From positions 186,001 to 250,000 of the forward strand of contig CANMLW010000005.1 of NCBI GenBank assembly GCA_947498705.1: a stretch of 64,000 nt of DNA, written 5' to 3'. This document shows positions 1 through 64,000 of this stretch, piece after piece; positions within the stretch are counted from its first letter, which is position 1; each line of letters opens with the position of its first letter. The notes under the pieces are model-generated. The model was not told where the DNA came from. It worked only from the letters and a program-made list of their open reading frames with translations, and did no database searches. The translations under genes and the position numbers were made by a program. The DNA is from an uncultured Aquimarina sp. GTDB lineage: Bacteria; Bacteroidota; Bacteroidia; Flavobacteriales; Flavobacteriaceae.

Positions 1-2
1 AG

Positions 3-359
3 GGGTTTGAATCTGGCCAAAGTAATGCTACTTACGAAAGTGGATCAAAATATAAATTAGGAGGTTATTATATTCCTAAATATAATTCTTTAACGAGTTA
101 TTTTAGCAGAATGGTGTATCGCGCAGGATTTCGTTATGAAGAAACAGGGTTAAACCTTAGTAATCAACCAATAGATGAGTTTGGCATATCTTTTGGAGTA
201 GGATTACCAGTTGGTAGGTTATTCTCTAATGCAAACATAAATTTTGAATACGGTCAGCGAGGAACCACAGATTTTGGGCTTATTAAAGAAGAATTCTTTA
301 ACATTTCTATAGGGTTATCATTTAATGATAAGTGGTTTAGAAAAATAAAATTTAATTAA
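3..359 (+). CDS. C-terminal part of an outer-membrane-type protein (partial at window edge)
   Basis: The reading frame is open from the left edge to a TAA at 357-359, so only the last ~118 residues are present. Alternating polar/hydrophobic stretches, with Gly and aromatic residues and a final strand ending Lys-Phe-Asn, look like the last beta-strands of an outer-membrane barrel. The internal Met at 111 lies inside the frame and is not a convincing start. Position directly upstream of a TPR protein and lptC suggests an envelope role. Substrate and exact family cannot be read from this fragment. Confidence 0.6.
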   Translation, partial: GFESGQSNATYESGSKYKLGGYYIPKYNSLTSYFSRMVYRAGFRYEETGLNLSNQPIDEFGISFGVGLPVGRLFSNANINFEYGQRGTTDFGLIKEEFFNISIGLSFNDKWFRKIKFN

Positions 360-383
360 ACAATACAAATAATTACTACAGCT

Positions 384-1754
384 ATGAATACTAAAGTTTT
401 ACTTACGATAGCAACAGGACTAGTTTTAAGCACTGCAAAAGTAAGTGCTCAGGCTTCAGACTGTGCAACGACAGCTTCAATTGCTTATGAACATGCCAAG
501 GTGAAGAATTATGAATCGGCAGAGGCACCGCTTTGGAAAGTAAGAAAAGAATGTCCTACTTATAGTGTAGCAACCTATCAATTCGGTCAAAAACTATTAG
601 CAGCAAAATATAAGAAAGCTGCTGCAGGAGAGAAATTGGCTTTGGCTAAAGAAAGAATTGCGCTTTGGAAGGAAAGAAAACAGTACTTTCCTGCAAAAAC
701 AAAGTTAGGGGCAATGCACTCTGATATCGGACAGTTAATGTATGATAACAAAATTGGAACAAAAGAAAATCAATTTGCAGAGTTTCATAAAGCTTGGACA
801 GAAGACAAGGCCAACTTTAATAACCCTAAAAATGTGTATACATATTTTTCTTTACTAGTTGATCTTCATGGAGCAAAGAAAAAAGAACTTCAGGAAGTTT
901 TTGATCTATACGATGAAGTAATCGAGAAAATAGAAGATGAAGAAAGTGCAAAAGCAAAAACGATTGCTACTTTTACAGAAAAAGAAGAATCAGGTACAGC
1001 ACTAAGTAGTAAGGAGAAAAAAAAGCTTAAAAAATCTGGAATAATTTTATCAAACTACAGTAAAGTAAAAGCTGGTGTAAACCAAAAGCTAGGAGAGTTA
1101 GCAGATTGTAAAAACCTTATCCCATTGTATAATGGACAATTCGAATCAAAGAAGTCTGATGTTAATTGGTTGAAAAGTGCAGCGAGTAGAATTTCTGCAA
1201 AAGATTGTACAGACGACCCGTTATTCTTTAAATTGGTAGAGTCTTTACATAAGGCAGAGCCATCGGCTAAATCTGCATACTACCTTGGTCTATTAGCATT
1301 AAAAGATAAGAAAACTACAACAGGATTAAAATATTTTAACCAATCCGCAGAACTTGAAACTAAAGCAAGTGATAAAGCAAAAGTTTATTTCAAGATAGGT
1401 GAAGTAATGAAAAAGCAGGGTAGTAAAGGTAAAGCAAGGTCTTATTACAGAAAGGCACTTAAACAAAAGCCTTCTATGGGAGTTTGTTACATAAGAATTG
1501 CTAATATGGTGGCAAGTAGTGCCAATAACTGCGGAACAGATGTTTTTAGTAAAAGAGCGGTATATTGGTTGGCAGAAAATTATGCTAGAAGAGCAGGAAA
1601 AGTTGATCCTAGCTTAAAATCTACAGGAGATAAGTATGCAGCAAATTATAAAGCAAAAGCACCATCTAAAACAGATATTTTTAATAACCCTGGTGTAAAA
1701 TCTGTTAGTATTGGATGTTGGATTGGTGAAACAGTTAGAGTGCCAAAATTGTAA
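384..1754 (+). CDS. Secreted TPR-repeat protein
   Basis: A 456-residue protein with an N-terminal signal peptide (hydrophobic stretch, cleavage after the Ala-Gln-Ala region near residue 24). The body is Lys- and Ala-rich and helical. At least two TPR-like helix pairs are visible around residues 295-365, with a pattern like YYLGLLALKDKK...ALKYF and KAKVYFKIGEVMKKQGSKGKA. The TAA stop overlaps the ATG of lptC by one base, so the two are probably translationally coupled. It is likely a periplasmic scaffold linked to envelope assembly; the precise role is unknown. Confidence 0.75.
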   Translation: MNTKVLLTIATGLVLSTAKVSAQASDCATTASIAYEHAKVKNYESAEAPLWKVRKECPTYSVATYQFGQKLLAAKYKKAAAGEKLALAKERIALWKERKQYFPAKTKLGAMHSDIGQLMYDNKIGTKENQFAEFHKAWTEDKANFNNPKNVYTYFSLLVDLHGAKKKELQEVFDLYDEVIEKIEDEESAKAKTIATFTEKEESGTALSSKEKKKLKKSGIILSNYSKVKAGVNQKLGELADCKNLIPLYNGQFESKKSDVNWLKSAASRISAKDCTDDPLFFKLVESLHKAEPSAKSAYYLGLLALKDKKTTTGLKYFNQSAELETKASDKAKVYFKIGEVMKKQGSKGKARSYYRKALKQKPSMGVCYIRIANMVASSANNCGTDVFSKRAVYWLAENYARRAGKVDPSLKSTGDKYAANYKAKAPSKTDIFNNPGVKSVSIGCWIGETVRVPKL

Positions 1755-2311
1755 TGCAACATAAAAAATATTATATCATAAAAAGCATTGTTACAGTATG
1801 CGCTGTAACAATGCTTTTTTCATGTCAATCTACTCAAAAAGAAGATACAGCTTATATAGATTTTGAAGAAGTGCCTATTGCCGAAGCATATGAGGTGAAT
1901 TTAAAATACACAGATTCTGGTAAGTTGAAGGCTATTCTTAAAACACCAAAAGTGTTGGATTTTTCTAATAAATCTTTTGCATACTTCGAGTTTCCAAAAG
2001 GTATTGTGTTAGATATTATTGATGAAGAAGGAAAAGTTAGCGTTGTTACTTCTGATTATGCAATTTCGTATAAACAAACCGGGATTATCGATATGAGAGG
2101 TAATGTAGATATTAAAACTGCAGATAGTACCCACTTAAAAGCAAAGCAATTATATTGGGACCAAAATATTAATTGGGTATTTACAGACCAACAGTATAAA
2201 AGTTATTTGCCAGACGGAACCGTTAATGAAGCAGATGGCTTTGATGCTAATCAGGATTTTACTATCTTGAATTCACGAATTAATGATGGTGTAATGTTTA
2301 TAGAGGAGTAA
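1754..2311 (+). CDS. lptC: LptC-like LPS export lipoprotein
   Basis: A 185-residue lipoprotein: the signal peptide ends in a Leu-Phe-Ser-Cys lipobox at about residues 21-24. The rest is beta-rich, as expected for the LptC jellyroll (Lys-Leu-Lys-Ala repeats, a Gly-Asn-Val-Asp-Ile segment, then a Leu-Tyr-Trp-Asp segment that is typical of Bacteroidota LptC/YrbK). LptC links the inner-membrane LptBFG transporter to the periplasmic LPS bridge. lptE lies elsewhere in the window (16162-16671). Oddity: codons 10-22 form a perfect terminator-like hairpin (1781-1822). Confidence 0.8.
   Translation: MQHKKYYIIKSIVTVCAVTMLFSCQSTQKEDTAYIDFEEVPIAEAYEVNLKYTDSGKLKAILKTPKVLDFSNKSFAYFEFPKGIVLDIIDEEGKVSVVTSDYAISYKQTGIIDMRGNVDIKTADSTHLKAKQLYWDQNINWVFTDQQYKSYLPDGTVNEADGFDANQDFTILNSRINDGVMFIEE
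1781..1822 (+). terminator. Terminator-like hairpin inside the start of lptC
   Basis: A 16-bp perfect stem (1781-1796 with 1803-1818, loop TATGCG) is followed by a run of T, which is the textbook shape of a Rho-independent terminator. It lies within the lptC signal-peptide codons, not after a gene. It may terminate some transcripts from the TPR gene, reducing lptC expression, or it may be chance. Confidence 0.55.
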
Positions 2312-2320
2312 TCCAGTACT

Positions 2321-2515
2321 ATGATGAAAGTATTTAGATTTTTTGAATATGCTTATTTAGCAATAATGTGTTTTTTTGTATATCAGGCATATGTAGAATG
2401 GGGGCAAGAAGGAGGAAGAAGTATATTGTATCTTTTTTTTGCTGCTGTAGCGGTCTTTATGTTTTTCTTTAAAAGAAACTTTAGAAAACGATTTGAGGCT
2501 AATAACAAAGACTAA
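2321..2515 (+). CDS. Small membrane protein (64 aa)
   Basis: A 64-residue protein with two closely spaced hydrophobic segments (about residues 7-25 and 33-50) and a very basic C-terminus (KRNFRKRFEANNKD). It begins 9 bp after lptC and ends 3 bp before the next gene, so it is clearly part of the same operon. The function is unknown. The positive tail should lie in the cytoplasm. It may help the LptC protein or the neighbouring CNNM-type protein, but nothing in the sequence proves it. Confidence 0.7.
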   Translation: MMKVFRFFEYAYLAIMCFFVYQAYVEWGQEGGRSILYLFFAAVAVFMFFFKRNFRKRFEANNKD

Positions 2516-2518
2516 TCC

Positions 2519-3808
2519 ATGGAATTGCATATCGTTGTTATTCTATTTTCTCTCTTGCTTTCGGCATTCTTTTCTGGGATGGAAATTGCCTATGTTTCAT
2601 CCAATAAAATACATATTGAAATAGAAAAAAAGCAAGGTGGTTTTATTCCTAAAATACTTGCACGACTTACCAGAAAACCTTCAAAGTTTATTGCTACCAT
2701 GCTGGTAGGTAATAATATTGCATTAGTCGTGTATGGGTTTTATATGGGAGAGCTATTAATGAAAGTATTTCAGGCATCAATCCCTACAGGTTTTTGGATG
2801 TTGGATTATTTATTTACAGATCTCAAACTTTTGGCTCAAACCATAGTTTCTACAATGGTTATCTTGATTACGGCAGAGTTTTTACCAAAAGTCTTTTTCC
2901 AGATCTATTCAAATAGTTTATTGAAAGCGTTTTCTTTTCCAGCATATATATTTTATGTGATTTTTTCACCTATTTCTTCATTCGTTATCTGGATTTCGGA
3001 TTTTGTTTTAAAAAAATTTTTAAAAACAGATGGTGATGAGGTGCAACTTGCTTTTAGTAAAACAGAATTAGGTGATTACATAACAGAGCAAATGGGAACA
3101 ATAGAAGAAGATGATGAGGTAGATAGTGAGATTCAGATTTTTCAGAATGCTTTGGATTTTTCTGATGTTAAATCGCGAGAAGTCATGATCCCAAGAACCG
3201 AAATCGTTGGAGTCGAAAAATCACAATCGATAGAAGAGGTAAGTGCACTTTTTATAAATACAGGATTGTCAAAAATTATCGTGTATGATAATACGGTAGA
3301 TGATATTATAGGGTATGTGCATTCTTTTGAATTGTTTAAAAAGCCAAAATCGTTAAGAGCAATACTGCTTCCGGTTGTATTTGTGCCAGAAACAATGTTT
3401 GTTAAAGATGTACTTAATCTGTTGACCAAAAAGCATAAAAGCATTGCTGTTGTAATAGATGAATACGGAGGGACAAGCGGAATCATTACAGTAGAAGATA
3501 TTGTAGAAGAACTTTTTGGAGAAATAGAAGATGAACACGATTCTATAGAGCTTATAGAAGAGCAGTTGGCAGAAAACCGGTATAGATTCTCTGCACGACT
3601 AAAAGTAGATCATATTAATGAATCTTATAAACTGGACTTGCCAGAAGATGAGAATTATGAGACATTAGGAGGGATGATTGTAAATCATACCGAAGAAATT
3701 CCTGAAGAAGGAGAAGAGGTGAAAATAGATGATTTTAAAATCAAAATTCTGGAAACCTCGAATACCAAAATTGAAATTGTAGAATTACACGTTATTAAAG
3801 GAGATTAG
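2519..3808 (+). CDS. CNNM/CorC-type transporter with CBS pair
   Basis: A 429-residue protein with the domain order of the HlyC/CorC (CNNM) family: an N-terminal DUF21 membrane domain (residues ~1-195, opening with the typical FSGMEIAYVSSNK segment), a CBS pair (~205-325, including EVMIPRTEIVGVE and the EYGGTSGIITVEDIVEE motif), and a CorC_HlyC transporter-associated domain (~345-425). Family members are linked to Mg2+/Co2+ efflux, often with nucleotide sensing by the CBS domains. In Bacteroidota they are often annotated as hemolysins; I see no reason to infer haemolysis. Confidence 0.9.
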   Translation: MELHIVVILFSLLLSAFFSGMEIAYVSSNKIHIEIEKKQGGFIPKILARLTRKPSKFIATMLVGNNIALVVYGFYMGELLMKVFQASIPTGFWMLDYLFTDLKLLAQTIVSTMVILITAEFLPKVFFQIYSNSLLKAFSFPAYIFYVIFSPISSFVIWISDFVLKKFLKTDGDEVQLAFSKTELGDYITEQMGTIEEDDEVDSEIQIFQNALDFSDVKSREVMIPRTEIVGVEKSQSIEEVSALFINTGLSKIIVYDNTVDDIIGYVHSFELFKKPKSLRAILLPVVFVPETMFVKDVLNLLTKKHKSIAVVIDEYGGTSGIITVEDIVEELFGEIEDEHDSIELIEEQLAENRYRFSARLKVDHINESYKLDLPEDENYETLGGMIVNHTEEIPEEGEEVKIDDFKIKILETSNTKIEIVELHVIKGD

Positions 3809-3825
3809 TTTAATCAGAGGTGTAT

Positions 3826-4527
3826 ATGAGTAATAATGAAAAGTATCATTCGTTTGTGCCATTTATTCTGATATATGCTGCTTTGGTCATATGTGACTTA
3901 ATAATTGGTAGCAACCCTCGACTTATAGAATACAGGTATTTTACAAAACCTGCTATACTTAGCGCCTTGATTATCTTTTTTCTAGTATGTAAAAACAAAG
4001 TGAGGTCTTCTGTATTTTGGATAACCACATTAGCACTATTGTTTTCTTTATTTGGTGATATTCTGCTACTATTTGTAGAAAAATCTCAGGTGTTTTTTAT
4101 AGGAGGATTAGTTATGTTCTTATTGGCGCATCTAATGTATATTTTAGTTTTTTTGAAAAAGCAAAATAAACAGAAGAAAGGAGCGCTTTTCTTTTTACTT
4201 TCTTCATTATATGGGGGTATTTTGTTTGGTGTTTTATATTCAGGATTAGGAGATATGATGATTCCTGTTATCATCTATATGATTGTGATTTTGATAATGG
4301 CTAATACAGCATATCTCAGAGATGGTTGTGTGCCCAAAATCAGTTTTAAGTTAGTTTTTATAGGTGCCTTACTTTTCATGATTTCTGATAGTTTGTTGGC
4401 TTATTCGTTGTTTCATAGCACTTTATTTCTAGAAAATGTATGGATAATGAGTACCTATGCGTTTGCGCAATTGTTGATTGTTTTAGGGATTTTAAAACAA
4501 GAAAACCAGACAAGAATCATTGTATAA
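3826..4527 (+). CDS. YhhN-family membrane protein (lysoplasmalogenase-like)
   Basis: A ~233-residue, almost entirely hydrophobic protein with about eight membrane helices. The YhhN/TMEM86 pattern is visible: FTKPAILSALI, then LLFSLFGDILLL, GGLVMFLLAHLMYIL and a late FMISDSLLAY segment with the conserved Asp residues. Known members hydrolyse lysoplasmalogens; the bacterial substrate is uncertain. I prefer the ATG at 3826 to the in-frame GTG at 3820 because an AGAGG stretch sits 5 bp upstream of the ATG. Confidence 0.8.
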   Translation: MSNNEKYHSFVPFILIYAALVICDLIIGSNPRLIEYRYFTKPAILSALIIFFLVCKNKVRSSVFWITTLALLFSLFGDILLLFVEKSQVFFIGGLVMFLLAHLMYILVFLKKQNKQKKGALFFLLSSLYGGILFGVLYSGLGDMMIPVIIYMIVILIMANTAYLRDGCVPKISFKLVFIGALLFMISDSLLAYSLFHSTLFLENVWIMSTYAFAQLLIVLGILKQENQTRIIV

Positions 4528-4673
4528 ACAGTTAACCATTTCTTAAATTTTTAACAACCTTTTTGCCTTTACAAGGCAGGTGCTGGGGAAATAACCCTCA
4601 TTAAATTAGTGCTTCACAAGACTTTCAGATTTTTTAATTGGTATTATTACAATAAAATGGTATTTTCGCCCAC

Positions 4674-4681
4674 TATATTTG
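4674..4681 (+). promoter_or_regulatory. Bacteroidota -7 box of the foldase gene
   Basis: TATATTTG matches the flavobacterial TAnnTTTG -7 consensus and lies 18 bp before the ATG at 4700, implying a very short leader. No well-spaced TTG -33 element is visible. Confidence 0.45.
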
Positions 4682-4699
4682 AATAAATTATACAATACC

Positions 4700-6820
4700 A
4701 TGGCAGTTTTAAATAAAATCAGACAGCGTTCGGTTTTTCTAATCGTAATTATCGCACTAGCACTTTTCTCTTTTGTGCTAGCAGATTTGATCCGTAATGG
4801 AGGAGCAATATCACAAAAAGCAGAAAACATTATAGCAACTATAAACGGGAAAGATATAGACAGAACCGATTTTGCGAAAAAAGTGGAACTAGCTTCCAGA
4901 AGTTTTGGTGGTGGTTCATCGAGTCTTCAGGCGGTTAATTATGTTTGGAACCAGCAATTAAGAGAAACTGTTTTTGAAGAGCAATTCGAAGCTTTGGGAA
5001 TAATGGTAGGAGAAGATCAAGTAAATCAATTACTAGAAGAGTCTTTGGCAAATAACCCTACTTTTCAAAACGAAGCTGGATCTTTTGATAAGGTTAAGAT
5101 GCAAGAATATGTGGCAAACGTAAAAGCTACTTCGCCGCAAGCTTATCAACAATGGTTAGATTTTGAAACTTCTGTAAGTAAGGGAGCAAAAGAGAAAACG
5201 TACCTTACTATGATTAAAGCAGGTGTTGGTTCTACATTAAAAGAAGGAGAATTGGTGTACAGAATGGAAAATGATAAAGTTGATATCAAATATGTTCAAT
5301 TACCATTCACCAGTATACAAGATACAGAGATTACTATAAGTGATGCAGATGTAAAAGCTTATATAAAAGAACATGCTGATCAGTATAAAAGTGATGCTTC
5401 AAGAAATATTAACTATGTGTTGTTTAAAGAAGAAGCAAGCGAAGAAGATGAAAACGAGTTAAAAAAGGAAGTTGAAAGTTTACTGGCAGATAGAGTAGAG
5501 TTTAATGCAATTACAAAAGCTAATGATTCTATTAAAGGATTTGTTAATGCAGAGAATATAGAAGAATATGTAAATCAAAACTCTGCTATCAAGTATGATG
5601 ATAGTTTCAAATATAAAAAAGATTTACCTACGGTTGTTTCTGATACGCTATACAACCTTGAGGTTGGAGGGGTATTTGGACCATATAAAGATGGCGATTT
5701 TATTAAAGTTTCAAAAATAGTAGCTCATAAAAGCATGCCAGACTCTGTAAAAGCAAATCATATTTTGGTGTCGTGGGAAGGTCTTAGTACTGCTGGAGAT
5801 ACAAAAAGAACAAAAGAAGAAGCAAAAGCACTTGCAGATAGCATTAATAACGTAACAAAAGCAGATAAGTCTAAATTTTCTGAATTGGCAGCCAAGTTCT
5901 CTTCAGATAATTCTAACAAAGATAAAGGCGGAGACTTAGGATATTTTACAACGGGTAGAATGGTGCCTGCATTTAATGATTACTGTTTCGAAAATAAAGC
6001 GGGAGATCAGGGAATTGTAGAAACGCAATTTGGATACCATGTTATCAATATAGCAGAGCAAAAGAATGAGCAAAAAGTTGTTAAAGTAGCTACAGTAGCT
6101 CGTAAAATAGAGCCAAGTGAAAAAACAATCAACGCTATTTTTACAGAAACGACTAAGTTTCAGATGGCAGCTAAAGACAAAGATTTTGAAGCAGCTTCTA
6201 AAGAAAAGAATTTAACAGCAAAGCCTGTAAATAAAATAAAAGAATTAGATGAGAACATCCCAGGATTAGGGTCTAAGAGAGCTATCGTGCAATGGGCTTT
6301 TAATGAAGAGTCTAAAGTAGGAGATATCAAACGTTTTGATGTGCCAGATGGATATGCAGTAGTGCAACTAACTGCAAAAGCAGCTGAAGGAGCTATGAGT
6401 GTTGAAGAAGCAAGTGCATCGGTAAAACCTATTTTGATAAAAGAGAAAAAAGCAGCTCAATTAATCGCAAAGATATCAGGAGGTACATTAGATGCAATTG
6501 CTCAAGGTCAGGGACAAACAGTAAAAGTTGCTTCTGCCCTAAATATGAAGACTCCTACCATAAGTGGTGCAGGAACAGAACCAGCAGTAGTAGGAACGGC
6601 TTTTGCTCTTGAAGCAGGAAAAGTATCTAACCCTATTATAGGAAATAATGGAGTGTATGTAATCGAGGTTACAAAAAATACTCCAGCAAATGGATTGGAT
6701 ACATATATGAGTTATGTTGCTCAAACGTCTAAGACACAAATAGGAGCTGTAGATTCAAAAGTATTTGAAGCGCTTAAAGAAGCTGCAGAGATAGAAGATA
6801 AAAGAGCTAAGTTCTACTAG
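4700..6820 (+). CDS. PpiD-like periplasmic peptidyl-prolyl isomerase/chaperone
   Basis: A ~706-residue protein with one N-terminal membrane anchor (residues ~12-32), a SurA-N-like helical region, and a parvulin-type rotamase domain at about 350-455 (KANHILVSW near its start, GGDLGYFTTGRMVPAF, then GYHVINI). This is the PpiD arrangement: an anchored foldase at the periplasmic face that helps newly exported proteins. I chose the ATG at 4700 rather than the upstream TTG at 4679 because it places the anchor correctly (MAVLNKIRQRS start) and follows a good -7 box. It ends before a strong terminator. Confidence 0.88.
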   Translation: MAVLNKIRQRSVFLIVIIALALFSFVLADLIRNGGAISQKAENIIATINGKDIDRTDFAKKVELASRSFGGGSSSLQAVNYVWNQQLRETVFEEQFEALGIMVGEDQVNQLLEESLANNPTFQNEAGSFDKVKMQEYVANVKATSPQAYQQWLDFETSVSKGAKEKTYLTMIKAGVGSTLKEGELVYRMENDKVDIKYVQLPFTSIQDTEITISDADVKAYIKEHADQYKSDASRNINYVLFKEEASEEDENELKKEVESLLADRVEFNAITKANDSIKGFVNAENIEEYVNQNSAIKYDDSFKYKKDLPTVVSDTLYNLEVGGVFGPYKDGDFIKVSKIVAHKSMPDSVKANHILVSWEGLSTAGDTKRTKEEAKALADSINNVTKADKSKFSELAAKFSSDNSNKDKGGDLGYFTTGRMVPAFNDYCFENKAGDQGIVETQFGYHVINIAEQKNEQKVVKVATVARKIEPSEKTINAIFTETTKFQMAAKDKDFEAASKEKNLTAKPVNKIKELDENIPGLGSKRAIVQWAFNEESKVGDIKRFDVPDGYAVVQLTAKAAEGAMSVEEASASVKPILIKEKKAAQLIAKISGGTLDAIAQGQGQTVKVASALNMKTPTISGAGTEPAVVGTAFALEAGKVSNPIIGNNGVYVIEVTKNTPANGLDTYMSYVAQTSKTQIGAVDSKVFEALKEAAEIEDKRAKFY

Positions 6821-6848
6821 TAGTAGTAAAACTTAAAATAGAATAAAA

Positions 6849-6880
6849 AAACCTGAAGATTGTTTCTTCAGGTTTTTTTT
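6849..6880. terminator. Rho-independent terminator (bidirectional)
   Basis: A 9-bp stem (ACCTGAAGA 6851-6859 / TCTTCAGGT 6865-6872 region) is flanked by A and T tracts on the two sides, so it can serve the foldase gene (+) and the end of galE (-). Confidence 0.8.
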
Positions 6881-6917
6881 ATGATTATTAACTTTGATGT
6901 TGTTTTAAGCAGTGCTT

Positions 6918-7934
6918 TTATGCTCTAACTTTTTTCTCCCACTTCCAGGCAGAACTTAGGGCGTCGTCTAAGCTACTTTTTGCATTCCACCCTAATTCAT
7001 TATTTGCTTTTGAAGTATCGGCATATGCCGCTGTAATATCCCCGTCTCTTCTATCTACTATTTTATAATTTAATTTTTGTTCAGATACTTTCTCAAAGGA
7101 TTGTATAACTTCAAGAACAGAGCTTCCTGTGCCTGTACCTACATTAAAAACTTCGTAATTAGAAGATGAGTTGTTGTTCAACAATCGTTGTAAAGCAACC
7201 ACATGAGCTTTGGCAAGATCTACAACATGAATGTAATCTCTTATACAGGTGCCATCTGTTGTTGGATAATCATCTCCAAAAACAGATAATTGATTTCTCA
7301 ATCCAATGGCTGTTTGAGTAATAAAAGGTACTAGGTTTTGAGGAACACCAATGGGTAGTTCTCCAATTTCTGCAGAAGGATGAGCGCCAATAGGATTAAA
7401 ATAGCGTAGAGCAATAGCTTTTAGGTTTTTAGTAACTCTACAGGTATCCTTGATGATCTCTTCTCCTATTTGTTTTGTATTTCCATAAGGAGATTCAGCT
7501 ACTTTTACCGGAGCATCTTCTGTTATAGGTAGTTCATCTGCTTGGCCATATACGGTGCATGAAGAGCTAAAAATAAAATTAGCAGCCTGTTTTTTTGATA
7601 ATTGCTGAAGTAGGTAAATAAGTGTAGAAATATTGTTTTCGTAATAAAGTAATGGGTTTTCTACACTCTCACCTACCGCTTTAGAAGCAGCAAAATGAAT
7701 AATACCTTCGATATCAGAATGACGTTCAAAAAAATCCTGAACTTTATTCTTTTCTCTTAGATCAAATTGTTCAAAAAGAGGTTGTTTACCAGTAATAGCA
7801 ACAATGCCTTTAATAACATCGGGAGATGAGTTTGAGCAGTTATCTATGATAACAACATCAAATCCTGTGTTTTGAAGCTCTACGACTGTGTGAGAGCCTA
7901 TAAATCCTAAGCCCCCAGTAACTAAGATTTTCAT
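6918..7934 (-). CDS. galE: UDP-glucose 4-epimerase
   Basis: A 338-residue short-chain dehydrogenase of full GalE length. The NAD-binding TGGLGFIGSH motif is at residues 6-15, with the catalytic Ser/Tyr/Lys set in SSSCTVYG and SPYGNTK (YxxxK). The substrate loop includes ALRYFNPIGAHPS. It interconverts UDP-glucose and UDP-galactose in the cytoplasm and feeds surface polysaccharide and LPS synthesis. It is followed on the same strand by nothing before the shared terminator. Confidence 0.95.
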   Translation of the reverse strand: MKILVTGGLGFIGSHTVVELQNTGFDVVIIDNCSNSSPDVIKGIVAITGKQPLFEQFDLREKNKVQDFFERHSDIEGIIHFAASKAVGESVENPLLYYENNISTLIYLLQQLSKKQAANFIFSSSCTVYGQADELPITEDAPVKVAESPYGNTKQIGEEIIKDTCRVTKNLKAIALRYFNPIGAHPSAEIGELPIGVPQNLVPFITQTAIGLRNQLSVFGDDYPTTDGTCIRDYIHVVDLAKAHVVALQRLLNNNSSSNYEVFNVGTGTGSSVLEVIQSFEKVSEQKLNYKIVDRRDGDITAAYADTSKANNELGWNAKSSLDDALSSAWKWEKKVRA

Positions 7935-7976
7935 ATAGTAAATTGTTTAGTTTTTGCGCAGACGAAGTTGCAATAA

Positions 7977-8432
7977 TTATAGTATTTTAGCAACTTCTTG
8001 ATTTACAAATTCTAGAAATCGTTCATCTTGTTCTGTAAATGGGTCTGGTGTTTCAGAATCAATGTCGATTTGACCAATGTTTTCTCCGTTTTTAAATAAA
8101 GGGATTACAATTTCAGATTTAACAGTAAGACTGCACGCTATATAATTGTCTTGTGCTTGTACATCAGGAACCACAAAGTTTTTATTAGAAACAGCTACTT
8201 GACCACAGATGCCTTTTCCAAATGGTATAACAGTGTGATCAGTTTTTTCACCAACATAGGTTCTTAGGACCAATTCTTCTTTATCCCCATTCCTAAAATA
8301 AAAACCAACCCAATCATAATAATCGATTGAGTCCTTTAGTAATTGACATACCTTTTGCATTCGATCTGTTATGCTATCGTTTTTATCGGTAAGAATGAGA
8401 GTTACTTTTGGTTTTAAATCTTCAAATGACAT
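7977..8432 (-). CDS. GAF-domain protein, free methionine-(R)-sulfoxide reductase type
   Basis: A 151-residue single GAF domain. The Cys residues characteristic of fRMsr enzymes are present: GKGICGQV at about residues 75-82 and NYIACS...SEIVIPL at about 100-113, the latter carrying the expected catalytic Cys followed by the Ser-Glu-Ile-Val signature. The enzyme reduces free Met-R-sulfoxide using thioredoxin. It lies 42 bp upstream of galE on the same strand and could share its transcript. Confidence 0.85.
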   Translation of the reverse strand: MSFEDLKPKVTLILTDKNDSITDRMQKVCQLLKDSIDYYDWVGFYFRNGDKEELVLRTYVGEKTDHTVIPFGKGICGQVAVSNKNFVVPDVQAQDNYIACSLTVKSEIVIPLFKNGENIGQIDIDSETPDPFTEQDERFLEFVNQEVAKIL

Positions 8433-8685
8433 GAATTTTGTTTTTAGAGAGCGTATTAATATTTTATATATAATCGAGAATTTATATTTTAGTCGTTTTT
8501 AGAATCAAAATACAATAAGCGATACATAGTGCTCACAAAAATATTTAAAATATAAAAACTTATAGAAAAGAGGAGCTTATTGTTTCGTTAAAAATGAAGA
8601 TGGATAGTTTTATTGTGAGTTTGTATTGTAAGAATACAAGATGTAGGAATCCTGTATTTGATTAGAATTAACTAACTTGTAGAAC

Positions 8686-9261
8686 ATGGGTAATTATAAT
8701 TTTAGATCAAAAAAAGAGTACCTGTATAAGGGAATGGTATTTGTTCTTTTAGCTTTGGTAATGGGATGTGCAAAAGATAAAAAAGTAAAAGAAAACCAGG
8801 AGGTAGATGTGGTTCAGAAAAATAATAACCTTGATCATGTTAACAATAAAGTAAATGTTAGTTTTTCTGATGTAACAATAGCAAAAGTATACACATCTTA
8901 TTTGTCTATCAAAGGTGCTTTGGTAAATTCTGATAGTAAACAAGTAAGGGAAGAAGCAAAGAAATTGAGTGTTATAAATAAGGATTTAAAAGGTTTTAAA
9001 GAACTTAAAGCAGTTGTAAAACTTATTTCTTTAACAAAAGATACTAAGAAACAGCGAGATTTTTTTGCTACCTTAACTACAGAATTTGAAAAATTAATAA
9101 AAACTACTACCATAGAATCTGGAGAAATATATAAACAGTTCTGCCCGATGGCGTTTGAAGGTGAAGGAGGGTATTGGTTTTCTAATTCAAGGGAGATTAG
9201 AAATCCTTATTTTGGTAAAGAAATGCTTCTTTGCGGTAGTGTAGAAGAAGTGTTTAAATAA
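8686..9261 (+). CDS. DUF3347-type lipoprotein
   Basis: A 191-residue lipoprotein (lipobox LVMGC near residue 28). A helical middle is followed by a C-terminal block with the DUF3347 signature: FCPMAF, then GGYWFSNSREIRNPYFG, then MLLCG. This block is also found at the C-terminus of CusB-like efflux adaptors in Bacteroidota; the paired Cys and Met residues suggest copper or other soft-metal binding (inference). It stands alone with a short gap to the next lipoprotein gene. Confidence 0.75.
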   Translation: MGNYNFRSKKEYLYKGMVFVLLALVMGCAKDKKVKENQEVDVVQKNNNLDHVNNKVNVSFSDVTIAKVYTSYLSIKGALVNSDSKQVREEAKKLSVINKDLKGFKELKAVVKLISLTKDTKKQRDFFATLTTEFEKLIKTTTIESGEIYKQFCPMAFEGEGGYWFSNSREIRNPYFGKEMLLCGSVEEVFK

Positions 9262-9334
9262 ACTTTATGATAGTCAACTATCATGATGAGTAAGTAAGAG
9301 AAAAGATGTTAGATATAAACATAAATGGGATACT

Positions 9335-10099
9335 ATGACAATAAAAATACTATCATTGATTTTTTCTGCGTTGTTTTTTTCCTGTACAGATATACAAGAG
9401 CCTATAGAGCCTACCGTACAAATATCGGCGTTGATAGAAAAATCTAGAGCATTACAAGTACGAGGAGATAAAATTGAACAAAGTTTACTTCAAAAAAAAG
9501 ATTCTATAGAGGTGCAATTGATGAAGCATAAGCAACAAAATCAAGCTATAAATCAAAAAGACTTTGTTAACCTTCTCGAGATTTCAGAAAACTTTGTTCT
9601 CGATATGCGATATGCCACTACTAATAATTTCCTAAAAGAAAAAGTGTATTCTTGTGCGCAGTGTTATGTGAGAAAAGAAGTGGCAAAAGCTCTTGTTGCG
9701 GCTAATGATGATTTGATTAAGAAAGGTTATAAAATAAAATTATTTGATTGTTATCGCCCTTATAGTGTGCAAAAAAAAATGTGGAAAATTTTTCCTAACC
9801 CTGGATATGTAGCAGATCCTAAAGGAGGATCTATTCATAACAAAGGAGCTGCTGTAGATATTAGTTTGGTAAAATTAGATGGTAGTTCTGTAGATATGGG
9901 AACTACATATGATCATTTTGGGAAAGAGGCACACCATTCTTATCAAAAATTACCTAAAGAAGTATTAGAGCATCGTAAACTTTTGCGAGAGACAATGCAA
10001 TACCATGGATTTTCGACCATAAAAACAGAATGGTGGCATTATAATTTTAAAAGCACTATCAGGTATTCGATATCTGATTTTAAATGGAAATGTACCTAG
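9335..10099 (+). CDS. VanX-like D-alanyl-D-alanine dipeptidase lipoprotein
   Basis: A 254-residue M15D peptidase. The zinc-binding and catalytic motifs are intact: S-x-H-x-x-G-x-A-x-D at residues ~165-174 (SIHNKGAAVD) and E-x-W-H at ~232-235 (EWWH). A DCYRPYSVQ segment supplies the conserved Arg. The N-terminus has a lipoprotein signal (LFFSCTD) and a helical spacer of ~60 residues, so the enzyme probably acts in the periplasm on cell-wall D-Ala-D-Ala dipeptides, for recycling. A second VanX-type domain occurs in the island gene at 57752-59545. Confidence 0.9.
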   Translation: MTIKILSLIFSALFFSCTDIQEPIEPTVQISALIEKSRALQVRGDKIEQSLLQKKDSIEVQLMKHKQQNQAINQKDFVNLLEISENFVLDMRYATTNNFLKEKVYSCAQCYVRKEVAKALVAANDDLIKKGYKIKLFDCYRPYSVQKKMWKIFPNPGYVADPKGGSIHNKGAAVDISLVKLDGSSVDMGTTYDHFGKEAHHSYQKLPKEVLEHRKLLRETMQYHGFSTIKTEWWHYNFKSTIRYSISDFKWKCT

Positions 10100-10107
10100 A
10101 TTTTCTT

Positions 10108-10142
10108 AGCAATATTTAAGAATATTGCTTTTTTCTTTTTTT
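10108..10142 (+). terminator. Terminator of the VanX-like gene
   Basis: A 9-bp stem AGCAATATT / AATATTGCT (10108-10116 / 10121-10129) with a TAAG loop is followed by a long T-rich run. Confidence 0.8.
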
Positions 10143-10461
10143 ACTTAGTGTGTTTCTGGAAAGAAAGGTTTCTCTTGTTGATTAATTCGTTTTTGAAATT
10201 TTCTAAATAGTTTAGTGTCTTAAATGTTAGTTTGTTAACATTTTTATAAGTGTAAAACTTATATTAAGATATTGTGAAGTGCTCAAAATTTGTGTAAATA
10301 CCTTGGCTTTTTTTACGAAATATTGATATATTTATATCGATTACCCTCCCTTTTAAAAGTTAGATAGCGATATCGAGCTTCTTTTCTTTTTGATATAAAA
10401 AAATATCAAAAGGAGTACGTACATTTTTTTAGTAAGAAACATAAACCGTAAAAGAGTTAAG
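10143..10461. other. AT-rich intergenic stretch
   Basis: I see no convincing gene. The only structure noted is a 9-bp inverted repeat (TTTTGATAT 10388-10396 / ATATCAAAA 10403-10411) with an A6 loop about 50 bp before a short ORF; it could be an operator or an RNA hairpin. Confidence 0.5.
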
Positions 10462-10626
10462 ATGATTTTACAACAATATTACCTTCGTAAAAAGGATAAA
10501 ATTGATAAAAATAAGTATATCGGGCAATCTTCAAAAGATAGTATAGATACTTGTTTACAACGAAACAATGATCCTCAATTGCTAGGAAAAATATTAATGC
10601 CCCGAATATTAGTTCTGTATAGGTAA
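10462..10626 (+). CDS. Possible 54-residue protein, unrecognised
   Basis: ATG to TAA gives 54 residues, starting MILQQYYLRKKDK and ending in a hydrophobic/basic segment (ILMPRILVLYR). It is charged and has no signal peptide or motif I recognise. It may be a real micro-protein or a remnant of a larger gene. Its neighbour at 10788 on the same strand encodes a small HTH-like protein, so the two could form a unit, but the 160-bp gap gives no proof. Confidence 0.3.
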   Translation: MILQQYYLRKKDKIDKNKYIGQSSKDSIDTCLQRNNDPQLLGKILMPRILVLYR

Positions 10627-10787
10627 GTAAATTCTTTTATGCCATGTTATAAGCTAATTAGCCGATTGAAAACATACCCAATAAATTGTAAAAGCATTTT
10701 GATCTGAAATTATATAAAGTAAGCTATAATTAAGATTATTTAAAAATACTGTTAATCAACGTATTACGTAAAACAAACACCGTTAAA

Positions 10788-10967
10788 ATGAAAAGAAACT
10801 ATCAATTATTAGAGAAGAGAAGAAAGTTCGTTCAAAATTATGTTTCCAGTAATCAACATAGGCAAATGAAACAGGTGGTAGCAGAACTTTCTGAACAATT
10901 ATTTCTTTCAGAAAGAACTATATACAATATTATTAATCAAGCCCCTGCTCTTAAGGTAGTAGTATAG
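10788..10967 (+). CDS. Small helix-turn-helix protein (59 aa)
   Basis: A 59-residue basic protein. Residues ~28-50 fit a helix-turn-helix: VVAELSEQLFLSERTIYNII, with the usual small residue at the turn and the S-E-R-T-I-Y recognition-helix start seen in many HTH families. No other domain is present, so it would be an HTH-only DNA-binding protein. A dyad-rich region follows. I do not recognise a named family; the coding call rests on the HTH pattern and the intact frame. Confidence 0.5.
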   Translation: MKRNYQLLEKRRKFVQNYVSSNQHRQMKQVVAELSEQLFLSERTIYNIINQAPALKVVV

Positions 10968-11407
10968 GCTTTTAAAAAAGATTACTTTTTATTTGCTCTT
11001 TTACTTGTTGAGTAATAGAGAATTACATTTTTAGATAAATTGATATACAAATCATTAAATAAGAATATAATATTTTGTTTAATGATTTGTATGTCAAAAA
11101 AACTTAAAAACAACATCTTTATTTTTAAGTGAAGTTTCTTATTCTTTTGAGAAGTCAGTTTGAAGATTGATTTCCCCTATTTAAAAAGATCAAATTAGTG
11201 TTATTTATTTTTAAAGGTAAAATAAAGCCAAATCAATTGCGTAAAAATGATGCGGTAAGTTGTATCATAATATGTTAGCAAAAAAACAGGTAAAATAAGT
11301 AACAAGTGCAGTTTTAGGTAAAGGTTAAGAATAGATTTTCTTTTTGTGGTAAGTGTATTTGAGTATGGGGAATTTTTAGTTTTGCTGAAACTTAAAAAAC
11401 CTATCAA
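10968..11407. other. Gene-free stretch with long inverted repeat
   Basis: I see no supported gene in these 440 bases. The minus-strand frames here are Phe/Leu/Lys-rich with no recognisable motif. The clear structure is the inverted repeat at 11041-11096 (separate entry). The rest probably carries the promoter of the C10 protease. Confidence 0.5.
11041..11096. repeat. 19-bp inverted repeat
   Basis: The arms TGATATACAAATCATTAAA (11041-11059) and its complement (11078-11096) match over 19 bp with one G-T wobble and an 18-base AT-rich spacer. No T tract follows on either strand, so it is not a plain terminator. It could be an RNA hairpin, a binding site, or the remnant ends of a mobile piece. 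Confidence 0.6.
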
Positions 11408-12592
11408 ATGAGATCTATTACCTTAAAACCTATTTTAATTTTTGTTATGATTTGTTTGCTTATTTCGTGTGAACAAAACGAATCAGAAGAACTCCAATTT
11501 ACATCAGAAGTAAGTACCGAATCAGAGTACGTAGTTAAAGAAGAAGCAGCAAAAAAAATTGCGCTAAGTTTTCTCAAAAATAAAAGAGAAAAGAACATAG
11601 ATGCGGTTTTGGATGTAAAGACACTTCTGGATCCTCTTAAAAGACCTTATATGTATATCGTGCAGCTCAATAAAGGAGAAAATGAAAATTCTTTTGTTAT
11701 TGTCTCTGGGGATAAAAGATTAGAACCCATTTTAGCGTATGGTGATAATGAGTTTGATCTTGATCATATGCCAGAACAATTAGAATATTGGGTGCAGGGA
11801 TATAAAAGTCAGGTAAGTTATTTTAGAGACCAAAAAGAACCAGTACAACCCGAGATTCTTAAAGAATTTGATCAAAAGGTTGATCGTATAGAATCTGATC
11901 AACAATCAAAAAAAGTACGATCAGAGCATGTATCTCCTTTATTAACAACCCGTTGGGGGCAAGGCTGTGTTTTTAATAGTTTTTTATCTAAAAAAGAGGA
12001 TATAGGAACTGGATGTACTACAAACTTACCTTGTGAAAGAGCATATACAGGATGCGTAGCAACATGTTTATCTCAGGTTGTAAATTATTATAACTCTATG
12101 CGTGGATATGATTATACAAAACTAAGACGCTCTTATTTTGATACAGATTTGGGCACTTTGCAAGGAGATGAAGTTGCTAGGCTTATGAAAGAAGTGGGAG
12201 AAATAATGGATATGGAATACACATGCTCTGTGTCATTGGCATATTCAAGTGATGTACTTCGATCTCATGTTAGCCAAGCATTAGGGTTTACTTCGCCTAT
12301 AAAAGCAGAGTGGTTTTATAGCATGGATATAGAAAATATTATATCAGAAATGAAAGGAGGAAACCCTTTGGTGATTTCTGGTAAAGATTATAATAATGGT
12401 AGAAGAGCTGGGCATTTATGGGTGTTGGATGGTTTTGTGAGGTATTTTGGAACCCAACAAAACACTACATATTTTCACTTTAATTTAGGGTGGGACGGAA
12501 GAAGTAATGGTTGGTATTTGTATAATGACTTTAAATTAGGGAGCTATAATTTTAATAAATATGTAAGGGTGTTTTACAATTTTAGAAAGTAA
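11408..12592 (+). CDS. C10-family (streptopain-like) cysteine protease lipoprotein
   Basis: A 394-residue protein with a lipobox (LLISCEQ), a Spi/pro-domain-like region to about residue 160 (KKIALSFLKNK, FVIVSGDKRLEPILAYG), then a papain-fold C10 peptidase. The catalytic Cys lies in TGCVATCLSQVV (~216) and the catalytic His in AGHLWVLDGF (~336), followed by HFNLGWDGRSNGWY with the family's Trp-rich end. It is predicted to be a self-inhibited protease anchored at the cell envelope, acting on external or periplasmic proteins. No type IX sorting domain is present. Confidence 0.88.
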   Translation: MRSITLKPILIFVMICLLISCEQNESEELQFTSEVSTESEYVVKEEAAKKIALSFLKNKREKNIDAVLDVKTLLDPLKRPYMYIVQLNKGENENSFVIVSGDKRLEPILAYGDNEFDLDHMPEQLEYWVQGYKSQVSYFRDQKEPVQPEILKEFDQKVDRIESDQQSKKVRSEHVSPLLTTRWGQGCVFNSFLSKKEDIGTGCTTNLPCERAYTGCVATCLSQVVNYYNSMRGYDYTKLRRSYFDTDLGTLQGDEVARLMKEVGEIMDMEYTCSVSLAYSSDVLRSHVSQALGFTSPIKAEWFYSMDIENIISEMKGGNPLVISGKDYNNGRRAGHLWVLDGFVRYFGTQQNTTYFHFNLGWDGRSNGWYLYNDFKLGSYNFNKYVRVFYNFRK

Positions 12593-12615
12593 GAAGTAAA
12601 TTGCAAGGAAAACAA

Positions 12616-12650
12616 AACCATCTCGAATCAACGAGATGGTTTTTTATTTT
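12616..12650. terminator. Rho-independent terminator between the protease and groEL
   Basis: A 10-bp perfect stem AACCATCTCG / CGAGATGGTT (12616-12625 / 12632-12641), loop AATCAA, is followed by T-rich sequence on the + strand. It ends the protease transcript and may also serve groEL from the other side. Confidence 0.8.
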
Positions 12651-12705
12651 ATAGCAGGTTAGTTTATTCATAAACTTGCTAAAGAATTACACTATCGCTA
12701 GGCGA

Positions 12706-14349
<1,644 letters not shown>

Positions 14350-14420
14350 TTATTTTAATTTTTTTTAGATTCTGTAAATACTAACAGAACCCTTAATTTG
14401 TGATTGAGAATAGACAGTAG

Positions 14421-14696
14421 TTAGACAATGGCAAGGATATCATCCTCACGCATGATTAAAAAATCTTTTCCATCCAGTTTTAATTCGGTACCGGCATATT
14501 TACCGTAAAGAACGGTGTCACCAACTTTTACCGTCATGTCATGGTCTTTTTTACCGCTACCTACAGCAGCTACTTTACCTTTTTGTTGTTTTTCCTGGGC
14601 TGAGTCAGGAATAAATAATCCCGATGCTGTTTGCGTCTCTGCAGGAAGTGGCTCTACAACCACGCGGTCTGAAAGAGGTTTAATGTTTACTCCCAT
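14421..14696 (-). CDS. groES: Co-chaperonin GroES (housekeeping)
   Basis: 91 residues with the GroES fold: IKPLSDRVVVEPLPAE start, a mobile loop (QTASGLFIPDSAQEK), and the VGDTVLYGKYAGTE region. It caps GroEL. It is first in the groES-groEL operon and is separated from secG by a terminator, so it should have its own promoter in 14700-14785. Confidence 0.97.
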   Translation of the reverse strand: MGVNIKPLSDRVVVEPLPAETQTASGLFIPDSAQEKQQKGKVAAVGSGKKDHDMTVKVGDTVLYGKYAGTELKLDGKDFLIMREDDILAIV

Positions 14697-14727
14697 TATG
14701 ATTTGTTTTTTATTATTAAAATGAAAT

Positions 14728-14785
14728 CTTCGATGCTTGTTATTTCAGAAACTATGCCAGTGACTATAAACTGACAAATTGAAAC
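14728..14785 (-). promoter_or_regulatory. groESL upstream region with GTCA/TGGCA elements
   Basis: Read on the minus strand, the region carries TTGTCAGT, then GTCACTGGCATAG and TTTCTG. TGGCA followed by CTGA at about the right distance loosely recalls a sigma54 -24/-12 promoter, but the -12 GC is not preserved. It is more safely described as a conserved-looking promoter area of the heat-shock operon; assignment to a sigma factor is tentative. Confidence 0.3.
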
Positions 14786-14820
14786 AAAAAATGTCGACTG
14801 TATGACAAGTCGACATTTTT
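14786..14820 (-). terminator. Terminator of secG
   Basis: A 9-bp stem (ATGTCGACT 14791-14799 / AGTCGACAT 14808-14816), extended by flanking A/T runs, is followed on the minus strand by T6. It separates secG from groES. Confidence 0.8.
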
Positions 14821-14843
14821 GTAATTGTTCTTTAAAAAAAATG

Positions 14844-15179
14844 CTATTCGCTATCCTTGTTATCATCTGTAGTGGCAGGAGGAGTAACAGGTGCATCAAC
14901 TTGAACATCTTCAGTGTTTACTTTGGTATCCTGAATGGAGTTTCCACCCATTAAATCGATGTTAGATAATAAAATAAGTACTAGTAGTAGTGTAGCTAAA
15001 GTCCAAGTACTTTTGTCTAAAAAGTCTGAGGTTTTCTTTACGCCACCTAGTTGTTGGGTTCCACCTCCTCCAAAAGAAGAAGATAAACCACCACCTTTTG
15101 GATTTTGTACCATAATTACTACTACCAGTAAAAAGGATACAATAACGATAAGTATTAAAAATATTGAAAACGTTGTCAT
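14844..15179 (-). CDS. secG: Preprotein translocase subunit SecG
   Basis: 111 residues with the SecG layout: TM1 at ~3-24, the conserved cytoplasmic loop MVQNPKGGGLSSSFGGG, then TM2 at ~58-75 and an acidic/Thr-rich tail that is typical in Bacteroidota. It stabilises SecYEG during export. It lies just downstream of a TPR-protein gene (7-bp gap), likely cotranscribed. Confidence 0.92.
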   Translation of the reverse strand: MTTFSIFLILIVIVSFLLVVVIMVQNPKGGGLSSSFGGGGTQQLGGVKKTSDFLDKSTWTLATLLLVLILLSNIDLMGGNSIQDTKVNTEDVQVDAPVTPPATTDDNKDSE

Positions 15180-15185
15180 TGTATA

Positions 15186-16124
15186 TTATTTATTTTCTTG
15201 TAATTTCTTTATTGCCCGAATTTGGTCTGCAAAGAAACCACTTTTTTCGGGATTTTTCAAAATTAATATGTTATATGCTTGAATTGCTTTCTTATACTTC
15301 TTTTGAGCAAGGTATACCTTGGCTAAAGTTTCGGTCATTAATTCATCTGTATGAACGCTACTTTCCTTTGCTAAATTGCGTGTATGTACGTTTTTTTCTA
15401 CAGGTTGTATTTTAGGGTTGTTTTGGATGAACTCGTCGATTAGATCAAATTTATCTTTCTTCTCTAAAGATTTTGAAGTCGACTGCTCTTTATTCTGCTG
15501 GGAGTCAGTATTTTCTGTGGGTTTAGAATTTCGTTCTATTGGGTGTAAAGAAGTTAGTTTCAGCCATTCTGCAAAAGAATGAGTCTCTTTTTTACTAAAC
15601 TCAAGTGGGGAGTCTATTTGTAGTGTTTCTTCTGGAGAAATATCTTTTTGTTCTTTTGATTTTTCCTCATCGGCTATAGATTTTGCAATCTGAATCTGCT
15701 TTAAAGTGCTATTTTTTTCTCTTTCTGTAAAAAGCGAAGGGTCTAATACATCTTCTGCCTCTTGTATTTTCATGTGTACTGCATCGTCCAGATCTATTCT
15801 GGGTGATACTTTGATTTCTTCGGGATCAATGACTTCTATTTCGACTTTCTGTTTTTTAAGAGGTAAAGAGTCTGAAGAAGCTTTATTAAAAAGATCAGAA
15901 GTTATAAAATCAAATAAAACACTTCGATCAGTAGAGTAGGCCGCAGTGGTCTTTAATGCTTGATTATACCTGAAACTGTCTTGGTTTTTTAATGATTTCA
16001 GATGTAATAACCTTACTGATTGAAAATAAGGAAAAGCTTTGATAATTTTTTCAAGAGAATCTGTATGGCCTTTATCGAGGCTTTCTGGATGTTGAAGCAG
16101 GTATGAAAGTTCTTTAGTGTTCAA
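15186..16124 (-). CDS. TPR-containing protein of unknown function
   Basis: A 312-residue soluble protein. The N-terminus (LSYLLQHPESLDK...FPYFQSVRLLHLKSLK) recurs in Flavobacteriaceae proteins located next to lptE and secG. The middle is charged and low-complexity (Glu/Lys/Ser-rich, residues ~85-245). The C-terminus has one clear TPR-like pair (LAKVYLAQKKYKKAIQAYNI). No signal peptide is seen, so it is probably cytoplasmic. It sits between lptE and secG; a role in envelope biogenesis is only suggested by context. Confidence 0.7.
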   Translation of the reverse strand: MNTKELSYLLQHPESLDKGHTDSLEKIIKAFPYFQSVRLLHLKSLKNQDSFRYNQALKTTAAYSTDRSVLFDFITSDLFNKASSDSLPLKKQKVEIEVIDPEEIKVSPRIDLDDAVHMKIQEAEDVLDPSLFTEREKNSTLKQIQIAKSIADEEKSKEQKDISPEETLQIDSPLEFSKKETHSFAEWLKLTSLHPIERNSKPTENTDSQQNKEQSTSKSLEKKDKFDLIDEFIQNNPKIQPVEKNVHTRNLAKESSVHTDELMTETLAKVYLAQKKYKKAIQAYNILILKNPEKSGFFADQIRAIKKLQENK

Positions 16125-16161
16125 TCTCTTTTGTTTTAATCAAAGTAACGCTTTATTTCTA

Positions 16162-16671
16162 TTACCATCTAGCAAGTGTGGCATTAAACATATCTTGTGT
16201 TATTCTCTCAAAAATCACTTGTAATGCTTCATCTCTAATTGTGTTTTCTGAGGTAGCTGCGGGATAATCAAAGAAAAATGAAAAACGCTGTTCCATATCT
16301 TGAGTAGGATCTTTTTTATCATAAAATCGCATGTTTACTGCAATTGTTAATCGGTTTTGAGCAGCAGTAATATCAGAAGTTGCTGTGTTAGGAGATACAT
16401 AATCCTGCACTATTTCTCCTTCGTAAGTAATGTCACCTCCAGAGGTGGTTAAACTAAGATTTGTTTGATTAAGAATTAAATCTTGTAGTTGGTTGGTGAA
16501 ATTTTGATCGGTACCAGGGAAAATTCTTGGTGACTGATTTTGGAAAAAATTTACCTGAAATGTTTTTGTTTCCGGAGATATTGATATTCCACTAAAAGAA
16601 TATGCTCCACAACCTTGAAATATGATGGATATGGTAAATAGGATCGCTATATTTAGTAAATTTTTCATCAA
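16162..16671 (-). CDS. lptE: LptE-like LPS-assembly lipoprotein
   Basis: A 169-residue lipoprotein with a lipobox (IIFQGCGAYSFSG) characteristic of Bacteroidota LptE. The body has the LptE alternation: TFQVNFFQNQSP near the start, FTNQLQDLILNQTNL, and a Thr-rich beta region, ending with ITQDMFNATLARW. LptE plugs the LptD barrel and helps insert LPS into the outer leaflet. It starts 3 bp after the sigma54-activator gene, so the two share a transcript. Confidence 0.88.
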   Translation of the reverse strand: MMKNLLNIAILFTISIIFQGCGAYSFSGISISPETKTFQVNFFQNQSPRIFPGTDQNFTNQLQDLILNQTNLSLTTSGGDITYEGEIVQDYVSPNTATSDITAAQNRLTIAVNMRFYDKKDPTQDMEQRFSFFFDYPAATSENTIRDEALQVIFERITQDMFNATLARW

Positions 16672-16674
16672 TTA

Positions 16675-17937
16675 TTATAAATCGTATTGTTTTATTTTTC
16701 GGTACAATGTTCGTTCGCTAATTCCTAATTCCTCTGCAGCAGCTTTACGTTTTCCTCGGTGTCGTTCTAATGACTTTTTAATTAACTCCAGCTCTTTATG
16801 ATGCAGTGATAACGTTTCTTCTTCTTCTATTTCTTCTGCAAAATGATATTTGTCTTCTTCTTTACCAGCAATAGTATTTTGTGTCGGGATTGTAAGAACT
16901 TCTGTGGTTACAGGTTGTATCGGTTCTTCAAATGTATCTTCTTTTTCTTTTTCTTGATAAATTTTTCGAATTAGTCCCTCATTGTCTTTTTGAACCTGCT
17001 GCGTGTTGCCACTTTGCATCAATTCTAATGTTAGCTTTTTAAGATCATTAAGGTCGCTTTTCATATCAAAAAGGACTTTGTACAAAATCTCTCTTTCACT
17101 ACTAAAATCACTCTCTTTTTTGTCTTTAGAGATGACCGCTGGTAAGTTACTGCCAATATTTGGTAAATAACTGTGCAATGTACTGGTACTTATTGTTCTG
17201 TTTTGTTCAAGGACTGATATTTGTTCAGCAATGTTACGCAATTGTCTGATATTACCGCTCCAATGGTATTTTTCGAGCAATAAAACAGCTTCCTCATTAA
17301 GCCGAATAGTTGGCATTTTATATTTTGTGGCAAAATCAGAAGCAAATTTCCTAAACAATAAATGAATATCATCTTTCCTGTCTCTAAGAGGCGGAAGCAA
17401 AATTTCTACAGTACTTAAACGATAATAAAGGTCTTCTCTAAATTTTTCTTTTTTGATAGCTTCAAACATGTTTACATTGGTAGCTGCTACAATGCGAACA
17501 TCGGTTTTTTGCACTTTTGAAGATCCTACTTTTATAAACTCTCCATTTTCTAAAACACGTAGCAAACGTACCTGAGTGGTAAGAGGTAACTCTCCAACTT
17601 CGTCAAGAAAAATAGTTCCCCCATCGGCTACTTCAAAGTAACCGTTTCTGGTTTGAGTTGCTCCTGTAAAAGCTCCTTTTTCATGACCAAATAACTCACT
17701 ATCGATAGTTCCTTCTGGGATAGCACCACAGTTTACTGCAATATATTTACCGTGTTTTCTGTGTGATAGTGAATGAATGATTTTAGGAATACTTTCTTTG
17801 CCGACACCACTTTCTCCTGTAACCAATACCGAAATATCGGTTGGAGCAACTTGTATGGCTTTTTCTACAGCACGATTTAGCTTAGGATCGTTCCCTATAA
17901 TTCCAAATCGCTGTTTTGTGGCTTGAACTGATTCCAT
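16675..17937 (-). CDS. Sigma54-dependent transcriptional activator without a receiver domain
   Basis: A 420-residue AAA+ activator. Walker A is GESGVGKE (~40-47), the sigma54-contacting loop is GAFTGA (~86-91), and Walker B is FLDEVGEL (~110). The C-terminus carries a Fis-type HTH (AAAEELGISERTLYRKIKQ). There is no N-terminal receiver, PAS or GAF domain: the AAA+ module begins within the first 25 residues, so activity must be controlled otherwise (level, partner protein). A long charged linker (~250-375) is typical of Bacteroidota homologues. It is cotranscribed with lptE downstream. Confidence 0.92.
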   Translation of the reverse strand: MESVQATKQRFGIIGNDPKLNRAVEKAIQVAPTDISVLVTGESGVGKESIPKIIHSLSHRKHGKYIAVNCGAIPEGTIDSELFGHEKGAFTGATQTRNGYFEVADGGTIFLDEVGELPLTTQVRLLRVLENGEFIKVGSSKVQKTDVRIVAATNVNMFEAIKKEKFREDLYYRLSTVEILLPPLRDRKDDIHLLFRKFASDFATKYKMPTIRLNEEAVLLLEKYHWSGNIRQLRNIAEQISVLEQNRTISTSTLHSYLPNIGSNLPAVISKDKKESDFSSEREILYKVLFDMKSDLNDLKKLTLELMQSGNTQQVQKDNEGLIRKIYQEKEKEDTFEEPIQPVTTEVLTIPTQNTIAGKEEDKYHFAEEIEEEETLSLHHKELELIKKSLERHRGKRKAAAEELGISERTLYRKIKQYDL

Positions 17938-17990
17938 ATATTCTTTACCTTTTTAGCAGGTTATATGCCTGCATTGGTTATAAGTTTAAT

Positions 17991-18920
17991 TTAATCCTGA
18001 TAAGTAATTTTTTCGAGGTCGACCAGATTGTTATCTTCTTCATAAGAATTAGTAATCGTTACAGGATAATCGTCACTATTATACTCAAATGTTCTTGAAT
18101 TTTGATCAAGACTTTCGGTATTAAAGTTATTTTTACTAAATACCATTAAAACTCTTTTTTCCAGATCAAAGCTGCTTTCTAAGATATAATTCAGATTATT
18201 TTCTTTAAATTGGTTATAAAATGGATTCTTTTTAGCATCAAAAGTATAGTTAATGATATATGAGTTGATACCAAACGAAATATCTTGTTTGTTTAGTTGT
18301 ATCAAATTATCGTTTTCGTAGGTAAAATCAAAAGTATCAGTAATTACATCTGTATCACCCGTTGTGTCGTGATCTTCCATTTTGATCGGTCTGTTTTGAT
18401 CATCCAGAATAATTTTGGTGTAACTACTTGGCAATAGATCAAATCGAATAATAATAGAATTGGCACTATATTCGAAACTTCTGTTAGAAGCTGTTGTGCC
18501 CGTTATGAACTTGATTAATCTTTTCGAACTATCATATTCATAAGTTGCAGTACTTATTAGATTACCACCGGTATAAAATTCTTTTTTAGAGGGTGTAAAG
18601 TTGTCCTCATTTTCATAAATGTATTTATTGACTAAGGTGTTTTCGGGATTAAAATATCCGGTTGGTCTATTCTTATCGTCATAATTGGTTTTCCAAAAAG
18701 AGGTGCCGTTGTCAAAAGAAGATTCGATAGAAATAATTTTTTTTACCTCTTCAATAACCGTAGGTGTTGTATCGGTAGTATCATTTGTGTCGGTAGTGTC
18801 TGTTACGTCTTCTGTGTCTGTTGTTTCAGAAACGTCGGGTGTATCAGAGTCGGTGTCAGATGAGCAGGCCATAAAAAGGCATATGATGCATCCTACTATA
18901 TAGATTTTTAAAAAATTCAT
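17991..18920 (-). CDS. Lipoprotein with Thr/Asp-rich linker and YD-like repeats
   Basis: A 309-residue lipoprotein (signal ends LFMACSSD). Residues ~22-55 are a low-complexity Asp/Thr linker (repeated TDTxDT units), then a beta-rich domain with repeated Tyr-x-Tyr-Asp/Asn patterns (YEYDSSKRLIKFI, FEYSANSIIIRF, FTYENDNLIQL) that resemble RHS/YD-type repeats. It is likely displayed on the cell surface or in the periplasm. The function is unknown. It lies 10 bp downstream of miaB on the same strand. Confidence 0.7.
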   Translation of the reverse strand: MNFLKIYIVGCIICLFMACSSDTDSDTPDVSETTDTEDVTDTTDTNDTTDTTPTVIEEVKKIISIESSFDNGTSFWKTNYDDKNRPTGYFNPENTLVNKYIYENEDNFTPSKKEFYTGGNLISTATYEYDSSKRLIKFITGTTASNRSFEYSANSIIIRFDLLPSSYTKIILDDQNRPIKMEDHDTTGDTDVITDTFDFTYENDNLIQLNKQDISFGINSYIINYTFDAKKNPFYNQFKENNLNYILESSFDLEKRVLMVFSKNNFNTESLDQNSRTFEYNSDDYPVTITNSYEEDNNLVDLEKITYQD

Positions 18921-18930
18921 TTCAGCTTAT

Positions 18931-20376
18931 TTAATTATTATCAGAATATCCCACAGCATCACCCAAAAGAGTTGCACTGGTACATTCATTAATATGGACC
19001 ATGACAAAATCACCTATTTTATAATCTCCTTTAGGAAAAACAGCCACCGTATTTTGAGTGGTTCTACCACTCCAGTGTTGATCTGATTTTTTGGACTCCT
19101 TTTCAATCAATATTTCTACTGTTTGTCCAACAAAAGCTTGATGTCTATATTCACTATGGTTGCGTTGCGCTATTATAATTTCGTTAAGTCTCCTTTTTTT
19201 AGTTTCTTCAGGAACATCATCTTCAAGTTTTCGTTCTGCAAGTGTTCCTGGTCTTTCAGAATAAGCAAACATAAAACCGTATTCATATTTTACATATTCC
19301 ATTAATGAAAGAGTGTCTTTGTGATCTTCTTCGGTCTCTGTTGGGAAACCTGTGATAATATCTTGAGAAATAGCACACTCGGGAATAATTCTTTTGATAT
19401 TGTCGATCAAATCGAAATACTCCTGACGGGTGTGTAAGCGGTTCATAGCCTTTAGAATACGATCACTACCACTTTGTATTGGTAAGTGGATGTATTTGCA
19501 AATATTTTTGTGTCTGGCCATTACATTAATAACATCCAATGTCATATCTTGTGGATTTGACGTGGTGAAACGCAATCGTATTTTTGGGTGTTTTTCTGCA
19601 ACCATATCAAGCAATTTTGAAAAATTGACAGCAGTTGCTTTTTGAAAATCACTAGCTTTTTCAAAATCTTTTTTTAACCCACCTCCATACCAAAGGTAGC
19701 TATCTACATTCTGCCCTAATAAGGTTATTTCTTTAAAGTTTTTGTTGGCCAGGTCTTCAATTTCTTCAAGGATACTCTGTGGGTCACGACTGCGTTCTCT
19801 ACCTCTGGTAAATGGTACCACACAAAAAGTACACATATTATCACATCCTCTTGTAATCGAAACAAAAGCCGATACTCCATTGCTTTGTAGGCGTACAGGA
19901 GAGATGTCTCCATAAGTTTCTTCTTTAGAAAGAATAACATTAACAGCATTACGACCTGCGTCTACTTCTTCAATCAGGTTTGGTAAATCTTTATAGGCAT
20001 CTGGACCAACCACGAGATCTACTATTTTTTCTTCTTCAAGAAACTTACTTTTTAATCGTTCTGCCATACATCCCAAAACACCTACTTTCATTTTTGGGTT
20101 GATTCTTTTTACAGCATTGTATTTCTCTAACCTTTTTCTAACGGTTTGCTCTGCTTTTTCTCGAATAGAGCATGTATTTACCAGTACCAAATCTGCATCT
20201 TCAAGATTTTGAGTAGTGTTAAACCCTTCTTTAGAAAGAATAGAGGCGACAATTTCACTATCGCTAAAATTCATCTGACAGCCATAGCTTTCTATAAATA
20301 GTTTACGCTCGTTTTCTTTATTCTGTTCGAGTGCAAGCGGCTGCCCCTGTATGCTTTCGTCAATAATCTTCTCCAT
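18931..20376 (-). CDS. miaB: tRNA-2-methylthio-N6-dimethylallyladenosine synthase MiaB
   Basis: 481 residues in the MiaB order: N-terminal UPF0004 domain with three cluster Cys (SYGCQMN, VNTCSIR, VLGCMAE), a radical SAM domain with CDNMCTFC at ~180, and a C-terminal TRAM domain. It adds the methylthio group to i6A37 in tRNAs reading U-starting codons. The start at 20376 leaves a ~17-residue N-terminal extension before the first motif, which is common in Bacteroidota. Confidence 0.96.
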   Translation of the reverse strand: MEKIIDESIQGQPLALEQNKENERKLFIESYGCQMNFSDSEIVASILSKEGFNTTQNLEDADLVLVNTCSIREKAEQTVRKRLEKYNAVKRINPKMKVGVLGCMAERLKSKFLEEEKIVDLVVGPDAYKDLPNLIEEVDAGRNAVNVILSKEETYGDISPVRLQSNGVSAFVSITRGCDNMCTFCVVPFTRGRERSRDPQSILEEIEDLANKNFKEITLLGQNVDSYLWYGGGLKKDFEKASDFQKATAVNFSKLLDMVAEKHPKIRLRFTTSNPQDMTLDVINVMARHKNICKYIHLPIQSGSDRILKAMNRLHTRQEYFDLIDNIKRIIPECAISQDIITGFPTETEEDHKDTLSLMEYVKYEYGFMFAYSERPGTLAERKLEDDVPEETKKRRLNEIIIAQRNHSEYRHQAFVGQTVEILIEKESKKSDQHWSGRTTQNTVAVFPKGDYKIGDFVMVHINECTSATLLGDAVGYSDNN

Positions 20377-20566
20377 ATAAATATTTCCTTGTCAATTGAA
20401 GTCAAATAGTGTGCAAAGATACTTTTTAAAACGATTTATGACAAAGTGGCAGAAGATTATTTTAAAAAAATCCATAATGAATAGTTAGGCTAATACTTTT
20501 AGCTATCTAAATAGAAGTGAAAATAAGTTTGAATAGAATTCATTTCTCAATAATACGCAAGAATTT

Positions 20567-20704
20567 TTAATAGTTCAGGTAACGAAATTCTGCTGTATCT
20601 TCAAGCATGAAATAATAAATCAAGAAGATCAATGAAACAAACCAAATAACAATCAAGATGTTGGCTGTTTTTTTATTGAAATATTTTAATAAAAATTGAT
20701 ACAT
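20567..20704 (-). CDS. DltX-like one-helix micro-protein (45 aa)
   Basis: A 45-residue ORF starting 2 bp after the MBOAT gene on the same strand. A short basic N-terminus (MYQFLLKYFNKK) is followed by one membrane helix (residues ~14-34) and a short outside tail ending Glu-Phe-Arg-Tyr-Leu-Asn-Tyr at the stop. This end fits F-x-Y-x-x-[F/Y], the C-terminal motif of DltX, whose Tyr carries the acyl group between DltB and DltD in Gram-positive teichoic-acid D-alanylation (established for that system). The same role here is an inference from size, topology, motif and operon position. Confidence 0.75.
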   Translation of the reverse strand: MYQFLLKYFNKKTANILIVIWFVSLIFLIYYFMLEDTAEFRYLNY

Positions 20705-20706
20705 AA

Positions 20707-21834
20707 TTAAGATCCTAACCCTATTAAAAGGGACAATGAATTAATGGCTTGGTAGATATTGTCCTCTTTGATCCAAACAAAACTAAAAATAACAAAATGA
20801 ATACATACGAAAGTTGAAAAAATTCTTGATATCAGATTCATTCGTTTGGGCATTTTTATAGGGGAAAATCTAAGTATACTATCCCATAAAATTATTCCTA
20901 CACCATGAAATACTGCCCATAATATATAGCGTAAAGAAAATTCGTGCCATAACCCTAGTACCAACATGGATATTATAACGGCAATCCAAGGCATACGTGA
21001 ATAAGAAGAAATAGGCATAAAAATATAATCTTTACACCATTCGGATAATGAGATATGCCACCTATTCCAGAAATCAGAAAGATTTTTTGCTAAGAAGGGG
21101 TAATTAAAATTTTCCTTGACTCTAATACCAAGTAAAAGAGAAAAGCCTATAGCAATATCAGAGTATCCTGCAAATTGCATGTAGGTGTTACCGACATAAC
21201 TAATATATTCTAAGTAGGTATTAAGCCAGGAATTGGTCAAAGAATCGGTATAAGAAATGATCTTAAATGAGAAAAAATAATTCCCTAAAACTATAATTTT
21301 AAAGAGTCCATATACTATTCTCTCAAGACCTTTAGAAAATAATTCTTCATCCCATCTTCTTCGGTAGACTTCTCTATTCCAGTCTGATAATCGAATGATG
21401 GGCCCTATTACTAATACCGGAAAAAACAGCATATACCCCATAAATCTTTGGTATTCTATTTCTTGTAAATTCCCTTTGTAAATCTCGATGGTATAGTGAA
21501 TAAGTCTAAATAAGTAAAATGACATTCCTAAGGGAATCGCCTTTTGTAATATACTACTTTGGTTAAAAGAATATTGCCATTTGAAAATAACAAATAATGT
21601 TACCAAAAGTATTAATGTGATGGTAATAGAGTATTTAAAGGAGTTGGTTTTTTTTAATAGAAAATAAGTTATTGAAGAACTGAAAACCAAAATAAATAAT
21701 GATTGACAATCTTGATAAGCTAAAAAAAGTATTGTAAAAGTAGAAATGGAAGTCAGCTGAAATTTTTCAGGTAATTTCCAAGAAAAAAATACACAAGGAA
21801 CCAGAAAAGCAAATAGTATCGCAAGCTCTTTCAT
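20707..21834 (-). CDS. MBOAT-family O-acyltransferase (DltB/AlgI-like)
   Basis: A 375-residue polytopic membrane protein with about ten helices. The MBOAT core is intact: FWNRWHISLSEWCKDYIFMP at ~250-270 and the catalytic His in WAVFHGVG at ~310, preceded by LGLWHEFS. DltB/AlgI members move an acyl group across the membrane from a carrier protein to an extracytoplasmic acceptor. It is shorter than AlgI (~470) and close to DltB (~400). Its neighbours (carrier, SGNH protein, micro-protein) make a Dlt-type pathway the best reading. Confidence 0.92.
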   Translation of the reverse strand: MKELAILFAFLVPCVFFSWKLPEKFQLTSISTFTILFLAYQDCQSLFILVFSSSITYFLLKKTNSFKYSITITLILLVTLFVIFKWQYSFNQSSILQKAIPLGMSFYLFRLIHYTIEIYKGNLQEIEYQRFMGYMLFFPVLVIGPIIRLSDWNREVYRRRWDEELFSKGLERIVYGLFKIIVLGNYFFSFKIISYTDSLTNSWLNTYLEYISYVGNTYMQFAGYSDIAIGFSLLLGIRVKENFNYPFLAKNLSDFWNRWHISLSEWCKDYIFMPISSYSRMPWIAVIISMLVLGLWHEFSLRYILWAVFHGVGIILWDSILRFSPIKMPKRMNLISRIFSTFVCIHFVIFSFVWIKEDNIYQAINSLSLLIGLGS

Positions 21835-21838
21835 TTAT

Positions 21839-22735
21839 TTAATTTTGATTATTGGTTATGTGAGCTCCTAATTCGTTTATAAACCAATTAGTAAATATTT
21901 TTTTTCCATGATTATTCATGTGTTGTGCATCGTAAAAATGATTATATGTAAAAGAGTAATCAAAATTAAAATAATCGAAATGTGTTAAGTTTTTACACCA
22001 GTTCCAATATCCAGAATATTTAATAGAAGATTTAGTTGCTAAGATTCTTTTTTCTATTTGATATGGCCTAGGAATATTTAAGATGATTAATTTAGAATTA
22101 AGTGAATTTAAAATATTCGAAATGTTCTGAATTGTCTTTTTCTTAGGTTGTTTTGATTGTAAATGAGCTAGCCTTTTAGAAACAAGTGCTTCGAACTGAT
22201 CTTGACTTGGCGTAAAAATACCTTTTCTATCACGTTTTTTTTTGTTTCCCAATAAAGCCGAAAAGATTTCTGTTAACCCAACATGGCTTTTTAAATGGTA
22301 CCTTTGGTAAAGTTTATCATTTACTTTGAGCTCATTGAAAAAAGAACTCTCCTGAACGATTAAAACATCAGGTTTGAAAGCCAAAATATCTTCCAGAATA
22401 CCTTGATCGGTTAAATGATCAATCCCTTTAATTGCACCTAAAAACTTAATGGTTGAGGTGTTGATTTTGTGTTTTTTTTTGAGCAATGAATCGATCTCAT
22501 GTGCTTCGGGTATGGCGTCTCTAGATAAAGATGAGCCTATGATTAGTATTCTTAGATTTTTGTTTAAAGAATGGTTTTTGAGAGCGATTTCTTCTTTTAA
22601 ATTATTATGAAAAAACATTTTTTCTCGAGTAGAGAAACGTTCTCCAATATCCTTAGAAAAAAAAGAAATGAACCCTATAAAAACTGCCGAAAGGAGTAAT
22701 ACCCATAACCATATTTTTAATGGCAATGTTGTCAT
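21839..22735 (-). CDS. SGNH-hydrolase-like, DltD-type membrane-anchored protein
   Basis: A 298-residue protein with one N-terminal membrane helix (~8-26) and an outside domain. SGNH blocks are visible: GSSLSRD (~65-71, Ser nucleophile) and DAQHMNNHGKK (~269-279, Asp-x-x-His). This is the plan of DltD and of AlgX/PatB-like O-acetyltransferase partners, which finish acyl transfer onto an external polymer. It overlaps the upstream adenylation gene by 4 bp and precedes the MBOAT gene by 4 bp, which shows tight coupling. Confidence 0.8.
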   Translation of the reverse strand: MTTLPLKIWLWVLLLSAVFIGFISFFSKDIGERFSTREKMFFHNNLKEEIALKNHSLNKNLRILIIGSSLSRDAIPEAHEIDSLLKKKHKINTSTIKFLGAIKGIDHLTDQGILEDILAFKPDVLIVQESSFFNELKVNDKLYQRYHLKSHVGLTEIFSALLGNKKKRDRKGIFTPSQDQFEALVSKRLAHLQSKQPKKKTIQNISNILNSLNSKLIILNIPRPYQIEKRILATKSSIKYSGYWNWCKNLTHFDYFNFDYSFTYNHFYDAQHMNNHGKKIFTNWFINELGAHITNNQN

Positions 22736-24561
22736 CTGGATATCTTATTGTTAACTATTTCTATGGACTTTGAAATAGAATCAATTCCCATAATTTCTTT
22801 AACAGAAATTTCTAAACCAAACTTTTTTTCAATTTGAACTATGAAATCTAAATGAGCAATAGAACTCCAGCCATCAATATCATTTGGACCTAGGTTGATT
22901 TCATAATCTTTGAAGTTGTAATTAAAAGATTCTGAAGCAACCGAAATGATTTTTTCTTTAATATCTCCAGAAGAATGTTTTTCGTTTGATTGTTCTTTTA
23001 CTTTTTTGATTTTTTCAATTACCAGTTCTTTGCTAACTTTTCCTGAAGCAGTGGTAGGAAGTTTGTCGAGAAGATGTATTTCTGATGGTATCTGATTGCA
23101 TAGAAGATTCTCGTTACAAAAAGCTTTAATATCTCCTATTTCTACGTTATCATTTGCACATATAGCAGCAATAATTTTTTCTCCACCAACCTCATTTATT
23201 TCTCCATACACAAATGATTCATGAATCAAAGGACTTTGATTCAAAGTTTCTATAATTTGTTCAGGGTAAATATTAACACCACCAACAATAATTACATTCT
23301 TTTTTCTCCCCTTGATATAATAAAACCCTTCGCTATCCCTTTCTACCAAATCCCCTGTAAAAAACCATCCATTTTGATCTGGATTACTTTTGGGATGCAG
23401 GTATGATTTCATAATGTGTTCTCCTCTAAGAGCTAATTCACCAACTTCATTGTTAAGAATGGTATTGCCATCGGCATCTATTATTTTTGCTTCGCAGTCA
23501 ATAGGTTTTCCGATAGATCCTGGTTTCCAGGTTTCTTCGTCAGGGCCGCAGAAAAGACCACCAGCTACCGTTTCTGTTAGACCATAAACATTAATTAGTT
23601 TCACATCAAATTTGGTCATAAATCTGTTCCAGAAATTTGATTCTAAATTTCCTGCAGAAGAAATTAAATACTTAAACTCTTTTGTGTTAAAATGTTCTTT
23701 TGGGTTTGTAGAAAAACGATCGAACATATAGAGCATAGTTGGCACAACAAAGAAATGCGAAATCTTGTATTTATATATGGTATCTAATAAATCTGGAATT
23801 TTAGAAATTTGATATCGAAAAGGCCTAACGAGTTGTATCGAATTAAACAAAGATAAAATAGGGCCTTGTATAAGTCCATCGACATGAAAGCAAGGAAGAA
23901 TATTTAATAAAACAGAGTCCTTTTTTAATTGATACTGGTTGGAAAGCGTAGCTAGATGAGAAATAATGTTATTATGTGTTAACAAAACACCTTTTGGATC
24001 ACTTGTTGTTCCTGATGTATAGATTAAAAAACATACCGTGTCGGGAGATATATCTGCATAATTATTGTCTTCGACACAGTTTTCGATAGCGCTATCTAAT
24101 GTATTCTCTTGTGTGTTATTTTTTTTTAATAATCTGTTTATGAGTGAGTTTTCTGAGGCTTTTGAAGCTTCGAATACAATATGTTTTTTAGAAGAGTCTA
24201 AACTCCAGTATTCTTCATTTTTTTTATCTATTATCCAACCATCAATTCTGGCGTTGGATAAAATCCCTTTTACTTTATTTTTTTTTGTGTTAGGGTCTAC
24301 GGGAATAACGGTAATACCATTTAGGATCATTGCAAAACACATACAAAACATGTCAAAATCATGACTTAAAGAAAGAAGTATGTTGTCTCCACGTTCTAAT
24401 CCTTTAGATTTTAGAAGAGTGTTTATCTTATTTACTTTTATCGTTAAGTTGGTAAAGAGATATTTTTTGTCTTCAGTAGTTAAAAAAGTATTTCCTTTAA
24501 CTTCGTCTTGAGAGGCAATAGAAAAAGCTTCTTTAAAACTTTTTGGGTAGTGTTTTCCCAT
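22732..24561 (-). CDS. Acyl/aminoacyl-AMP ligase fused to an acyl carrier protein
   Basis: 609 residues. Residues ~1-520 are a complete adenylate-forming enzyme: IYTSGTTSDPKGV P-loop at ~180, YGLTET at ~325, GWFFTGDL and GRKKNVIIVGG, and an intact A10 lysine motif (LPTTASGKVSKE at ~500). Residues ~530-609 are an acyl carrier domain whose phosphopantetheine Ser is in GWSSIAHLDFI (~565). It therefore combines DltA-like activation and DltC-like carriage in one chain. The substrate (amino acid, fatty or aryl acid) cannot be deduced from the sequence by eye. Confidence 0.9.
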   Translation of the reverse strand: MGKHYPKSFKEAFSIASQDEVKGNTFLTTEDKKYLFTNLTIKVNKINTLLKSKGLERGDNILLSLSHDFDMFCMCFAMILNGITVIPVDPNTKKNKVKGILSNARIDGWIIDKKNEEYWSLDSSKKHIVFEASKASENSLINRLLKKNNTQENTLDSAIENCVEDNNYADISPDTVCFLIYTSGTTSDPKGVLLTHNNIISHLATLSNQYQLKKDSVLLNILPCFHVDGLIQGPILSLFNSIQLVRPFRYQISKIPDLLDTIYKYKISHFFVVPTMLYMFDRFSTNPKEHFNTKEFKYLISSAGNLESNFWNRFMTKFDVKLINVYGLTETVAGGLFCGPDEETWKPGSIGKPIDCEAKIIDADGNTILNNEVGELALRGEHIMKSYLHPKSNPDQNGWFFTGDLVERDSEGFYYIKGRKKNVIIVGGVNIYPEQIIETLNQSPLIHESFVYGEINEVGGEKIIAAICANDNVEIGDIKAFCNENLLCNQIPSEIHLLDKLPTTASGKVSKELVIEKIKKVKEQSNEKHSSGDIKEKIISVASESFNYNFKDYEINLGPNDIDGWSSIAHLDFIVQIEKKFGLEISVKEIMGIDSISKSIEIVNNKISR

Positions 24562-24570
24562 ATTTAATGA

Positions 24571-27375
24571 TTATTTAATTGAAATTACAATTTTAGGTAA
24601 ATTTTCATTTCCAAAAGTCGTATTAAGACTTTTTCTTATGTCTAATTCTAATTGCGAATTTTCAGAAACTATATCATTGACCTTTAGATTTACGGTAAAT
24701 TGTTCTATTCCGTTTTCAATAATCTCATGAATGGTAATGTGTTCAACTGCTTTGTTTTTTAGAATACAATTTTTAATGTTTTCACTATATATGATATTTC
24801 CATTTCCGTTTTTAACAAAGTTTTTTCTTCTTCCTTTTAAATAAAAATAATCATCATTGTCTTTGTAAGCTAAGTCATTTGTATAAACAAAACCTTTTTC
24901 GAATCTCACTCCCGAGTGATTTTCAGAATCTAAATATCCGCTAAAATTACGATTGCTAAAAACCCTCAAATTTCCAACCTCACCTGCAGCAACTAAATTA
25001 TCATTATCATCAACAATCTGAACTATTGAATCTATTACGATACCTAGAGATCCTTTTTTGTTTGATGCGATACCGATAGGCTCTGATAAACAAATACCAG
25101 AGGTTTCTGTAAGGCCATAATAATTTAGAATTCTTATGTCAAAAAGTTTTTCAAAATTTTCAATGTATTGATATTCGAGAAATGCTCCCGTACAAATAAC
25201 TTGTTTTAAAGACTCCAGTTGTGGAATAATTTTTTTTCCAAGACCCAAAAACTGATGTATTAATGAAGGAGTAGCTGTAATGATAGAAACTTTATTTCTT
25301 TCTATTTCTTTTATAATTCCAAAAATATTAAAGTTATCATCGATTTTGGGGATTATTATCGAAACTCCGCTGAAAAGTGGGGCAAGGCAAATATTTCGTA
25401 GTCCACTCATTGTGTCAATGCCAGAAGTAATTAATATTCTATCCTTACTACTCCATTTAAAAGTTTGACTGATACATTTTGCGCTACTTATCAGAGCTTG
25501 ATGATTTAGTTTGACACCTTTGGGCTTTCCTGTGGTTCCAGAAGTAAAGAGGATGGTTGATACATCCTGTGATTTGTGTGATATTTCATGAGAAATAATA
25601 TTCGATAAGCCAAGATCATAGATCCAATTCGAAAATAGTTGATTCCTTGTCAACGCTTTGTTAGATTCGTTTTGTGGGTCGAAAATAACTACTTTTTGTT
25701 CGAAGTTTTCAGAGAACTTTTTTTCTGTATCTTGATCAGTAAAAATGATTTTAGGAGAATGATCATTTATAATGTTCTGTATAGCATGGGTGGGCATATC
25801 ATTATGTAAAATAATAGTAGGAATACCTAACGAGGTGGTTGCCCAATACAATATAATGGCTTCAAAATGTATTTTTGAACAAATGACTATATTTTCTGTA
25901 GTACTAATCGAGTCATTAATTAGTTTTTTATGCAATGCATCTATTAAGAAATTGATTTCATCTATCTGTAAGCTCTTTTGATCTGTACTATCATATATAA
26001 TAGGAGTTTTGACGTATTTTTTTTCTGCAAATTTGAGTAAATCTTTAGTTGCTTTAATTTCTAATGGTAAATTAAAGGGATTGTTAGAATGATACTGCTG
26101 TAGTCTTACTGCGTTTGTATGTAAGGGTAGTACATGGATAATTTCAAGAGCTGCTAATTCTTTAATTTCAAGAATAAGTTGATTTATGTTAACTTGGAGT
26201 GTTTCCGAGATTTCTTTTAAAGAATTTCCTTTATTTCCTAAAAAAATAGCACAGGCTTGATTGGTAGTGAGATGGTGTGTTACCAATGGCAGTAATTTAT
26301 TAAGATAAACTTGATGTCTGTCTAATAAATGACCAACCATTCCATTACTTTCGTCTTTGTTGATAGTAGCGGTTTGTGTACTTAAATCAAAACTGAATAA
26401 AGGGTTGGTTAAAATTCGTAAATGCTCTGTGTCAAAATCAAGAAAATCAAAAGGTGTAAGTATGAAATGTTCATATTTTTTTGGAATAAGAGCAATCAAA
26501 GCATTGTAATCGGTGCTTTCGGGATTGTTAGAAATTTGTATTTCTTTAGTAAGTTCAAAAAGTTCAGGTTCAGATAAAATATAGGAATGATGGTCTCGCT
26601 CATTAAAAAAACGTTCGAAATATGCATGATAGTCTTTTCCGAAGAGTTGCTTTTCTCCTCTTTCAAAAAAAGGAATTGGTTCTGAGTTTTTTAAATGTAC
26701 ATGAGGAAAAATAATAAAGCCATCATGCTTGGTTATTCTATTTAATTCAGAGACAATACGAGTTTGGTCATATCTATGTAACGTGTCTAAGCCATAAACA
26801 AGAGAAACAGAATCATTTTTTAGAGGTATTTTTCTATTTAGATCAGAAAAAATAATCTCTACGTTATCAGGTCTGGTCGAACCAGATAGCCAATAATCAA
26901 AGCCGGCATGCCCAAGAACATCCTTGTCTCCTTCCCAAACAGAAATAATTTTTTGGTCAGGAAATAAGGCAGAAAGGAAATAAGTGCTAAACCCGGTTCT
27001 ACACCATGTATCTAAAATTACATCGCCAGGTTTTAAGGCCTTTTTTAATTCATGAATAAACGGATAAAATGCTCTAGAGGATTCATTAAAAGGTTGAAAT
27101 GCAGAATAAATATCTAAGGAAGACTTTTGAAGTTTTAAATCTAAAAAATCCTGATATTTCACTCTTTTTTTTTCTAAGCTACTTTTGCATTCATTTATAT
27201 AACTTTCTGTATTTTTAAAAGTGTTTATTTCTATTTTATTAAAATAAATAATGCCATTTAAAGATGGGACTATTGTATGGCATGTTTTGCATTCTAATGC
27301 ATATGAGGTTTCGTCAATATGACTTATTGAAAACTCGTTGGAACAATTAGTACAAGCATAATTATTCATAATCAA
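24571..27375 (-). CDS. Zinc-ribbon/methyltransferase-like/adenylation fusion protein
   Basis: 934 residues, first gene of the operon. Residues 8-32 form a CxxC-x17-CxxC zinc ribbon. Residues ~110-300 look like a class I methyltransferase, but motif I reads ILDTWCRTGFS in place of D-x-G-x-G-x-G. Residues ~370-435 resemble a winged helix. From ~440 there is an adenylation domain with LFTSGTTGKPKGV, YYGLTETSG and LKGRRKNFVKNG. The chain stops at about the point where the A10 lysine motif should begin, so the catalytic Lys is missing; it may bind an acid or acyl-AMP without full ligase activity. The next gene follows after 9 bp. Confidence 0.8.
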   Translation of the reverse strand: MIMNNYACTNCSNEFSISHIDETSYALECKTCHTIVPSLNGIIYFNKIEINTFKNTESYINECKSSLEKKRVKYQDFLDLKLQKSSLDIYSAFQPFNESSRAFYPFIHELKKALKPGDVILDTWCRTGFSTYFLSALFPDQKIISVWEGDKDVLGHAGFDYWLSGSTRPDNVEIIFSDLNRKIPLKNDSVSLVYGLDTLHRYDQTRIVSELNRITKHDGFIIFPHVHLKNSEPIPFFERGEKQLFGKDYHAYFERFFNERDHHSYILSEPELFELTKEIQISNNPESTDYNALIALIPKKYEHFILTPFDFLDFDTEHLRILTNPLFSFDLSTQTATINKDESNGMVGHLLDRHQVYLNKLLPLVTHHLTTNQACAIFLGNKGNSLKEISETLQVNINQLILEIKELAALEIIHVLPLHTNAVRLQQYHSNNPFNLPLEIKATKDLLKFAEKKYVKTPIIYDSTDQKSLQIDEINFLIDALHKKLINDSISTTENIVICSKIHFEAIILYWATTSLGIPTIILHNDMPTHAIQNIINDHSPKIIFTDQDTEKKFSENFEQKVVIFDPQNESNKALTRNQLFSNWIYDLGLSNIISHEISHKSQDVSTILFTSGTTGKPKGVKLNHQALISSAKCISQTFKWSSKDRILITSGIDTMSGLRNICLAPLFSGVSIIIPKIDDNFNIFGIIKEIERNKVSIITATPSLIHQFLGLGKKIIPQLESLKQVICTGAFLEYQYIENFEKLFDIRILNYYGLTETSGICLSEPIGIASNKKGSLGIVIDSIVQIVDDNDNLVAAGEVGNLRVFSNRNFSGYLDSENHSGVRFEKGFVYTNDLAYKDNDDYFYLKGRRKNFVKNGNGNIIYSENIKNCILKNKAVEHITIHEIIENGIEQFTVNLKVNDIVSENSQLELDIRKSLNTTFGNENLPKIVISIK

Positions 27376-27606
27376 TTTGTTAAAATAGCAGAGGGTTGAT
27401 GCTTTATGGTTTATTAGATAATCAAGCCACTAATATATAATTTTTCAGGTTTAAAACTAGAGAGGTCTCTTTAAATATAAGTTGATAAGTACTGGTGATT
27501 TGATTTTTTCCTTAACTCTATATTTTTTGAGCTTCAGAATAAACTTTATCGTGTTAAACCAAAAAAAATCTATATTTGAGGATATCCAATCAATAAAATC
27601 ATTTCT

Positions 27607-28389
27607 ATGACGTCAAATCAACTCTTCGAAAAACTGGAACATCTTTCTCCGCTTGATTTTGGAGATATTTTTAATAAAAGTATCGAGCTTTTTAAAAAAG
27701 TATGGTTACAAGGTTTTGTGCATTTATTAATTTCTTTTTTAGTGATACTTCCATTAATTGTAATCATGTATATCCCAATGTTTGCTATTGCAGGAATGGC
27801 GGGATTAGAAAATCAATTAGATGATTATCAGTTTCCTATTGAAGAGTTTTCTGTAGGACTTCTTATACTGTTTTTTGTTTTGATATTAGTGATTTCGATG
27901 GCAGCAGGCGCGATTCAAATGGCGATTACCGCGCATTTCTATAGAGTTTGTAAGCAGGTTGATTTAGAACAGTCAGAATCATCATCTTATTTTATGTTTC
28001 TTAAAGGAAAATACCTCGGTAAAGTATTTGCATTATCGATAGCTATATTTGGTATTTCGTTGTTAGCAATATTAGCATGTTATCTTCCTATCTTTTATGT
28101 GATGATTCCATTGCAATTGATTGGAGTAATATTTGCTTTCAACCCTGATTTAAGTGCTTCTGATATTATAAAAGCAAGTTTTAAGTTAGGAAATAAAAAA
28201 TGGCTTATTTTATTTGGGTTGATCATTGTAGGGTCTATGTTATCACAGTTTGTGGGTATGATCCTGTGTTTCGTTGGTATTTTCTTTACAGCTTCTTTTG
28301 TGTACTTACCTGTCTATTTTGTCTATAAGGAAACAGTAGGTTTTGAGGAAGATTTGTCAGAAACAACAGATACATTATTTGTCAAATAA
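27607..28389 (+). CDS. Polytopic membrane protein of unknown function
   Basis: A 260-residue protein with about six hydrophobic helices. An amphipathic N-terminus (LEHLSPLDFGDIFNKSIELFKKVW) precedes the first helix; this start is seen in Bacteroidota membrane proteins related to the DUF975/glycerophosphodiesterase membrane-domain group. No catalytic motif is visible. A TATATTTG box at 27571-27578 sits 28 bp before the ATG and probably drives it. It precedes topA but a separate topA promoter exists. Confidence 0.65.
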   Translation: MTSNQLFEKLEHLSPLDFGDIFNKSIELFKKVWLQGFVHLLISFLVILPLIVIMYIPMFAIAGMAGLENQLDDYQFPIEEFSVGLLILFFVLILVISMAAGAIQMAITAHFYRVCKQVDLEQSESSSYFMFLKGKYLGKVFALSIAIFGISLLAILACYLPIFYVMIPLQLIGVIFAFNPDLSASDIIKASFKLGNKKWLILFGLIIVGSMLSQFVGMILCFVGIFFTASFVYLPVYFVYKETVGFEEDLSETTDTLFVK

Positions 28390-28443
28390 ATTAGAAAGAA
28401 TAATTATTGACAGTTTTTTTAACTAATTTTTTGATAAAGAATC

Positions 28444-28471
28444 TTGATATCAAAAAATTGATATACTTTTG
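28444..28471 (+). promoter_or_regulatory. Flavobacterial-type promoter of topA
   Basis: TTG (28444-28446), 17 bp, then TACTTTTG (28464-28471) matches TTG-N17/23-TAnnTTTG. It lies 21 bp before the topA ATG. Confidence 0.6.
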
Positions 28472-28492
28472 TTTTCTGAAATTATAAGGATT

Positions 28493-31012
28493 ATGGCTAA
28501 GAATTTAGTGATTGTAGAGTCACCGGCTAAGGCTAAAACAATAGAAAAATTTCTTGGAAAAGATTATGTGGTTGCTTCCAGTTTTGGGCACATTGCAGAT
28601 TTGCCTTCGAAAGAATTGGGTGTAGATGTAGATGGAGATTTTAAACCCAAATATATTGTCTCTAAGGATAAAAAGGATGTTGTAAAAAGACTAAAAGATC
28701 TTTCTAGTAAAGCAGAAATGGTTTGGTTAGCAAGTGATGAGGATCGAGAAGGAGAGGCGATTGCATGGCATTTGGCAGAGACACTTAAATTAGATAAAAA
28801 AAGGACGAAAAGGATTGTCTTTCATGAGATTACCAAGAATGCAATTCTAAAAGCAATAGAAAACCCACGTGCCATTGATTATAATTTGGTAAATGCGCAA
28901 CAAGCCAGAAGGGTATTAGATCGTTTGGTGGGGTATGAGTTATCACCGGTATTATGGCGTAAAGTAAAAGGTGGTTTGTCTGCAGGAAGAGTACAGTCAG
29001 TTTCGGTAAGATTGATTGTAGAAAGAGAACGAGATATCCTTGGGTTTACCCCAGAAGCTTCCTATAGAATAGACGCAGAGTTTTCTAATCAAAAAGGGAA
29101 ATCTTTCAAAGCAAAGCTTCCTAAAAATTTTAGCACCAAAAAAGAAGCAGAATCGTTTTTGCAGCAGAATATGAATGCTTCTTTTAAAGTAGCAGATCTT
29201 TCTGTAAAACCAGCAAAAAAGTCTCCGGCTCCTCCATTTACAACTTCTACACTTCAACAAGAAGCATCAAGAAAACTGTATTTTTCTGTGAGTAAGACGA
29301 TGACGATGGCGCAACGGTTGTATGAAGCTGGATTGATTACCTATATGAGAACCGATAGTGTGAACTTGTCTAAAGAAGCACAAAACGGAGCAAAAGCAGA
29401 GATCGATACGGCATATGGTAGCGAATATAGTAATCCAAGACAGTATAAAGGAAAAAGTAAAGGGGCGCAAGAAGCTCACGAAGCAATACGACCTACAGAT
29501 TTTTCGAAGCATACCATACAGGGAGATTATGATCAGCAACGATTGTATGAATTGATTTGGAAACGAGCAATTGCTTCGCAAATGAGTGATGCGAGACTAG
29601 AAAGAACCAATGTTAAGATAGAGGCTAATACACATAATAATCAGTTTACAGCAAACGGAGAGGTTATAAAATTCGAAGGATTTTTAAAAGTGTATTTAGA
29701 AGGAAATGATGATGAAGATGAAGAGCAAGAAGGAATTTTACCTGCTATGAAAGTTCAGGAACCTCTGTTTAATAAATATATTTCGGCTACCGAAAGATTT
29801 ACAAGGCCGCCAAGTCGATATACAGAAGCATCACTGGTTAAGAAATTAGAAGAACTGGGTATAGGACGCCCGTCTACCTATGCGCCTACAATTTCTACGA
29901 TTCAAAATAGAAACTATGTAGAAAAAGGAGCAAAAGAAGGAGAAGAGCGTGATTATGCATATATGATTCTTGCTGATAATGAAGTAAAAGAAAAGAAACT
30001 ATCAGAAAAAGTAGGAAGTGATAAAGGTAAGTTAATCCCTACCGATGTGGGTATGGTGGTGAATGATTTCTTGGTAAATCATTTTTCTACGATTCTTGAT
30101 TATAACTTTACTGCAAAAGTAGAGCAGGATTTTGATGAGATTGCAGAAGGTCAGGAAGACTGGACGCATATTATGAAAGAGTTCTATCGGGAGTTTCATC
30201 CAAGGGTAGAGGATGTGTCTCAAAATGCAGAACGAGAGGTAGGTGAACGTATTTTGGGAGAAGATCCGGCTACAGGTAAGCCAGTTAGTGTAAGGTTGGG
30301 TAAATTTGGCCCAATGGTACAGATAGGAACCGCAGATGATGAAGATAAACCACGATTTGCAAGTCTGCCGCCTAATCAAACTCTAAGTAACATTACGTTC
30401 GAAGAGGCGATGAAGTTATTTCAATTGCCAAAAGAGCTGGGAGTATATAAAGAACAGACTGTAATCGTTAATAACGGTCGATTTGGTCCATATGTTCGAT
30501 TTGGAGAAAAATATGTTTCCTTAGAAAAAGGAGAAGATCCTTTTAGTACTACACTCGATCGTGCAATAGAACTTATCGATGCCAAAGAAAAAGCAGATGC
30601 TCCTATATATACCTATGAGAATCTTCCTGTTCAAAAAGGGACAGGTCGTTTTGGTCCATTTATAAAATGGAACGGGATGTTTATAAATGTTAATAAGAAA
30701 TATGATTTTGATAACTTGTCAGATCAGGACATTGTAACACTTATAGAAGAAAAGAAGCAAAAAGAAATAGATAAAGTTATTCATAATTGGGAGGAAGAAG
30801 GAATTAGAGTAGAAAAAGCAAGATGGGGGCGTAGTAACGTTATAAAAGGTAAAGTAAAAATTGAGCTACCAAAAACCGTCGATGCAAAAAAACTTACGCT
30901 AGAAGAAGTAAAAGACATTATAGAAAAGAATGCTCCCAAGAAAAAAACAGCAGCCAAAAAGAAAACTGCAACCAAGAAAAAAACTACTAAAACAGCAGCC
31001 AAAAAGAAATAA
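28493..31012 (+). CDS. topA: DNA topoisomerase I
   Basis: 839 residues from the ATG at 28493 (MAKNLVIVESPAKAKTIEKF). An N-terminal Toprim domain (with SDEDREGEAIAWHL) is followed by the type IA core, with the active-site Tyr in LITYMRTDSVN at ~288. Then come C-terminal repeats of the GRFGPYVRFG type (three or more) instead of Cys4 zinc fingers, and a Lys/Ala-rich tail (KKKTAAKKK repeats). It relaxes negative supercoils. The in-frame TTG at 28469 is not needed and overlaps the promoter box. Confidence 0.96.
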   Translation: MAKNLVIVESPAKAKTIEKFLGKDYVVASSFGHIADLPSKELGVDVDGDFKPKYIVSKDKKDVVKRLKDLSSKAEMVWLASDEDREGEAIAWHLAETLKLDKKRTKRIVFHEITKNAILKAIENPRAIDYNLVNAQQARRVLDRLVGYELSPVLWRKVKGGLSAGRVQSVSVRLIVERERDILGFTPEASYRIDAEFSNQKGKSFKAKLPKNFSTKKEAESFLQQNMNASFKVADLSVKPAKKSPAPPFTTSTLQQEASRKLYFSVSKTMTMAQRLYEAGLITYMRTDSVNLSKEAQNGAKAEIDTAYGSEYSNPRQYKGKSKGAQEAHEAIRPTDFSKHTIQGDYDQQRLYELIWKRAIASQMSDARLERTNVKIEANTHNNQFTANGEVIKFEGFLKVYLEGNDDEDEEQEGILPAMKVQEPLFNKYISATERFTRPPSRYTEASLVKKLEELGIGRPSTYAPTISTIQNRNYVEKGAKEGEERDYAYMILADNEVKEKKLSEKVGSDKGKLIPTDVGMVVNDFLVNHFSTILDYNFTAKVEQDFDEIAEGQEDWTHIMKEFYREFHPRVEDVSQNAEREVGERILGEDPATGKPVSVRLGKFGPMVQIGTADDEDKPRFASLPPNQTLSNITFEEAMKLFQLPKELGVYKEQTVIVNNGRFGPYVRFGEKYVSLEKGEDPFSTTLDRAIELIDAKEKADAPIYTYENLPVQKGTGRFGPFIKWNGMFINVNKKYDFDNLSDQDIVTLIEEKKQKEIDKVIHNWEEEGIRVEKARWGRSNVIKGKVKIELPKTVDAKKLTLEEVKDIIEKNAPKKKTAAKKKTATKKKTTKTAAKKK

Positions 31013-31022
31013 TAAATAACCT

Positions 31023-32186
31023 ATGTCTTTTGAATTTCTTGTCCCGGTAAGCGATATTGTGGTGGCACATGCAAAATTGCTATCTGATAATGCGTTAGGT
31101 AAACAAATAAAAATTCATACCGTAGAAGATGGAGTGCCCGGTCTTGAAAAAGCAGATATTGTAATTATCGGTGTTTGCGAAAATAGAAATGACTTAGATT
31201 TTCTGGGAGAAAGCTTACGTTTTGATGCCATACGTAAATCGCTATATGAGCTGTATCCGGGTAATTGGAGTGCTAGTATAGTCGATTTGGGAGATATAAG
31301 ACCTGGGAGCGAAGTTAGCGATACCTATTTTCTGGTTCAGGAGGTGCTTTCCACATTGTTGCAAAAAAAATGTATTCCTGTTATTTTAGGCGGAAGCCAG
31401 GATATTGTTTACCCTCAGTATCGTTCATTTGATATTTTGGAGCGTATGGTGAATTTGGTGAACGTAGATAGTCGATTTGACCTTGGAGATTCTTCTCAAC
31501 CAATCGATAATAGATCTTTTGTTGGTAAAATAATTGTTGATGAGCCTTATAATTTGTTTAATTATAGTAATATAGGGTATCAAACGTATTTTAATTCGCA
31601 AGAAGAAATAGATCTTATAGAGAAATTGTATTTTGATGCATATCGCTTAGGCGAGGTTATTTCAGATGTGACTGTGGTAGAACCAATCATGAGAGATGCA
31701 GATATTGTTGCGATAGATCTTGGTGCTATGAATTCGGTTAGTTTAAATGGGCTTATGACTTCTCCCAATGGTTTTGATGGCCGTGAAATATGTGCTATTG
31801 CTAGGTATGCGGGGATTAGTGATAAAGTAAAAAGCTTTGGTATCTACGAATTCAAAAATTTTAAGAACGAGGAGATGGCTGCTTTGTTAATAGCTCAGAT
31901 TATTTGGTATTTTATAGAAGGGATTAATTACAGGTCTAACGAACTTGATGTCAGAAACCTAAAAAGTACGATGCATTATAGTGTTCCTGTAGAAGACGAA
32001 ATTTTATCATTTTATAAGAGTGCAAAAACCGGAAGATGGTGGATAGAAATACCTTTTATTTTGTCCGGTAATAATAAATTGAAAAGACATACGTTATTAC
32101 CTTGCACGTACAATGATTATGAAAGTGCTTGTAATCAAGTTATACCAGAAAGATGGTATAAAGCAAAACAAAAAAACGAAGTTTAA
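31023..32186 (+). CDS. Arginase-fold (formimidoylglutamase-like) protein with altered metal site
   Basis: 387 residues in the ureohydrolase fold, 10 bp after topA and upstream of gldK. The metal-ligand motifs are changed: GGSQD (~123-127) replaces GGxHS, NVDSRFD (~147-153) replaces DAHxD, and IDLGAMN (~231-237) replaces DxDxxDP. Several Mn ligands are therefore missing and classic ureohydrolase activity is unlikely. This family is commonly found next to gldKLMN in Flavobacteriia, so a non-catalytic role with the secretion machinery is possible (inference). Confidence 0.8.
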   Translation: MSFEFLVPVSDIVVAHAKLLSDNALGKQIKIHTVEDGVPGLEKADIVIIGVCENRNDLDFLGESLRFDAIRKSLYELYPGNWSASIVDLGDIRPGSEVSDTYFLVQEVLSTLLQKKCIPVILGGSQDIVYPQYRSFDILERMVNLVNVDSRFDLGDSSQPIDNRSFVGKIIVDEPYNLFNYSNIGYQTYFNSQEEIDLIEKLYFDAYRLGEVISDVTVVEPIMRDADIVAIDLGAMNSVSLNGLMTSPNGFDGREICAIARYAGISDKVKSFGIYEFKNFKNEEMAALLIAQIIWYFIEGINYRSNELDVRNLKSTMHYSVPVEDEILSFYKSAKTGRWWIEIPFILSGNNKLKRHTLLPCTYNDYESACNQVIPERWYKAKQKNEV

Positions 32187-32199
32187 CATTTTTATTGGG

Positions 32200-32272
32200 T
32201 AGATTTAAGGTTTTTTTTTGAAAAAAATTGTTTTTCTGAAAACAAATAATTAGGTTTACGTCCTTAAATCTA
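32200..32272 (+). promoter_or_regulatory. gldK upstream region: promoter within an 11-bp inverted repeat
   Basis: A perfect inverted repeat TAGATTTAAGG (32200-32210) / CCTTAAATCTA (32262-32272) flanks a likely promoter: TTG at 32228-32230, 20 bp, TAGGTTTA at 32251-32258 (one mismatch to TAnnTTTG). The gldK ATG follows at 32297. The repeat could be an operator or form an RNA stem if transcription reads in from upstream. Confidence 0.45.
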
Positions 32273-32296
32273 GAAGATCTTAACCTAAAACAAGTT

Positions 32297-33670
32297 ATGA
32301 AGAAATTTGTATCACTCTTTGCTATTTTAGCAATGCTCTATAGTTGTGGTGGCGGAAACCGAGGAGAGCTAATAGGAGCACAAGGAAAAAAATGGCACCC
32401 TCAAAAGCCATATGGCATGGCCCTCATCCCCGGAGGATCATTCATTATGGGTAAGTCGGATGATGATAAAGCTGCAATAGCTAACGCCCCTACCAAAATG
32501 GTTACGGTTCGTTCATTTTATATGGATGAAACCGAAATTACTAATAGCGAATACCGACAATTTGTAAATTGGGTTCGCGATTCTACAATTCGAGTAAGAT
32601 TGGCAATAATGGCCGATGAACTAGGAAAAACCCCTGGAGATGACGGTATAGGTGAATATGCCTTTTTAGATGCCGATACAGAAAACATGTCTGTTTACGA
32701 AAAATATATGTACGACAATTATAGTGGTATAGGAGAAACAGGATATGAAGGAAGAAAATTAAATAAAGATATTGATATCGAGTGGAATGTAGAAGATTAT
32801 CCAGATGAGTTTTATGCTGAGGTGATGGATACTATGTATATTCCATTAGAAGAATCCTATAACGGGCGTCGTACGCTGGATGTAAGTAAATATAAATTTA
32901 GATTTACTTGGATGGATATTCAAGCAGCAGCAAGAGCCAAAAAAGGAGGAAGAAAGGATTTTGTGAAAGAAGAAGTAATTGAGGTATACCCTGATACTAC
33001 TGTATGGATCAAGGATTTCAATTATTCTTATAACGAACCTATGCATAATGATTATTTCTGGCATAGTGCGTATGACGATTATCCAGTGGTAGGTGTTTCT
33101 TGGGAACAAGCAAAAGCCTTTTGCCGTTGGAGAACTATAGAAAAGAACGCTTATCAGAAAAAAAGAAAGAAAGAATTTGTAAACTATTTTAGACTTCCTA
33201 CAGAAGCAGAATGGGAATATGCTGCAAGAGGAGGATTAGAGTCTGCTACATACCCTTGGGGTGGACCTTATGCCTTAAACGATAGAGGTTGCTTTTTGGC
33301 AAACTTCAAGCCTCTTAGAGGTAACTACGCAGCAGATAACTTTTTGTATACTGTAGAAGCAAAAACATTTGACCCTAATGACTATAACCTATACAATATG
33401 GCAGGTAATGTTTCAGAATGGGTACAATCATCTTACGACCCGGCAGCTTACGAATATGTATCATCCATGAACCCCAATGTTAATGACGATGAGAATAAAC
33501 GTAAAGTGGTTCGAGGAGGATCCTGGAAAGATGTTGCTTATTTCCTACAAGTAAGCACCAGAGATTATGAGTACGCCGATTCTGCAAGAAGTTATATTGG
33601 ATTTAGAACCGTTCAGGACTATATGGGTACTGACGTGACTGGAGAAAATAATACTCAGAATCAGAAATAA
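32297..33670 (+). CDS. gldK: Gliding/type IX secretion lipoprotein GldK
   Basis: 457 residues with a lipobox (LYSCGGG, Cys ~17) and an FGE-sulfatase fold: PGGSFIMG at ~49, DETEITNSEYRQFV, VVGVSWEQAKAFCRW, LPTEAEWEYAARGG, NMAGNVSEWV and VVRGGSWKD near the end. GldK (PorK) forms the outer-membrane ring with GldN in the type IX secretion system. It heads the gldK-L-M-N operon. Confidence 0.96.
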   Translation: MKKFVSLFAILAMLYSCGGGNRGELIGAQGKKWHPQKPYGMALIPGGSFIMGKSDDDKAAIANAPTKMVTVRSFYMDETEITNSEYRQFVNWVRDSTIRVRLAIMADELGKTPGDDGIGEYAFLDADTENMSVYEKYMYDNYSGIGETGYEGRKLNKDIDIEWNVEDYPDEFYAEVMDTMYIPLEESYNGRRTLDVSKYKFRFTWMDIQAAARAKKGGRKDFVKEEVIEVYPDTTVWIKDFNYSYNEPMHNDYFWHSAYDDYPVVGVSWEQAKAFCRWRTIEKNAYQKKRKKEFVNYFRLPTEAEWEYAARGGLESATYPWGGPYALNDRGCFLANFKPLRGNYAADNFLYTVEAKTFDPNDYNLYNMAGNVSEWVQSSYDPAAYEYVSSMNPNVNDDENKRKVVRGGSWKDVAYFLQVSTRDYEYADSARSYIGFRTVQDYMGTDVTGENNTQNQK

Positions 33671-33748
33671 GTCCCAAAATTATCTATCAACTAAATTACT
33701 AACCCTTTTTTAAAACTATTGATTTAAAAAGAAAAAAACAATTTTATT

Positions 33749-34375
33749 ATGGCAAATTCAAAAGCAAGCAAAAAGTTAATGAACATGGTATACGGTCTAG
33801 GAGCGGCCGTTGTAATCCTTGGTGCACTATTTAAGATTATGCACTGGCCATTTGGTAACGAGATGCTTATTATTGGTCTAATCACAGAGGCATTTGTATT
33901 TACAGTGTCTGCATTCGAACCAGTAGATGACGAATTAGATTGGTCTTTGGTATATCCAGAACTAGCTGGAGGTAGCAAAAGAGATAAAAAAGAAAAAGAA
34001 ACTCCAGAAGGATTATTGTCTAAAAAATTAGACGAAATGCTTAAAGAAGCTAGATTAGATACGAACCTTATGAATAGTCTTGGGGATAGTATTCGTAACT
34101 TCGAAGGTGCTGCAAAAGGAATTGCTCCTAGTGTAGATGCGATTCAAGGAACTAAAAAATATAGCGAAGAAATGGCTGCAGCAGCAGCTCATTTGGAAAC
34201 TTTAAATGGTTTGTATAAGGTGCAATTAGAAGCTTCAGAAAAGCAGGCTCAGGCTAATGAGGCTATTGCTGCTAATGCAGGTCAACTTGAGGCACAAATG
34301 AAAAACTTATCTAGTAACCTTGCTTCTCTTAATGGAGTATATGGTGGTATGTTAAATGCAATGAACAGAAGTTAA
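33749..34375 (+). CDS. gldL: Type IX secretion motor stator GldL
   Basis: 208 residues. Two membrane helices are at ~10-30 and ~37-55 (VYGLGAAVVILGALFKIMHWPFG and the following helix); the glutamate in the second helix (LITEAF) is the residue linked to proton use in GldL. A long Ala/Gln-rich cytoplasmic helix follows (~115-208). With GldM it forms the proton-driven inner-membrane motor. Confidence 0.95.
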   Translation: MANSKASKKLMNMVYGLGAAVVILGALFKIMHWPFGNEMLIIGLITEAFVFTVSAFEPVDDELDWSLVYPELAGGSKRDKKEKETPEGLLSKKLDEMLKEARLDTNLMNSLGDSIRNFEGAAKGIAPSVDAIQGTKKYSEEMAAAAAHLETLNGLYKVQLEASEKQAQANEAIAANAGQLEAQMKNLSSNLASLNGVYGGMLNAMNRS

Positions 34376-34427
34376 TCGCATTTATTTTTAATTATTTTAT
34401 AATAACTACCAAAAATCTAAAAAGAAT

Positions 34428-35975
34428 ATGGCAGGAGGAAAGTTATCCCCAAGGCAGAAGATGATTAACCTAATGTACTTGGTTTTCATCGCAATGATGG
34501 CATTAAACATGTCAAAAGAAGTATTATCGGCATTCGGTCTGATGAACGAAAAATTAGCATCGTCTAATACGATTGCTACAGAGCGTAATACAGCATTTAT
34601 GGCTGGATTGGCAGAAAAAGTTTCAGAACAGCCAGAAAAGTATGCGCCACTTAAAGAAAAAGCAGATCAAATTAGTGCTTTGTCTAATGAGTTTAATGCA
34701 TATATAGATCAGTTAAAATCAGAGATATTAGAAGGAGTAGGAGATCCAACCGATTATGAAACAATGGATAAGTCGTTGACATTGGATCAAAAGTTTTTTG
34801 AAGGTGGTAAAACTACTGCAGCTGCTCAAGAGTTCTTAGATAAAGTAGCAAAATATAGAGACGGTGTTTCTGCAGCTATTAAGTCTGTAAAAGAAGTAAG
34901 CCCAGAAGTAGCAACAGATGTTGAAACTACATTTTCTACACAAGATCAAAAAGATAGAGCTGGTGTAACAAAAAAATGGTTAAACTATAACTTCGAAGGT
35001 TTTCCTATGGTGGCTTCTTTAACGAAGCTTACTCAAATGCAAGCAGATGTTAAGACTACAGAAAGTAAAGTGCTTTCTGCATTATTAGCGGGTCAGCAGG
35101 CTTCAGAGCTTTCTTTTAGTAATTATGAAGCGATTGTTGTTCCAGACAAGACCGCTTTCTTTAGTGGAGAAAAGTTTAAAGGAAGAATCGTTTTAGGTCG
35201 TTTTGATGCTACGCTAAAGCCAACCAAAGTTGTGGTTAATGGTAAAGAGCAGACAGAAGTTCTGAATGGTCAGATCATGCTAGATTTCCCAGCAGGTAAT
35301 GTTGGAGAAAGAGATGTAGAAGGAGAACTTGAGTTTAAAGAAGGTGATTCTATCGTAAAAATACCAATCAAGAGTTCGTATGCAGTAATTCCTAAGCCAA
35401 ACTCGGCTGTAATTTCTGCAGATAAGATGAACGTAGTATATCGTGGTGTAAATAACCCGATGACTATTTCTATTCCTGGTGTACCTGCTGTAAATGCATC
35501 GGCCCCTGGTCTTAAAAAAGTAGGTGGTGCAGGAAAATACATGATGAATGTAACGAACGTAAAAGCACGTGAGGTAAGTATCAAAGTAAGTGGTAAATTA
35601 CCAAACGGAGCCTCGGTTAGTGACAGTAAGAAATTTAGAATCAAGCCAATTCCAAGACCTGTAGGAACAGTTCGTGGAGAGGATGGTGCAATAAAAATGG
35701 CTAGAAACGCGTTAGAGATATCATCAGTAGGTGCGATCTTACCAGATTTTGATTTTGATATCAAACTGAAGGTTACTGGTTTTAAATTTAAAGTAGAAGG
35801 ACAGCCAACTGTTAGTGTTCGAGGAGGAAGACTTAGCGCACCGGCAAAATCTGCTTTACGTAAAGCGAAAAGAGGTTCTTCTGTACAGATTATAGATATA
35901 AAAGCACAGTTAACTACAAATTCTGGATATAAATTGAAAAAAATATCTCCAGTTATTGTTGAGTTAACGAATTAA
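34428..35975 (+). CDS. gldM: Type IX secretion motor protein GldM
   Basis: 515 residues with a single N-terminal membrane helix (INLMYLVFIAMMALNMS, ~12-28) and a long periplasmic part made of a helical D1 domain (~35-220) and beta domains to the end. GldM dimers form the shaft that passes torque from the GldL ring to the GldK/GldN ring. It lies 52 bp after gldL. Confidence 0.96.
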   Translation: MAGGKLSPRQKMINLMYLVFIAMMALNMSKEVLSAFGLMNEKLASSNTIATERNTAFMAGLAEKVSEQPEKYAPLKEKADQISALSNEFNAYIDQLKSEILEGVGDPTDYETMDKSLTLDQKFFEGGKTTAAAQEFLDKVAKYRDGVSAAIKSVKEVSPEVATDVETTFSTQDQKDRAGVTKKWLNYNFEGFPMVASLTKLTQMQADVKTTESKVLSALLAGQQASELSFSNYEAIVVPDKTAFFSGEKFKGRIVLGRFDATLKPTKVVVNGKEQTEVLNGQIMLDFPAGNVGERDVEGELEFKEGDSIVKIPIKSSYAVIPKPNSAVISADKMNVVYRGVNNPMTISIPGVPAVNASAPGLKKVGGAGKYMMNVTNVKAREVSIKVSGKLPNGASVSDSKKFRIKPIPRPVGTVRGEDGAIKMARNALEISSVGAILPDFDFDIKLKVTGFKFKVEGQPTVSVRGGRLSAPAKSALRKAKRGSSVQIIDIKAQLTTNSGYKLKKISPVIVELTN

Positions 35976-35989
35976 ACAATAAACTAGTT

Positions 35990-36880
35990 ATGAATTTGAA
36001 AAATGTTGTATTAACCGTTTTTGGTCTATTAGTTTCTTATGTTTCTGTTGGACAGGCAAATGTATTAAATGCTAGTAATCCTGATGAAATTGGTAAGAAA
36101 ACGCAAGAAGAGATATTATATGATAATGATAAACCATTAGAATATGGTTATGTAGGTAAGCGTGATATATTATGGGCAAAAACTACTTGGGAAACTATTG
36201 ATTTGGATGAACGAATTAATTTTCCTTTGTATTACCCAATTGATACCAATAACATTGGTGCCAACCGTCGTTCTTTGTATGATGTACTAGTATCGAATAT
36301 TAAAAATGGAAAAATTAAGAATATTTATTCAGATTCATATTTTACCGAGACACGTACATTTGAAGAATTGCAGACTACCATGACAAAGATAGATACTTTG
36401 GACTTAGGTTATGAGCAATATAATGCAGGAGAAGAAGTGGATCCACAATATATTGATAGAAGAGATATTACTTCTGCCGATATAGCAGAATATAAGATTC
36501 GTGGTTATTGGTATTTTGATAAACGTCAGGGAGAGTTAAGATATAGATTATTAGGTATTGCACCAGTTGCACCAGATGTTAACTTTCTTGATGATGATGA
36601 GCCAGATATGGTAGCATTATTCTGGGTATGGTACCCCGATGTAAGAGAAATGTTGCATAACACAATGGCGTTTAATAGAAAAAATACTTCTATGCCATTT
36701 ACATATGATCATATCTTAAATGCAAGACGTTTTAATTCTGTGATCTATAAAGAAGATAACATACAGGGTGACCGTGAAATTAAGGATTACATTGTAGATA
36801 ATGCTTTAATGCAACTTCTAGAAAGTGAAAGAATTAAAGAGAGTATTAGAAACTTTGAAATGGATATGTGGAGTTATTAA
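35990..36880 (+). CDS. gldN: Type IX secretion periplasmic ring protein GldN
   Basis: 296 residues with a cleavable signal peptide (cleavage after VSVGQA, ~24) and the GldN/PorN signatures VGKRDILWAKTTWETIDLDER and FNSVIYKEDN. It binds GldK to make the periplasmic ring that GldM drives. It begins 14 bp after gldM and ends before a strong terminator, which closes the operon. Confidence 0.96.
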   Translation: MNLKNVVLTVFGLLVSYVSVGQANVLNASNPDEIGKKTQEEILYDNDKPLEYGYVGKRDILWAKTTWETIDLDERINFPLYYPIDTNNIGANRRSLYDVLVSNIKNGKIKNIYSDSYFTETRTFEELQTTMTKIDTLDLGYEQYNAGEEVDPQYIDRRDITSADIAEYKIRGYWYFDKRQGELRYRLLGIAPVAPDVNFLDDDEPDMVALFWVWYPDVREMLHNTMAFNRKNTSMPFTYDHILNARRFNSVIYKEDNIQGDREIKDYIVDNALMQLLESERIKESIRNFEMDMWSY

Positions 36881-36908
36881 TAACTCCTGTATTCTACGAG
36901 GATATTTA

Positions 36909-36942
36909 AAAAAAGCGACCAACAATAGTTGGTCGCTTTTTT
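36909..36942 (+). terminator. Terminator of the gldKLMN operon
   Basis: A 9-bp GC-rich stem GCGACCAAC / GTTGGTCGC (36915-36923 / 36928-36936), loop AATA, is extended by A6/T6 flanks. Confidence 0.9.
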
Positions 36943-37003
36943 ATGATCGTTATTTGCGGTTTTATGAAAGAGAAACGTAATTTTAATGTTAGAAGTTGAT
37001 ATC

Positions 37004-38050
37004 ATGGTAGATTATCTTGTAGTTGGATTGGGCTTATCAGGTTTATCTTATATAGAGCAATTAGAAACACACAATAAATCTTATGTAGTGTTTGAGAATG
37101 CTACGCAAAAGTCATCAAGAGTAGCAGGGGGGTTATATAATCCTGTTATTTTAAAAAGATTTACCATGGCATGGGATGCTCCGCAACAACTTAGAACAGC
37201 CATTTCTTTTTATAAAAATGTAGAAAAAAGATTAGGAAGAAAGTTAATAACCGAATTACCAGTATTGCGTAGGTTTAATTCTGTAGAAGAGCAAAATACC
37301 TGGTTCGAGGCATGTGATAGACCCAAACTTTGTGATTTTTTATATTCAGAGTTAATTCAAAATACCAATCAGGGGTTAGATATCCCTTATCATTACGGAA
37401 AAGTAAGACACACAGGTAGAATAGACCTTCCTTTATTGCTTTCTGCTTATGAGGATTATCTCGTAGATAAAGGGGTGTTGCGTAAAGAGTCTTTTAAATA
37501 TGATGAATTGATTATAAAAAAGGACTATGTTGTTTATAATGATGTTACTTATAAAAAGGTTGTGTTTGCAGAGGGATATGGTATTAAGAAAAATCCTTTT
37601 TTCAATGGTTTGCCATTGGTCGGAAATAAAGGCGAGTACATAATTATCAAATCCAAAGAACTTCAGCTAAAAGAAGTGATAAAATCTTCTATTTTTATTA
37701 TTCCGTTAGGAGAGAATACTTATAAAGTTGGTGCTACCTATAATCATGAGGATAAATCATCAGAAATAACTGATAAGGCCAAAGAGGAATTACAAAAAAA
37801 ACTAGATCAATTTATAAAAGTTCCTTATCAGATTGTAGGACAGGTAACGGGTATTCGACCAACAGTAAGAGACAGAAAACCTTTGGTAGGTACACACCAT
37901 GCTTATAACCAAATTCATGTTTTAAATGGATTAGGTACCAGAGGGATTCTTATAGGGCCTACCGTAGCAAAAAAACTATATGACCATATCGAAAATCATA
38001 TTCCTTTGGATGAAGAAATAAATATCGATCGATTTAAAAATCTACTATAA
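37004..38050 (+). CDS. FAD-dependent oxidoreductase (DAO family)
   Basis: ~348 residues from the ATG at 37004, with the Rossmann FAD motif VGLGLSGLSY at ~7-16 and a DAO-type C-terminal signature (TGIRPTVRDRKPLVG, then GLGTRGILIGP). The family oxidises amino acids or similar amines; the substrate is unknown. The upstream in-frame ATG at 36986 would place six extra residues before the motif and is less likely. The 3' end overlaps the convergent DUF983 gene by 6 bp. Confidence 0.85.
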   Translation: MVDYLVVGLGLSGLSYIEQLETHNKSYVVFENATQKSSRVAGGLYNPVILKRFTMAWDAPQQLRTAISFYKNVEKRLGRKLITELPVLRRFNSVEEQNTWFEACDRPKLCDFLYSELIQNTNQGLDIPYHYGKVRHTGRIDLPLLLSAYEDYLVDKGVLRKESFKYDELIIKKDYVVYNDVTYKKVVFAEGYGIKKNPFFNGLPLVGNKGEYIIIKSKELQLKEVIKSSIFIIPLGENTYKVGATYNHEDKSSEITDKAKEELQKKLDQFIKVPYQIVGQVTGIRPTVRDRKPLVGTHHAYNQIHVLNGLGTRGILIGPTVAKKLYDHIENHIPLDEEINIDRFKNLL

Positions 38051-38428
38051 AGTTTTCTCTTTTTTATAGTGCATAAAAAAGTTAATCCAGATATTTCGTG
38101 ACACGCGCATAATAATTGGCATGAAAACGATCATCGTGCCTACGATAACAAAAAACGTTTTCAATAAGTTTATTTCTAATATTAGATACGAAATAACAAA
38201 TGCGGCAACGGCAAAAGCAATACCGACAGGATAACTTACATACATTGCTCCATAAAAAAAAGAAGGTTCAATTTTGTATTTGGTATTGCAATGGCTGCAT
38301 TGTTCATTCATTTGCAATGTGTGAGTCAATTTGTAAGGATTAGAAACTTGATACATACTTTCATTTTGACAAACAGGACAACTTCCGGTCAAGATACTGT
38401 ATATCTTTGTTCCTTTTAAGAAATTCAT
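38045..38428 (-). CDS. DUF983 membrane protein with zinc ribbon
   Basis: A 127-residue protein with an N-terminal CPVC...CSHC zinc-ribbon pair (~19-50), then two membrane helices (~62-85 and ~90-108) and a basic tail ending KKEKTL. This is the DUF983 plan. The function is not known. It is transcribed away from the ABC-F gene with a 57-bp shared promoter region. Confidence 0.85.
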   Translation of the reverse strand: MNFLKGTKIYSILTGSCPVCQNESMYQVSNPYKLTHTLQMNEQCSHCNTKYKIEPSFFYGAMYVSYPVGIAFAVAAFVISYLILEINLLKTFFVIVGTMIVFMPIIMRVSRNIWINFFMHYKKEKTL

Positions 38429-38485
38429 AAGCGTTTTTATTCTACCACAAAATTAATCATCTTTGCACAAAATATTCAAAAGCTG

Positions 38486-40408
38486 ATGTTAAACATACAT
38501 AACTTATCGATCTCGTTTGGAGGAGAATACCTTTTTGAAGAAATAACCTTTAGATTGGGTGCAGGTGATAGAGTAGGATTGATTGGAAAAAATGGAGCAG
38601 GTAAGTCGACCATGCTCAAAATTTTGTCAAAAGAGCAAGAACCTGACTCAGGACAAATTGCGATGGACAAAGAGATAAATATCGGGTTTTTAAAACAAGA
38701 TATTGATTTTGTACTAGGTCGTACAGTATTAGAAGAAGCATACGAGGCTTTTGTAGCTATAAAAAAGATTGAAAGAGAGATAAGTGCTATAAATAATCAG
38801 CTAGCAGAGCGTACAGATTATGAGAGTGAAGGATATAACCAACTAATAACAGATTTAAGTGATCTTACACACCAGTATGAGCTTATAGGTGGGTATAATT
38901 ATCAAGGAGATACAGAAAGGGTGTTGCAAGGCCTTGGATTTGTTAGAGAGGATTTTGAAAAACTTACCGATACTTTTTCAGGTGGCTGGCGAATGCGTAT
39001 CGAACTGGCAAAACTCTTATTGCAGAACAACGATATTTTATTGTTAGATGAGCCCACCAACCATTTGGATATAGAATCCATCATTTGGTTAGAAAACTTT
39101 CTTAAAAATTACCCAGGTGTCGTGGTAATTGTTTCTCACGATAAAATGTTTTTGGATAATGTTACCAATAGGACTATAGAGATTTCTTTGGGACGTATTT
39201 ATGATTATAATAAGCCCTACTCGAAGTATTTGGTGCTTCGTAAAGAGATGCGAGAACAACAACTTGCTGCCCAGAAAAATCAGTCAAAACAGATAGAACA
39301 AACAGAAAAACTAATTGAAAAATTTAGAGCAAAGGCTAGTAAAGCTTCAATGGCTCAATCCTTAATTAAAAAATTAGATAGAGTAGATCGTATAGAGGTT
39401 GATGAAGATGATAATGCGGTTATGAATATTAGTTTTCCGATAAGCATACAGCCTGGTAAAGTTGTCATTGAAGCCGAAGACGTAGGGAAAAAATATGGAG
39501 AAAAAGAAATCCTTAAAGGAATTGACTTATTAGTAGAACGAGGTTCTAAAATAGCTTTTGTAGGTCAAAATGGACAAGGAAAATCAACTTTGGCCAAAAT
39601 AATAATTAATGAAATACCTTATGATGGTGGGTTTAAGTTAGGACACAATGTAGAGATTGGGTACTTTGCACAGAATCAATCTGAATATTTGGATGGAGAG
39701 CTTACTATACACGAAACAATGGTTAATGCGGCCAATGAAAAGAACCGAAGTAAGGTGCGAGATATGTTGGGGTCATTTTTGTTTAGAGGAGATGAAGTAG
39801 ATAAAAAAGTAAAAGTTTTATCTGGAGGAGAACGCAATAGGTTGGCACTATGTAAAATGCTTTTAGAGCCATTCAATGTATTGATAATGGATGAGCCGAC
39901 CAATCACCTGGATATTAAATCTAAAAATGTGCTTAAAGAAGCATTAAGAAATTTTGAAGGTACTTTGATTTTGGTATCTCATGACAGGGATTTTTTACAA
40001 GGACTTACTACAACAGTGTATGAATTTAAAGACAAGAAAATTAAAGAATACCTTGGGGATATTGACTTCTATTTAGAGCAACGAAAGGTTAATGATTTAA
40101 GAGATATAGAAAAAAAGGATAAAGAGATTAAAGAAACATCAGAAACCAAACAAACTGCAAAACAATCATACCAAGATCAGAAAAAAATAAAGTCGCTTAA
40201 CAACAAACTGAGTAATGTAGAGTCAAAAATCAATAAGTTAGAGAAAGAGATTAAGGAAATTGATGTAGAATTAGCAGTCAACTATGATCAGACGATTGCA
40301 CAACCCGATTTTTTTGATAGGTACCAAGGTAAAAAAGATCAATTGGCTGCACTTATGGAAGAATGGGAAGTTGTGCAGGAAGAAATAGATATGATGTCTC
40401 TTGATTGA
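38486..40408 (+). CDS. ABC-F family ATPase (Uup-like)
   Basis: 640 residues with two ABC domains and no membrane part. Walker A motifs are GKNGAGKS (~36) and GQNGQGKS (~358); signatures are FSGGWRMR and LSGGERNR; both Walker B segments end DEPTNHLD. The inter-domain linker (~240-310) and the C-terminal coiled coil (~550-640) fit the Uup/EttA group, which acts on ribosomes rather than in transport. Antibiotic protection is not implied. Confidence 0.92.
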   Translation: MLNIHNLSISFGGEYLFEEITFRLGAGDRVGLIGKNGAGKSTMLKILSKEQEPDSGQIAMDKEINIGFLKQDIDFVLGRTVLEEAYEAFVAIKKIEREISAINNQLAERTDYESEGYNQLITDLSDLTHQYELIGGYNYQGDTERVLQGLGFVREDFEKLTDTFSGGWRMRIELAKLLLQNNDILLLDEPTNHLDIESIIWLENFLKNYPGVVVIVSHDKMFLDNVTNRTIEISLGRIYDYNKPYSKYLVLRKEMREQQLAAQKNQSKQIEQTEKLIEKFRAKASKASMAQSLIKKLDRVDRIEVDEDDNAVMNISFPISIQPGKVVIEAEDVGKKYGEKEILKGIDLLVERGSKIAFVGQNGQGKSTLAKIIINEIPYDGGFKLGHNVEIGYFAQNQSEYLDGELTIHETMVNAANEKNRSKVRDMLGSFLFRGDEVDKKVKVLSGGERNRLALCKMLLEPFNVLIMDEPTNHLDIKSKNVLKEALRNFEGTLILVSHDRDFLQGLTTTVYEFKDKKIKEYLGDIDFYLEQRKVNDLRDIEKKDKEIKETSETKQTAKQSYQDQKKIKSLNNKLSNVESKINKLEKEIKEIDVELAVNYDQTIAQPDFFDRYQGKKDQLAALMEEWEVVQEEIDMMSLD

Positions 40409-40422
40409 TATTTAAAGTAATT

Positions 40423-40605
40423 ATGTTAGAACATTTTTTTCAATGTCCTTATTGTTGGGAAGAAGTATCAATGTTATTAGATCCTTCTGTTTCCTATCAG
40501 GTATATGTAGAGGATTGTGAAGTGTGTTGTAACCCCATAGAAATACATCCAAGATTTGAAGATCAGGACTTAATAGCTTTCGAAGCTTTGAGTATAGAAC
40601 AGTAA
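40423..40605 (+). CDS. CPxCG-type small cysteine-rich protein
   Basis: A 60-residue protein from the ATG at 40423, with CPYC (~8-11) and CEVCC (~34-38), a likely zinc ribbon of the CPXCG family. The frame extends upstream to a TTG at 40405, but the ATG places the first Cys pair as in the family. It directly follows the ABC-F gene and shares its terminator. The function is unknown. Confidence 0.8.
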   Translation: MLEHFFQCPYCWEEVSMLLDPSVSYQVYVEDCEVCCNPIEIHPRFEDQDLIAFEALSIEQ

Positions 40606-40623
40606 AATTTTGTATAAATAATC

Positions 40624-40662
40624 AATACCCCCAAAAGAAAATATCTTTTGGGGGTATTTTAG
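40624..40662. terminator. Rho-independent terminator
   Basis: A ~14-bp stem (AATACCCCCAAAAGA with its complement, 40624-40637 / 40644-40658), loop AAATA, with a T run after it on the + strand; it also lies downstream of the convergent type IX cargo gene. Confidence 0.85.
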
Positions 40663-40690
40663 TAAGATAAGATGTTATCGTTTTAAAATA

Positions 40691-43600
40691 CTATCGCTTC
40701 AGTATTTTTTTCGTCAGTTTTATGTTTTTGTTTTCTACAACAAAGAAATACAAACCTGATTTAATATCTGATAAATTTATATCAATTTCTCTGGCATTCT
40801 CGATAGTCCTTATATCCCATTTTTTAATCAACCTTCTTCGTATATCAAAAAGAGAAAAGCTATTGTTATGGTCACCAAAATTTCCTAAAAGCTTGAAAGA
40901 ATTACCAAAAGGATTTGGCCAAATAGTATAAGAACTCTCGTCAGAAGGGTCGGTATTCAGGATAGTATCCACGTTAAATGAAACCTCTTGTGGTTTAGAA
41001 GTAAATTTTTCGTCTAAACATTCATCAGTAAATGTTATTTGAGCAGACCATAAGCCTTTAATTCTTGGATCATTTTCTCCTACTGTGCTAAAAGATACAG
41101 TGTTTGTTATATACGTTGCTCCATCAGGACCTGTCCATAGAATAGTTCCACTGCTTAAATTTGGGGATAGTTTTAGATCCAATTTCAAGCCTTCTTTAGC
41201 GGTTATAGTCTCCCCCTCGTTTACAGCATTGAAATTAGCAGTATTAACAGATGCTTGGATTGGGTCAGAAAGGTCAATAGTCGATGGTCGTACTGCTACA
41301 TTTATCTCTCTGGTACTAGGTCCGCATTGACCTACAGGATCATTATATCGTATGGTATAATTACCAGAGTTTGCCGATTGTATATTGTCAATGTTCCAGG
41401 AGGTTGCTGCGTCTGGGGTATTATCTATGGTGCCATCTGGATAGATTAATTCAACATTTTCGGTACCAATATCTTGCATACCTATAGATATATTGGTTCC
41501 TTCACAAACCTCAAGACTATTTTGTTGCAACCATTCGCTACCATCGTTTACCCTAGGTGCAATTTCTAACAGGTTTAATACAGTTAAGGTAATTGATACT
41601 TCGCTGCTATAACAAGTGCCTTTGTTATAGGTGATTACGTATTCTCCGGCATCACTAGGTTGGATGTTTTCAAATCTCCACGAAGTTGACTGATCAGGGG
41701 TATTGTCTGTTGTGCCGTCAGGATGCTTAATTTCTAAGTTTTCTGTTCCAAGAGCTTGACTTCCTAATTCTATGGTAGTTCCCGGGCAAGCTTCAAGAGT
41801 ATTTTGTTGTGACCACGTATTTCCATCATTTTTTACATATGGAGTTAGAGTTGTGGGTTCAAGAACATTTAGGGTGATTACCGCTTGTCCTTCGCAATCT
41901 CCATTGTCATAATACACAGTATAGGTTCCTGAATCATTGATCTGTATATTGTTAAAGTTCCACGAAGTGGCACCATCTGGAGTAGTATCTATAGTACCAT
42001 TTGGATATTCTAGTCTCACATTAGACATGCCTACATTTTGCATCCCTAATTGGATGTTGGTTCCTGGGCAGGTGTTAAGTATGTTCTGTTGTGACCACGC
42101 AGTACCATCATTTACATAAGGAGTTACAACAGCACTACATTGTAAAATAGAAAGTGGAGCCTCATACATTCCTCTACCATGAGTTCCTATAAATATTTTA
42201 TCTCCATTTAAGTATTGAATTTCAATATCATTTACAGATGTAAATGGTAAACAACCGTATTTTTGCCATTGTGTAGCGCCATCTGCCAAATAATAGATAC
42301 CTCCATAGGTTCCTACAAATATGGCCCCTGGGTTTGTATCATATGTTTCAAGCGATAATACAGGTAAATTCGGTAAGTTATAAGAGATATTTTGCCAACT
42401 AGTTCCTCCGTTGGTTGATTTGTAGACTTTAGCACTATTAGTAAAACCACTATACGAAATGAATACAGTATTTTCATCTGTAGGATGTACTTCGAGGTCT
42501 GCGATATATTGGTTTACAGGAGTTGCGTGTGAGTTCCAGTTGTTATTGGCTGTGTTTTTTGCATAAACTGTATTATATCTGGAAGCATAAATTTTATTCG
42601 AATTGGATTTGGCAATCGCTATTTGCTCTAGGTTACTTCCTCCGGCAACATTGTCTCCAATGTTAGTCCAGGTATTTCCTTTATCATCAGATGCATAAAC
42701 GTTATCATAACCAATAATTATTCTGCTAGCGTTATTAGGGTCTAGTTTGTAAGGTGTTTCCCATGCTCCTCTACCTCCTTTGCCCGGTGGAGATATATTG
42801 GTTACTGCACCACTTACCCATCTAAACACGTTTCCATTTTGCCAGGCATAATATCTGGTATTAGAGTCGGTAAAATCTATTTCTTGTCCCATACCATCTG
42901 CAGTAGGATAATAACTCTGCCATTGTCCGTTAGAATTTCGGGTAACATTTCCATTATCCTGAGAGCCTCCTCCAAGAACGTTGGCATCTGTTTGAGAAAC
43001 AGCTATGTCATAATATTGCGTAATAAACAAGTCTGAAGATAAGTTGGTGAAATTATTTCCAGATATAGAATATTTAAATACTCCACCATCATTACAATAG
43101 TATACATAATCACTTTCTAGAGGGTTTCTATAGATGTTTCTTTGGTCCACATGAACAAAAGGTAAACCATTTTGACCCAACCATTGAGAGGTAGCTTGAA
43201 AATTTGTACCTGTATTGGTAGAACGATAACATTCGAAATTACCTACCATAAGGTTAGTGTCAGAGTTATTCCCAAACATCACCACACAATTTTGTTCAGG
43301 TAATGATTTTCGAGTAAAGTTTCGTCCATAATCGGTAGAAACATTTAAGTTATTAGCACTAGTGATAGCAACATAGCCAGAATTGGTTCTGTTAGAGACA
43401 GAAATTCTTACCTGGCCATTACCAAAATCTTCATCAAGTGTAAATGTTTGGCCGTTATTTGTACTCAAATAGTATTCTCCCTGGCTGCCTCCGGCATGAG
43501 CATCATTCGAATTTAAATTATATTTAACAGCTGTAGTATGTTGATTAAGGATTCTGGAAGTAGTAGTAAAATAGTTTGTGGTTCTATATAATCCATTAGA

Positions 43601-44431
43601 GGTAGCTACAAGAAATTCTGAAGCATCGTTAGGGTTTACATCCATTTCATATATTCTAACATTTTGAGGTAATGTAAATGTTAAACTAGTCGGGCTAAAA
43701 GTAACTCCGCCATCGGTAGATTCGTAAATACCAATACCTGTAGGGCCATACCATACAATATCACTTAAAGCTATAAAAATTCTATTGGGGTTTGCAGCAT
43801 CTATAATGATGTCGGCTATTGCGGTATGTGGTAAATCATCATTTACATTGGTATAAGACTGTCCTCCATTGGTAGTTTTCCAAAGTCCTCCAAACGCTGC
43901 TCCTACATAATAGGTATTTACATCTGTAGGATGAAAAGCAAGGCTACTTACACGCCCCATATCAATTTGATAACCAAAATTACCGTTGTAATTAACCTCT
44001 GACCAATTAACAGCAAAATCAGAATCGTTACAACTGGCTTTGGCCGAAGTTCCTCTCTTTTTTGCAGATCTTGATTTTAATACGGCTGGTTTTGTATAGT
44101 CAGCTAAGGTTCTGTCACTATTCAAATGACTTTTCCAAAAGCTTTTCCATCTTTGGTACTTAACAAATTCACCGTCTCTAAACTCTCCAGTGGTAAGTTC
44201 TTTTGGACCTAGATTGGGATATTTGTTTTTGAAATAAGCGTCTGCCTCTTCAACAATCTGATCATAAGTTATTCGCTTGCTGTTTTTTTGGGAGTACCCA
44301 TTTTTAGAATTTTCATTTTGTTCATAAAATGGATTGGATAATATGTCTTTTATACCTCTAGGACTTTTAGAGTTTTGCGCATAAATATTTACACATAAAA
44401 ATAAAACGAAGAATTGTAATATAGTTTTCAT
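40691..44431 (-). CDS. Large type IX-secreted beta-propeller protein
   Basis: 1246 residues from the ATG at 44431 (MKTILQFFVLFLCVNIYAQ signal peptide). Residues ~90-765 form a VPS10/sialidase-type propeller with repeated YVGAAFGGLWKTTNGG and ASDDKGNTWTNI motifs. Then there are three tandem Ig-like units of ~91-96 residues (~770-1050), each starting near W-x-Q-Q-N-x-L and with a C-P/E-G-T motif. The C-terminus (~1165-1246; WPNPFGNSFKL...GLYFFVVE) is a type A sorting domain for type IX export. It is likely a surface-attached or released adhesin or glycan-binding protein. The upstream Met at 44467 would add 12 residues before the signal peptide. Confidence 0.88.
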   Translation of the reverse strand: MKTILQFFVLFLCVNIYAQNSKSPRGIKDILSNPFYEQNENSKNGYSQKNSKRITYDQIVEEADAYFKNKYPNLGPKELTTGEFRDGEFVKYQRWKSFWKSHLNSDRTLADYTKPAVLKSRSAKKRGTSAKASCNDSDFAVNWSEVNYNGNFGYQIDMGRVSSLAFHPTDVNTYYVGAAFGGLWKTTNGGQSYTNVNDDLPHTAIADIIIDAANPNRIFIALSDIVWYGPTGIGIYESTDGGVTFSPTSLTFTLPQNVRIYEMDVNPNDASEFLVATSNGLYRTTNYFTTTSRILNQHTTAVKYNLNSNDAHAGGSQGEYYLSTNNGQTFTLDEDFGNGQVRISVSNRTNSGYVAITSANNLNVSTDYGRNFTRKSLPEQNCVVMFGNNSDTNLMVGNFECYRSTNTGTNFQATSQWLGQNGLPFVHVDQRNIYRNPLESDYVYYCNDGGVFKYSISGNNFTNLSSDLFITQYYDIAVSQTDANVLGGGSQDNGNVTRNSNGQWQSYYPTADGMGQEIDFTDSNTRYYAWQNGNVFRWVSGAVTNISPPGKGGRGAWETPYKLDPNNASRIIIGYDNVYASDDKGNTWTNIGDNVAGGSNLEQIAIAKSNSNKIYASRYNTVYAKNTANNNWNSHATPVNQYIADLEVHPTDENTVFISYSGFTNSAKVYKSTNGGTSWQNISYNLPNLPVLSLETYDTNPGAIFVGTYGGIYYLADGATQWQKYGCLPFTSVNDIEIQYLNGDKIFIGTHGRGMYEAPLSILQCSAVVTPYVNDGTAWSQQNILNTCPGTNIQLGMQNVGMSNVRLEYPNGTIDTTPDGATSWNFNNIQINDSGTYTVYYDNGDCEGQAVITLNVLEPTTLTPYVKNDGNTWSQQNTLEACPGTTIELGSQALGTENLEIKHPDGTTDNTPDQSTSWRFENIQPSDAGEYVITYNKGTCYSSEVSITLTVLNLLEIAPRVNDGSEWLQQNSLEVCEGTNISIGMQDIGTENVELIYPDGTIDNTPDAATSWNIDNIQSANSGNYTIRYNDPVGQCGPSTREINVAVRPSTIDLSDPIQASVNTANFNAVNEGETITAKEGLKLDLKLSPNLSSGTILWTGPDGATYITNTVSFSTVGENDPRIKGLWSAQITFTDECLDEKFTSKPQEVSFNVDTILNTDPSDESSYTIWPNPFGNSFKLLGNFGDHNNSFSLFDIRRRLIKKWDIRTIENAREIDINLSDIKSGLYFFVVENKNIKLTKKILKR
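41280..42122 (-). repeat. Three tandem Ig-like repeats within the type IX cargo protein
   Basis: Three units (approx. 42122-41850, 41849-41561, 41560-41280) encode similar segments, each with W-x-Q-Q-N, C-x-G-T, a (Y/H)PDGT-type segment, a T-S-W motif and a G-x-Y-x-(I/V) strand. The spacing of the units is 270-290 bp. Confidence 0.75.
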
Positions 44432-44626
44432 TAGCAAATAGGAGTTTAATGATAAATGTAAAATCAATATCTAGATATTAAACTTTACTATCATATGACT
44501 ATCTAATTTAAGAAAACCCCTACTTTTTTTCAAAAAAAATGTTAAAATTTATTTCAATTGCTTTTTTTATCAAAAAAAATAGAGGTAATGAACGAATAAA
44601 GATGGTTTATTTTTTTAACATATATA

Positions 44627-44671
44627 AAAGCAAAACCCCCGAAAACAGGAGTATTCGGGGGTTTTGCTTTT
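44627..44671. terminator. Strong bidirectional terminator after leuB
   Basis: An 18-bp perfect stem (AAAAGCAAAACCCCCGAA, 44627-44644, with 44654-44671) and a 9-base loop, A/T-flanked on both sides. It ends the leu operon on the minus strand. Confidence 0.9.
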
Positions 44672-44683
44672 ATGGATTGGTTA

Positions 44684-45742
44684 TTAAATGTTTTGCGCTA
44701 ACCAGTCTCCTATTTCACTTGTTTTATATGCTTTTGCATCACCGGCAAGATCTTCTGTAACCACTCCTTGGTCTAAAGATTTATCTACAACAGCTCTAAT
44801 GTCACTAGCTTCTTTAGAAAGTCCAAAAGCAGTTTCGAACATCATTGCAGCAGATAATACAGTAGCAAGAGGGTTTGCAATGTCTTTTCCGGCAGCTTGT
44901 GGGTATGAACCGTGAATAGGCTCGAACAATGCTGTTTTTTCTCCCAAGGAAGCAGAAGGCATTAATCCCATAGATCCAGATATTACAGATGCTTCATCGG
45001 TAAGAATATCACCAAATAAGTTTTCGGTAATTAATACGTCGTAAGAATTTGGCCATTGTACCAATCTCATTGCTACGGCATCTACAAATTCATAACTTAC
45101 CTCAACTTCAGGATAATCTTTTTCCATACCTTGTACAGTTTCTCTCCATAATCTAGAAGATTCTAATACATTGGCTTTGTCTACACAACATAATTTTTTA
45201 TTTCTAGCCATTGCCATTTCAAAACCTTTTTTGGCAAGACGAGTAACTTCTTCTCGAGTGTAGGTACAAGTATCGTATGCGGTATTTCCATCATTTTCTC
45301 TTCCTCTTTTACCAAAGTAAATACCACTGGTTAATTCTCTAAGGAAAACTAGGTCTGTACCTTCAATTCGTTCTTGTTTTAGAGGAGATTTGTCAATTAA
45401 TGATGGAAAAGTAAAAGTAGGTCTTACATTAGCAAATAACCCTAATTTTTGTCTCATTTTTAATAATCCTTGCTCTGGGCGTACCTTTGCAGAAGGATCA
45501 TTGTCAAATCTTGGATGACCAATAGCTCCAAATAACACAGCATCTGCATTCACGCAAATCTCATGAGTTTCGTCTGGATAAGGTTCTCCTACCGCATCAA
45601 TTGCTGCAGCACCTGTTAGAGCGGGTGTCCAATTTATTTTATGATCGTATTTTTTTGCAATTGCGTCACAAACCTTTACAGCTTGGTCAATGACTTCGGG
45701 GCCGATACCATCTCCTGGTAATAGTGCTATGTTTAATTCCAT
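44684..45742 (-). CDS. leuB: 3-isopropylmalate dehydrogenase
   Basis: 352 residues with the isocitrate/isopropylmalate dehydrogenase features: LLPGDGIGPEV start (~7-17), substrate/Mg residues in VDAVAMRLVQWP, and GSAPD-type region represented by FEPIHGSYPQAAGKDIANP. It oxidises and decarboxylates 3-isopropylmalate, the last specific step of leucine synthesis before transamination. It is the last gene of leuC-D-A-B. Confidence 0.95.
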   Translation of the reverse strand: MELNIALLPGDGIGPEVIDQAVKVCDAIAKKYDHKINWTPALTGAAAIDAVGEPYPDETHEICVNADAVLFGAIGHPRFDNDPSAKVRPEQGLLKMRQKLGLFANVRPTFTFPSLIDKSPLKQERIEGTDLVFLRELTSGIYFGKRGRENDGNTAYDTCTYTREEVTRLAKKGFEMAMARNKKLCCVDKANVLESSRLWRETVQGMEKDYPEVEVSYEFVDAVAMRLVQWPNSYDVLITENLFGDILTDEASVISGSMGLMPSASLGEKTALFEPIHGSYPQAAGKDIANPLATVLSAAMMFETAFGLSKEASDIRAVVDKSLDQGVVTEDLAGDAKAYKTSEIGDWLAQNI

Positions 45743-45821
45743 TATTTAAATATTCTATATCGTTTAGTTTGTTGTTTGTTTTAGCTAGGCCAAAGTAATT
45801 TGTTTTTTTGATTTGCGAAAA

Positions 45822-47345
45822 CTATGCTTCAATAATATTTAGCATTTTTTGAGTTGCTTTTATAGCTGATACGGTCTGATCAGAATCCAGACCTCGGGTT
45901 GTAAATTCTTTTTCTCCATTTTTCCATTTTACAACCGTTTCACAAAGCGCATCAGAGCTACTACCAGGAGGTATTCTTACTGCATAATCAATAAGTTGCG
46001 GCAAGACACTCTCCTTTTGATCGTATATTTTTCTAAGTGCATTCATAAATGCATCGTATTGTCCATCTCCTTGTGCATGCTCTTCTATAATTTCATCTCC
46101 TGTTTTTATGGCGACGGTTGCAGAAGGCTTCAGGCCCTTGGCATGATTTAGCGAGTACGATTTAATTTTTACATTACTTTTGTACAAATTACTATCTAAT
46201 ACGTCTGAGATAATATAAGGTAGGTCATCTTGCGTTACTACTTCTTTTTTATCTCCGAGTTTGATAATTTTTTGAGTGACTTTTTTAACATCTTCAGAAC
46301 TAAGTTTTAAACCTAATTCTTCAAGGTTTTTTTCGATATTAGCTTTTCCCGATGTTTTTCCTAAGGCATACTTACGTTTTCTGCCAAAACGCTCTGGCAT
46401 TAAGTCACTAAAATAAAGATTATGTTTGCTATCTCCATCGGCATGTACTCCTGCAGTTTGTGTAAAAACATTGTCTCCTACAACGGGTTTGTTGTCTGGT
46501 ATTTTAAATCCAGAGAATGTTTCTATAAGCTTGCTTACTTTGTATAAAGCTATTTCTTTTACATTGGTGGTGATTTCTGGAAGAAAATCATTGATAACGG
46601 CTATAACGCTTGCCAAAGGTGCATTCCCTGCACGTTCTCCCATCCCATTCATGGTAAGGTGCAATCCATTCATTCCGGCTTTTACGCCTTCTATAGCATT
46701 GGCAACCCCTAAATCATAATCATTGTGTGCATGAAAATCAAAATGAAGGTTGGGGTATTTATTTCGTAATTCAGACAAATATTTATAGGTTTCAGAAGGA
46801 GTTAAAATACCCAGAGTATCTGGAAGTAATACTCTTTTTACAGGTTGCCCAGATAAGAAGTCTAGAAAATCATATACATAGTCTGGAGAGTTACGCATTC
46901 CGTTACTCCAATCTTCGAGATATACGCTATTAGTAATGCCTTCTTGCTGTGCAAGAGAAAATACTTCTGCGATATCCTTAAAATGTTGTTCGGGTGTTTT
47001 TTTTAATTGATAGGTAAGGTGGTTTAGAGATCCTTTTGTCAACAAATTTTGAACCTTAGCCCCTGTGTCTTTCATCCATTGGATAGATTTGCCACCGTCG
47101 ACAAAAGTTAGAATTTCGACACGATCAATATATCCATTCTCCTTCGCCCAATCTACGATATCCTTAACAGCTCTAAATTCTCCTTCAGATACTCTTGCCG
47201 AAGCAACCTCGATGCGATCTACTCCTAATTCTTCGATAAGAAGCCGTGCTATGGTTAGTTTTTCTGAAGCAGAAAAAGATATTCCCGAGGTTTGTTCACC
47301 ATCCCTTAGGGTAGTATCCATTATTTCTATTGATCGTTTACTCAT
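45822..47345 (-). CDS. leuA: 2-isopropylmalate synthase (LeuA-type, possible citramalate-synthase relative)
   Basis: 507 residues. A DRE-TIM barrel carries TTLRDGEQT (~11-19), the metal His pair in HAHNDYD (~207-213), and a LeuA-type regulatory domain at ~370-507. It condenses an acyl-CoA with 2-ketoisovalerate in the first step of leucine synthesis. The sequence belongs to a divergent LeuA branch also close to citramalate synthases; the operon (leuC, leuD before; leuB after) supports LeuA. The gap to leuD is 156 bp and contains a strong hairpin. Confidence 0.85.
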   Translation of the reverse strand: MSKRSIEIMDTTLRDGEQTSGISFSASEKLTIARLLIEELGVDRIEVASARVSEGEFRAVKDIVDWAKENGYIDRVEILTFVDGGKSIQWMKDTGAKVQNLLTKGSLNHLTYQLKKTPEQHFKDIAEVFSLAQQEGITNSVYLEDWSNGMRNSPDYVYDFLDFLSGQPVKRVLLPDTLGILTPSETYKYLSELRNKYPNLHFDFHAHNDYDLGVANAIEGVKAGMNGLHLTMNGMGERAGNAPLASVIAVINDFLPEITTNVKEIALYKVSKLIETFSGFKIPDNKPVVGDNVFTQTAGVHADGDSKHNLYFSDLMPERFGRKRKYALGKTSGKANIEKNLEELGLKLSSEDVKKVTQKIIKLGDKKEVVTQDDLPYIISDVLDSNLYKSNVKIKSYSLNHAKGLKPSATVAIKTGDEIIEEHAQGDGQYDAFMNALRKIYDQKESVLPQLIDYAVRIPPGSSSDALCETVVKWKNGEKEFTTRGLDSDQTVSAIKATQKMLNIIEA

Positions 47346-47430
47346 TATATGTATAATATTTAGGCTTAAAGAGTATTTATTGTTTTATGTAGAAGAACGG
47401 GTAGAAATGCTAATGACTAATTAAAAGTAT

Positions 47431-47469
47431 CTTTTGCCTTCCTAAGTACGTTTTTTAGGAAGGCAAAAA
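47431..47469 (-). promoter_or_regulatory. Intercistronic hairpin between leuD and leuA
   Basis: A ~15-bp perfect stem (CTTTTGCCTTCCTAA, 47431-47445, with 47455-47469) and a 9-base loop. Neither strand has a T run after the stem, so it is not a simple terminator; it may protect or process the leu mRNA, or set the ratio of leuCD to leuAB. Confidence 0.5.
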
Positions 47470-47501
47470 GATGAGTATTGTCATAATCGTCTCAATTATT
47501 T

Positions 47502-48098
47502 TTAAAAAGGACGTTTTGCTGCAAATTCCTGAATTTCTGATTTCATTTTGGTAAGATAATCGATGTCATCATACCCATTTAGCATATTTTCTTTTTTGTA
47601 ACTATTGATATCAAAAGATTCTGATTCGCCGGTTGCTTTTAGAGTGATTGTTTGCTTAGGCAAATCAATTTCCAATTGACTGTTAGCATCAGCTTCGATA
47701 GCTGCAAAAATCTTTTCAAGAAATTCTGCGCTAACTTGTACGGGTAACACCCCAACATTAAGGCAGTTATTTCTAAAGATGTCTGCAAAAAAACTAGAAA
47801 CTACGCATCTAAAACCATAGTCATATACAGACCATGCAGCATGTTCTCTAGATGATCCAGAACCAAAGTTTTTTCCACCAATTAAGATTTTCCCGCTATA
47901 TTTTGGATTGTTTAATACAAAATCTTCTTTAGGGGTATCATCACTATTATATCTCCAATCTCTAAAAAGATTATCGCCAAATCCTTTTCGCTCGGTAGCT
48001 TTAAGGAAACGTGCCGGAATAATCTGATCAGTATCTACATTTTCTATAGGTAAAGGAACGGCTGTGCTTGTTAATATATCGAATTTATCGTAGGCCAT
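47502..48098 (-). CDS. leuD: 3-isopropylmalate dehydratase small subunit
   Basis: 198 residues with the LeuD core: PIENVDTDQIIPARFLK near the N-terminus and the substrate loop GSGSSREHAAW at ~90-100. It forms the isomerase heterodimer with LeuC (2- to 3-isopropylmalate). It lies 36 bp after leuC on the same strand. Confidence 0.95.
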   Translation of the reverse strand: MAYDKFDILTSTAVPLPIENVDTDQIIPARFLKATERKGFGDNLFRDWRYNSDDTPKEDFVLNNPKYSGKILIGGKNFGSGSSREHAAWSVYDYGFRCVVSSFFADIFRNNCLNVGVLPVQVSAEFLEKIFAAIEADANSQLEIDLPKQTITLKATGESESFDINSYKKENMLNGYDDIDYLTKMKSEIQEFAAKRPF

Positions 48099-48134
48099 TT
48101 TTTTCTTTTTAAATTACTGTTTTTACTATAAAGC

Positions 48135-49532
48135 TTAAGACAAAAGGGTTCTCGGATCTGTTACAACTCCGGTAACCGCAGTAGCAGCGGCAACAAGTGG
48201 GCTAGCTAATAGCGTTCTTGATCCAGGACCTTGCCTTCCTTCAAAATTTCTATTAGAGGTACTTACTGCTAGTTTTCCTGCTGGTATTTTATCAGCATTC
48301 ATTGCTAAACATGCAGAACAACCGGGTTCTCTAAGCGTAAAACCTGCTTCTGTAATAATGTCTAATAATCCTTCTTCTTTGATAAGGTCTTCTACTTCGT
48401 GCGATCCAGGTACTAACCATGCAGTAATATTGTCGGCTTTCTTTTTTCCTTTTACGATAGAAGCAAATGCTCTAAAATCTTCGATACGGCCATTGGTACA
48501 ACTTCCTAAAAAGACAAAGTCTACCTTTTTCCCGATCATACTATCTCCTTCACTAAAATCCATGTATCCCAAAGATTTTTTGTAAGTCGCAACACCACCT
48601 TCTACAGCATCTGCATTCGGAATATTATTTGTGATTCCCATACCCATACCAGGATTGGTACCATAGGTAATCATAGGTTCGATGTCGGCTCCATTAAAGG
48701 TAAGTTCTTTGTCAAAAACAGCATCATCGTCTGTTTTTAATGTTTCCCAATAGGTCATAGCTGCATCCCATGCTTCTCCTTTTGGGGCAAGAGGTTTTCC
48801 TTGTATATATTCGTATGTTTTCTCATCAGGAGCAATCATACCTCCACGGGCACCCATTTCGATACTTAGGTTACATACGGTCATACGACCTTCCATTGTC
48901 ATATTTCTAAACACGTCTCCAGCATATTCTACAAAATATCCCGTAGCACCAGAGGTAGTTAATTTTGAAATAATATAAAGAGCAACATCTTTAGGCGTAA
49001 CACCAAAACCAAGTTCCCCATTTACATTAATTCTCATTTTTTTTGGTTTAGGCTGCATGATACACTGTGTAGAAAGTACCATTTCTACTTCAGATGTACC
49101 AATACCAAAAGCGATAGCACCAAAAGCACCATGTGTAGAAGTATGTGAATCACCACATACAATAGTGGCTCCAGGAAGTGTGATTCCGTTTTCTGGCCCA
49201 ACTACGTGTACAATACCGTTTTTCTTATGACCTAACCCCCAGTGAGAGATACCCCATTCTGCAGCATTTTCTTCTAAAGCTTTTAACTGATTAGCGGATA
49301 AAGGATCTTCAACAGGTAGATGTTGATTTATGGTAGGGGTATTGTGATCGGCAGTTGCAAAAGTACGTTCTGGGTACAATACGGTATTACCTCGGCTTTT
49401 TAATCCTAAAAAGGCAACAGGGCTTGTAACTTCATGAATAAAATGTCTGTCGATAAAAAAAACATCGGGACCATTTTCTATATTACGTATTACGTGAGAA
49501 TCCCACACTTTGTCAAATAATGTCTTGCTCAT
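48135..49532 (-). CDS. leuC: 3-isopropylmalate dehydratase large subunit
   Basis: 465 residues of the aconitase family. The three Fe-S cysteines are in [14 protein letters not shown]-type (VCGDSHT), LGSCTNGR and GCSACLAMN. It binds the 4Fe-4S cluster and works with LeuD. It is the first gene of the leu operon; a TAAATTTG -7 box lies upstream on the minus strand (49606-49613). Confidence 0.96.
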
Positions 49533-49936
49533 TTCTTTGGTCTTTACTACTATATTGTTGATGCTATTCTAGACATCATATTATTAATTGTATTAAAAAA
49601 GGAAGCAAATTTACGAGATATAGAAGATAAGTACTAATAAAATCATAAAGTTAAAGGTAGTTTTGAATATATTTCAGTAATACAGCGATTTTCGAATAAT
49701 TTGATAACAAAAAAGGCCATTTTAAGAATTAAAATATTTTTTTTGCAGTATGTGTTTTAAAATCAGTGGATAATGATAATTAAGTAAAAAAATATTTATT
49801 TTTTCTTTAAATATGCTTTCCTAAGTAAAAAAAGGTTGTATATTTGCACTCCGCTTACGAAAGGAGTTGTTGATAAGTAAGCGAAAGTTCTTAAAAAGAA
49901 ATTTCAAATCAGTTTACTGATTTATAAAATATATAT
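49533..49936. other. Intergenic: leuC promoter and tRNA promoter region
   Basis: This 404-bp gap has no long ORF. On the minus strand TAAATTTG (complement of 49606-49613) is a good leuC -7 box, ~75 bp before its ATG. On the + strand TATATTTG (49839-49846) precedes the tRNA. A 7-bp stem CGCTTAC / GTAAGCG lies in the tRNA leader. Confidence 0.6.
49839..49846 (+). promoter_or_regulatory. -7 box of the initiator tRNA gene
   Basis: TATATTTG matches the flavobacterial TAnnTTTG box; transcription would begin a few bases downstream and read into the tRNA at 49937. Confidence 0.5.
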
Positions 49937-50009
49937 CGCGGGATAGAGCAGTAGGCAGCTCGTCGGGCTCATAACCCGAAGGTCACAGGTTCGAGTCCTG
50001 TTCCCGCTA
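49937..50009 (+). tRNA. Initiator tRNA-Met (anticodon CAT)
   Basis: A 73-base cloverleaf with anticodon loop CTCATAA. Initiator features are clear: three consecutive G-C pairs in the anticodon stem (GGG/CCC), an unpaired first acceptor position (C1 opposite T72), and an A-T second D-stem pair. CCA is not encoded. The 3' half (from 49966) is duplicated at 61601-61646, which marks the tRNA as the integration site of the following island. Confidence 0.95.
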
Positions 50010-50011
50010 CT
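49966..50011 (+). repeat. attL-type direct repeat (left copy, inside tRNA)
   Basis: 46 bp from the anticodon stem to just past the tRNA 3' end, identical to 61601-61646. Bases on both sides differ (G vs T before; T vs A after), so the repeat is exactly bounded. Confidence 0.92.
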
Positions 50012-50020
50012 TTTTTTAGA

Positions 50021-50060
50021 AAACCCTTGTGAATACTGGTATTTACAAGGGTTTTTTATT
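50021..50060 (+). terminator. Terminator after the tRNA (element-derived)
   Basis: A long stem AAACCCTTGTGAATAC (50021-50036) pairs with GTATTTACAAGGGTTT (50039-50054) with one G-T, loop TG, then a T run. Confidence 0.85.
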
Positions 50061-50987
50061 TTTACTTGTTATTCTTAATTCCGCTTAAAGTGTTGGTAAT
50101 CAGTAAAAACAGGTTCGATAAATTCAAAAGTCCGGTTCTGGTTCGTAGGAAAACTCTTTAAATTTATAGTCACTTAGATTTGAATTATAAATATTCATTA
50201 AATTGTACAGAATAGGTGAATTTATCAAACTTCTATGTTGAGAGCTTTATGGAAATATATTTTAAACTGATTTTTATATCTAAATATCGGTTGTTATTAT
50301 GTCAAATAGGAAAATCATAAACGACTTGATAACTTGACAATTGGGCTACAATTGGACATTAAAAAGTTCGATATGAGCCCAGTTCTCTCTAAGAATGATT
50401 CTCTCATTTTAATTTCAAATGTTTTAAGGAACTACCCTTCAACTGGAATATCAGTTTGTAGGTTTAATTTTAAGTTGGTCTATGGGCTTGCTATAAATTA
50501 CAAAATATTGCATCTCAGTATTTAACATATGATTTGGGAATAGCATTTAAATTAAAGGTATCTTTATCATGTTAAAATTCTGAAAGCTCCAGTTTAATCC
50601 TGTTTTCTCAAATTCAATATTCTTTTTCTGCTCTCTTATTTCTCAGCAATAGTGCAAAAAACAGGTTAAGCTAAATTAAGAATAGCAACATCAGTTTGGA
50701 CGCTGTTTTCAACGTAGAAGAAGTCCTCATAATTGGATATTTCAGTTTATTTCTAAATTTAACAAAATTTTGTCCGTTATACTTGAAAAATGCCTATTAC
50801 ATATTGATAAACATGTCGGAGAAGATTTCATCATATGGTTTACTAAGAATATAATTATTGGGGGGAGAAGAATAGAGAAGTATCAACCGTACTATGTTTA
50901 CAGAAGCTGGTGTCTGGACAGCATCTTCGAAAATGATATAAAATTTTAATTCTTAACAAAAAACAGGTACCGCGTCAAAATATAAAC
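50061..50987. other. Gene-poor, probably decayed left end of the island
   Basis: About 930 bases without a gene I can support. A 63-residue frame (50334-50525) shows no motif. A longer frame without a start codon runs from about 50695 to 50949 and encodes a segment with Ile/Lys/Trp-rich composition (GGRRIEKYQPYYVYRSW); it could be the remnant of a lost gene. The left end is where an integrase would normally sit, so these could be decayed remains of it. Confidence 0.5.
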
Positions 50988-51554
50988 ATGAGTACAAAAT
51001 TATTTATAAAATATATGGTCAGTTTACGATGTAAACTCATGGTGAAAGAAGAGTTAAAAAAACTTGGATTGCATTATGTCGTTTTGGAATTAGGTGTTAT
51101 TGAACTCTTAGAAGATATAACTAAAGAGCAACGTATTCAACTGGAGAAAAATCTAAGTAAATCTGGCTTAGAATTGATGGAAAATAAAAAAAGTATTCTA
51201 ATTGAGAAAATTAGAAATGTCATTATCGAAATGATTCATTACACAGACGAATTGCCTAAAGTCAATTATTCCGATTATTTAAGTGAAAAAGTTGGCTATA
51301 ACTACACATATCTAGCAAATATTTTTTCTGAAGTGAAAGGAATTACCATTCAGCAATTCATCATTATCCATAAAATTGAAAGAGTTAAAGAATTGCTTAT
51401 TTATGATGAACTAAATCTTACCGAAATCTCTCATAAATTACACTATAGCAGTGTTGCGCATTTATCTAATCAGTTCAAAAAGATCACTGGTTTAACGCCT
51501 ACTTTTTATAAAAAACTTAAAGAAAAACGTAAACAAAATCTAGAAGATTTATAA
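50988..51554 (+). CDS. AraC-family HTH regulator with HMA-like N-terminus
   Basis: A 188-residue protein. The N-terminal ~60 residues (FIKYMVSLRCKLMVKEELKKLGL...ELGVIELLEDIT) follow a ferredoxin/HMA-like pattern but lack the CxxC metal pair. The C-terminal ~100 residues are a double-HTH AraC domain (TYLANIFSEVKGITIQQFI, then LTEISHKLHYSSVAHLSNQFKK, ending GLTPTFYK). It is the first clear gene of the island and the only regulator besides the histidine kinase; it may control the elements at 51873 and 53972 (inference). Confidence 0.85.
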   Translation: MSTKLFIKYMVSLRCKLMVKEELKKLGLHYVVLELGVIELLEDITKEQRIQLEKNLSKSGLELMENKKSILIEKIRNVIIEMIHYTDELPKVNYSDYLSEKVGYNYTYLANIFSEVKGITIQQFIIIHKIERVKELLIYDELNLTEISHKLHYSSVAHLSNQFKKITGLTPTFYKKLKEKRKQNLEDL

Positions 51555-51785
51555 CCAATTATATCCTGTTAGCCAGATCTTAAGCATATAAACCAATCTT
51601 TTATACAAACTTACAGGATACCACTTTTTCAATTTTGCATCATTTAGATAAACAGATATATTGTTTTGATACTTACATACCACAAAATGCCCTGCATTAA
51701 GCTCAATGATAGCTGTTTTACCAGTCACATTTCTTATCCTGATAGGTAAACCCATTGATAAAATTATTTTTTTATTCATAATCAT
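51549..51785 (-). CDS. Possible small protein (78 aa), convergent with the AraC gene
   Basis: A 78-residue frame overlapping the AraC gene end by 6 bp. It starts MNKKIILSMGLPIRIRNVTG and has a short hydrophobic C-terminal part (LVYMLKIWLTGYN). The ratio of charged and hydrophobic residues is reasonable for a real protein, but I recognise no domain. It could be an unrelated small protein or a chance frame. Confidence 0.4.
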   Translation of the reverse strand: MIMNKKIILSMGLPIRIRNVTGKTAIIELNAGHFVVCKYQNNISVYLNDAKLKKWYPVSLYKRLVYMLKIWLTGYNWL

Positions 51786-51872
51786 AAAGGTGATCTATTT
51801 TTGCCAGAAATCATGCTTGTTGAAAGTTATTTTTATACTAAATAATCTTTTGCTGTATTGATATTTGAGAAT

Positions 51873-51939
51873 GTGTGATATATGTAATATGGATTTAGTG
51901 TAGTATAACACAATGTATATTTAATTATCCAATTTTGTA
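51873..51939 (+). promoter_or_regulatory. Conserved island upstream element, copy A
   Basis: Begins with GTGTGATATATGTAAT and continues with TAGTATAACACA and TTAATTA..ATTTTGTA, closely matching copy B at 53972-54039. It lies 17 bp before the SPFH gene, so it probably includes the promoter and an operator common to both units. Confidence 0.65.
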
Positions 51940-51955
51940 GTAAAATAAAAGTAAA

Positions 51956-52810
51956 ATGGATGATCAAGATATAAATCAAATAAAGAATGCATTGAAAAAT
52001 GGAAAATGGAAGAAATTATTCATTTTGGCATTTGTATTTATACTATTAATAGCATTTAAGCCGTGGGTTCAGGTAGGAGCAGGTGAAAGAGGAATTGTTC
52101 AAAATTTTGGGGCAGTTCAAGATGTTGTACTAGGGGAAGGGATTCACTTCAAAATACCAATAATGCAAACAGTGATTCTAATGGATGTAAAGATCCAAAA
52201 AACGATGACTGATGCTGCATCCTCCTCCTCAGACCTTCAGGATGTAGATTTATCAGTGGCCTTGAATTATCATATTATACCGGATAAAGCAAATTTGGTT
52301 TACCAAACCATTGGAGTAGAATTTAAAGAGCGTATTATTGATCCAGCCATTCAAGAGGTAATGAAAGCCGTTTCAGCCAGATATACTGCAGAAGAATTAA
52401 TTACCAAAAGACCAGCCGTTAGCACCGAAATGCAACAAGCACTTACCTCAAGATTACTTGCATCAAATATATCAGTTGATGCATTCTCTATTATCTCTTT
52501 CAGCTTTTCCCAAACTTTTACTGATGCTATTGAGGCAAAACAAACTGCAGAACAAAATGCATTAAAGGCAAAACGAGATTTGGATCGTATAAAAGTAGAA
52601 GCAGAACAAACAATTACCGCAGCGAAAGCTGAAGCAGAGGCATTGCGTTTACAAAAAATGAATATTTCACCCGATCTAATCGAACTCAGAAAGATAGAAG
52701 CAAACCTTAAAGCTATAGAAAAATGGAACGGAATTTTACCTCAAGTTACAGGTGCAGGTGCTATACCCTTCATCGGAGTAAGTGATGTTGCTAAAAAGTT
52801 AAAACAATGA
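51956..52810 (+). CDS. SPFH/prohibitin-family membrane protein
   Basis: 284 residues with one N-terminal membrane helix (~20-38), a prohibitin/SPFH domain (VGAGERGIVQNFGAVQDVVLGEG at ~45, a PHB region to ~200) and a coiled-coil Ala/Glu-rich stretch (~195-245). SPFH proteins form cage-like assemblies that organise membrane proteases and other stress factors. It stands under element A. Confidence 0.88.
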   Translation: MDDQDINQIKNALKNGKWKKLFILAFVFILLIAFKPWVQVGAGERGIVQNFGAVQDVVLGEGIHFKIPIMQTVILMDVKIQKTMTDAASSSSDLQDVDLSVALNYHIIPDKANLVYQTIGVEFKERIIDPAIQEVMKAVSARYTAEELITKRPAVSTEMQQALTSRLLASNISVDAFSIISFSFSQTFTDAIEAKQTAEQNALKAKRDLDRIKVEAEQTITAAKAEAEALRLQKMNISPDLIELRKIEANLKAIEKWNGILPQVTGAGAIPFIGVSDVAKKLKQ

Positions 52811-52970
52811 TAGGATAATCTTATGGGGCAATCTATAGCTTATGATATTTTTTTTATATGATTCATTTGATTTTTTTAACAAAAAAATAAGTTAACATAT
52901 AACTATCTTTAAAATAATCAAAATTAGTTTTTAGCTTCATATTGGGTTTGATAAAGACAGGTCATCGCCT

Positions 52971-53861
52971 ATGAAAATAATAGATTTCATAACTAAATGG
53001 AGCAACAATTACATCGTAATTGTGGTTTTAGTCATTTTGGTGACAATGGCACTTATCAAAGTATCGATATGGGTACTCAATAAGTACATTCTGCATACTT
53101 CAAAGAAATCTCAAATAGCGCCTACTCATTATCATTTTTTTAAAAATGCTGTTGCTTTTCTATTTTGGCTAATTGCCCTAGCCACCATTACTTTCCTAAT
53201 CCCTCCTCTTAAAGCTTATGCACTTACGGTTTTTGCAAGTGCTGGTATTTTCCTAGCAATTCTTGGATTAGCAGCACAACAAGCATTATCTAATATTGTT
53301 AGTGGAACCTTTATTGTTATTTTCAAGCCATTTAGAGTTGGTGATTTTATCACAATTGCCAATCAATATACAGGGACAGTAGAAGATATTACTTTAAGAC
53401 ACACAGTAATTGTCAATTTTGAAAATAGAAGGATCATTATCCCAAACTCAATAATAAGTGGTGAAACAGTTATCAATAGTAGTATTGCAAATGAAAAAAT
53501 ATGTCAATCAATTGAGATTGGAATAAGTTATGAAAGCAATATTGATACCGCCAAAACCATTATGAGAGAGGAGGCAGAAAAACACCCTTTTTGTATTGAC
53601 AACCGATCTAAGAAACAAAAAAATAAAAGTATAGAAATTGTTCAGGTTTTTCTTATTGGTTTTGGTGAGAGTAGTGTAAACCTGAAAGCTAGAGTATGGT
53701 GTGATAATCCATACAAAGCTTTTGATATGCACTATGATATTAATCAATCTATTAAAAAAAGGTTTGATAAAGAAAGTATTGAAATCCCATATCCACACCG
53801 TACAATTGTTTATAAGGAGCCTTTTAAAAAGGGGAGTGATATAATGCCTTCTTCTTTATAA
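52971..53861 (+). CDS. MscS-family mechanosensitive channel
   Basis: 296 residues: three membrane helices (~15-35, ~58-80, ~82-115), with the pore helix and its continuation AAQQALSNIVSGTFIVIFKPFRVGDFI carrying the Gly/Ala pattern of MscS TM3, then a beta domain (TVEDITLRHTVIVNFENRRIIIPNS). It opens on membrane tension to release solutes. It follows the SPFH gene after 160 bp, probably with its own control. Confidence 0.92.
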   Translation: MKIIDFITKWSNNYIVIVVLVILVTMALIKVSIWVLNKYILHTSKKSQIAPTHYHFFKNAVAFLFWLIALATITFLIPPLKAYALTVFASAGIFLAILGLAAQQALSNIVSGTFIVIFKPFRVGDFITIANQYTGTVEDITLRHTVIVNFENRRIIIPNSIISGETVINSSIANEKICQSIEIGISYESNIDTAKTIMREEAEKHPFCIDNRSKKQKNKSIEIVQVFLIGFGESSVNLKARVWCDNPYKAFDMHYDINQSIKKRFDKESIEIPYPHRTIVYKEPFKKGSDIMPSSL

Positions 53862-53971
53862 TTAGACTCTTTTGTTTATGATTAATAAGAAAAACCTCAA
53901 AAGGAGAATTACTATCTAATCATATCCTAATAAATTATTAATCTGACAAATAGGCTGTTTAATATTCAAAA

Positions 53972-54039
53972 GTGTGATATATGTAATGTAGACCTAAACT
54001 AGTGTAACGCATTAAAGTATTAATTAACTGATTTTTGTA
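53972..54039 (+). promoter_or_regulatory. Conserved island upstream element, copy B
   Basis: The same GTGTGATATATGTAAT start as copy A (51873), followed by TAGTGTAACGCA and TTAATTA..ATTTTTGTA. It lies 60 bp before the micro-protein gene at 54099 that heads the second unit. Confidence 0.65.
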
Positions 54040-54098
54040 TACGTATCAAACTCCTTTTTATACTTGAAGGGGTGTTAATAATCTAAAAATAGAAAATC

Positions 54099-54215
54099 AT
54101 GTCAAAAGAAAAAGAAGGTAAATCCAAGTCAGGTAAAAAAGCACCTGCAAAAAATTTGAAAGAAAAAAGGGCCGCAAAAGCTGCAAAAAGAAAGGAGAAA
54201 AGGAGTGGTGAATGA
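54099..54215 (+). CDS. Basic 38-residue micro-protein
   Basis: MSKEKEGKSKSGKKAPAK, then a Lys/Ala-rich remainder ending KEKRSGE. It has no hydrophobic stretch; the whole chain is strongly positive. It is the first gene after element B and heads a run of + strand stress genes. It may bind nucleic acid or ribosomes, but I recognise no family. Confidence 0.55.
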   Translation: MSKEKEGKSKSGKKAPAKNLKEKRAAKAAKRKEKRSGE

Positions 54216-54279
54216 ACGTTATGTAAAAAATCGTGATCATCTTATTCTAGTTTAGCATTAATCTTCTATCCTATTATCC

Positions 54280-54630
54280 ATGAAAAACCAAGAATTAGAA
54301 AAATCCTTTAAACTTAAGTTGGTTGATACTATTGATTATGAACCTGGATCTGTGATTATGAAAGCTATCCTGAAGAAAAAAACGGGAACTGTAACTATAT
54401 TATCATTTGATAGTGGAGAAGCGTTGCCCTCTAAAATATCTCCTTTTGACAATCTTATTCAGATTATAGACGGAGAAGCTGAAATTATTATTAATGAAGA
54501 ATCAAATACGATTGAAACCGGTCACGTAATCATTATCCCAGCTCATACAAGAAATGTAGTAAAGGCTAATAAACGGTTTAAAATGATGTCGATCATCATT
54601 AAAAGCGGTTATGAAGATGTGAGCATTTAG
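54280..54630 (+). CDS. Cupin-domain protein
   Basis: A 116-residue small cupin with the usual two motifs: LPSKISPFDNLIQIIDGEAEIIINEE (motif 1 region, with only part of the His/Glu set) and ETGHVIIIPAHTRNVVKANK (motif 2 with His). It may bind a metal and a small ligand or act as a sensor. It lies 64 bp after the micro-protein and 18 bp before a small gene. Confidence 0.8.
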   Translation: MKNQELEKSFKLKLVDTIDYEPGSVIMKAILKKKTGTVTILSFDSGEALPSKISPFDNLIQIIDGEAEIIINEESNTIETGHVIIIPAHTRNVVKANKRFKMMSIIIKSGYEDVSI

Positions 54631-54648
54631 AATTTAAATATAAAGGAT

Positions 54649-54816
54649 ATGGAAGGACAAGAAAATAAATTCAAACCAGGTGATACTGTTTACGCCAAAG
54701 CAAATCCTGAAGTTAAATTGATTGTACGATTATACTACCGCCGAATCTATTACTGTACGTTTGCAGAAGATCCTAAGAAAAAGGAAGTAGTGTTTTTTGA
54801 AAGAGAGCTTTTATAA
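54649..54816 (+). CDS. Small GDxVxxKxNP protein (55 aa), paralog of 60662-60844
   Basis: A 55-residue protein. The core FKPGDTVYAKANPEVKLIVRLYYRRIYYC, then DP and a C-terminal segment, matches the island protein at 60662 (GDTV..K.NP....LIV..Y...IYYC.F..DP). The pattern suggests an SH3/KOW-like small barrel. The role is unknown. It lies between the cupin and glycosyltransferase genes. Confidence 0.65.
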   Translation: MEGQENKFKPGDTVYAKANPEVKLIVRLYYRRIYYCTFAEDPKKKEVVFFERELL

Positions 54817-54865
54817 TGATTACTTAAAATGACTAAAGTTAAGAACAAGATAACACATCCATAAA

Positions 54866-55912
54866 ATGACACAAGAATTAGGCATAACAAAAATGCAAAG
54901 CTTTCATTTTAACATTCCAGAAAAGAAGCCGAAGATTGCCTACTTCATATTGGTTCACCGTTTTCCTGAACAGTTCAAACGATTGTTTAAAGCCATTTAC
55001 CATCCAGAAAACCACTACTTAATACAGATCGATCAAGAGATTGATATAAACACTGAAAAGAGCGTTAAAACATTTTTGGCAGATTACTCCAGCGTTTATC
55101 TTTTAAAAAGTAAAAATGTAGAGAGGAGAGGATATAGTATGGTACAGTCTCAAATTAATGGGATGAAATACCTTCTAAATCGTTGTCTTAAATGGGATTT
55201 TTTTATTAATCTAAGCGATCAGGATTTTCCTTTGAAATCTCAAGATTTTATTTTTGATTTTTTGAGCAGGAATAAAGAAAAAAACTTCATAAAAATAGTC
55301 AATCAAATTAAGAAGAAACCTGATACGCTAAACCGCTTTGAAAACCATTTTCAGGAGATAGATATTGGCTTTTCGGGCATACCCTATAAAAGATCTTTCA
55401 TGAAAAATGTGACTTGGTATGTCGGCGGGCAATGGATGATCTTGACCAGAGCATGCTGTGAATTTATTTGTTACAGTCCCGAAATGAAAAAGTTTGAAGA
55501 TTTCTATCGTAAGATCCTATTTGCTGATAAATCATTTTTTCAAACTGCATTAATGAATACTTCATTCAAAGAAACGATCATAAACGATGATAAGAGAGTT
55601 GTTGTAAGGGTAGTTGATGGTGATATAACTTTGAAACCAGAAACTTTGACAAGAGCGGATGTCGATTTCTTAATACAAGGAGACAACTTATTCGCCAGAA
55701 AATTCGACGAAAGGGTTGATGAATCTATATTGGGTATTTTTGAGGAAGCTTTAAGAAGACCATATCAAATAACAAATAATGCTAATAATATTGACTTTAG
55801 CCTTCTTCCAATGCTTAGTATTAATGCGAAAAAAAGTCTCCTATTAGATCCAGAAACAATCATAAATCCTCCAACTCAATTAACTAAACAAATGCTTAAT
55901 GGAAACAAGTAA
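54866..55912 (+). CDS. GT14-family (Core-2/I-branching-like) glycosyltransferase
   Basis: 348 residues with the GT14/Branch features: YFILVHRFPEQFKRLFKAIY near the N-terminus, the S-D-x-D-F-P-L motif (LSDQDFPLKS, ~115), and VGGQWMILTRACCEFI (~190). It transfers a sugar such as GlcNAc or xylose to a glycan or other acceptor. It has no N-terminal membrane helix, unlike animal homologues, so it is cytoplasmic. It may modify a cell-surface polymer together with the island's stress functions. Confidence 0.85.
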   Translation: MTQELGITKMQSFHFNIPEKKPKIAYFILVHRFPEQFKRLFKAIYHPENHYLIQIDQEIDINTEKSVKTFLADYSSVYLLKSKNVERRGYSMVQSQINGMKYLLNRCLKWDFFINLSDQDFPLKSQDFIFDFLSRNKEKNFIKIVNQIKKKPDTLNRFENHFQEIDIGFSGIPYKRSFMKNVTWYVGGQWMILTRACCEFICYSPEMKKFEDFYRKILFADKSFFQTALMNTSFKETIINDDKRVVVRVVDGDITLKPETLTRADVDFLIQGDNLFARKFDERVDESILGIFEEALRRPYQITNNANNIDFSLLPMLSINAKKSLLLDPETIINPPTQLTKQMLNGNK

Positions 55913-55920
55913 ATAGTAAA

Positions 55921-56115
55921 ATGGCTAAAACAAATATTACAAGAAGTTGGAGAGAGCAAAAGGTAATGCTCAAACGGAGATTCACTTTTTTATCTGATAA
56001 AGATTTTGAATTTGAAAATGATCAAAAAGAAATGATGCTTGATAATCTTGCTATTAAACTTAAGAAAACCAGAGCAGAGTTAGAGTTGCTTTTCATTGAG
56101 CTACAGACCTATTGA
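55921..56115 (+). CDS. CsbD-like general stress protein (64 aa)
   Basis: A 64-residue helical protein. It follows the CsbD order: [20 protein letters not shown], a DFEFE segment, then [19 protein letters not shown]. CsbD proteins accumulate on stress and entry into stationary phase, with unknown biochemistry. It starts 9 bp after the glycosyltransferase and 23 bp before groES2. Confidence 0.65.
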
Positions 56116-56137
56116 ACTACACTTAATAAAAATAATC

Positions 56138-56440
56138 ATGTATAAATCTAAAATACAACCACTTGCTGATAGAGTACTGGTAAAAGTTGACATTGCAGAA
56201 GAAAAATCAAAAGGAGGTATTATTATACCAGATACTGCTAAGGAGAAACCTCAAAAAGGTGTTGTATTGGCTGTCGGAAAGGGTAAGAAAGATGAACCCA
56301 TGACTGTAAAGGTTGGTGATGCCGTATTATATGAAAAATATTCTGGAACAGAAATTACTATTGAGGGTATTGATGCACTTATTATGAAAGAGTCGGATAT
56401 CTTTGGCATTATTCGAGCAGTCAGCTTAGAACGTATATAA
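56138..56440 (+). CDS. Second GroES-family co-chaperonin (island copy)
   Basis: 100 residues from the ATG at 56138 ([18 protein letters not shown]). The mobile loop ([18 protein letters not shown]) and the [14 protein letters not shown] segment are intact, so it could bind a GroEL. It is clearly different from the housekeeping GroES (loop QTASGLFIPDSAQEK). No GroEL lies in the island, so it must use the chromosomal GroEL or act without it. The upstream in-frame start at 56096 would add 14 residues not seen in GroES. Confidence 0.92.
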
Positions 56441-56588
56441 AAATGTAAAAACAAGAGGGATTAAATGACTGTAGCGATTACTTCTAAGATTGCTAACCTT
56501 TTTTTTGGGAGGGTAACAGAATTATTATCGTTATGAGTGCTAGCATAGGCAAACTACAAAGTGTGACAACAAATATAAAACCTATGAA

Positions 56589-57710
56589 TTACAGTTTAAT
56601 TCTTTTTTTTCCCGGTTTATTGATTGACTTCTTCATCAAAATAGTGAATCGGGTACCATTTATTGTATCACTTTCTAAGTTAACATAACCTCCATGGGCT
56701 TCTGCCACAATCTTAACTAATGTAAGTCCCATTCCCCAACTATTTAATTGAATAGAATCATTATCTTTCTTTAGGAATTGAAAAATTTGACCTTGTCGTT
56801 CCTTGGGAATTGGCTTTCCATAGTTATGGATGGATAACTCCACAGCTTCACCTAGATCTTTAATATTAATAGTGATGGGTGATTTGTATAATCCATATTT
56901 AACTGCATTGGATATAAGGTTTTCTATTAATCTTCGAATAGCAGTTCCATCAAATATTCCCACTATATTATCTGAAGTGTATTTAAATTCAAATTCATTG
57001 AAATAAATTGTTTCAGAATCTTTGTATATCTCATTAATAATTTTAAAGATATTGATTTCAGCAAACTCCAACATTATACCTTGACCTGCCTTTACTGTAA
57101 TTGCATCCATCAAACTTTCTATAAGTCCAAGTGATTTGGTGACACTTTTTATTGCAATGTATTTCATTGTACTTACTAAATCTTCCCCTTCTTGACAATC
57201 TAACAATTCTAAGGAGGTTTTAGCAATAGAAAGGGGGTTACGGATATCATGTGCTAATGTGCCCACAAGTTTTTCTTGCATATCCTGAATAGATTTCGAA
57301 AATGCTTCCACAGATTTAAGTGTAGCCAGTTCCATAAAGTATTTTAATAATTCACCTACATCCAATGTATATACATTGTTTAAGATTAAAACCTCTGTTA
57401 AGACTCTATTAAAAATAATATACTCCAGAATGATCTGGTCTACAGTATAATTGGAAGATAAAGCTCTGTGTTTTCCATGTTGTGAACAGTTTTCAAAAAT
57501 TTCGATGTATTTTTCATCAGGACAAGCATATATAGGATTACTATATCTTGTCATTACATCCGAAATATCTTTTATAAAATAGCGTAAATGATCCTGTAAG
57601 ATAACAACATCCATGTTTTTTGAAGAGAGAATTTCTTTTTTAACTTGTTCCTCCCAGGTTTTGATTATTAAACTAATATTCTGAGCTATAATTTGACCTG
57701 TCTTCTTCAT
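56589..57710 (-). CDS. Sensor histidine kinase with RsbRD-like N-terminus
   Basis: 373 residues, no membrane helix. The N-terminal ~140 residues are helical and resemble the RsbRD N-terminal domain used in stress sensing. The HisKA phospho-acceptor His is in LAHDIRNPLS (~153), followed by an HATPase domain (N-box ENLISNAVKYG, then WGMGLTLVKIV). The usual G1 Asp is replaced (IHNYGKPI). No response regulator is adjacent. It ends the minus-strand unit after the racemase. Confidence 0.85.
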   Translation of the reverse strand: MKKTGQIIAQNISLIIKTWEEQVKKEILSSKNMDVVILQDHLRYFIKDISDVMTRYSNPIYACPDEKYIEIFENCSQHGKHRALSSNYTVDQIILEYIIFNRVLTEVLILNNVYTLDVGELLKYFMELATLKSVEAFSKSIQDMQEKLVGTLAHDIRNPLSIAKTSLELLDCQEGEDLVSTMKYIAIKSVTKSLGLIESLMDAITVKAGQGIMLEFAEINIFKIINEIYKDSETIYFNEFEFKYTSDNIVGIFDGTAIRRLIENLISNAVKYGLYKSPITINIKDLGEAVELSIHNYGKPIPKERQGQIFQFLKKDNDSIQLNSWGMGLTLVKIVAEAHGGYVNLESDTINGTRFTILMKKSINKPGKKRIKL

Positions 57711-57751
57711 TGTAGTTATTCTAATCCGATAGCTAAAATTTATTAATTCAT

Positions 57752-59545
57752 TTACAGATAAAAGAACACTTTATTCGGATAATTAAGAGCTGCTGACTGT
57801 ACAAACGATTCCTTTAAAACACCATAGTTAGCATATTCCTTATTCTTTTCTACTGCCCAACCAATATTGCCATAGTCAAAATGCCAATACTCTTTATGAT
57901 CACAAACAAAATCCTCATCCTCGAAAAGTTTTATCAGAAGTTTGCGATTTTTCTTTGCTTCTTCGCTAATGTCAGGATGTTTGGGATAACATTTTTCATT
58001 TAAATCAATATATAGTCCATCGTTGGTTCCAAAATCAAGTACACATTTCTTTCGCAAATCATAAATCAGGGCATCAACAGCACCTCCTGTCGAATGGGTA
58101 GATTTTCTTTTGGGAGCAACAAAATTTGATAAAATTTTGTTTATTTCTTCTATTGATTTTTTCGGATATTTATTTTTCAAAAAACTGGCCTTTTGTTCTA
58201 ATAGTTTTTGCTGATGCTTAAATGACCTCCAGGCTGATCTAATAATTAGTTTTTTGCCCTGATTGTTCAGAAGTTCACTAATTCGCCCTATTTTTTTATA
58301 CACCTCTTCTCTAACCAAATAACGATAGTTTTTCTGAATAGATTTTTGAAAAATTAAGTTAAAATCCGAATCCTGAAGACTTATCAATGGAGAGTGATCT
58401 TCCTTGACAGTCATAACTGCTGTTTTCTTTTTGTGCAAGCTGTCTTTTTCTTCTACAATAGCACAATACTCTTCCCCATTGATAGGAGTAATGATATTTT
58501 TAAAAATGTAGGATGAGTTCATGGCTGTAACCAACGCCCCATATTTTAATGTAAATGATACATCACTACCAACTTTTAAGTTTTCTTTTTTGGCGTTTAT
58601 AATAATGTGATCGCCACCTACTCCCAGGATTTCAACATCCAATTTAGGAGTTAATCCAGCCACCATTACATCTTGAACCCCCATAGCTAGGATAGCTCGC
58701 CGTATTATGCCTTGGTCTTTGAATTTTGGTTTGTTACCAAAGGCGTTTAGACCAATCTCGCCATCTGGCATCGATGATTTGTTTTTCAATTCTATAACTT
58801 CAGCTACGAGCATAAAAGCATCTTGATAAAGTTTTGGAATCGGTTTTCCGGTTAAAGGCTCGTAGCCCAAAAATATAGATTCTCCTAATCTTAAATTATT
58901 TATCCTACCAACATCTTTTGTAGTACTGAACCAATTATAATTAGCTGAGTTTCCTCCTGAAATCACAGATAGTTTTATTTTGAACTTTTTTTCAATACTA
59001 TTCGCAATAGAAGACAGCAATTCCATCTTTTCTGTTGTAGGTTTAACTCCCGAAAAACAGGCAAGGTTTGTGCCTATTCCTGTGAGTTCAACTCCTCGAA
59101 GACTTAGTACTTTTTTAATGGTATTTTCGAGTTGGGAGGGTAATATCCCTTCGCGCAAATCTCCTAATTCTACCATGACAATAACTTTATGGATCTTACC
59201 ATGCAGGATAGCAAATTCTGAAAGCTTTTTTATAACAGACAACTCCGAATTTAAACTCATATCGGTATCTAACACTACAGATTCTGCCTGACTTATCATA
59301 GGTGTTCTAATCAATAAAAAAGAAGCTTTTACCCCAGCAGCACGCATTTCCTTTATATTTGATATTCTTGAGTCTGCAAGAATTTTAATCCCACTATTTA
59401 CCAAAACATTAGCAATATGTGGATGTGCACAAACTCCTTTAGTAACGGCAATTATTTCTATGCCTTTTGATTTAAAAAGTGAACTTAACACCTTAGCGTT
59501 GTGGGCTATCTTACTAAGATTAATATTTATTCTTGGGGTTGGCAT
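57752..59545 (-). CDS. PLP amino-acid racemase fused to a VanX-like D,D-dipeptidase
   Basis: 597 residues with two domains. Residues ~1-370: alanine/ornithine-racemase-type barrel, PLP Lys at K36 (AVTKGVCA), GGNSANYNW at ~202, RLGESIFLGYEPL at ~224. Residues ~390-575: M15 peptidase, conserved Arg in IRSAWRSF (~435), Zn motif THSTGGAVDAL (~481-490; S-x-H-x-x-G-x-A-x-D) and ExWH (~549-552, EYWH). It would hydrolyse D-amino-acid dipeptides and racemise the freed amino acid in one chain. It overlaps the DUF1611 gene by 19 bp. Confidence 0.85.
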   Translation of the reverse strand: MPTPRININLSKIAHNAKVLSSLFKSKGIEIIAVTKGVCAHPHIANVLVNSGIKILADSRISNIKEMRAAGVKASFLLIRTPMISQAESVVLDTDMSLNSELSVIKKLSEFAILHGKIHKVIVMVELGDLREGILPSQLENTIKKVLSLRGVELTGIGTNLACFSGVKPTTEKMELLSSIANSIEKKFKIKLSVISGGNSANYNWFSTTKDVGRINNLRLGESIFLGYEPLTGKPIPKLYQDAFMLVAEVIELKNKSSMPDGEIGLNAFGNKPKFKDQGIIRRAILAMGVQDVMVAGLTPKLDVEILGVGGDHIIINAKKENLKVGSDVSFTLKYGALVTAMNSSYIFKNIITPINGEEYCAIVEEKDSLHKKKTAVMTVKEDHSPLISLQDSDFNLIFQKSIQKNYRYLVREEVYKKIGRISELLNNQGKKLIIRSAWRSFKHQQKLLEQKASFLKNKYPKKSIEEINKILSNFVAPKRKSTHSTGGAVDALIYDLRKKCVLDFGTNDGLYIDLNEKCYPKHPDISEEAKKNRKLLIKLFEDEDFVCDHKEYWHFDYGNIGWAVEKNKEYANYGVLKESFVQSAALNYPNKVFFYL

Positions 59546-60618
59546 ACTAGAGGGGGTATATTAATTAAATCAGGGAATACTTCATAAAGCTTTTCTATCA
59601 ACTTTCTACAGTCATTTTTTAAGACATCAGTGACAGGTAATTGGTACTTTTCTTCATAAGTCTTTGTTGTGTTTTTAATTTCTTGGTCATTCATACCTTC
59701 ATGATTGATTGTAATTGCAATTACCTTAGATCCGGAGAAAACTTCTAACATTTTTATTTCACTTTCAAGTGTTGGCATTGGAATTCTAGGAAAATCACAT
59801 CTGGTGCGCCTTTTTGGTGGATGTTGAAGGATAATAGCTTTAGGCATAGCGCCTCGTAGGATTGCACTTGAGGAGGTAAATGCAGGATGACTAAGTGCTC
59901 CCTGCCCTTCTACTACAATAATATCGGGTTGCTCTTTGAGTGCTTCCAGGATAGCATTTTCAACTTCTCCCGTTGCAAAACCAGAACTTAATACATCTAT
60001 AGCAATACCGTATTTCGAACCTTGAAGTACCCCTGTCTGACCTGTAGTTATAAATATTGCGTTTAAGCCATCTTTTTTAAGAGCTTCTACTAATTTAAGT
60101 GCGGTAGTTCGTTTACCAACTGCACAATCTGTACCAGAAACTGTTATTACAGGAGTTTGAACGTCTCTTATACGTCCGGTAAAGTTGTGGAGTTTTTCTT
60201 TTAAAGGTGGTTTTCTTACATCAAAAATGGATACATTGTATTTTCTTGCAAGATCCATACAAACTTTATCTTCTGAAAGAAATTCTGGAAGCCCATTTAC
60301 AATATGCATTCCAGATTCCATAGCAGTATAAATAATTTTTTTCTCAACATCACTAAGAAATGGTTCAAGAGGTGCAATGCCATAGATAAAATATTCTGGA
60401 ATGCTATCCAACATTTCGATAGCTTGATTAAAATTTTGGAATATTGGTATCGCATTTCTAATTCCATCCAGATACTCCCCAGCATCAAGACCTGATTTAG
60501 TACTATCTATAATACCAATGATTTTATACTTTTCGGAATGTCTGACAAGACCATTTGCGACTTTACCATCTAGTTTGCCAAATTCATTTTCGCAATATAC
60601 TATTGCTGATGTTTTCAT
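59527..60618 (-). CDS. DUF1611 protein (DgcN-type, D-glutamate N-acetyltransferase family)
   Basis: 363 residues: an N-terminal Rossmann-like part (~1-115) and a P-loop domain with SGTDCAVGKRTT (~160-171), followed by a VEGQGALSHPAF motif (~235). The DUF1611 family includes DgcN, reported to acetylate D-glutamate in marine bacteria. Here the gene overlaps the racemase-dipeptidase gene, so a role in D-amino-acid use fits. The substrate is not shown by the sequence. Confidence 0.85.
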   Translation of the reverse strand: MKTSAIVYCENEFGKLDGKVANGLVRHSEKYKIIGIIDSTKSGLDAGEYLDGIRNAIPIFQNFNQAIEMLDSIPEYFIYGIAPLEPFLSDVEKKIIYTAMESGMHIVNGLPEFLSEDKVCMDLARKYNVSIFDVRKPPLKEKLHNFTGRIRDVQTPVITVSGTDCAVGKRTTALKLVEALKKDGLNAIFITTGQTGVLQGSKYGIAIDVLSSGFATGEVENAILEALKEQPDIIVVEGQGALSHPAFTSSSAILRGAMPKAIILQHPPKRRTRCDFPRIPMPTLESEIKMLEVFSGSKVIAITINHEGMNDQEIKNTTKTYEEKYQLPVTDVLKNDCRKLIEKLYEVFPDLINIPPLVCQPQE

Positions 60619-60661
60619 ATGTAAGTGATATAAGATTAAAGAAACCGACTTCAGAAAGGAT

Positions 60662-60844
60662 TTAACTTCCTACCAATGCTTTTGCGTACAGACCCAATTC
60701 CCATCTATCAGGGTCATTTTGAAATCCGCAATAGTAGATTCCATCAATATATCGCTTTACTATCAGCGAAATACTAGGGTTTATTTTAGTAAATACTGTA
60801 TCTCCTATTTTATATTTACCGATTACCATATTGTCAAGTTTCAT
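60662..60844 (-). CDS. Small GDxVxxKxNP protein (60 aa), paralog of 54649-54816
   Basis: 60 residues. The core YKIGDTVFTKINPSISLIVKRYIDGIYYCGFQNDPDR matches the 55-residue gene on the + strand (GDTV, K.NP, LIV, IYYC.F, DP). It starts the minus-strand unit (small protein, DUF1611, racemase-dipeptidase, kinase), 43 bp before the DUF1611 gene. An SH3-like barrel is likely; the function is unknown. A second copy at the head or within both units suggests a shared regulatory or accessory role. Confidence 0.65.
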   Translation of the reverse strand: MKLDNMVIGKYKIGDTVFTKINPSISLIVKRYIDGIYYCGFQNDPDRWELGLYAKALVGS

Positions 60845-60931
60845 ATTTACTATATTATAATTTTTTAATACTTCATTTAATAAGATTTGATCCTTCTAGT
60901 CTTATCCTTAGAATTGTTAAGTTTCTTTAAA

Positions 60932-60969
60932 TTCCGGTGACTATATAAGGACGGAAATAATCGCCGGAA
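60932..60969 (-). promoter_or_regulatory. Inverted repeat TTCCGG[T/C]GA upstream of the small minus-strand gene
   Basis: TTCCGGTGA (60932-60940) and TCGCCGGAA (60961-60969) form a 9-bp imperfect dyad (one mismatch) with a 20-bp spacer. It sits 88 bp upstream of the start of 60662-60844 and could be an operator. Confidence 0.4.
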
Positions 60970-61097
60970 CCTAAAGTTTTATTAGTGAATTACTAATAAA
61001 AGGAAACAGAAAAATGATTCAATGGCATTGATTTGTGTATTGTTTTAATATTTTCTTACTAAAGAATATTTGTTTTGTAAGGTTTTGTTCAACTTTA

Positions 61098-61137
61098 TAA
61101 AAAGAGGCAGAGTTTTGAATTTCTGCCTCTTTTTTTA
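61098..61137. terminator. Terminator-like hairpin in the right end
   Basis: A 10-bp stem AAGAGGCAGA (61102-61111) / TCTGCCTCTT (61122-61131) with a 10-base loop and flanking A and T runs. The transcript it ends is unclear, as no gene reads into it from either side within 250 bp. Confidence 0.65.
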
Positions 61138-61404
61138 CCTGAAAATGTTTTGTAGTATATATCAAATACTGCGCATGCATTATCATTTTGGTAATTCTAG
61201 GTCGTTCAAGATTCATTTTTTGAAAACGATTATATTCTCATTTTATAATATTTATTACAAAGATCTTTATAATTAATCGATGCAAGGTTATACAATAGGA
61301 ATTCAATGTTACATAAATCATAGGTTTTAGGTTTTTACGAAAAATCTATTCTAAACATTTGGTTATCTACAAGTAATTTTTTGAATTATTAAAAGGAAAA
61401 AGCT

Positions 61405-61437
61405 AAAAACTGTATGCAGCAATTGTGTACAGTTTTT
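61405..61437. terminator. Second hairpin in the right end
   Basis: A 10-bp perfect stem AAAAACTGTA / TACAGTTTTT (61405-61414 / 61428-61437), loop of 13 bases. It could be a terminator for an unseen transcript or a structural element. Confidence 0.45.
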
Positions 61438-61480
61438 GCGTATTTGTTTGTTTCTATTTGTTGGTGTTTGCATACGTTAA

Positions 61481-61552
61481 ATAGGTACTTCATAAAAAAG
61501 TACCTGTTTTAAGTACCCATTTGTAGGTATTTGCAAGTTTATAGGTACTTCA
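61481..61552. repeat. Cluster of AGGTACTT repeats next to attR
   Basis: A direct repeat ATAGGTACTTCA occurs at 61481-61492 and 61541-61552 (exactly 60 bp apart). Between them are inverted copies AAGTACCT (61498-61505) and AAGTACCC (61511-61518). Repeats like this close to a tRNA att site resemble arm-type binding sites of tyrosine recombinases or a control region. Confidence 0.6.
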
Positions 61553-61600
61553 AAAAAATTAAAGCACTGACATTCAGTGTGGTTATAGTGCGACCGAAAT

Positions 61601-61646
61601 GGCTCATAACCCGAAGGTCACAGGTTCGAGTCCTGTTCCCGCTACT
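61601..61646 (+). repeat. attR-type direct repeat (right copy)
   Basis: 46 bp identical to 49966-50011, containing the tRNA anticodon loop, variable and T arms, and the 3' acceptor. It is not a complete tRNA, as the 5' half is absent; it is the original 3' end of the chromosomal tRNA left by integration. Confidence 0.92.
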
Positions 61647-61653
61647 AGCAACG

Positions 61654-61686
61654 AAAAGGCTTCACAAAAATGTGAAGCCTTTTTTA
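61654..61686 (+). terminator. Original terminator of the tRNA gene
   Basis: A 13-bp stem (AAAAGGCTTCACA, 61654-61666, with 61671-61683), loop AAAA, T run. It directly follows the right att copy, which is where the terminator of the uninterrupted tRNA would have been. Confidence 0.85.
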
Positions 61687-61710
61687 TGTGTACTATTTTA
61701 TAGAACTAAC

Positions 61711-61762
61711 CGAACGAGAAGTTTGTCCTGAGCGAGATACGTGTCGAAGGGTTTCTATCCCC
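61711..61762. repeat. Short repeat of the GTCCTGAGCG...TCGAAGGG type
   Basis: TTTGTCCTGAGCGAGA...GTCGAAGGG is a sequence type dispersed widely in flavobacterial genomes (known from general observation of such genomes). Only one copy is in this window, so the repeat status cannot be shown here. Confidence 0.4.
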
Positions 61763-61872
61763 GTTATTAGGTAACCTGTTCATTTTGAAGGAAATTACAG
61801 GTGTTTTTCATAAAGAAATTTCATTAAATTTTTAGCATACGTGTTGAATTAACGTGCTGATTTTTTCGTTTT

Positions 61873-62055
61873 CTAAATTCTTTTTTCCAGCAAAGGATTA
61901 CACTTAAAAACCCAGCGTTGTATTGTAGCATGATCTACTTTTACACCCCGAATAGACATGAGCTCTTCAATCTTTCGATAGCTTAATCCAAATCTATATT
62001 TGAAATAGACAGCTTGAATGATAATCACTTTTGGAAATGTATGTCCCTTGAACAT
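61873..62055 (-). pseudogene. IS6-family transposase, N-terminal remnant
   Basis: A 60-residue frame with FKGHTFPKVIIIQAVYFKYRFGLSYRKIEELMSIRGVKVDHATIQRWVFK, which is the N-terminal (HTH) signature of IS6/IS26-type transposases: FKGxHF, SYRxIEEL, RGVxVDHxTIxRWV. A TAG stops it after LLEKRI, and no DDE domain follows on the minus strand, so it is an inactive fragment. It lies just outside the island's right end. Confidence 0.85.
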
Positions 62056-62205
62056 TACTTTTTAATCCAAAAGGATATGACTTTTGTAAATTAGTTGATG
62101 CAAATGTGACAGAAACGATTTACACTTCTTTACAAAACTTTACAAAACTTAATCAAATATTCTTTTACTTATATCCAATTTTGTATCTCTTATAATATCT
62201 TAAAA

Positions 62206-63276
62206 ATGATGCAAAGACATTTACCTTTATTTTTTTTCGGAATCCTTTTAATAAATATTTCTTGTAATCCTTCTTCTAAAAAAGAGAATAAAACAACTTT
62301 ATCTTTTAATGAACAAAAAGGATCTACTGTAACAATAGAAATAAAGAATGTAGAAGGCGCAGAATCCATAGAGTTTTTTGCTGCGGATGGATCTGGCTCT
62401 TTTACCAGCGTGCCATTTGAAAATTCAACGAAAATCGACTTAAAAGAATATATAAGCGGAAGTTACTACATACTTGTTCATAAAGATAGTGTAATAATCA
62501 ATACTAGTTTATTACTACAAGGTAATGATATAACCATTAAAGCTACAGCGGAAGGTAAAAGATTGAAAATTGATACTGTAATAAATTCCCCCGTGTATTA
62601 TGAACAGAAGCAAATAGTGAATAATTTCCGAAAAATTAAAAAAACAGCATCGCTACAAAAAGCCAATACTTACTTATTGGATTTAATAAAGGATAAAACT
62701 AAAAATATTCTTTTAAAGGATTTAAGTTATCTATATATAGAGGTTAATAAAAATAACAGGACCAACCTGAAAGCATTAAGAGCATATGCACGTAAACAAG
62801 ATTCAATCATTGAGAAAAGAATTATACAAAATACGGGAATCTATAACCTTAATAAATTAATAGATAATACTTCAATTAATTTAGACAATTTCAAATTCAG
62901 AAATAAAACCGGTCAAGAAGCTAAAATCATCACTCACTCTGATTCATTGTATATTTTTGATTTTTGGTTTATTGCCTGTAAACCTTGTATTAATGATCAT
63001 AAGTATTTAAAACCAAATCTTGATAAATTAAAAGGAGCCAACGCTAATATCATTGGAATTTCTGTAGATAAGGATCATGATATATGGTTGAACTATTTAA
63101 AAAGTAATAACTATCTATGGGATAATTATATACAACTAAATAATGATAAAAATTCATTATCCGAATATTTAAACATTTATTCTTACCCAACTTATATAAC
63201 TATTGATGGTGACGGCAAGATTTTGTTTCAAGGAGCATTAAAAGAGACCTTAACATTTGTAGAAAGTTATCATTAA
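62206..63276 (+). CDS. TlpA/thioredoxin-fold lipoprotein
   Basis: 356 residues with a lipobox (LLINISCNP, Cys ~20). The first ~220 residues are beta-rich (DUF4369-like region) and helical. The C-terminal ~130 residues are a thioredoxin fold with FWFIACKPCINDH (CxxC motif) and the cis-Pro in SYPTYITID. It is probably an envelope disulfide reductase or a carrier for redox reactions. A similar lipoprotein starts 134 bp downstream. Confidence 0.85.
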   Translation: MMQRHLPLFFFGILLINISCNPSSKKENKTTLSFNEQKGSTVTIEIKNVEGAESIEFFAADGSGSFTSVPFENSTKIDLKEYISGSYYILVHKDSVIINTSLLLQGNDITIKATAEGKRLKIDTVINSPVYYEQKQIVNNFRKIKKTASLQKANTYLLDLIKDKTKNILLKDLSYLYIEVNKNNRTNLKALRAYARKQDSIIEKRIIQNTGIYNLNKLIDNTSINLDNFKFRNKTGQEAKIITHSDSLYIFDFWFIACKPCINDHKYLKPNLDKLKGANANIIGISVDKDHDIWLNYLKSNNYLWDNYIQLNNDKNSLSEYLNIYSYPTYITIDGDGKILFQGALKETLTFVESYH

Positions 63277-63410
63277 ACTTCATATATAAATTAATAATTC
63301 CTTTAATAAAAAATAGCAATGGTTCATTTAGGTTAAAGTTATGTTTATTATACATAAATGGATAATCAATATCTCAAAAATTACCCTAAGCTATTTTAAA
63401 ACAATAGAAA

Positions 63411-64000
63411 ATGTATAGACAATTAACATTAGTAGTATTCTTTATAACCCTACTTATAGGCTGTAAACAAGAACAAGAATTGAAATCAGAAATCGAACAA
63501 GCAGGTTATGTAATAATATCAGGTAATATTACTCTTCCAAAAGATAAAAAAGGGAAACTATATTTTTCTTCCAAAAATAGTGATCAAAGTTTATTTATTC
63601 CTCTCGAAAAAACAGGAAAATTCAGTGATAGTCTTAATCTAAAAAGCACTGAAATATGGAAAGTAAGTCTCACCATTGAAGGTATAAAAGATAAGACCCG
63701 TGGTTATTATCAAGAGCAGAATTTATATCTGACTCCAAAAAAAAACATCCATTTTTTGATTGATGAACAAGGGAAATATAGCTATAGTGGTGATAACGCG
63801 AGCATCAATAATTTTCTTCACTATAAAAAAGAAAAAAATTTAAATGCATTTGGTGATATTGATTGGGAATTATGGAATGATGGAATATTCGATTTAGAAA
63901 AGAATGATTTTATTGCATTAATTGATAAAACATCTACTGCCATAGAAAGAAAGCTCGGTTCATTAGTAAATGTGCCTGAAAAAATACTAGCAGAACAAAA
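63411..64000 (+). CDS. Lipoprotein, DUF4369-like (truncated by window edge)
   Basis: An open frame from ATG to the right edge, ~196 residues seen. The lipobox is LLIGCKQE (Cys ~17). It is beta-rich with YVIISGNITLPKDKKGKLYFSSKN, which resembles the N-terminal domain of Bacteroidota AhpC/TSA-thioredoxin lipoproteins. A C-terminal thioredoxin domain may lie past the edge. Likely a paralog of the upstream TlpA-like gene. Confidence 0.75.
   Translation, partial: MYRQLTLVVFFITLLIGCKQEQELKSEIEQAGYVIISGNITLPKDKKGKLYFSSKNSDQSLFIPLEKTGKFSDSLNLKSTEIWKVSLTIEGIKDKTRGYYQEQNLYLTPKKNIHFLIDEQGKYSYSGDNASINNFLHYKKEKNLNAFGDIDWELWNDGIFDLEKNDFIALIDKTSTAIERKLGSLVNVPEKILAEQ

Follow-up and report, generated by a model that had tools for sequence, protein, structure and literature searches.

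A compact minus-strand operon of five genes spans positions 20567 to 27375 of the window, the whole 64,000-nucleotide stretch of DNA that was analyzed (Table 1). The fifth-protein gene sits 9 nt upstream of the adenylation-carrier fusion gene, which overlaps the SGNH gene by 4 nt; gaps of 4 nt and 2 nt follow between the SGNH and MBOAT genes and between the MBOAT gene and the 45-aa open reading frame (ORF), respectively. An earlier note on this DNA had described a four-gene operon. Its four ORFs, with their coordinates and tight packing, were borne out, all of them on the minus strand, but it had missed the fifth gene.

Table 1. Genes of the operon, from upstream to downstream, with their positions in the window
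Gene	Coordinates	Strand	Product
Fifth protein	24571..27375	-	934 aa, TTG start, AMP-binding and methyltransferase-like
Adenylation-carrier fusion	22732..24561	-	609 aa, C-terminal carrier domain
SGNH-fold protein	21839..22735	-	298 aa, membrane-anchored, predicted DltD-like role
MBOAT	20707..21834	-	375 aa, without C-terminal shuttle motif
Microprotein	20567..20704	-	45 aa, one helix, C terminus FRYLNY, candidate acyl carrier Tyr42

The G+C content is 0.29 to 0.32 in the 2-kb windows starting from 20000 to 27000, versus 0.33 to 0.37 in the other windows scanned, and this low value would fit a foreign origin. A MiaB-like gene, named from its sequence, lies downstream of the operon; upstream, on the opposite strand, are a topoisomerase gene and an ORF of 260 aa to which no Pfam family matched. 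A promoter scan (25 promoter-like sites versus 40.1 in shuffled sequences) and a comparison with PHROGs gave little result.

Operon family in Bacteroidota and beyond

Relatives were sampled with the adenylation-carrier protein or its alignment; because the search used this gene, the sample was not selected for the microprotein motif. Only the window's own genome matched in the genus (1 of 66, E value of 1e-60), and four genomes including it matched in the class (4 of 395, 1e-58). Further searches matched 2 of 13 genomes in the family and 2 of 22 in the order of genome G785, 2 of 64 in the family of G892 (whose order comprises the identical 64 genomes), 2 of 395 in a phylum sample, and 1 of 4 in the class of G299. 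Because three candidates were scored for each genome in the 395-genome runs, some copies may have been missed. In total, six genomes carry the operon, and each of the five other copies (L101, L102, L103, L108, and L110) has all five genes, including a homologue of the fifth protein. The gene order is common to the six except in L101, in which the MBOAT gene comes ahead of the complete SGNH gene and is itself preceded by an SGNH-like fragment. We rejected the SGNH protein as a route to the family: a search with it returned 1 of 395 genomes, the window's own (1e-4), and no plasmid match; G299 also carries the gene. With the fifth protein, a plasmid search returned four records that matched in the adenylation part only.

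Outside Bacteroidota, a plasmid of Sulfitobacter pontiacus (L122) carries a four-gene core in the same core order. It encodes an adenylation-carrier fusion (25.8% identity over query residues 24 to 604), a hypothetical protein with GTS and DQAH, an MBOAT of 353 aa, and an unannotated 53-aa one-helix ORF, which overlaps the MBOAT stop codon and ends SDQIIYIDLQEAQ, its motif IIYIDL lying four residues before the end. The core adjoins glycosyltransferase genes, and the stretch examined has no annotated fifth-protein gene. On a Leptolinea plasmid (L114), a tail-less MBOAT gene lies 4 nt after a 47-aa ORF ending WIYQGF, and no carrier gene was found among the annotated neighbors of the MBOAT. A plasmid of Metabacillus sp. 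B2-18 (L117) encodes a carrier, an AMP-binding protein, an MBOAT, and a hypothetical protein; here too, carrier and ligase genes adjoin the MBOAT gene, but the carrier is separate and the MBOAT keeps its own tail, FIYGGF.

The MBOAT and the microprotein

The window MBOAT matches PF03062 (1.3e-22, 81 bits, cut-off of 27) and a DltB of known structure (5.3e-29). Its best AlphaFold model has a pLDDT of 72.9 (49.5 to 63.0 for the other four of five), and the best Foldseek matches of this model are DltB structures (TM score of 0.70). His260 and His297 align with His289 and His336 of DltB; these, and not the His-310 named in the earlier note, are the conserved MBOAT histidines. His297 is invariant in all six operons and is the predicted catalytic residue. 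Against the DltB equivalog model TIGR04091, the window MBOAT scores 182 bits, below the cut-off of 375, while two real DltB proteins score 551.5 and 544.7. We rejected the idea that its profile score marks it as specifically DltB-like, since the scores of eight long MBOATs, including three of the window's own genome, are similar (142.9 to 184.7).

In the ordinary bacterial MBOATs of MBOAT/SGNH pathways, two extra helices bear an FxYxxF shuttle motif, whereas DltB has no such motif and uses DltX, according to the available text of PMC12148441. Of the MBOATs found in the window's genome, only the window MBOAT lacks a C-terminal motif; all five others end FIYFQF. A tail census covered 110 distinct MBOAT ORFs in the sampled loci, of which 99 were complete after removal of nine cut by locus ends and two with broken frames (L040 and L093). 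The tail pattern occurs in 86 of the 99, or in 85 when the match in L091 (LDYVKF), which belongs to a DltB and which we judged coincidental, is counted as such; in one tail-bearing MBOAT (L094), the N terminus lies in another frame. The 14 MBOATs that lack their own motif comprise the MBOATs of the six operons, five DltB proteins, the Leptolinea protein, and L037 and L041, which end AYMxKGY and beside which no one-helix neighbor with the motif was found. In two plasmid dlt operons (L089 and L092), DltB is tail-less and the stretch examined contains no DltX-like ORF; the absence of a tail therefore does not always go with a neighboring microprotein. In the window, the gene after the tail-less MBOAT does encode a helix and an FxY motif, and because the sibling MBOATs end FIYFQF, the microprotein may supply the missing tail as DltX does for DltB.

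In trees, the operon MBOATs form one clade (support of 100/99 or 100/98) outside the sampled long MBOATs, and the Sulfitobacter MBOAT, on a long branch, groups with these six with support of 97/99. In the six, the residue after the catalytic WH is E or Q; in the 40 other alignment rows, one of which (L037) has WY instead of WH, it is G. The operon MBOATs also have a shorter loop where DltB has a helix that docks the carrier DltC (PMC11035591, available text). Several features of the trees limit their reading: in a three-group tree, the split of operon plus DltB from the rest merely restates that the sampled long MBOATs cohere, the Leptolinea MBOAT joins DltB in one tree with a long-branch warning, and once Sulfitobacter is included, no branch separates just the six Bacteroidota rows from all others. 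We therefore do not claim a single origin of all split MBOATs.

The microprotein of the window ends EFRYLNY. It is the only one of 308 window ORFs of 30 to 80 aa with an F.Y..[FYW] end. In the other loci, with overlapping loci kept in, 10 of 5,625 ORFs have this end, namely three copies of the window ORF, four homologues, two annotated DltX proteins, and one tail of a frame-broken long MBOAT. In all six Bacteroidota operons the microprotein gene is the last gene, its ORF of 45 to 47 aa is intact, and it lies with a tail-less MBOAT in a conserved neighborhood. The invariant residues are Met1, Ala14, Leu17, Phe40, Arg41, and Tyr42. All six end FRYxx[Y/W/L], the last residue being Trp in four, Tyr in one, and Leu in one (L110), so that five of the six have the DltX-like FxYxx-plus-aromatic end on a one-helix protein. 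The codons of FRY vary among the copies, with the residues unchanged. In every copy the N-terminal side is more positive than the C-terminal side, which is compatible with a periplasmic tail. According to the earlier note, its DltX-like relay would be refuted if the C-terminal Tyr motif were not conserved or if the 45-aa ORF were broken beside an intact MBOAT; FRY is invariant and no microprotein is broken in six operons that were sampled via another gene, which supports that reading.

Could the microprotein be no more than the detached tail of a long MBOAT whose gene is damaged or was misread? A frame-broken long MBOAT (L093) does leave a 42-aa ORF ending FIYFRF, but the six microprotein copies have their own start codon, the six operon MBOATs group outside the long MBOATs, and 375 plus 45 aa falls about 50 short of the usual 471, which together make this explanation extremely improbable; a sequencing error is excluded by the six copies. 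An ancient fission of a long MBOAT may have taken place and would leave the mechanism unchanged. When the microproteins were compared with the C-terminal 60 residues of 14 long MBOATs, helix, spacing, and FxY came into register (E value of 0.0017 for one comparison, with a probability of only 15%), a resemblance to the last helix of long MBOATs that is suggestive only.

No sequence homology to DltX was detected with the Pfam DltX model or by profile comparison. None of the six microproteins matches PF12459 at E values up to 10 (HMMER filters drop weak matches), while this model scores 72.6 on L. curvatus DltX; a microprotein profile compared with two DltX proteins and the Leptolinea ORF gave a probability of 5% over only 15 helix columns. 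The only Pfam match of the window microprotein is to the transmembrane stretch of another family, under the cut-off, and the 42 genomes of the sampled loci gave three weak matches to the DltX family, none above the cut-off. These results support the notion that the microprotein works like DltX, not that it is DltX.

It is also conceivable that, as a subunit of the MBOAT, the microprotein has a purely structural or regulatory role, with the acyl group passing straight to the SGNH protein or the acceptor, and one DltB study left the role of DltX open (PMC11035591, available text). However, the extreme conservation falls on FRY and not on the helix alone, and PatA auto-acetylates the tyrosine that matches Tyr42; in the available text of PMC12148441, the acyl-Tyr mechanism is given as established for PatA and reported for DltX. 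We regard a purely structural role as quite unlikely.

Adenylation enzymes and the SGNH-fold protein

The fusion protein matches Pfam AMP-binding (8.1e-61) and, under the Pfam cut-off, PP-binding (0.025). Gly564, Trp565, and Ser567 are invariant in the six operons, in each of which the carrier domain is fused to the ligase, and Ser567 is the likely phosphopantetheine site. The A4 motif is [FYH]H[VAS]DG (HxDG) in all six, compared with YSFDLS in four of four DltA proteins. Position 235 (V, A, or S in the register of this enzyme class) speaks against an alpha-amino acid. In a MAFFT alignment, however, the invariant Asp228 occupies the Asp column of DltA, and with this Asp near the A4 motif an amino substrate is still compatible; the motifs suggest that D-alanine is probably not the group transferred. 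Among chains of known structure, oxalate-, fatty-acyl-, succinylbenzoate-, and malonyl-CoA ligases and a gramicidin synthase module come closest, and they appear to point to no single substrate. In L110 only, a class III aminotransferase gene lies directly upstream.

The fifth protein matches AMP-binding (8.5e-50) and Methyltransf_11 (2.7e-5); by our reading, it has a zinc-ribbon-like start, and its methyltransferase-like domain lacks the usual glycine-rich loop. AMP-binding is matched by all six family members and the methyltransferase by two. The window protein stops before the A10 lysine, which its five homologues keep.

The SGNH gene adjoins the MBOAT gene in every operon. Its product has an invariant GSS (67 to 69) and Asp269 and His272 (Asp-x-x-His), and its AlphaFold model (pLDDT of 69.6) is matched by SGNH acylhydrolases, with a designed scaffold at the top and DltD at rank 7. 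From the four invariant residues and the predicted model, we assign an SGNH fold with moderate confidence. Pfam DltD matched none of the six homologues at E values up to 1.

These data bear on whether the operon is a true Dlt system, derived from Gram-positives and placing D-alanine on an envelope polymer. The set of functions is the same, the MBOAT and the fusion's adenylation domain match Dlt proteins in blastp (1e-34 and 4e-24), the G+C content is low, and Asp228 occupies the DltA column. Nevertheless, the DltB score is no better than that of long MBOATs, the Pfam DltX and DltD models find nothing, the A4 motif is HxDG, and the operon MBOATs form their own clade; a true Dlt system is distinctly improbable. 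Since matches to the DltB, DltX, and DltD models, the FDLS motif, and a free carrier are all absent, we do not file the operon under Dlt.

Proposed relay and known acylation systems

A relay through a separately encoded MBOAT tail is the best-supported reading of these sequences. We infer its chemical steps, the acid, and the acceptor as follows. The adenylation domain of the fusion would activate a carboxylic acid with ATP and load its own carrier at Ser567, and the carrier would offer the thioester to the cytoplasmic face of the short MBOAT. His297 would then promote transfer of the acyl group onto Tyr42 of the microprotein, whose tail would stand in for the built-in C-terminal tail of ordinary bacterial MBOATs. 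The anchored SGNH protein may use the serine of its GSS, together with Asp269 and His272, to accept the acyl group and hand it to a periplasmic or surface glycan, while the fifth protein may supply or modify the acid or assist its activation.

This relay is favored by the six operons of the same genes with the microprotein last and FRY invariant, by the fold of the MBOAT and both its histidines as in DltB, and by the Sulfitobacter core, with its same order, its MBOAT in the clade, and its adjoining glycosyltransferases. Against it count the Leu end in L110, the IIYIDL motif off the end in Sulfitobacter, the carrier domain under the Pfam cut-off, the short DltC-docking loop, the lack of detectable DltX homology, and an SGNH assignment from four residues and a moderate model. 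Taken together, we consider it likely, with a probability of roughly three in four, that the operon is an envelope-acylation module of Gram-negatives that resembles Dlt in how it works without being Dlt.

The product of the same relay might instead be a lipid, small molecule, or protein that carries the acyl group. The pair of adenylation domains and the methyltransferase-like domain recall secondary metabolism, and no glycan genes were found in the scanned flanks of the window operon; yet the MBOAT/SGNH pairs named in the available text of PMC12148441 act on envelope polymers, and the Sulfitobacter copy adjoins glycosyltransferases. A nonglycan product is unlikely. Returning to envelope acylation, we propose tentatively, at slightly less than even odds, that microprotein-partnered MBOATs are a separate branch of it, with Dlt as the Gram-positive representative. 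In the Gram-negative branch, the acyl group would be neither acetyl nor D-alanine, the second adenylation/methyltransferase-like enzyme of the operon would make or tailor it, and it would pass from a ligase-tethered carrier via the microprotein tyrosine to a surface glycan.

The operon family predicts a novel envelope modification in some Bacteroidota and in Sulfitobacter. As the tail is a separate 45-aa protein that could be mutated or supplied as a peptide, the family offers a natural and independent way to probe the acyl-Tyr shuttle. Judging by titles and the opening of abstracts, none of the papers among the matches listed, which covered few subscription papers, describes this module. The available text of PMC12148441 (2025) states that neither a carrier protein nor a DltX-like microprotein is present in MBOAT/SGNH pathways other than Dlt, and the operon family seems to be an exception on both counts. 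It appears to pair a carrier with a microprotein in Gram-negatives, with the carrier fused to the ligase.

The operon has in common with Dlt an adenylation enzyme, a carrier, an MBOAT without its own tail, an SGNH protein, and a one-helix microprotein with a C-terminal FxYxx[aromatic] motif. It differs in its fused carrier, its A4 motif, its extra fifth protein, its Gram-negative host, and its FRY in place of the FIY of Dlt, and neither its microprotein nor its MBOAT nor its SGNH protein passes the Dlt family models. A dlt-like locus in a Gram-negative is the Bordetella dra locus. PatA/PatB and the AlgI, WssH, and CcsH kinds, as named in the available text of PMC12148441, resemble the operon in combining an MBOAT and an SGNH protein with an acyl-Tyr tail motif. 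In PatA/PatB and other MBOAT-SGNH pathways described there, the tail lies within the MBOAT and the donor is acyl-CoA, whereas in the operon both the tail and the carrier are encoded apart from the MBOAT.

Adenylation and SGNH proteins of the operons

The lysine of motif A10 of the adenylation domain is absent from the fifth protein of the window operon, which stops short of it (24571-24620), but is kept in the five homologues from the other Bacteroidota operons. The window protein may have lost adenylation, or may rely on its partner. In one of these other operons (L101), an SGNH-like C-terminal fragment (L101:8234-8545), flanked by the adenylation-carrier gene and the MBOAT, lies alongside a full SGNH gene and looks like a partial duplication.

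C termini of other MBOATs

Four of the further MBOAT genes in the window's own genome are clustered within about 50 kb (contig C1, 310-361 kb; L050-L053), and all four products end in FIYFQF. Two Lachnospiraceae MBOATs (L037:1452-2786 and L041:3185-4543) end in AYMxKGY in place of the acyl-shuttle tail FxYxxF, and the former has WY at the position of the expected catalytic WH.

Plasmid-borne MBOATs and small ORFs

No DltX-like ORF was found in the fetched stretches of two plasmid dltABCD operons (L089 and L092). On a Lactobacillaceae plasmid, a single dltB adjoins a bactofencin-type bacteriocin gene (L091:2935-4343). Three further plasmid loci are listed below; the Leptolinea ORF and MBOAT are, by their predicted products, a second DltX-like pairing outside Dlt.

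Plasmid loci with an MBOAT and a small ORF or carrier
Locus	Coordinates	Features
Sulfitobacter plasmid	L122:9610-9771	unannotated 53-aa ORF 3' of MBOAT; motif IIYIDL, four residues short of C terminus
Leptolinea (Chloroflexota) plasmid	L114:1771-3370	47-aa ORF ending WIYQGF, 4 nt, then tail-less 483-aa MBOAT
Metabacillus plasmid cluster	L117:302-4630	carrier, AMP-binding protein, MBOAT

The Metabacillus cluster differs in having a carrier without a microprotein, its MBOAT retaining a tail of its own, FIYGGF.
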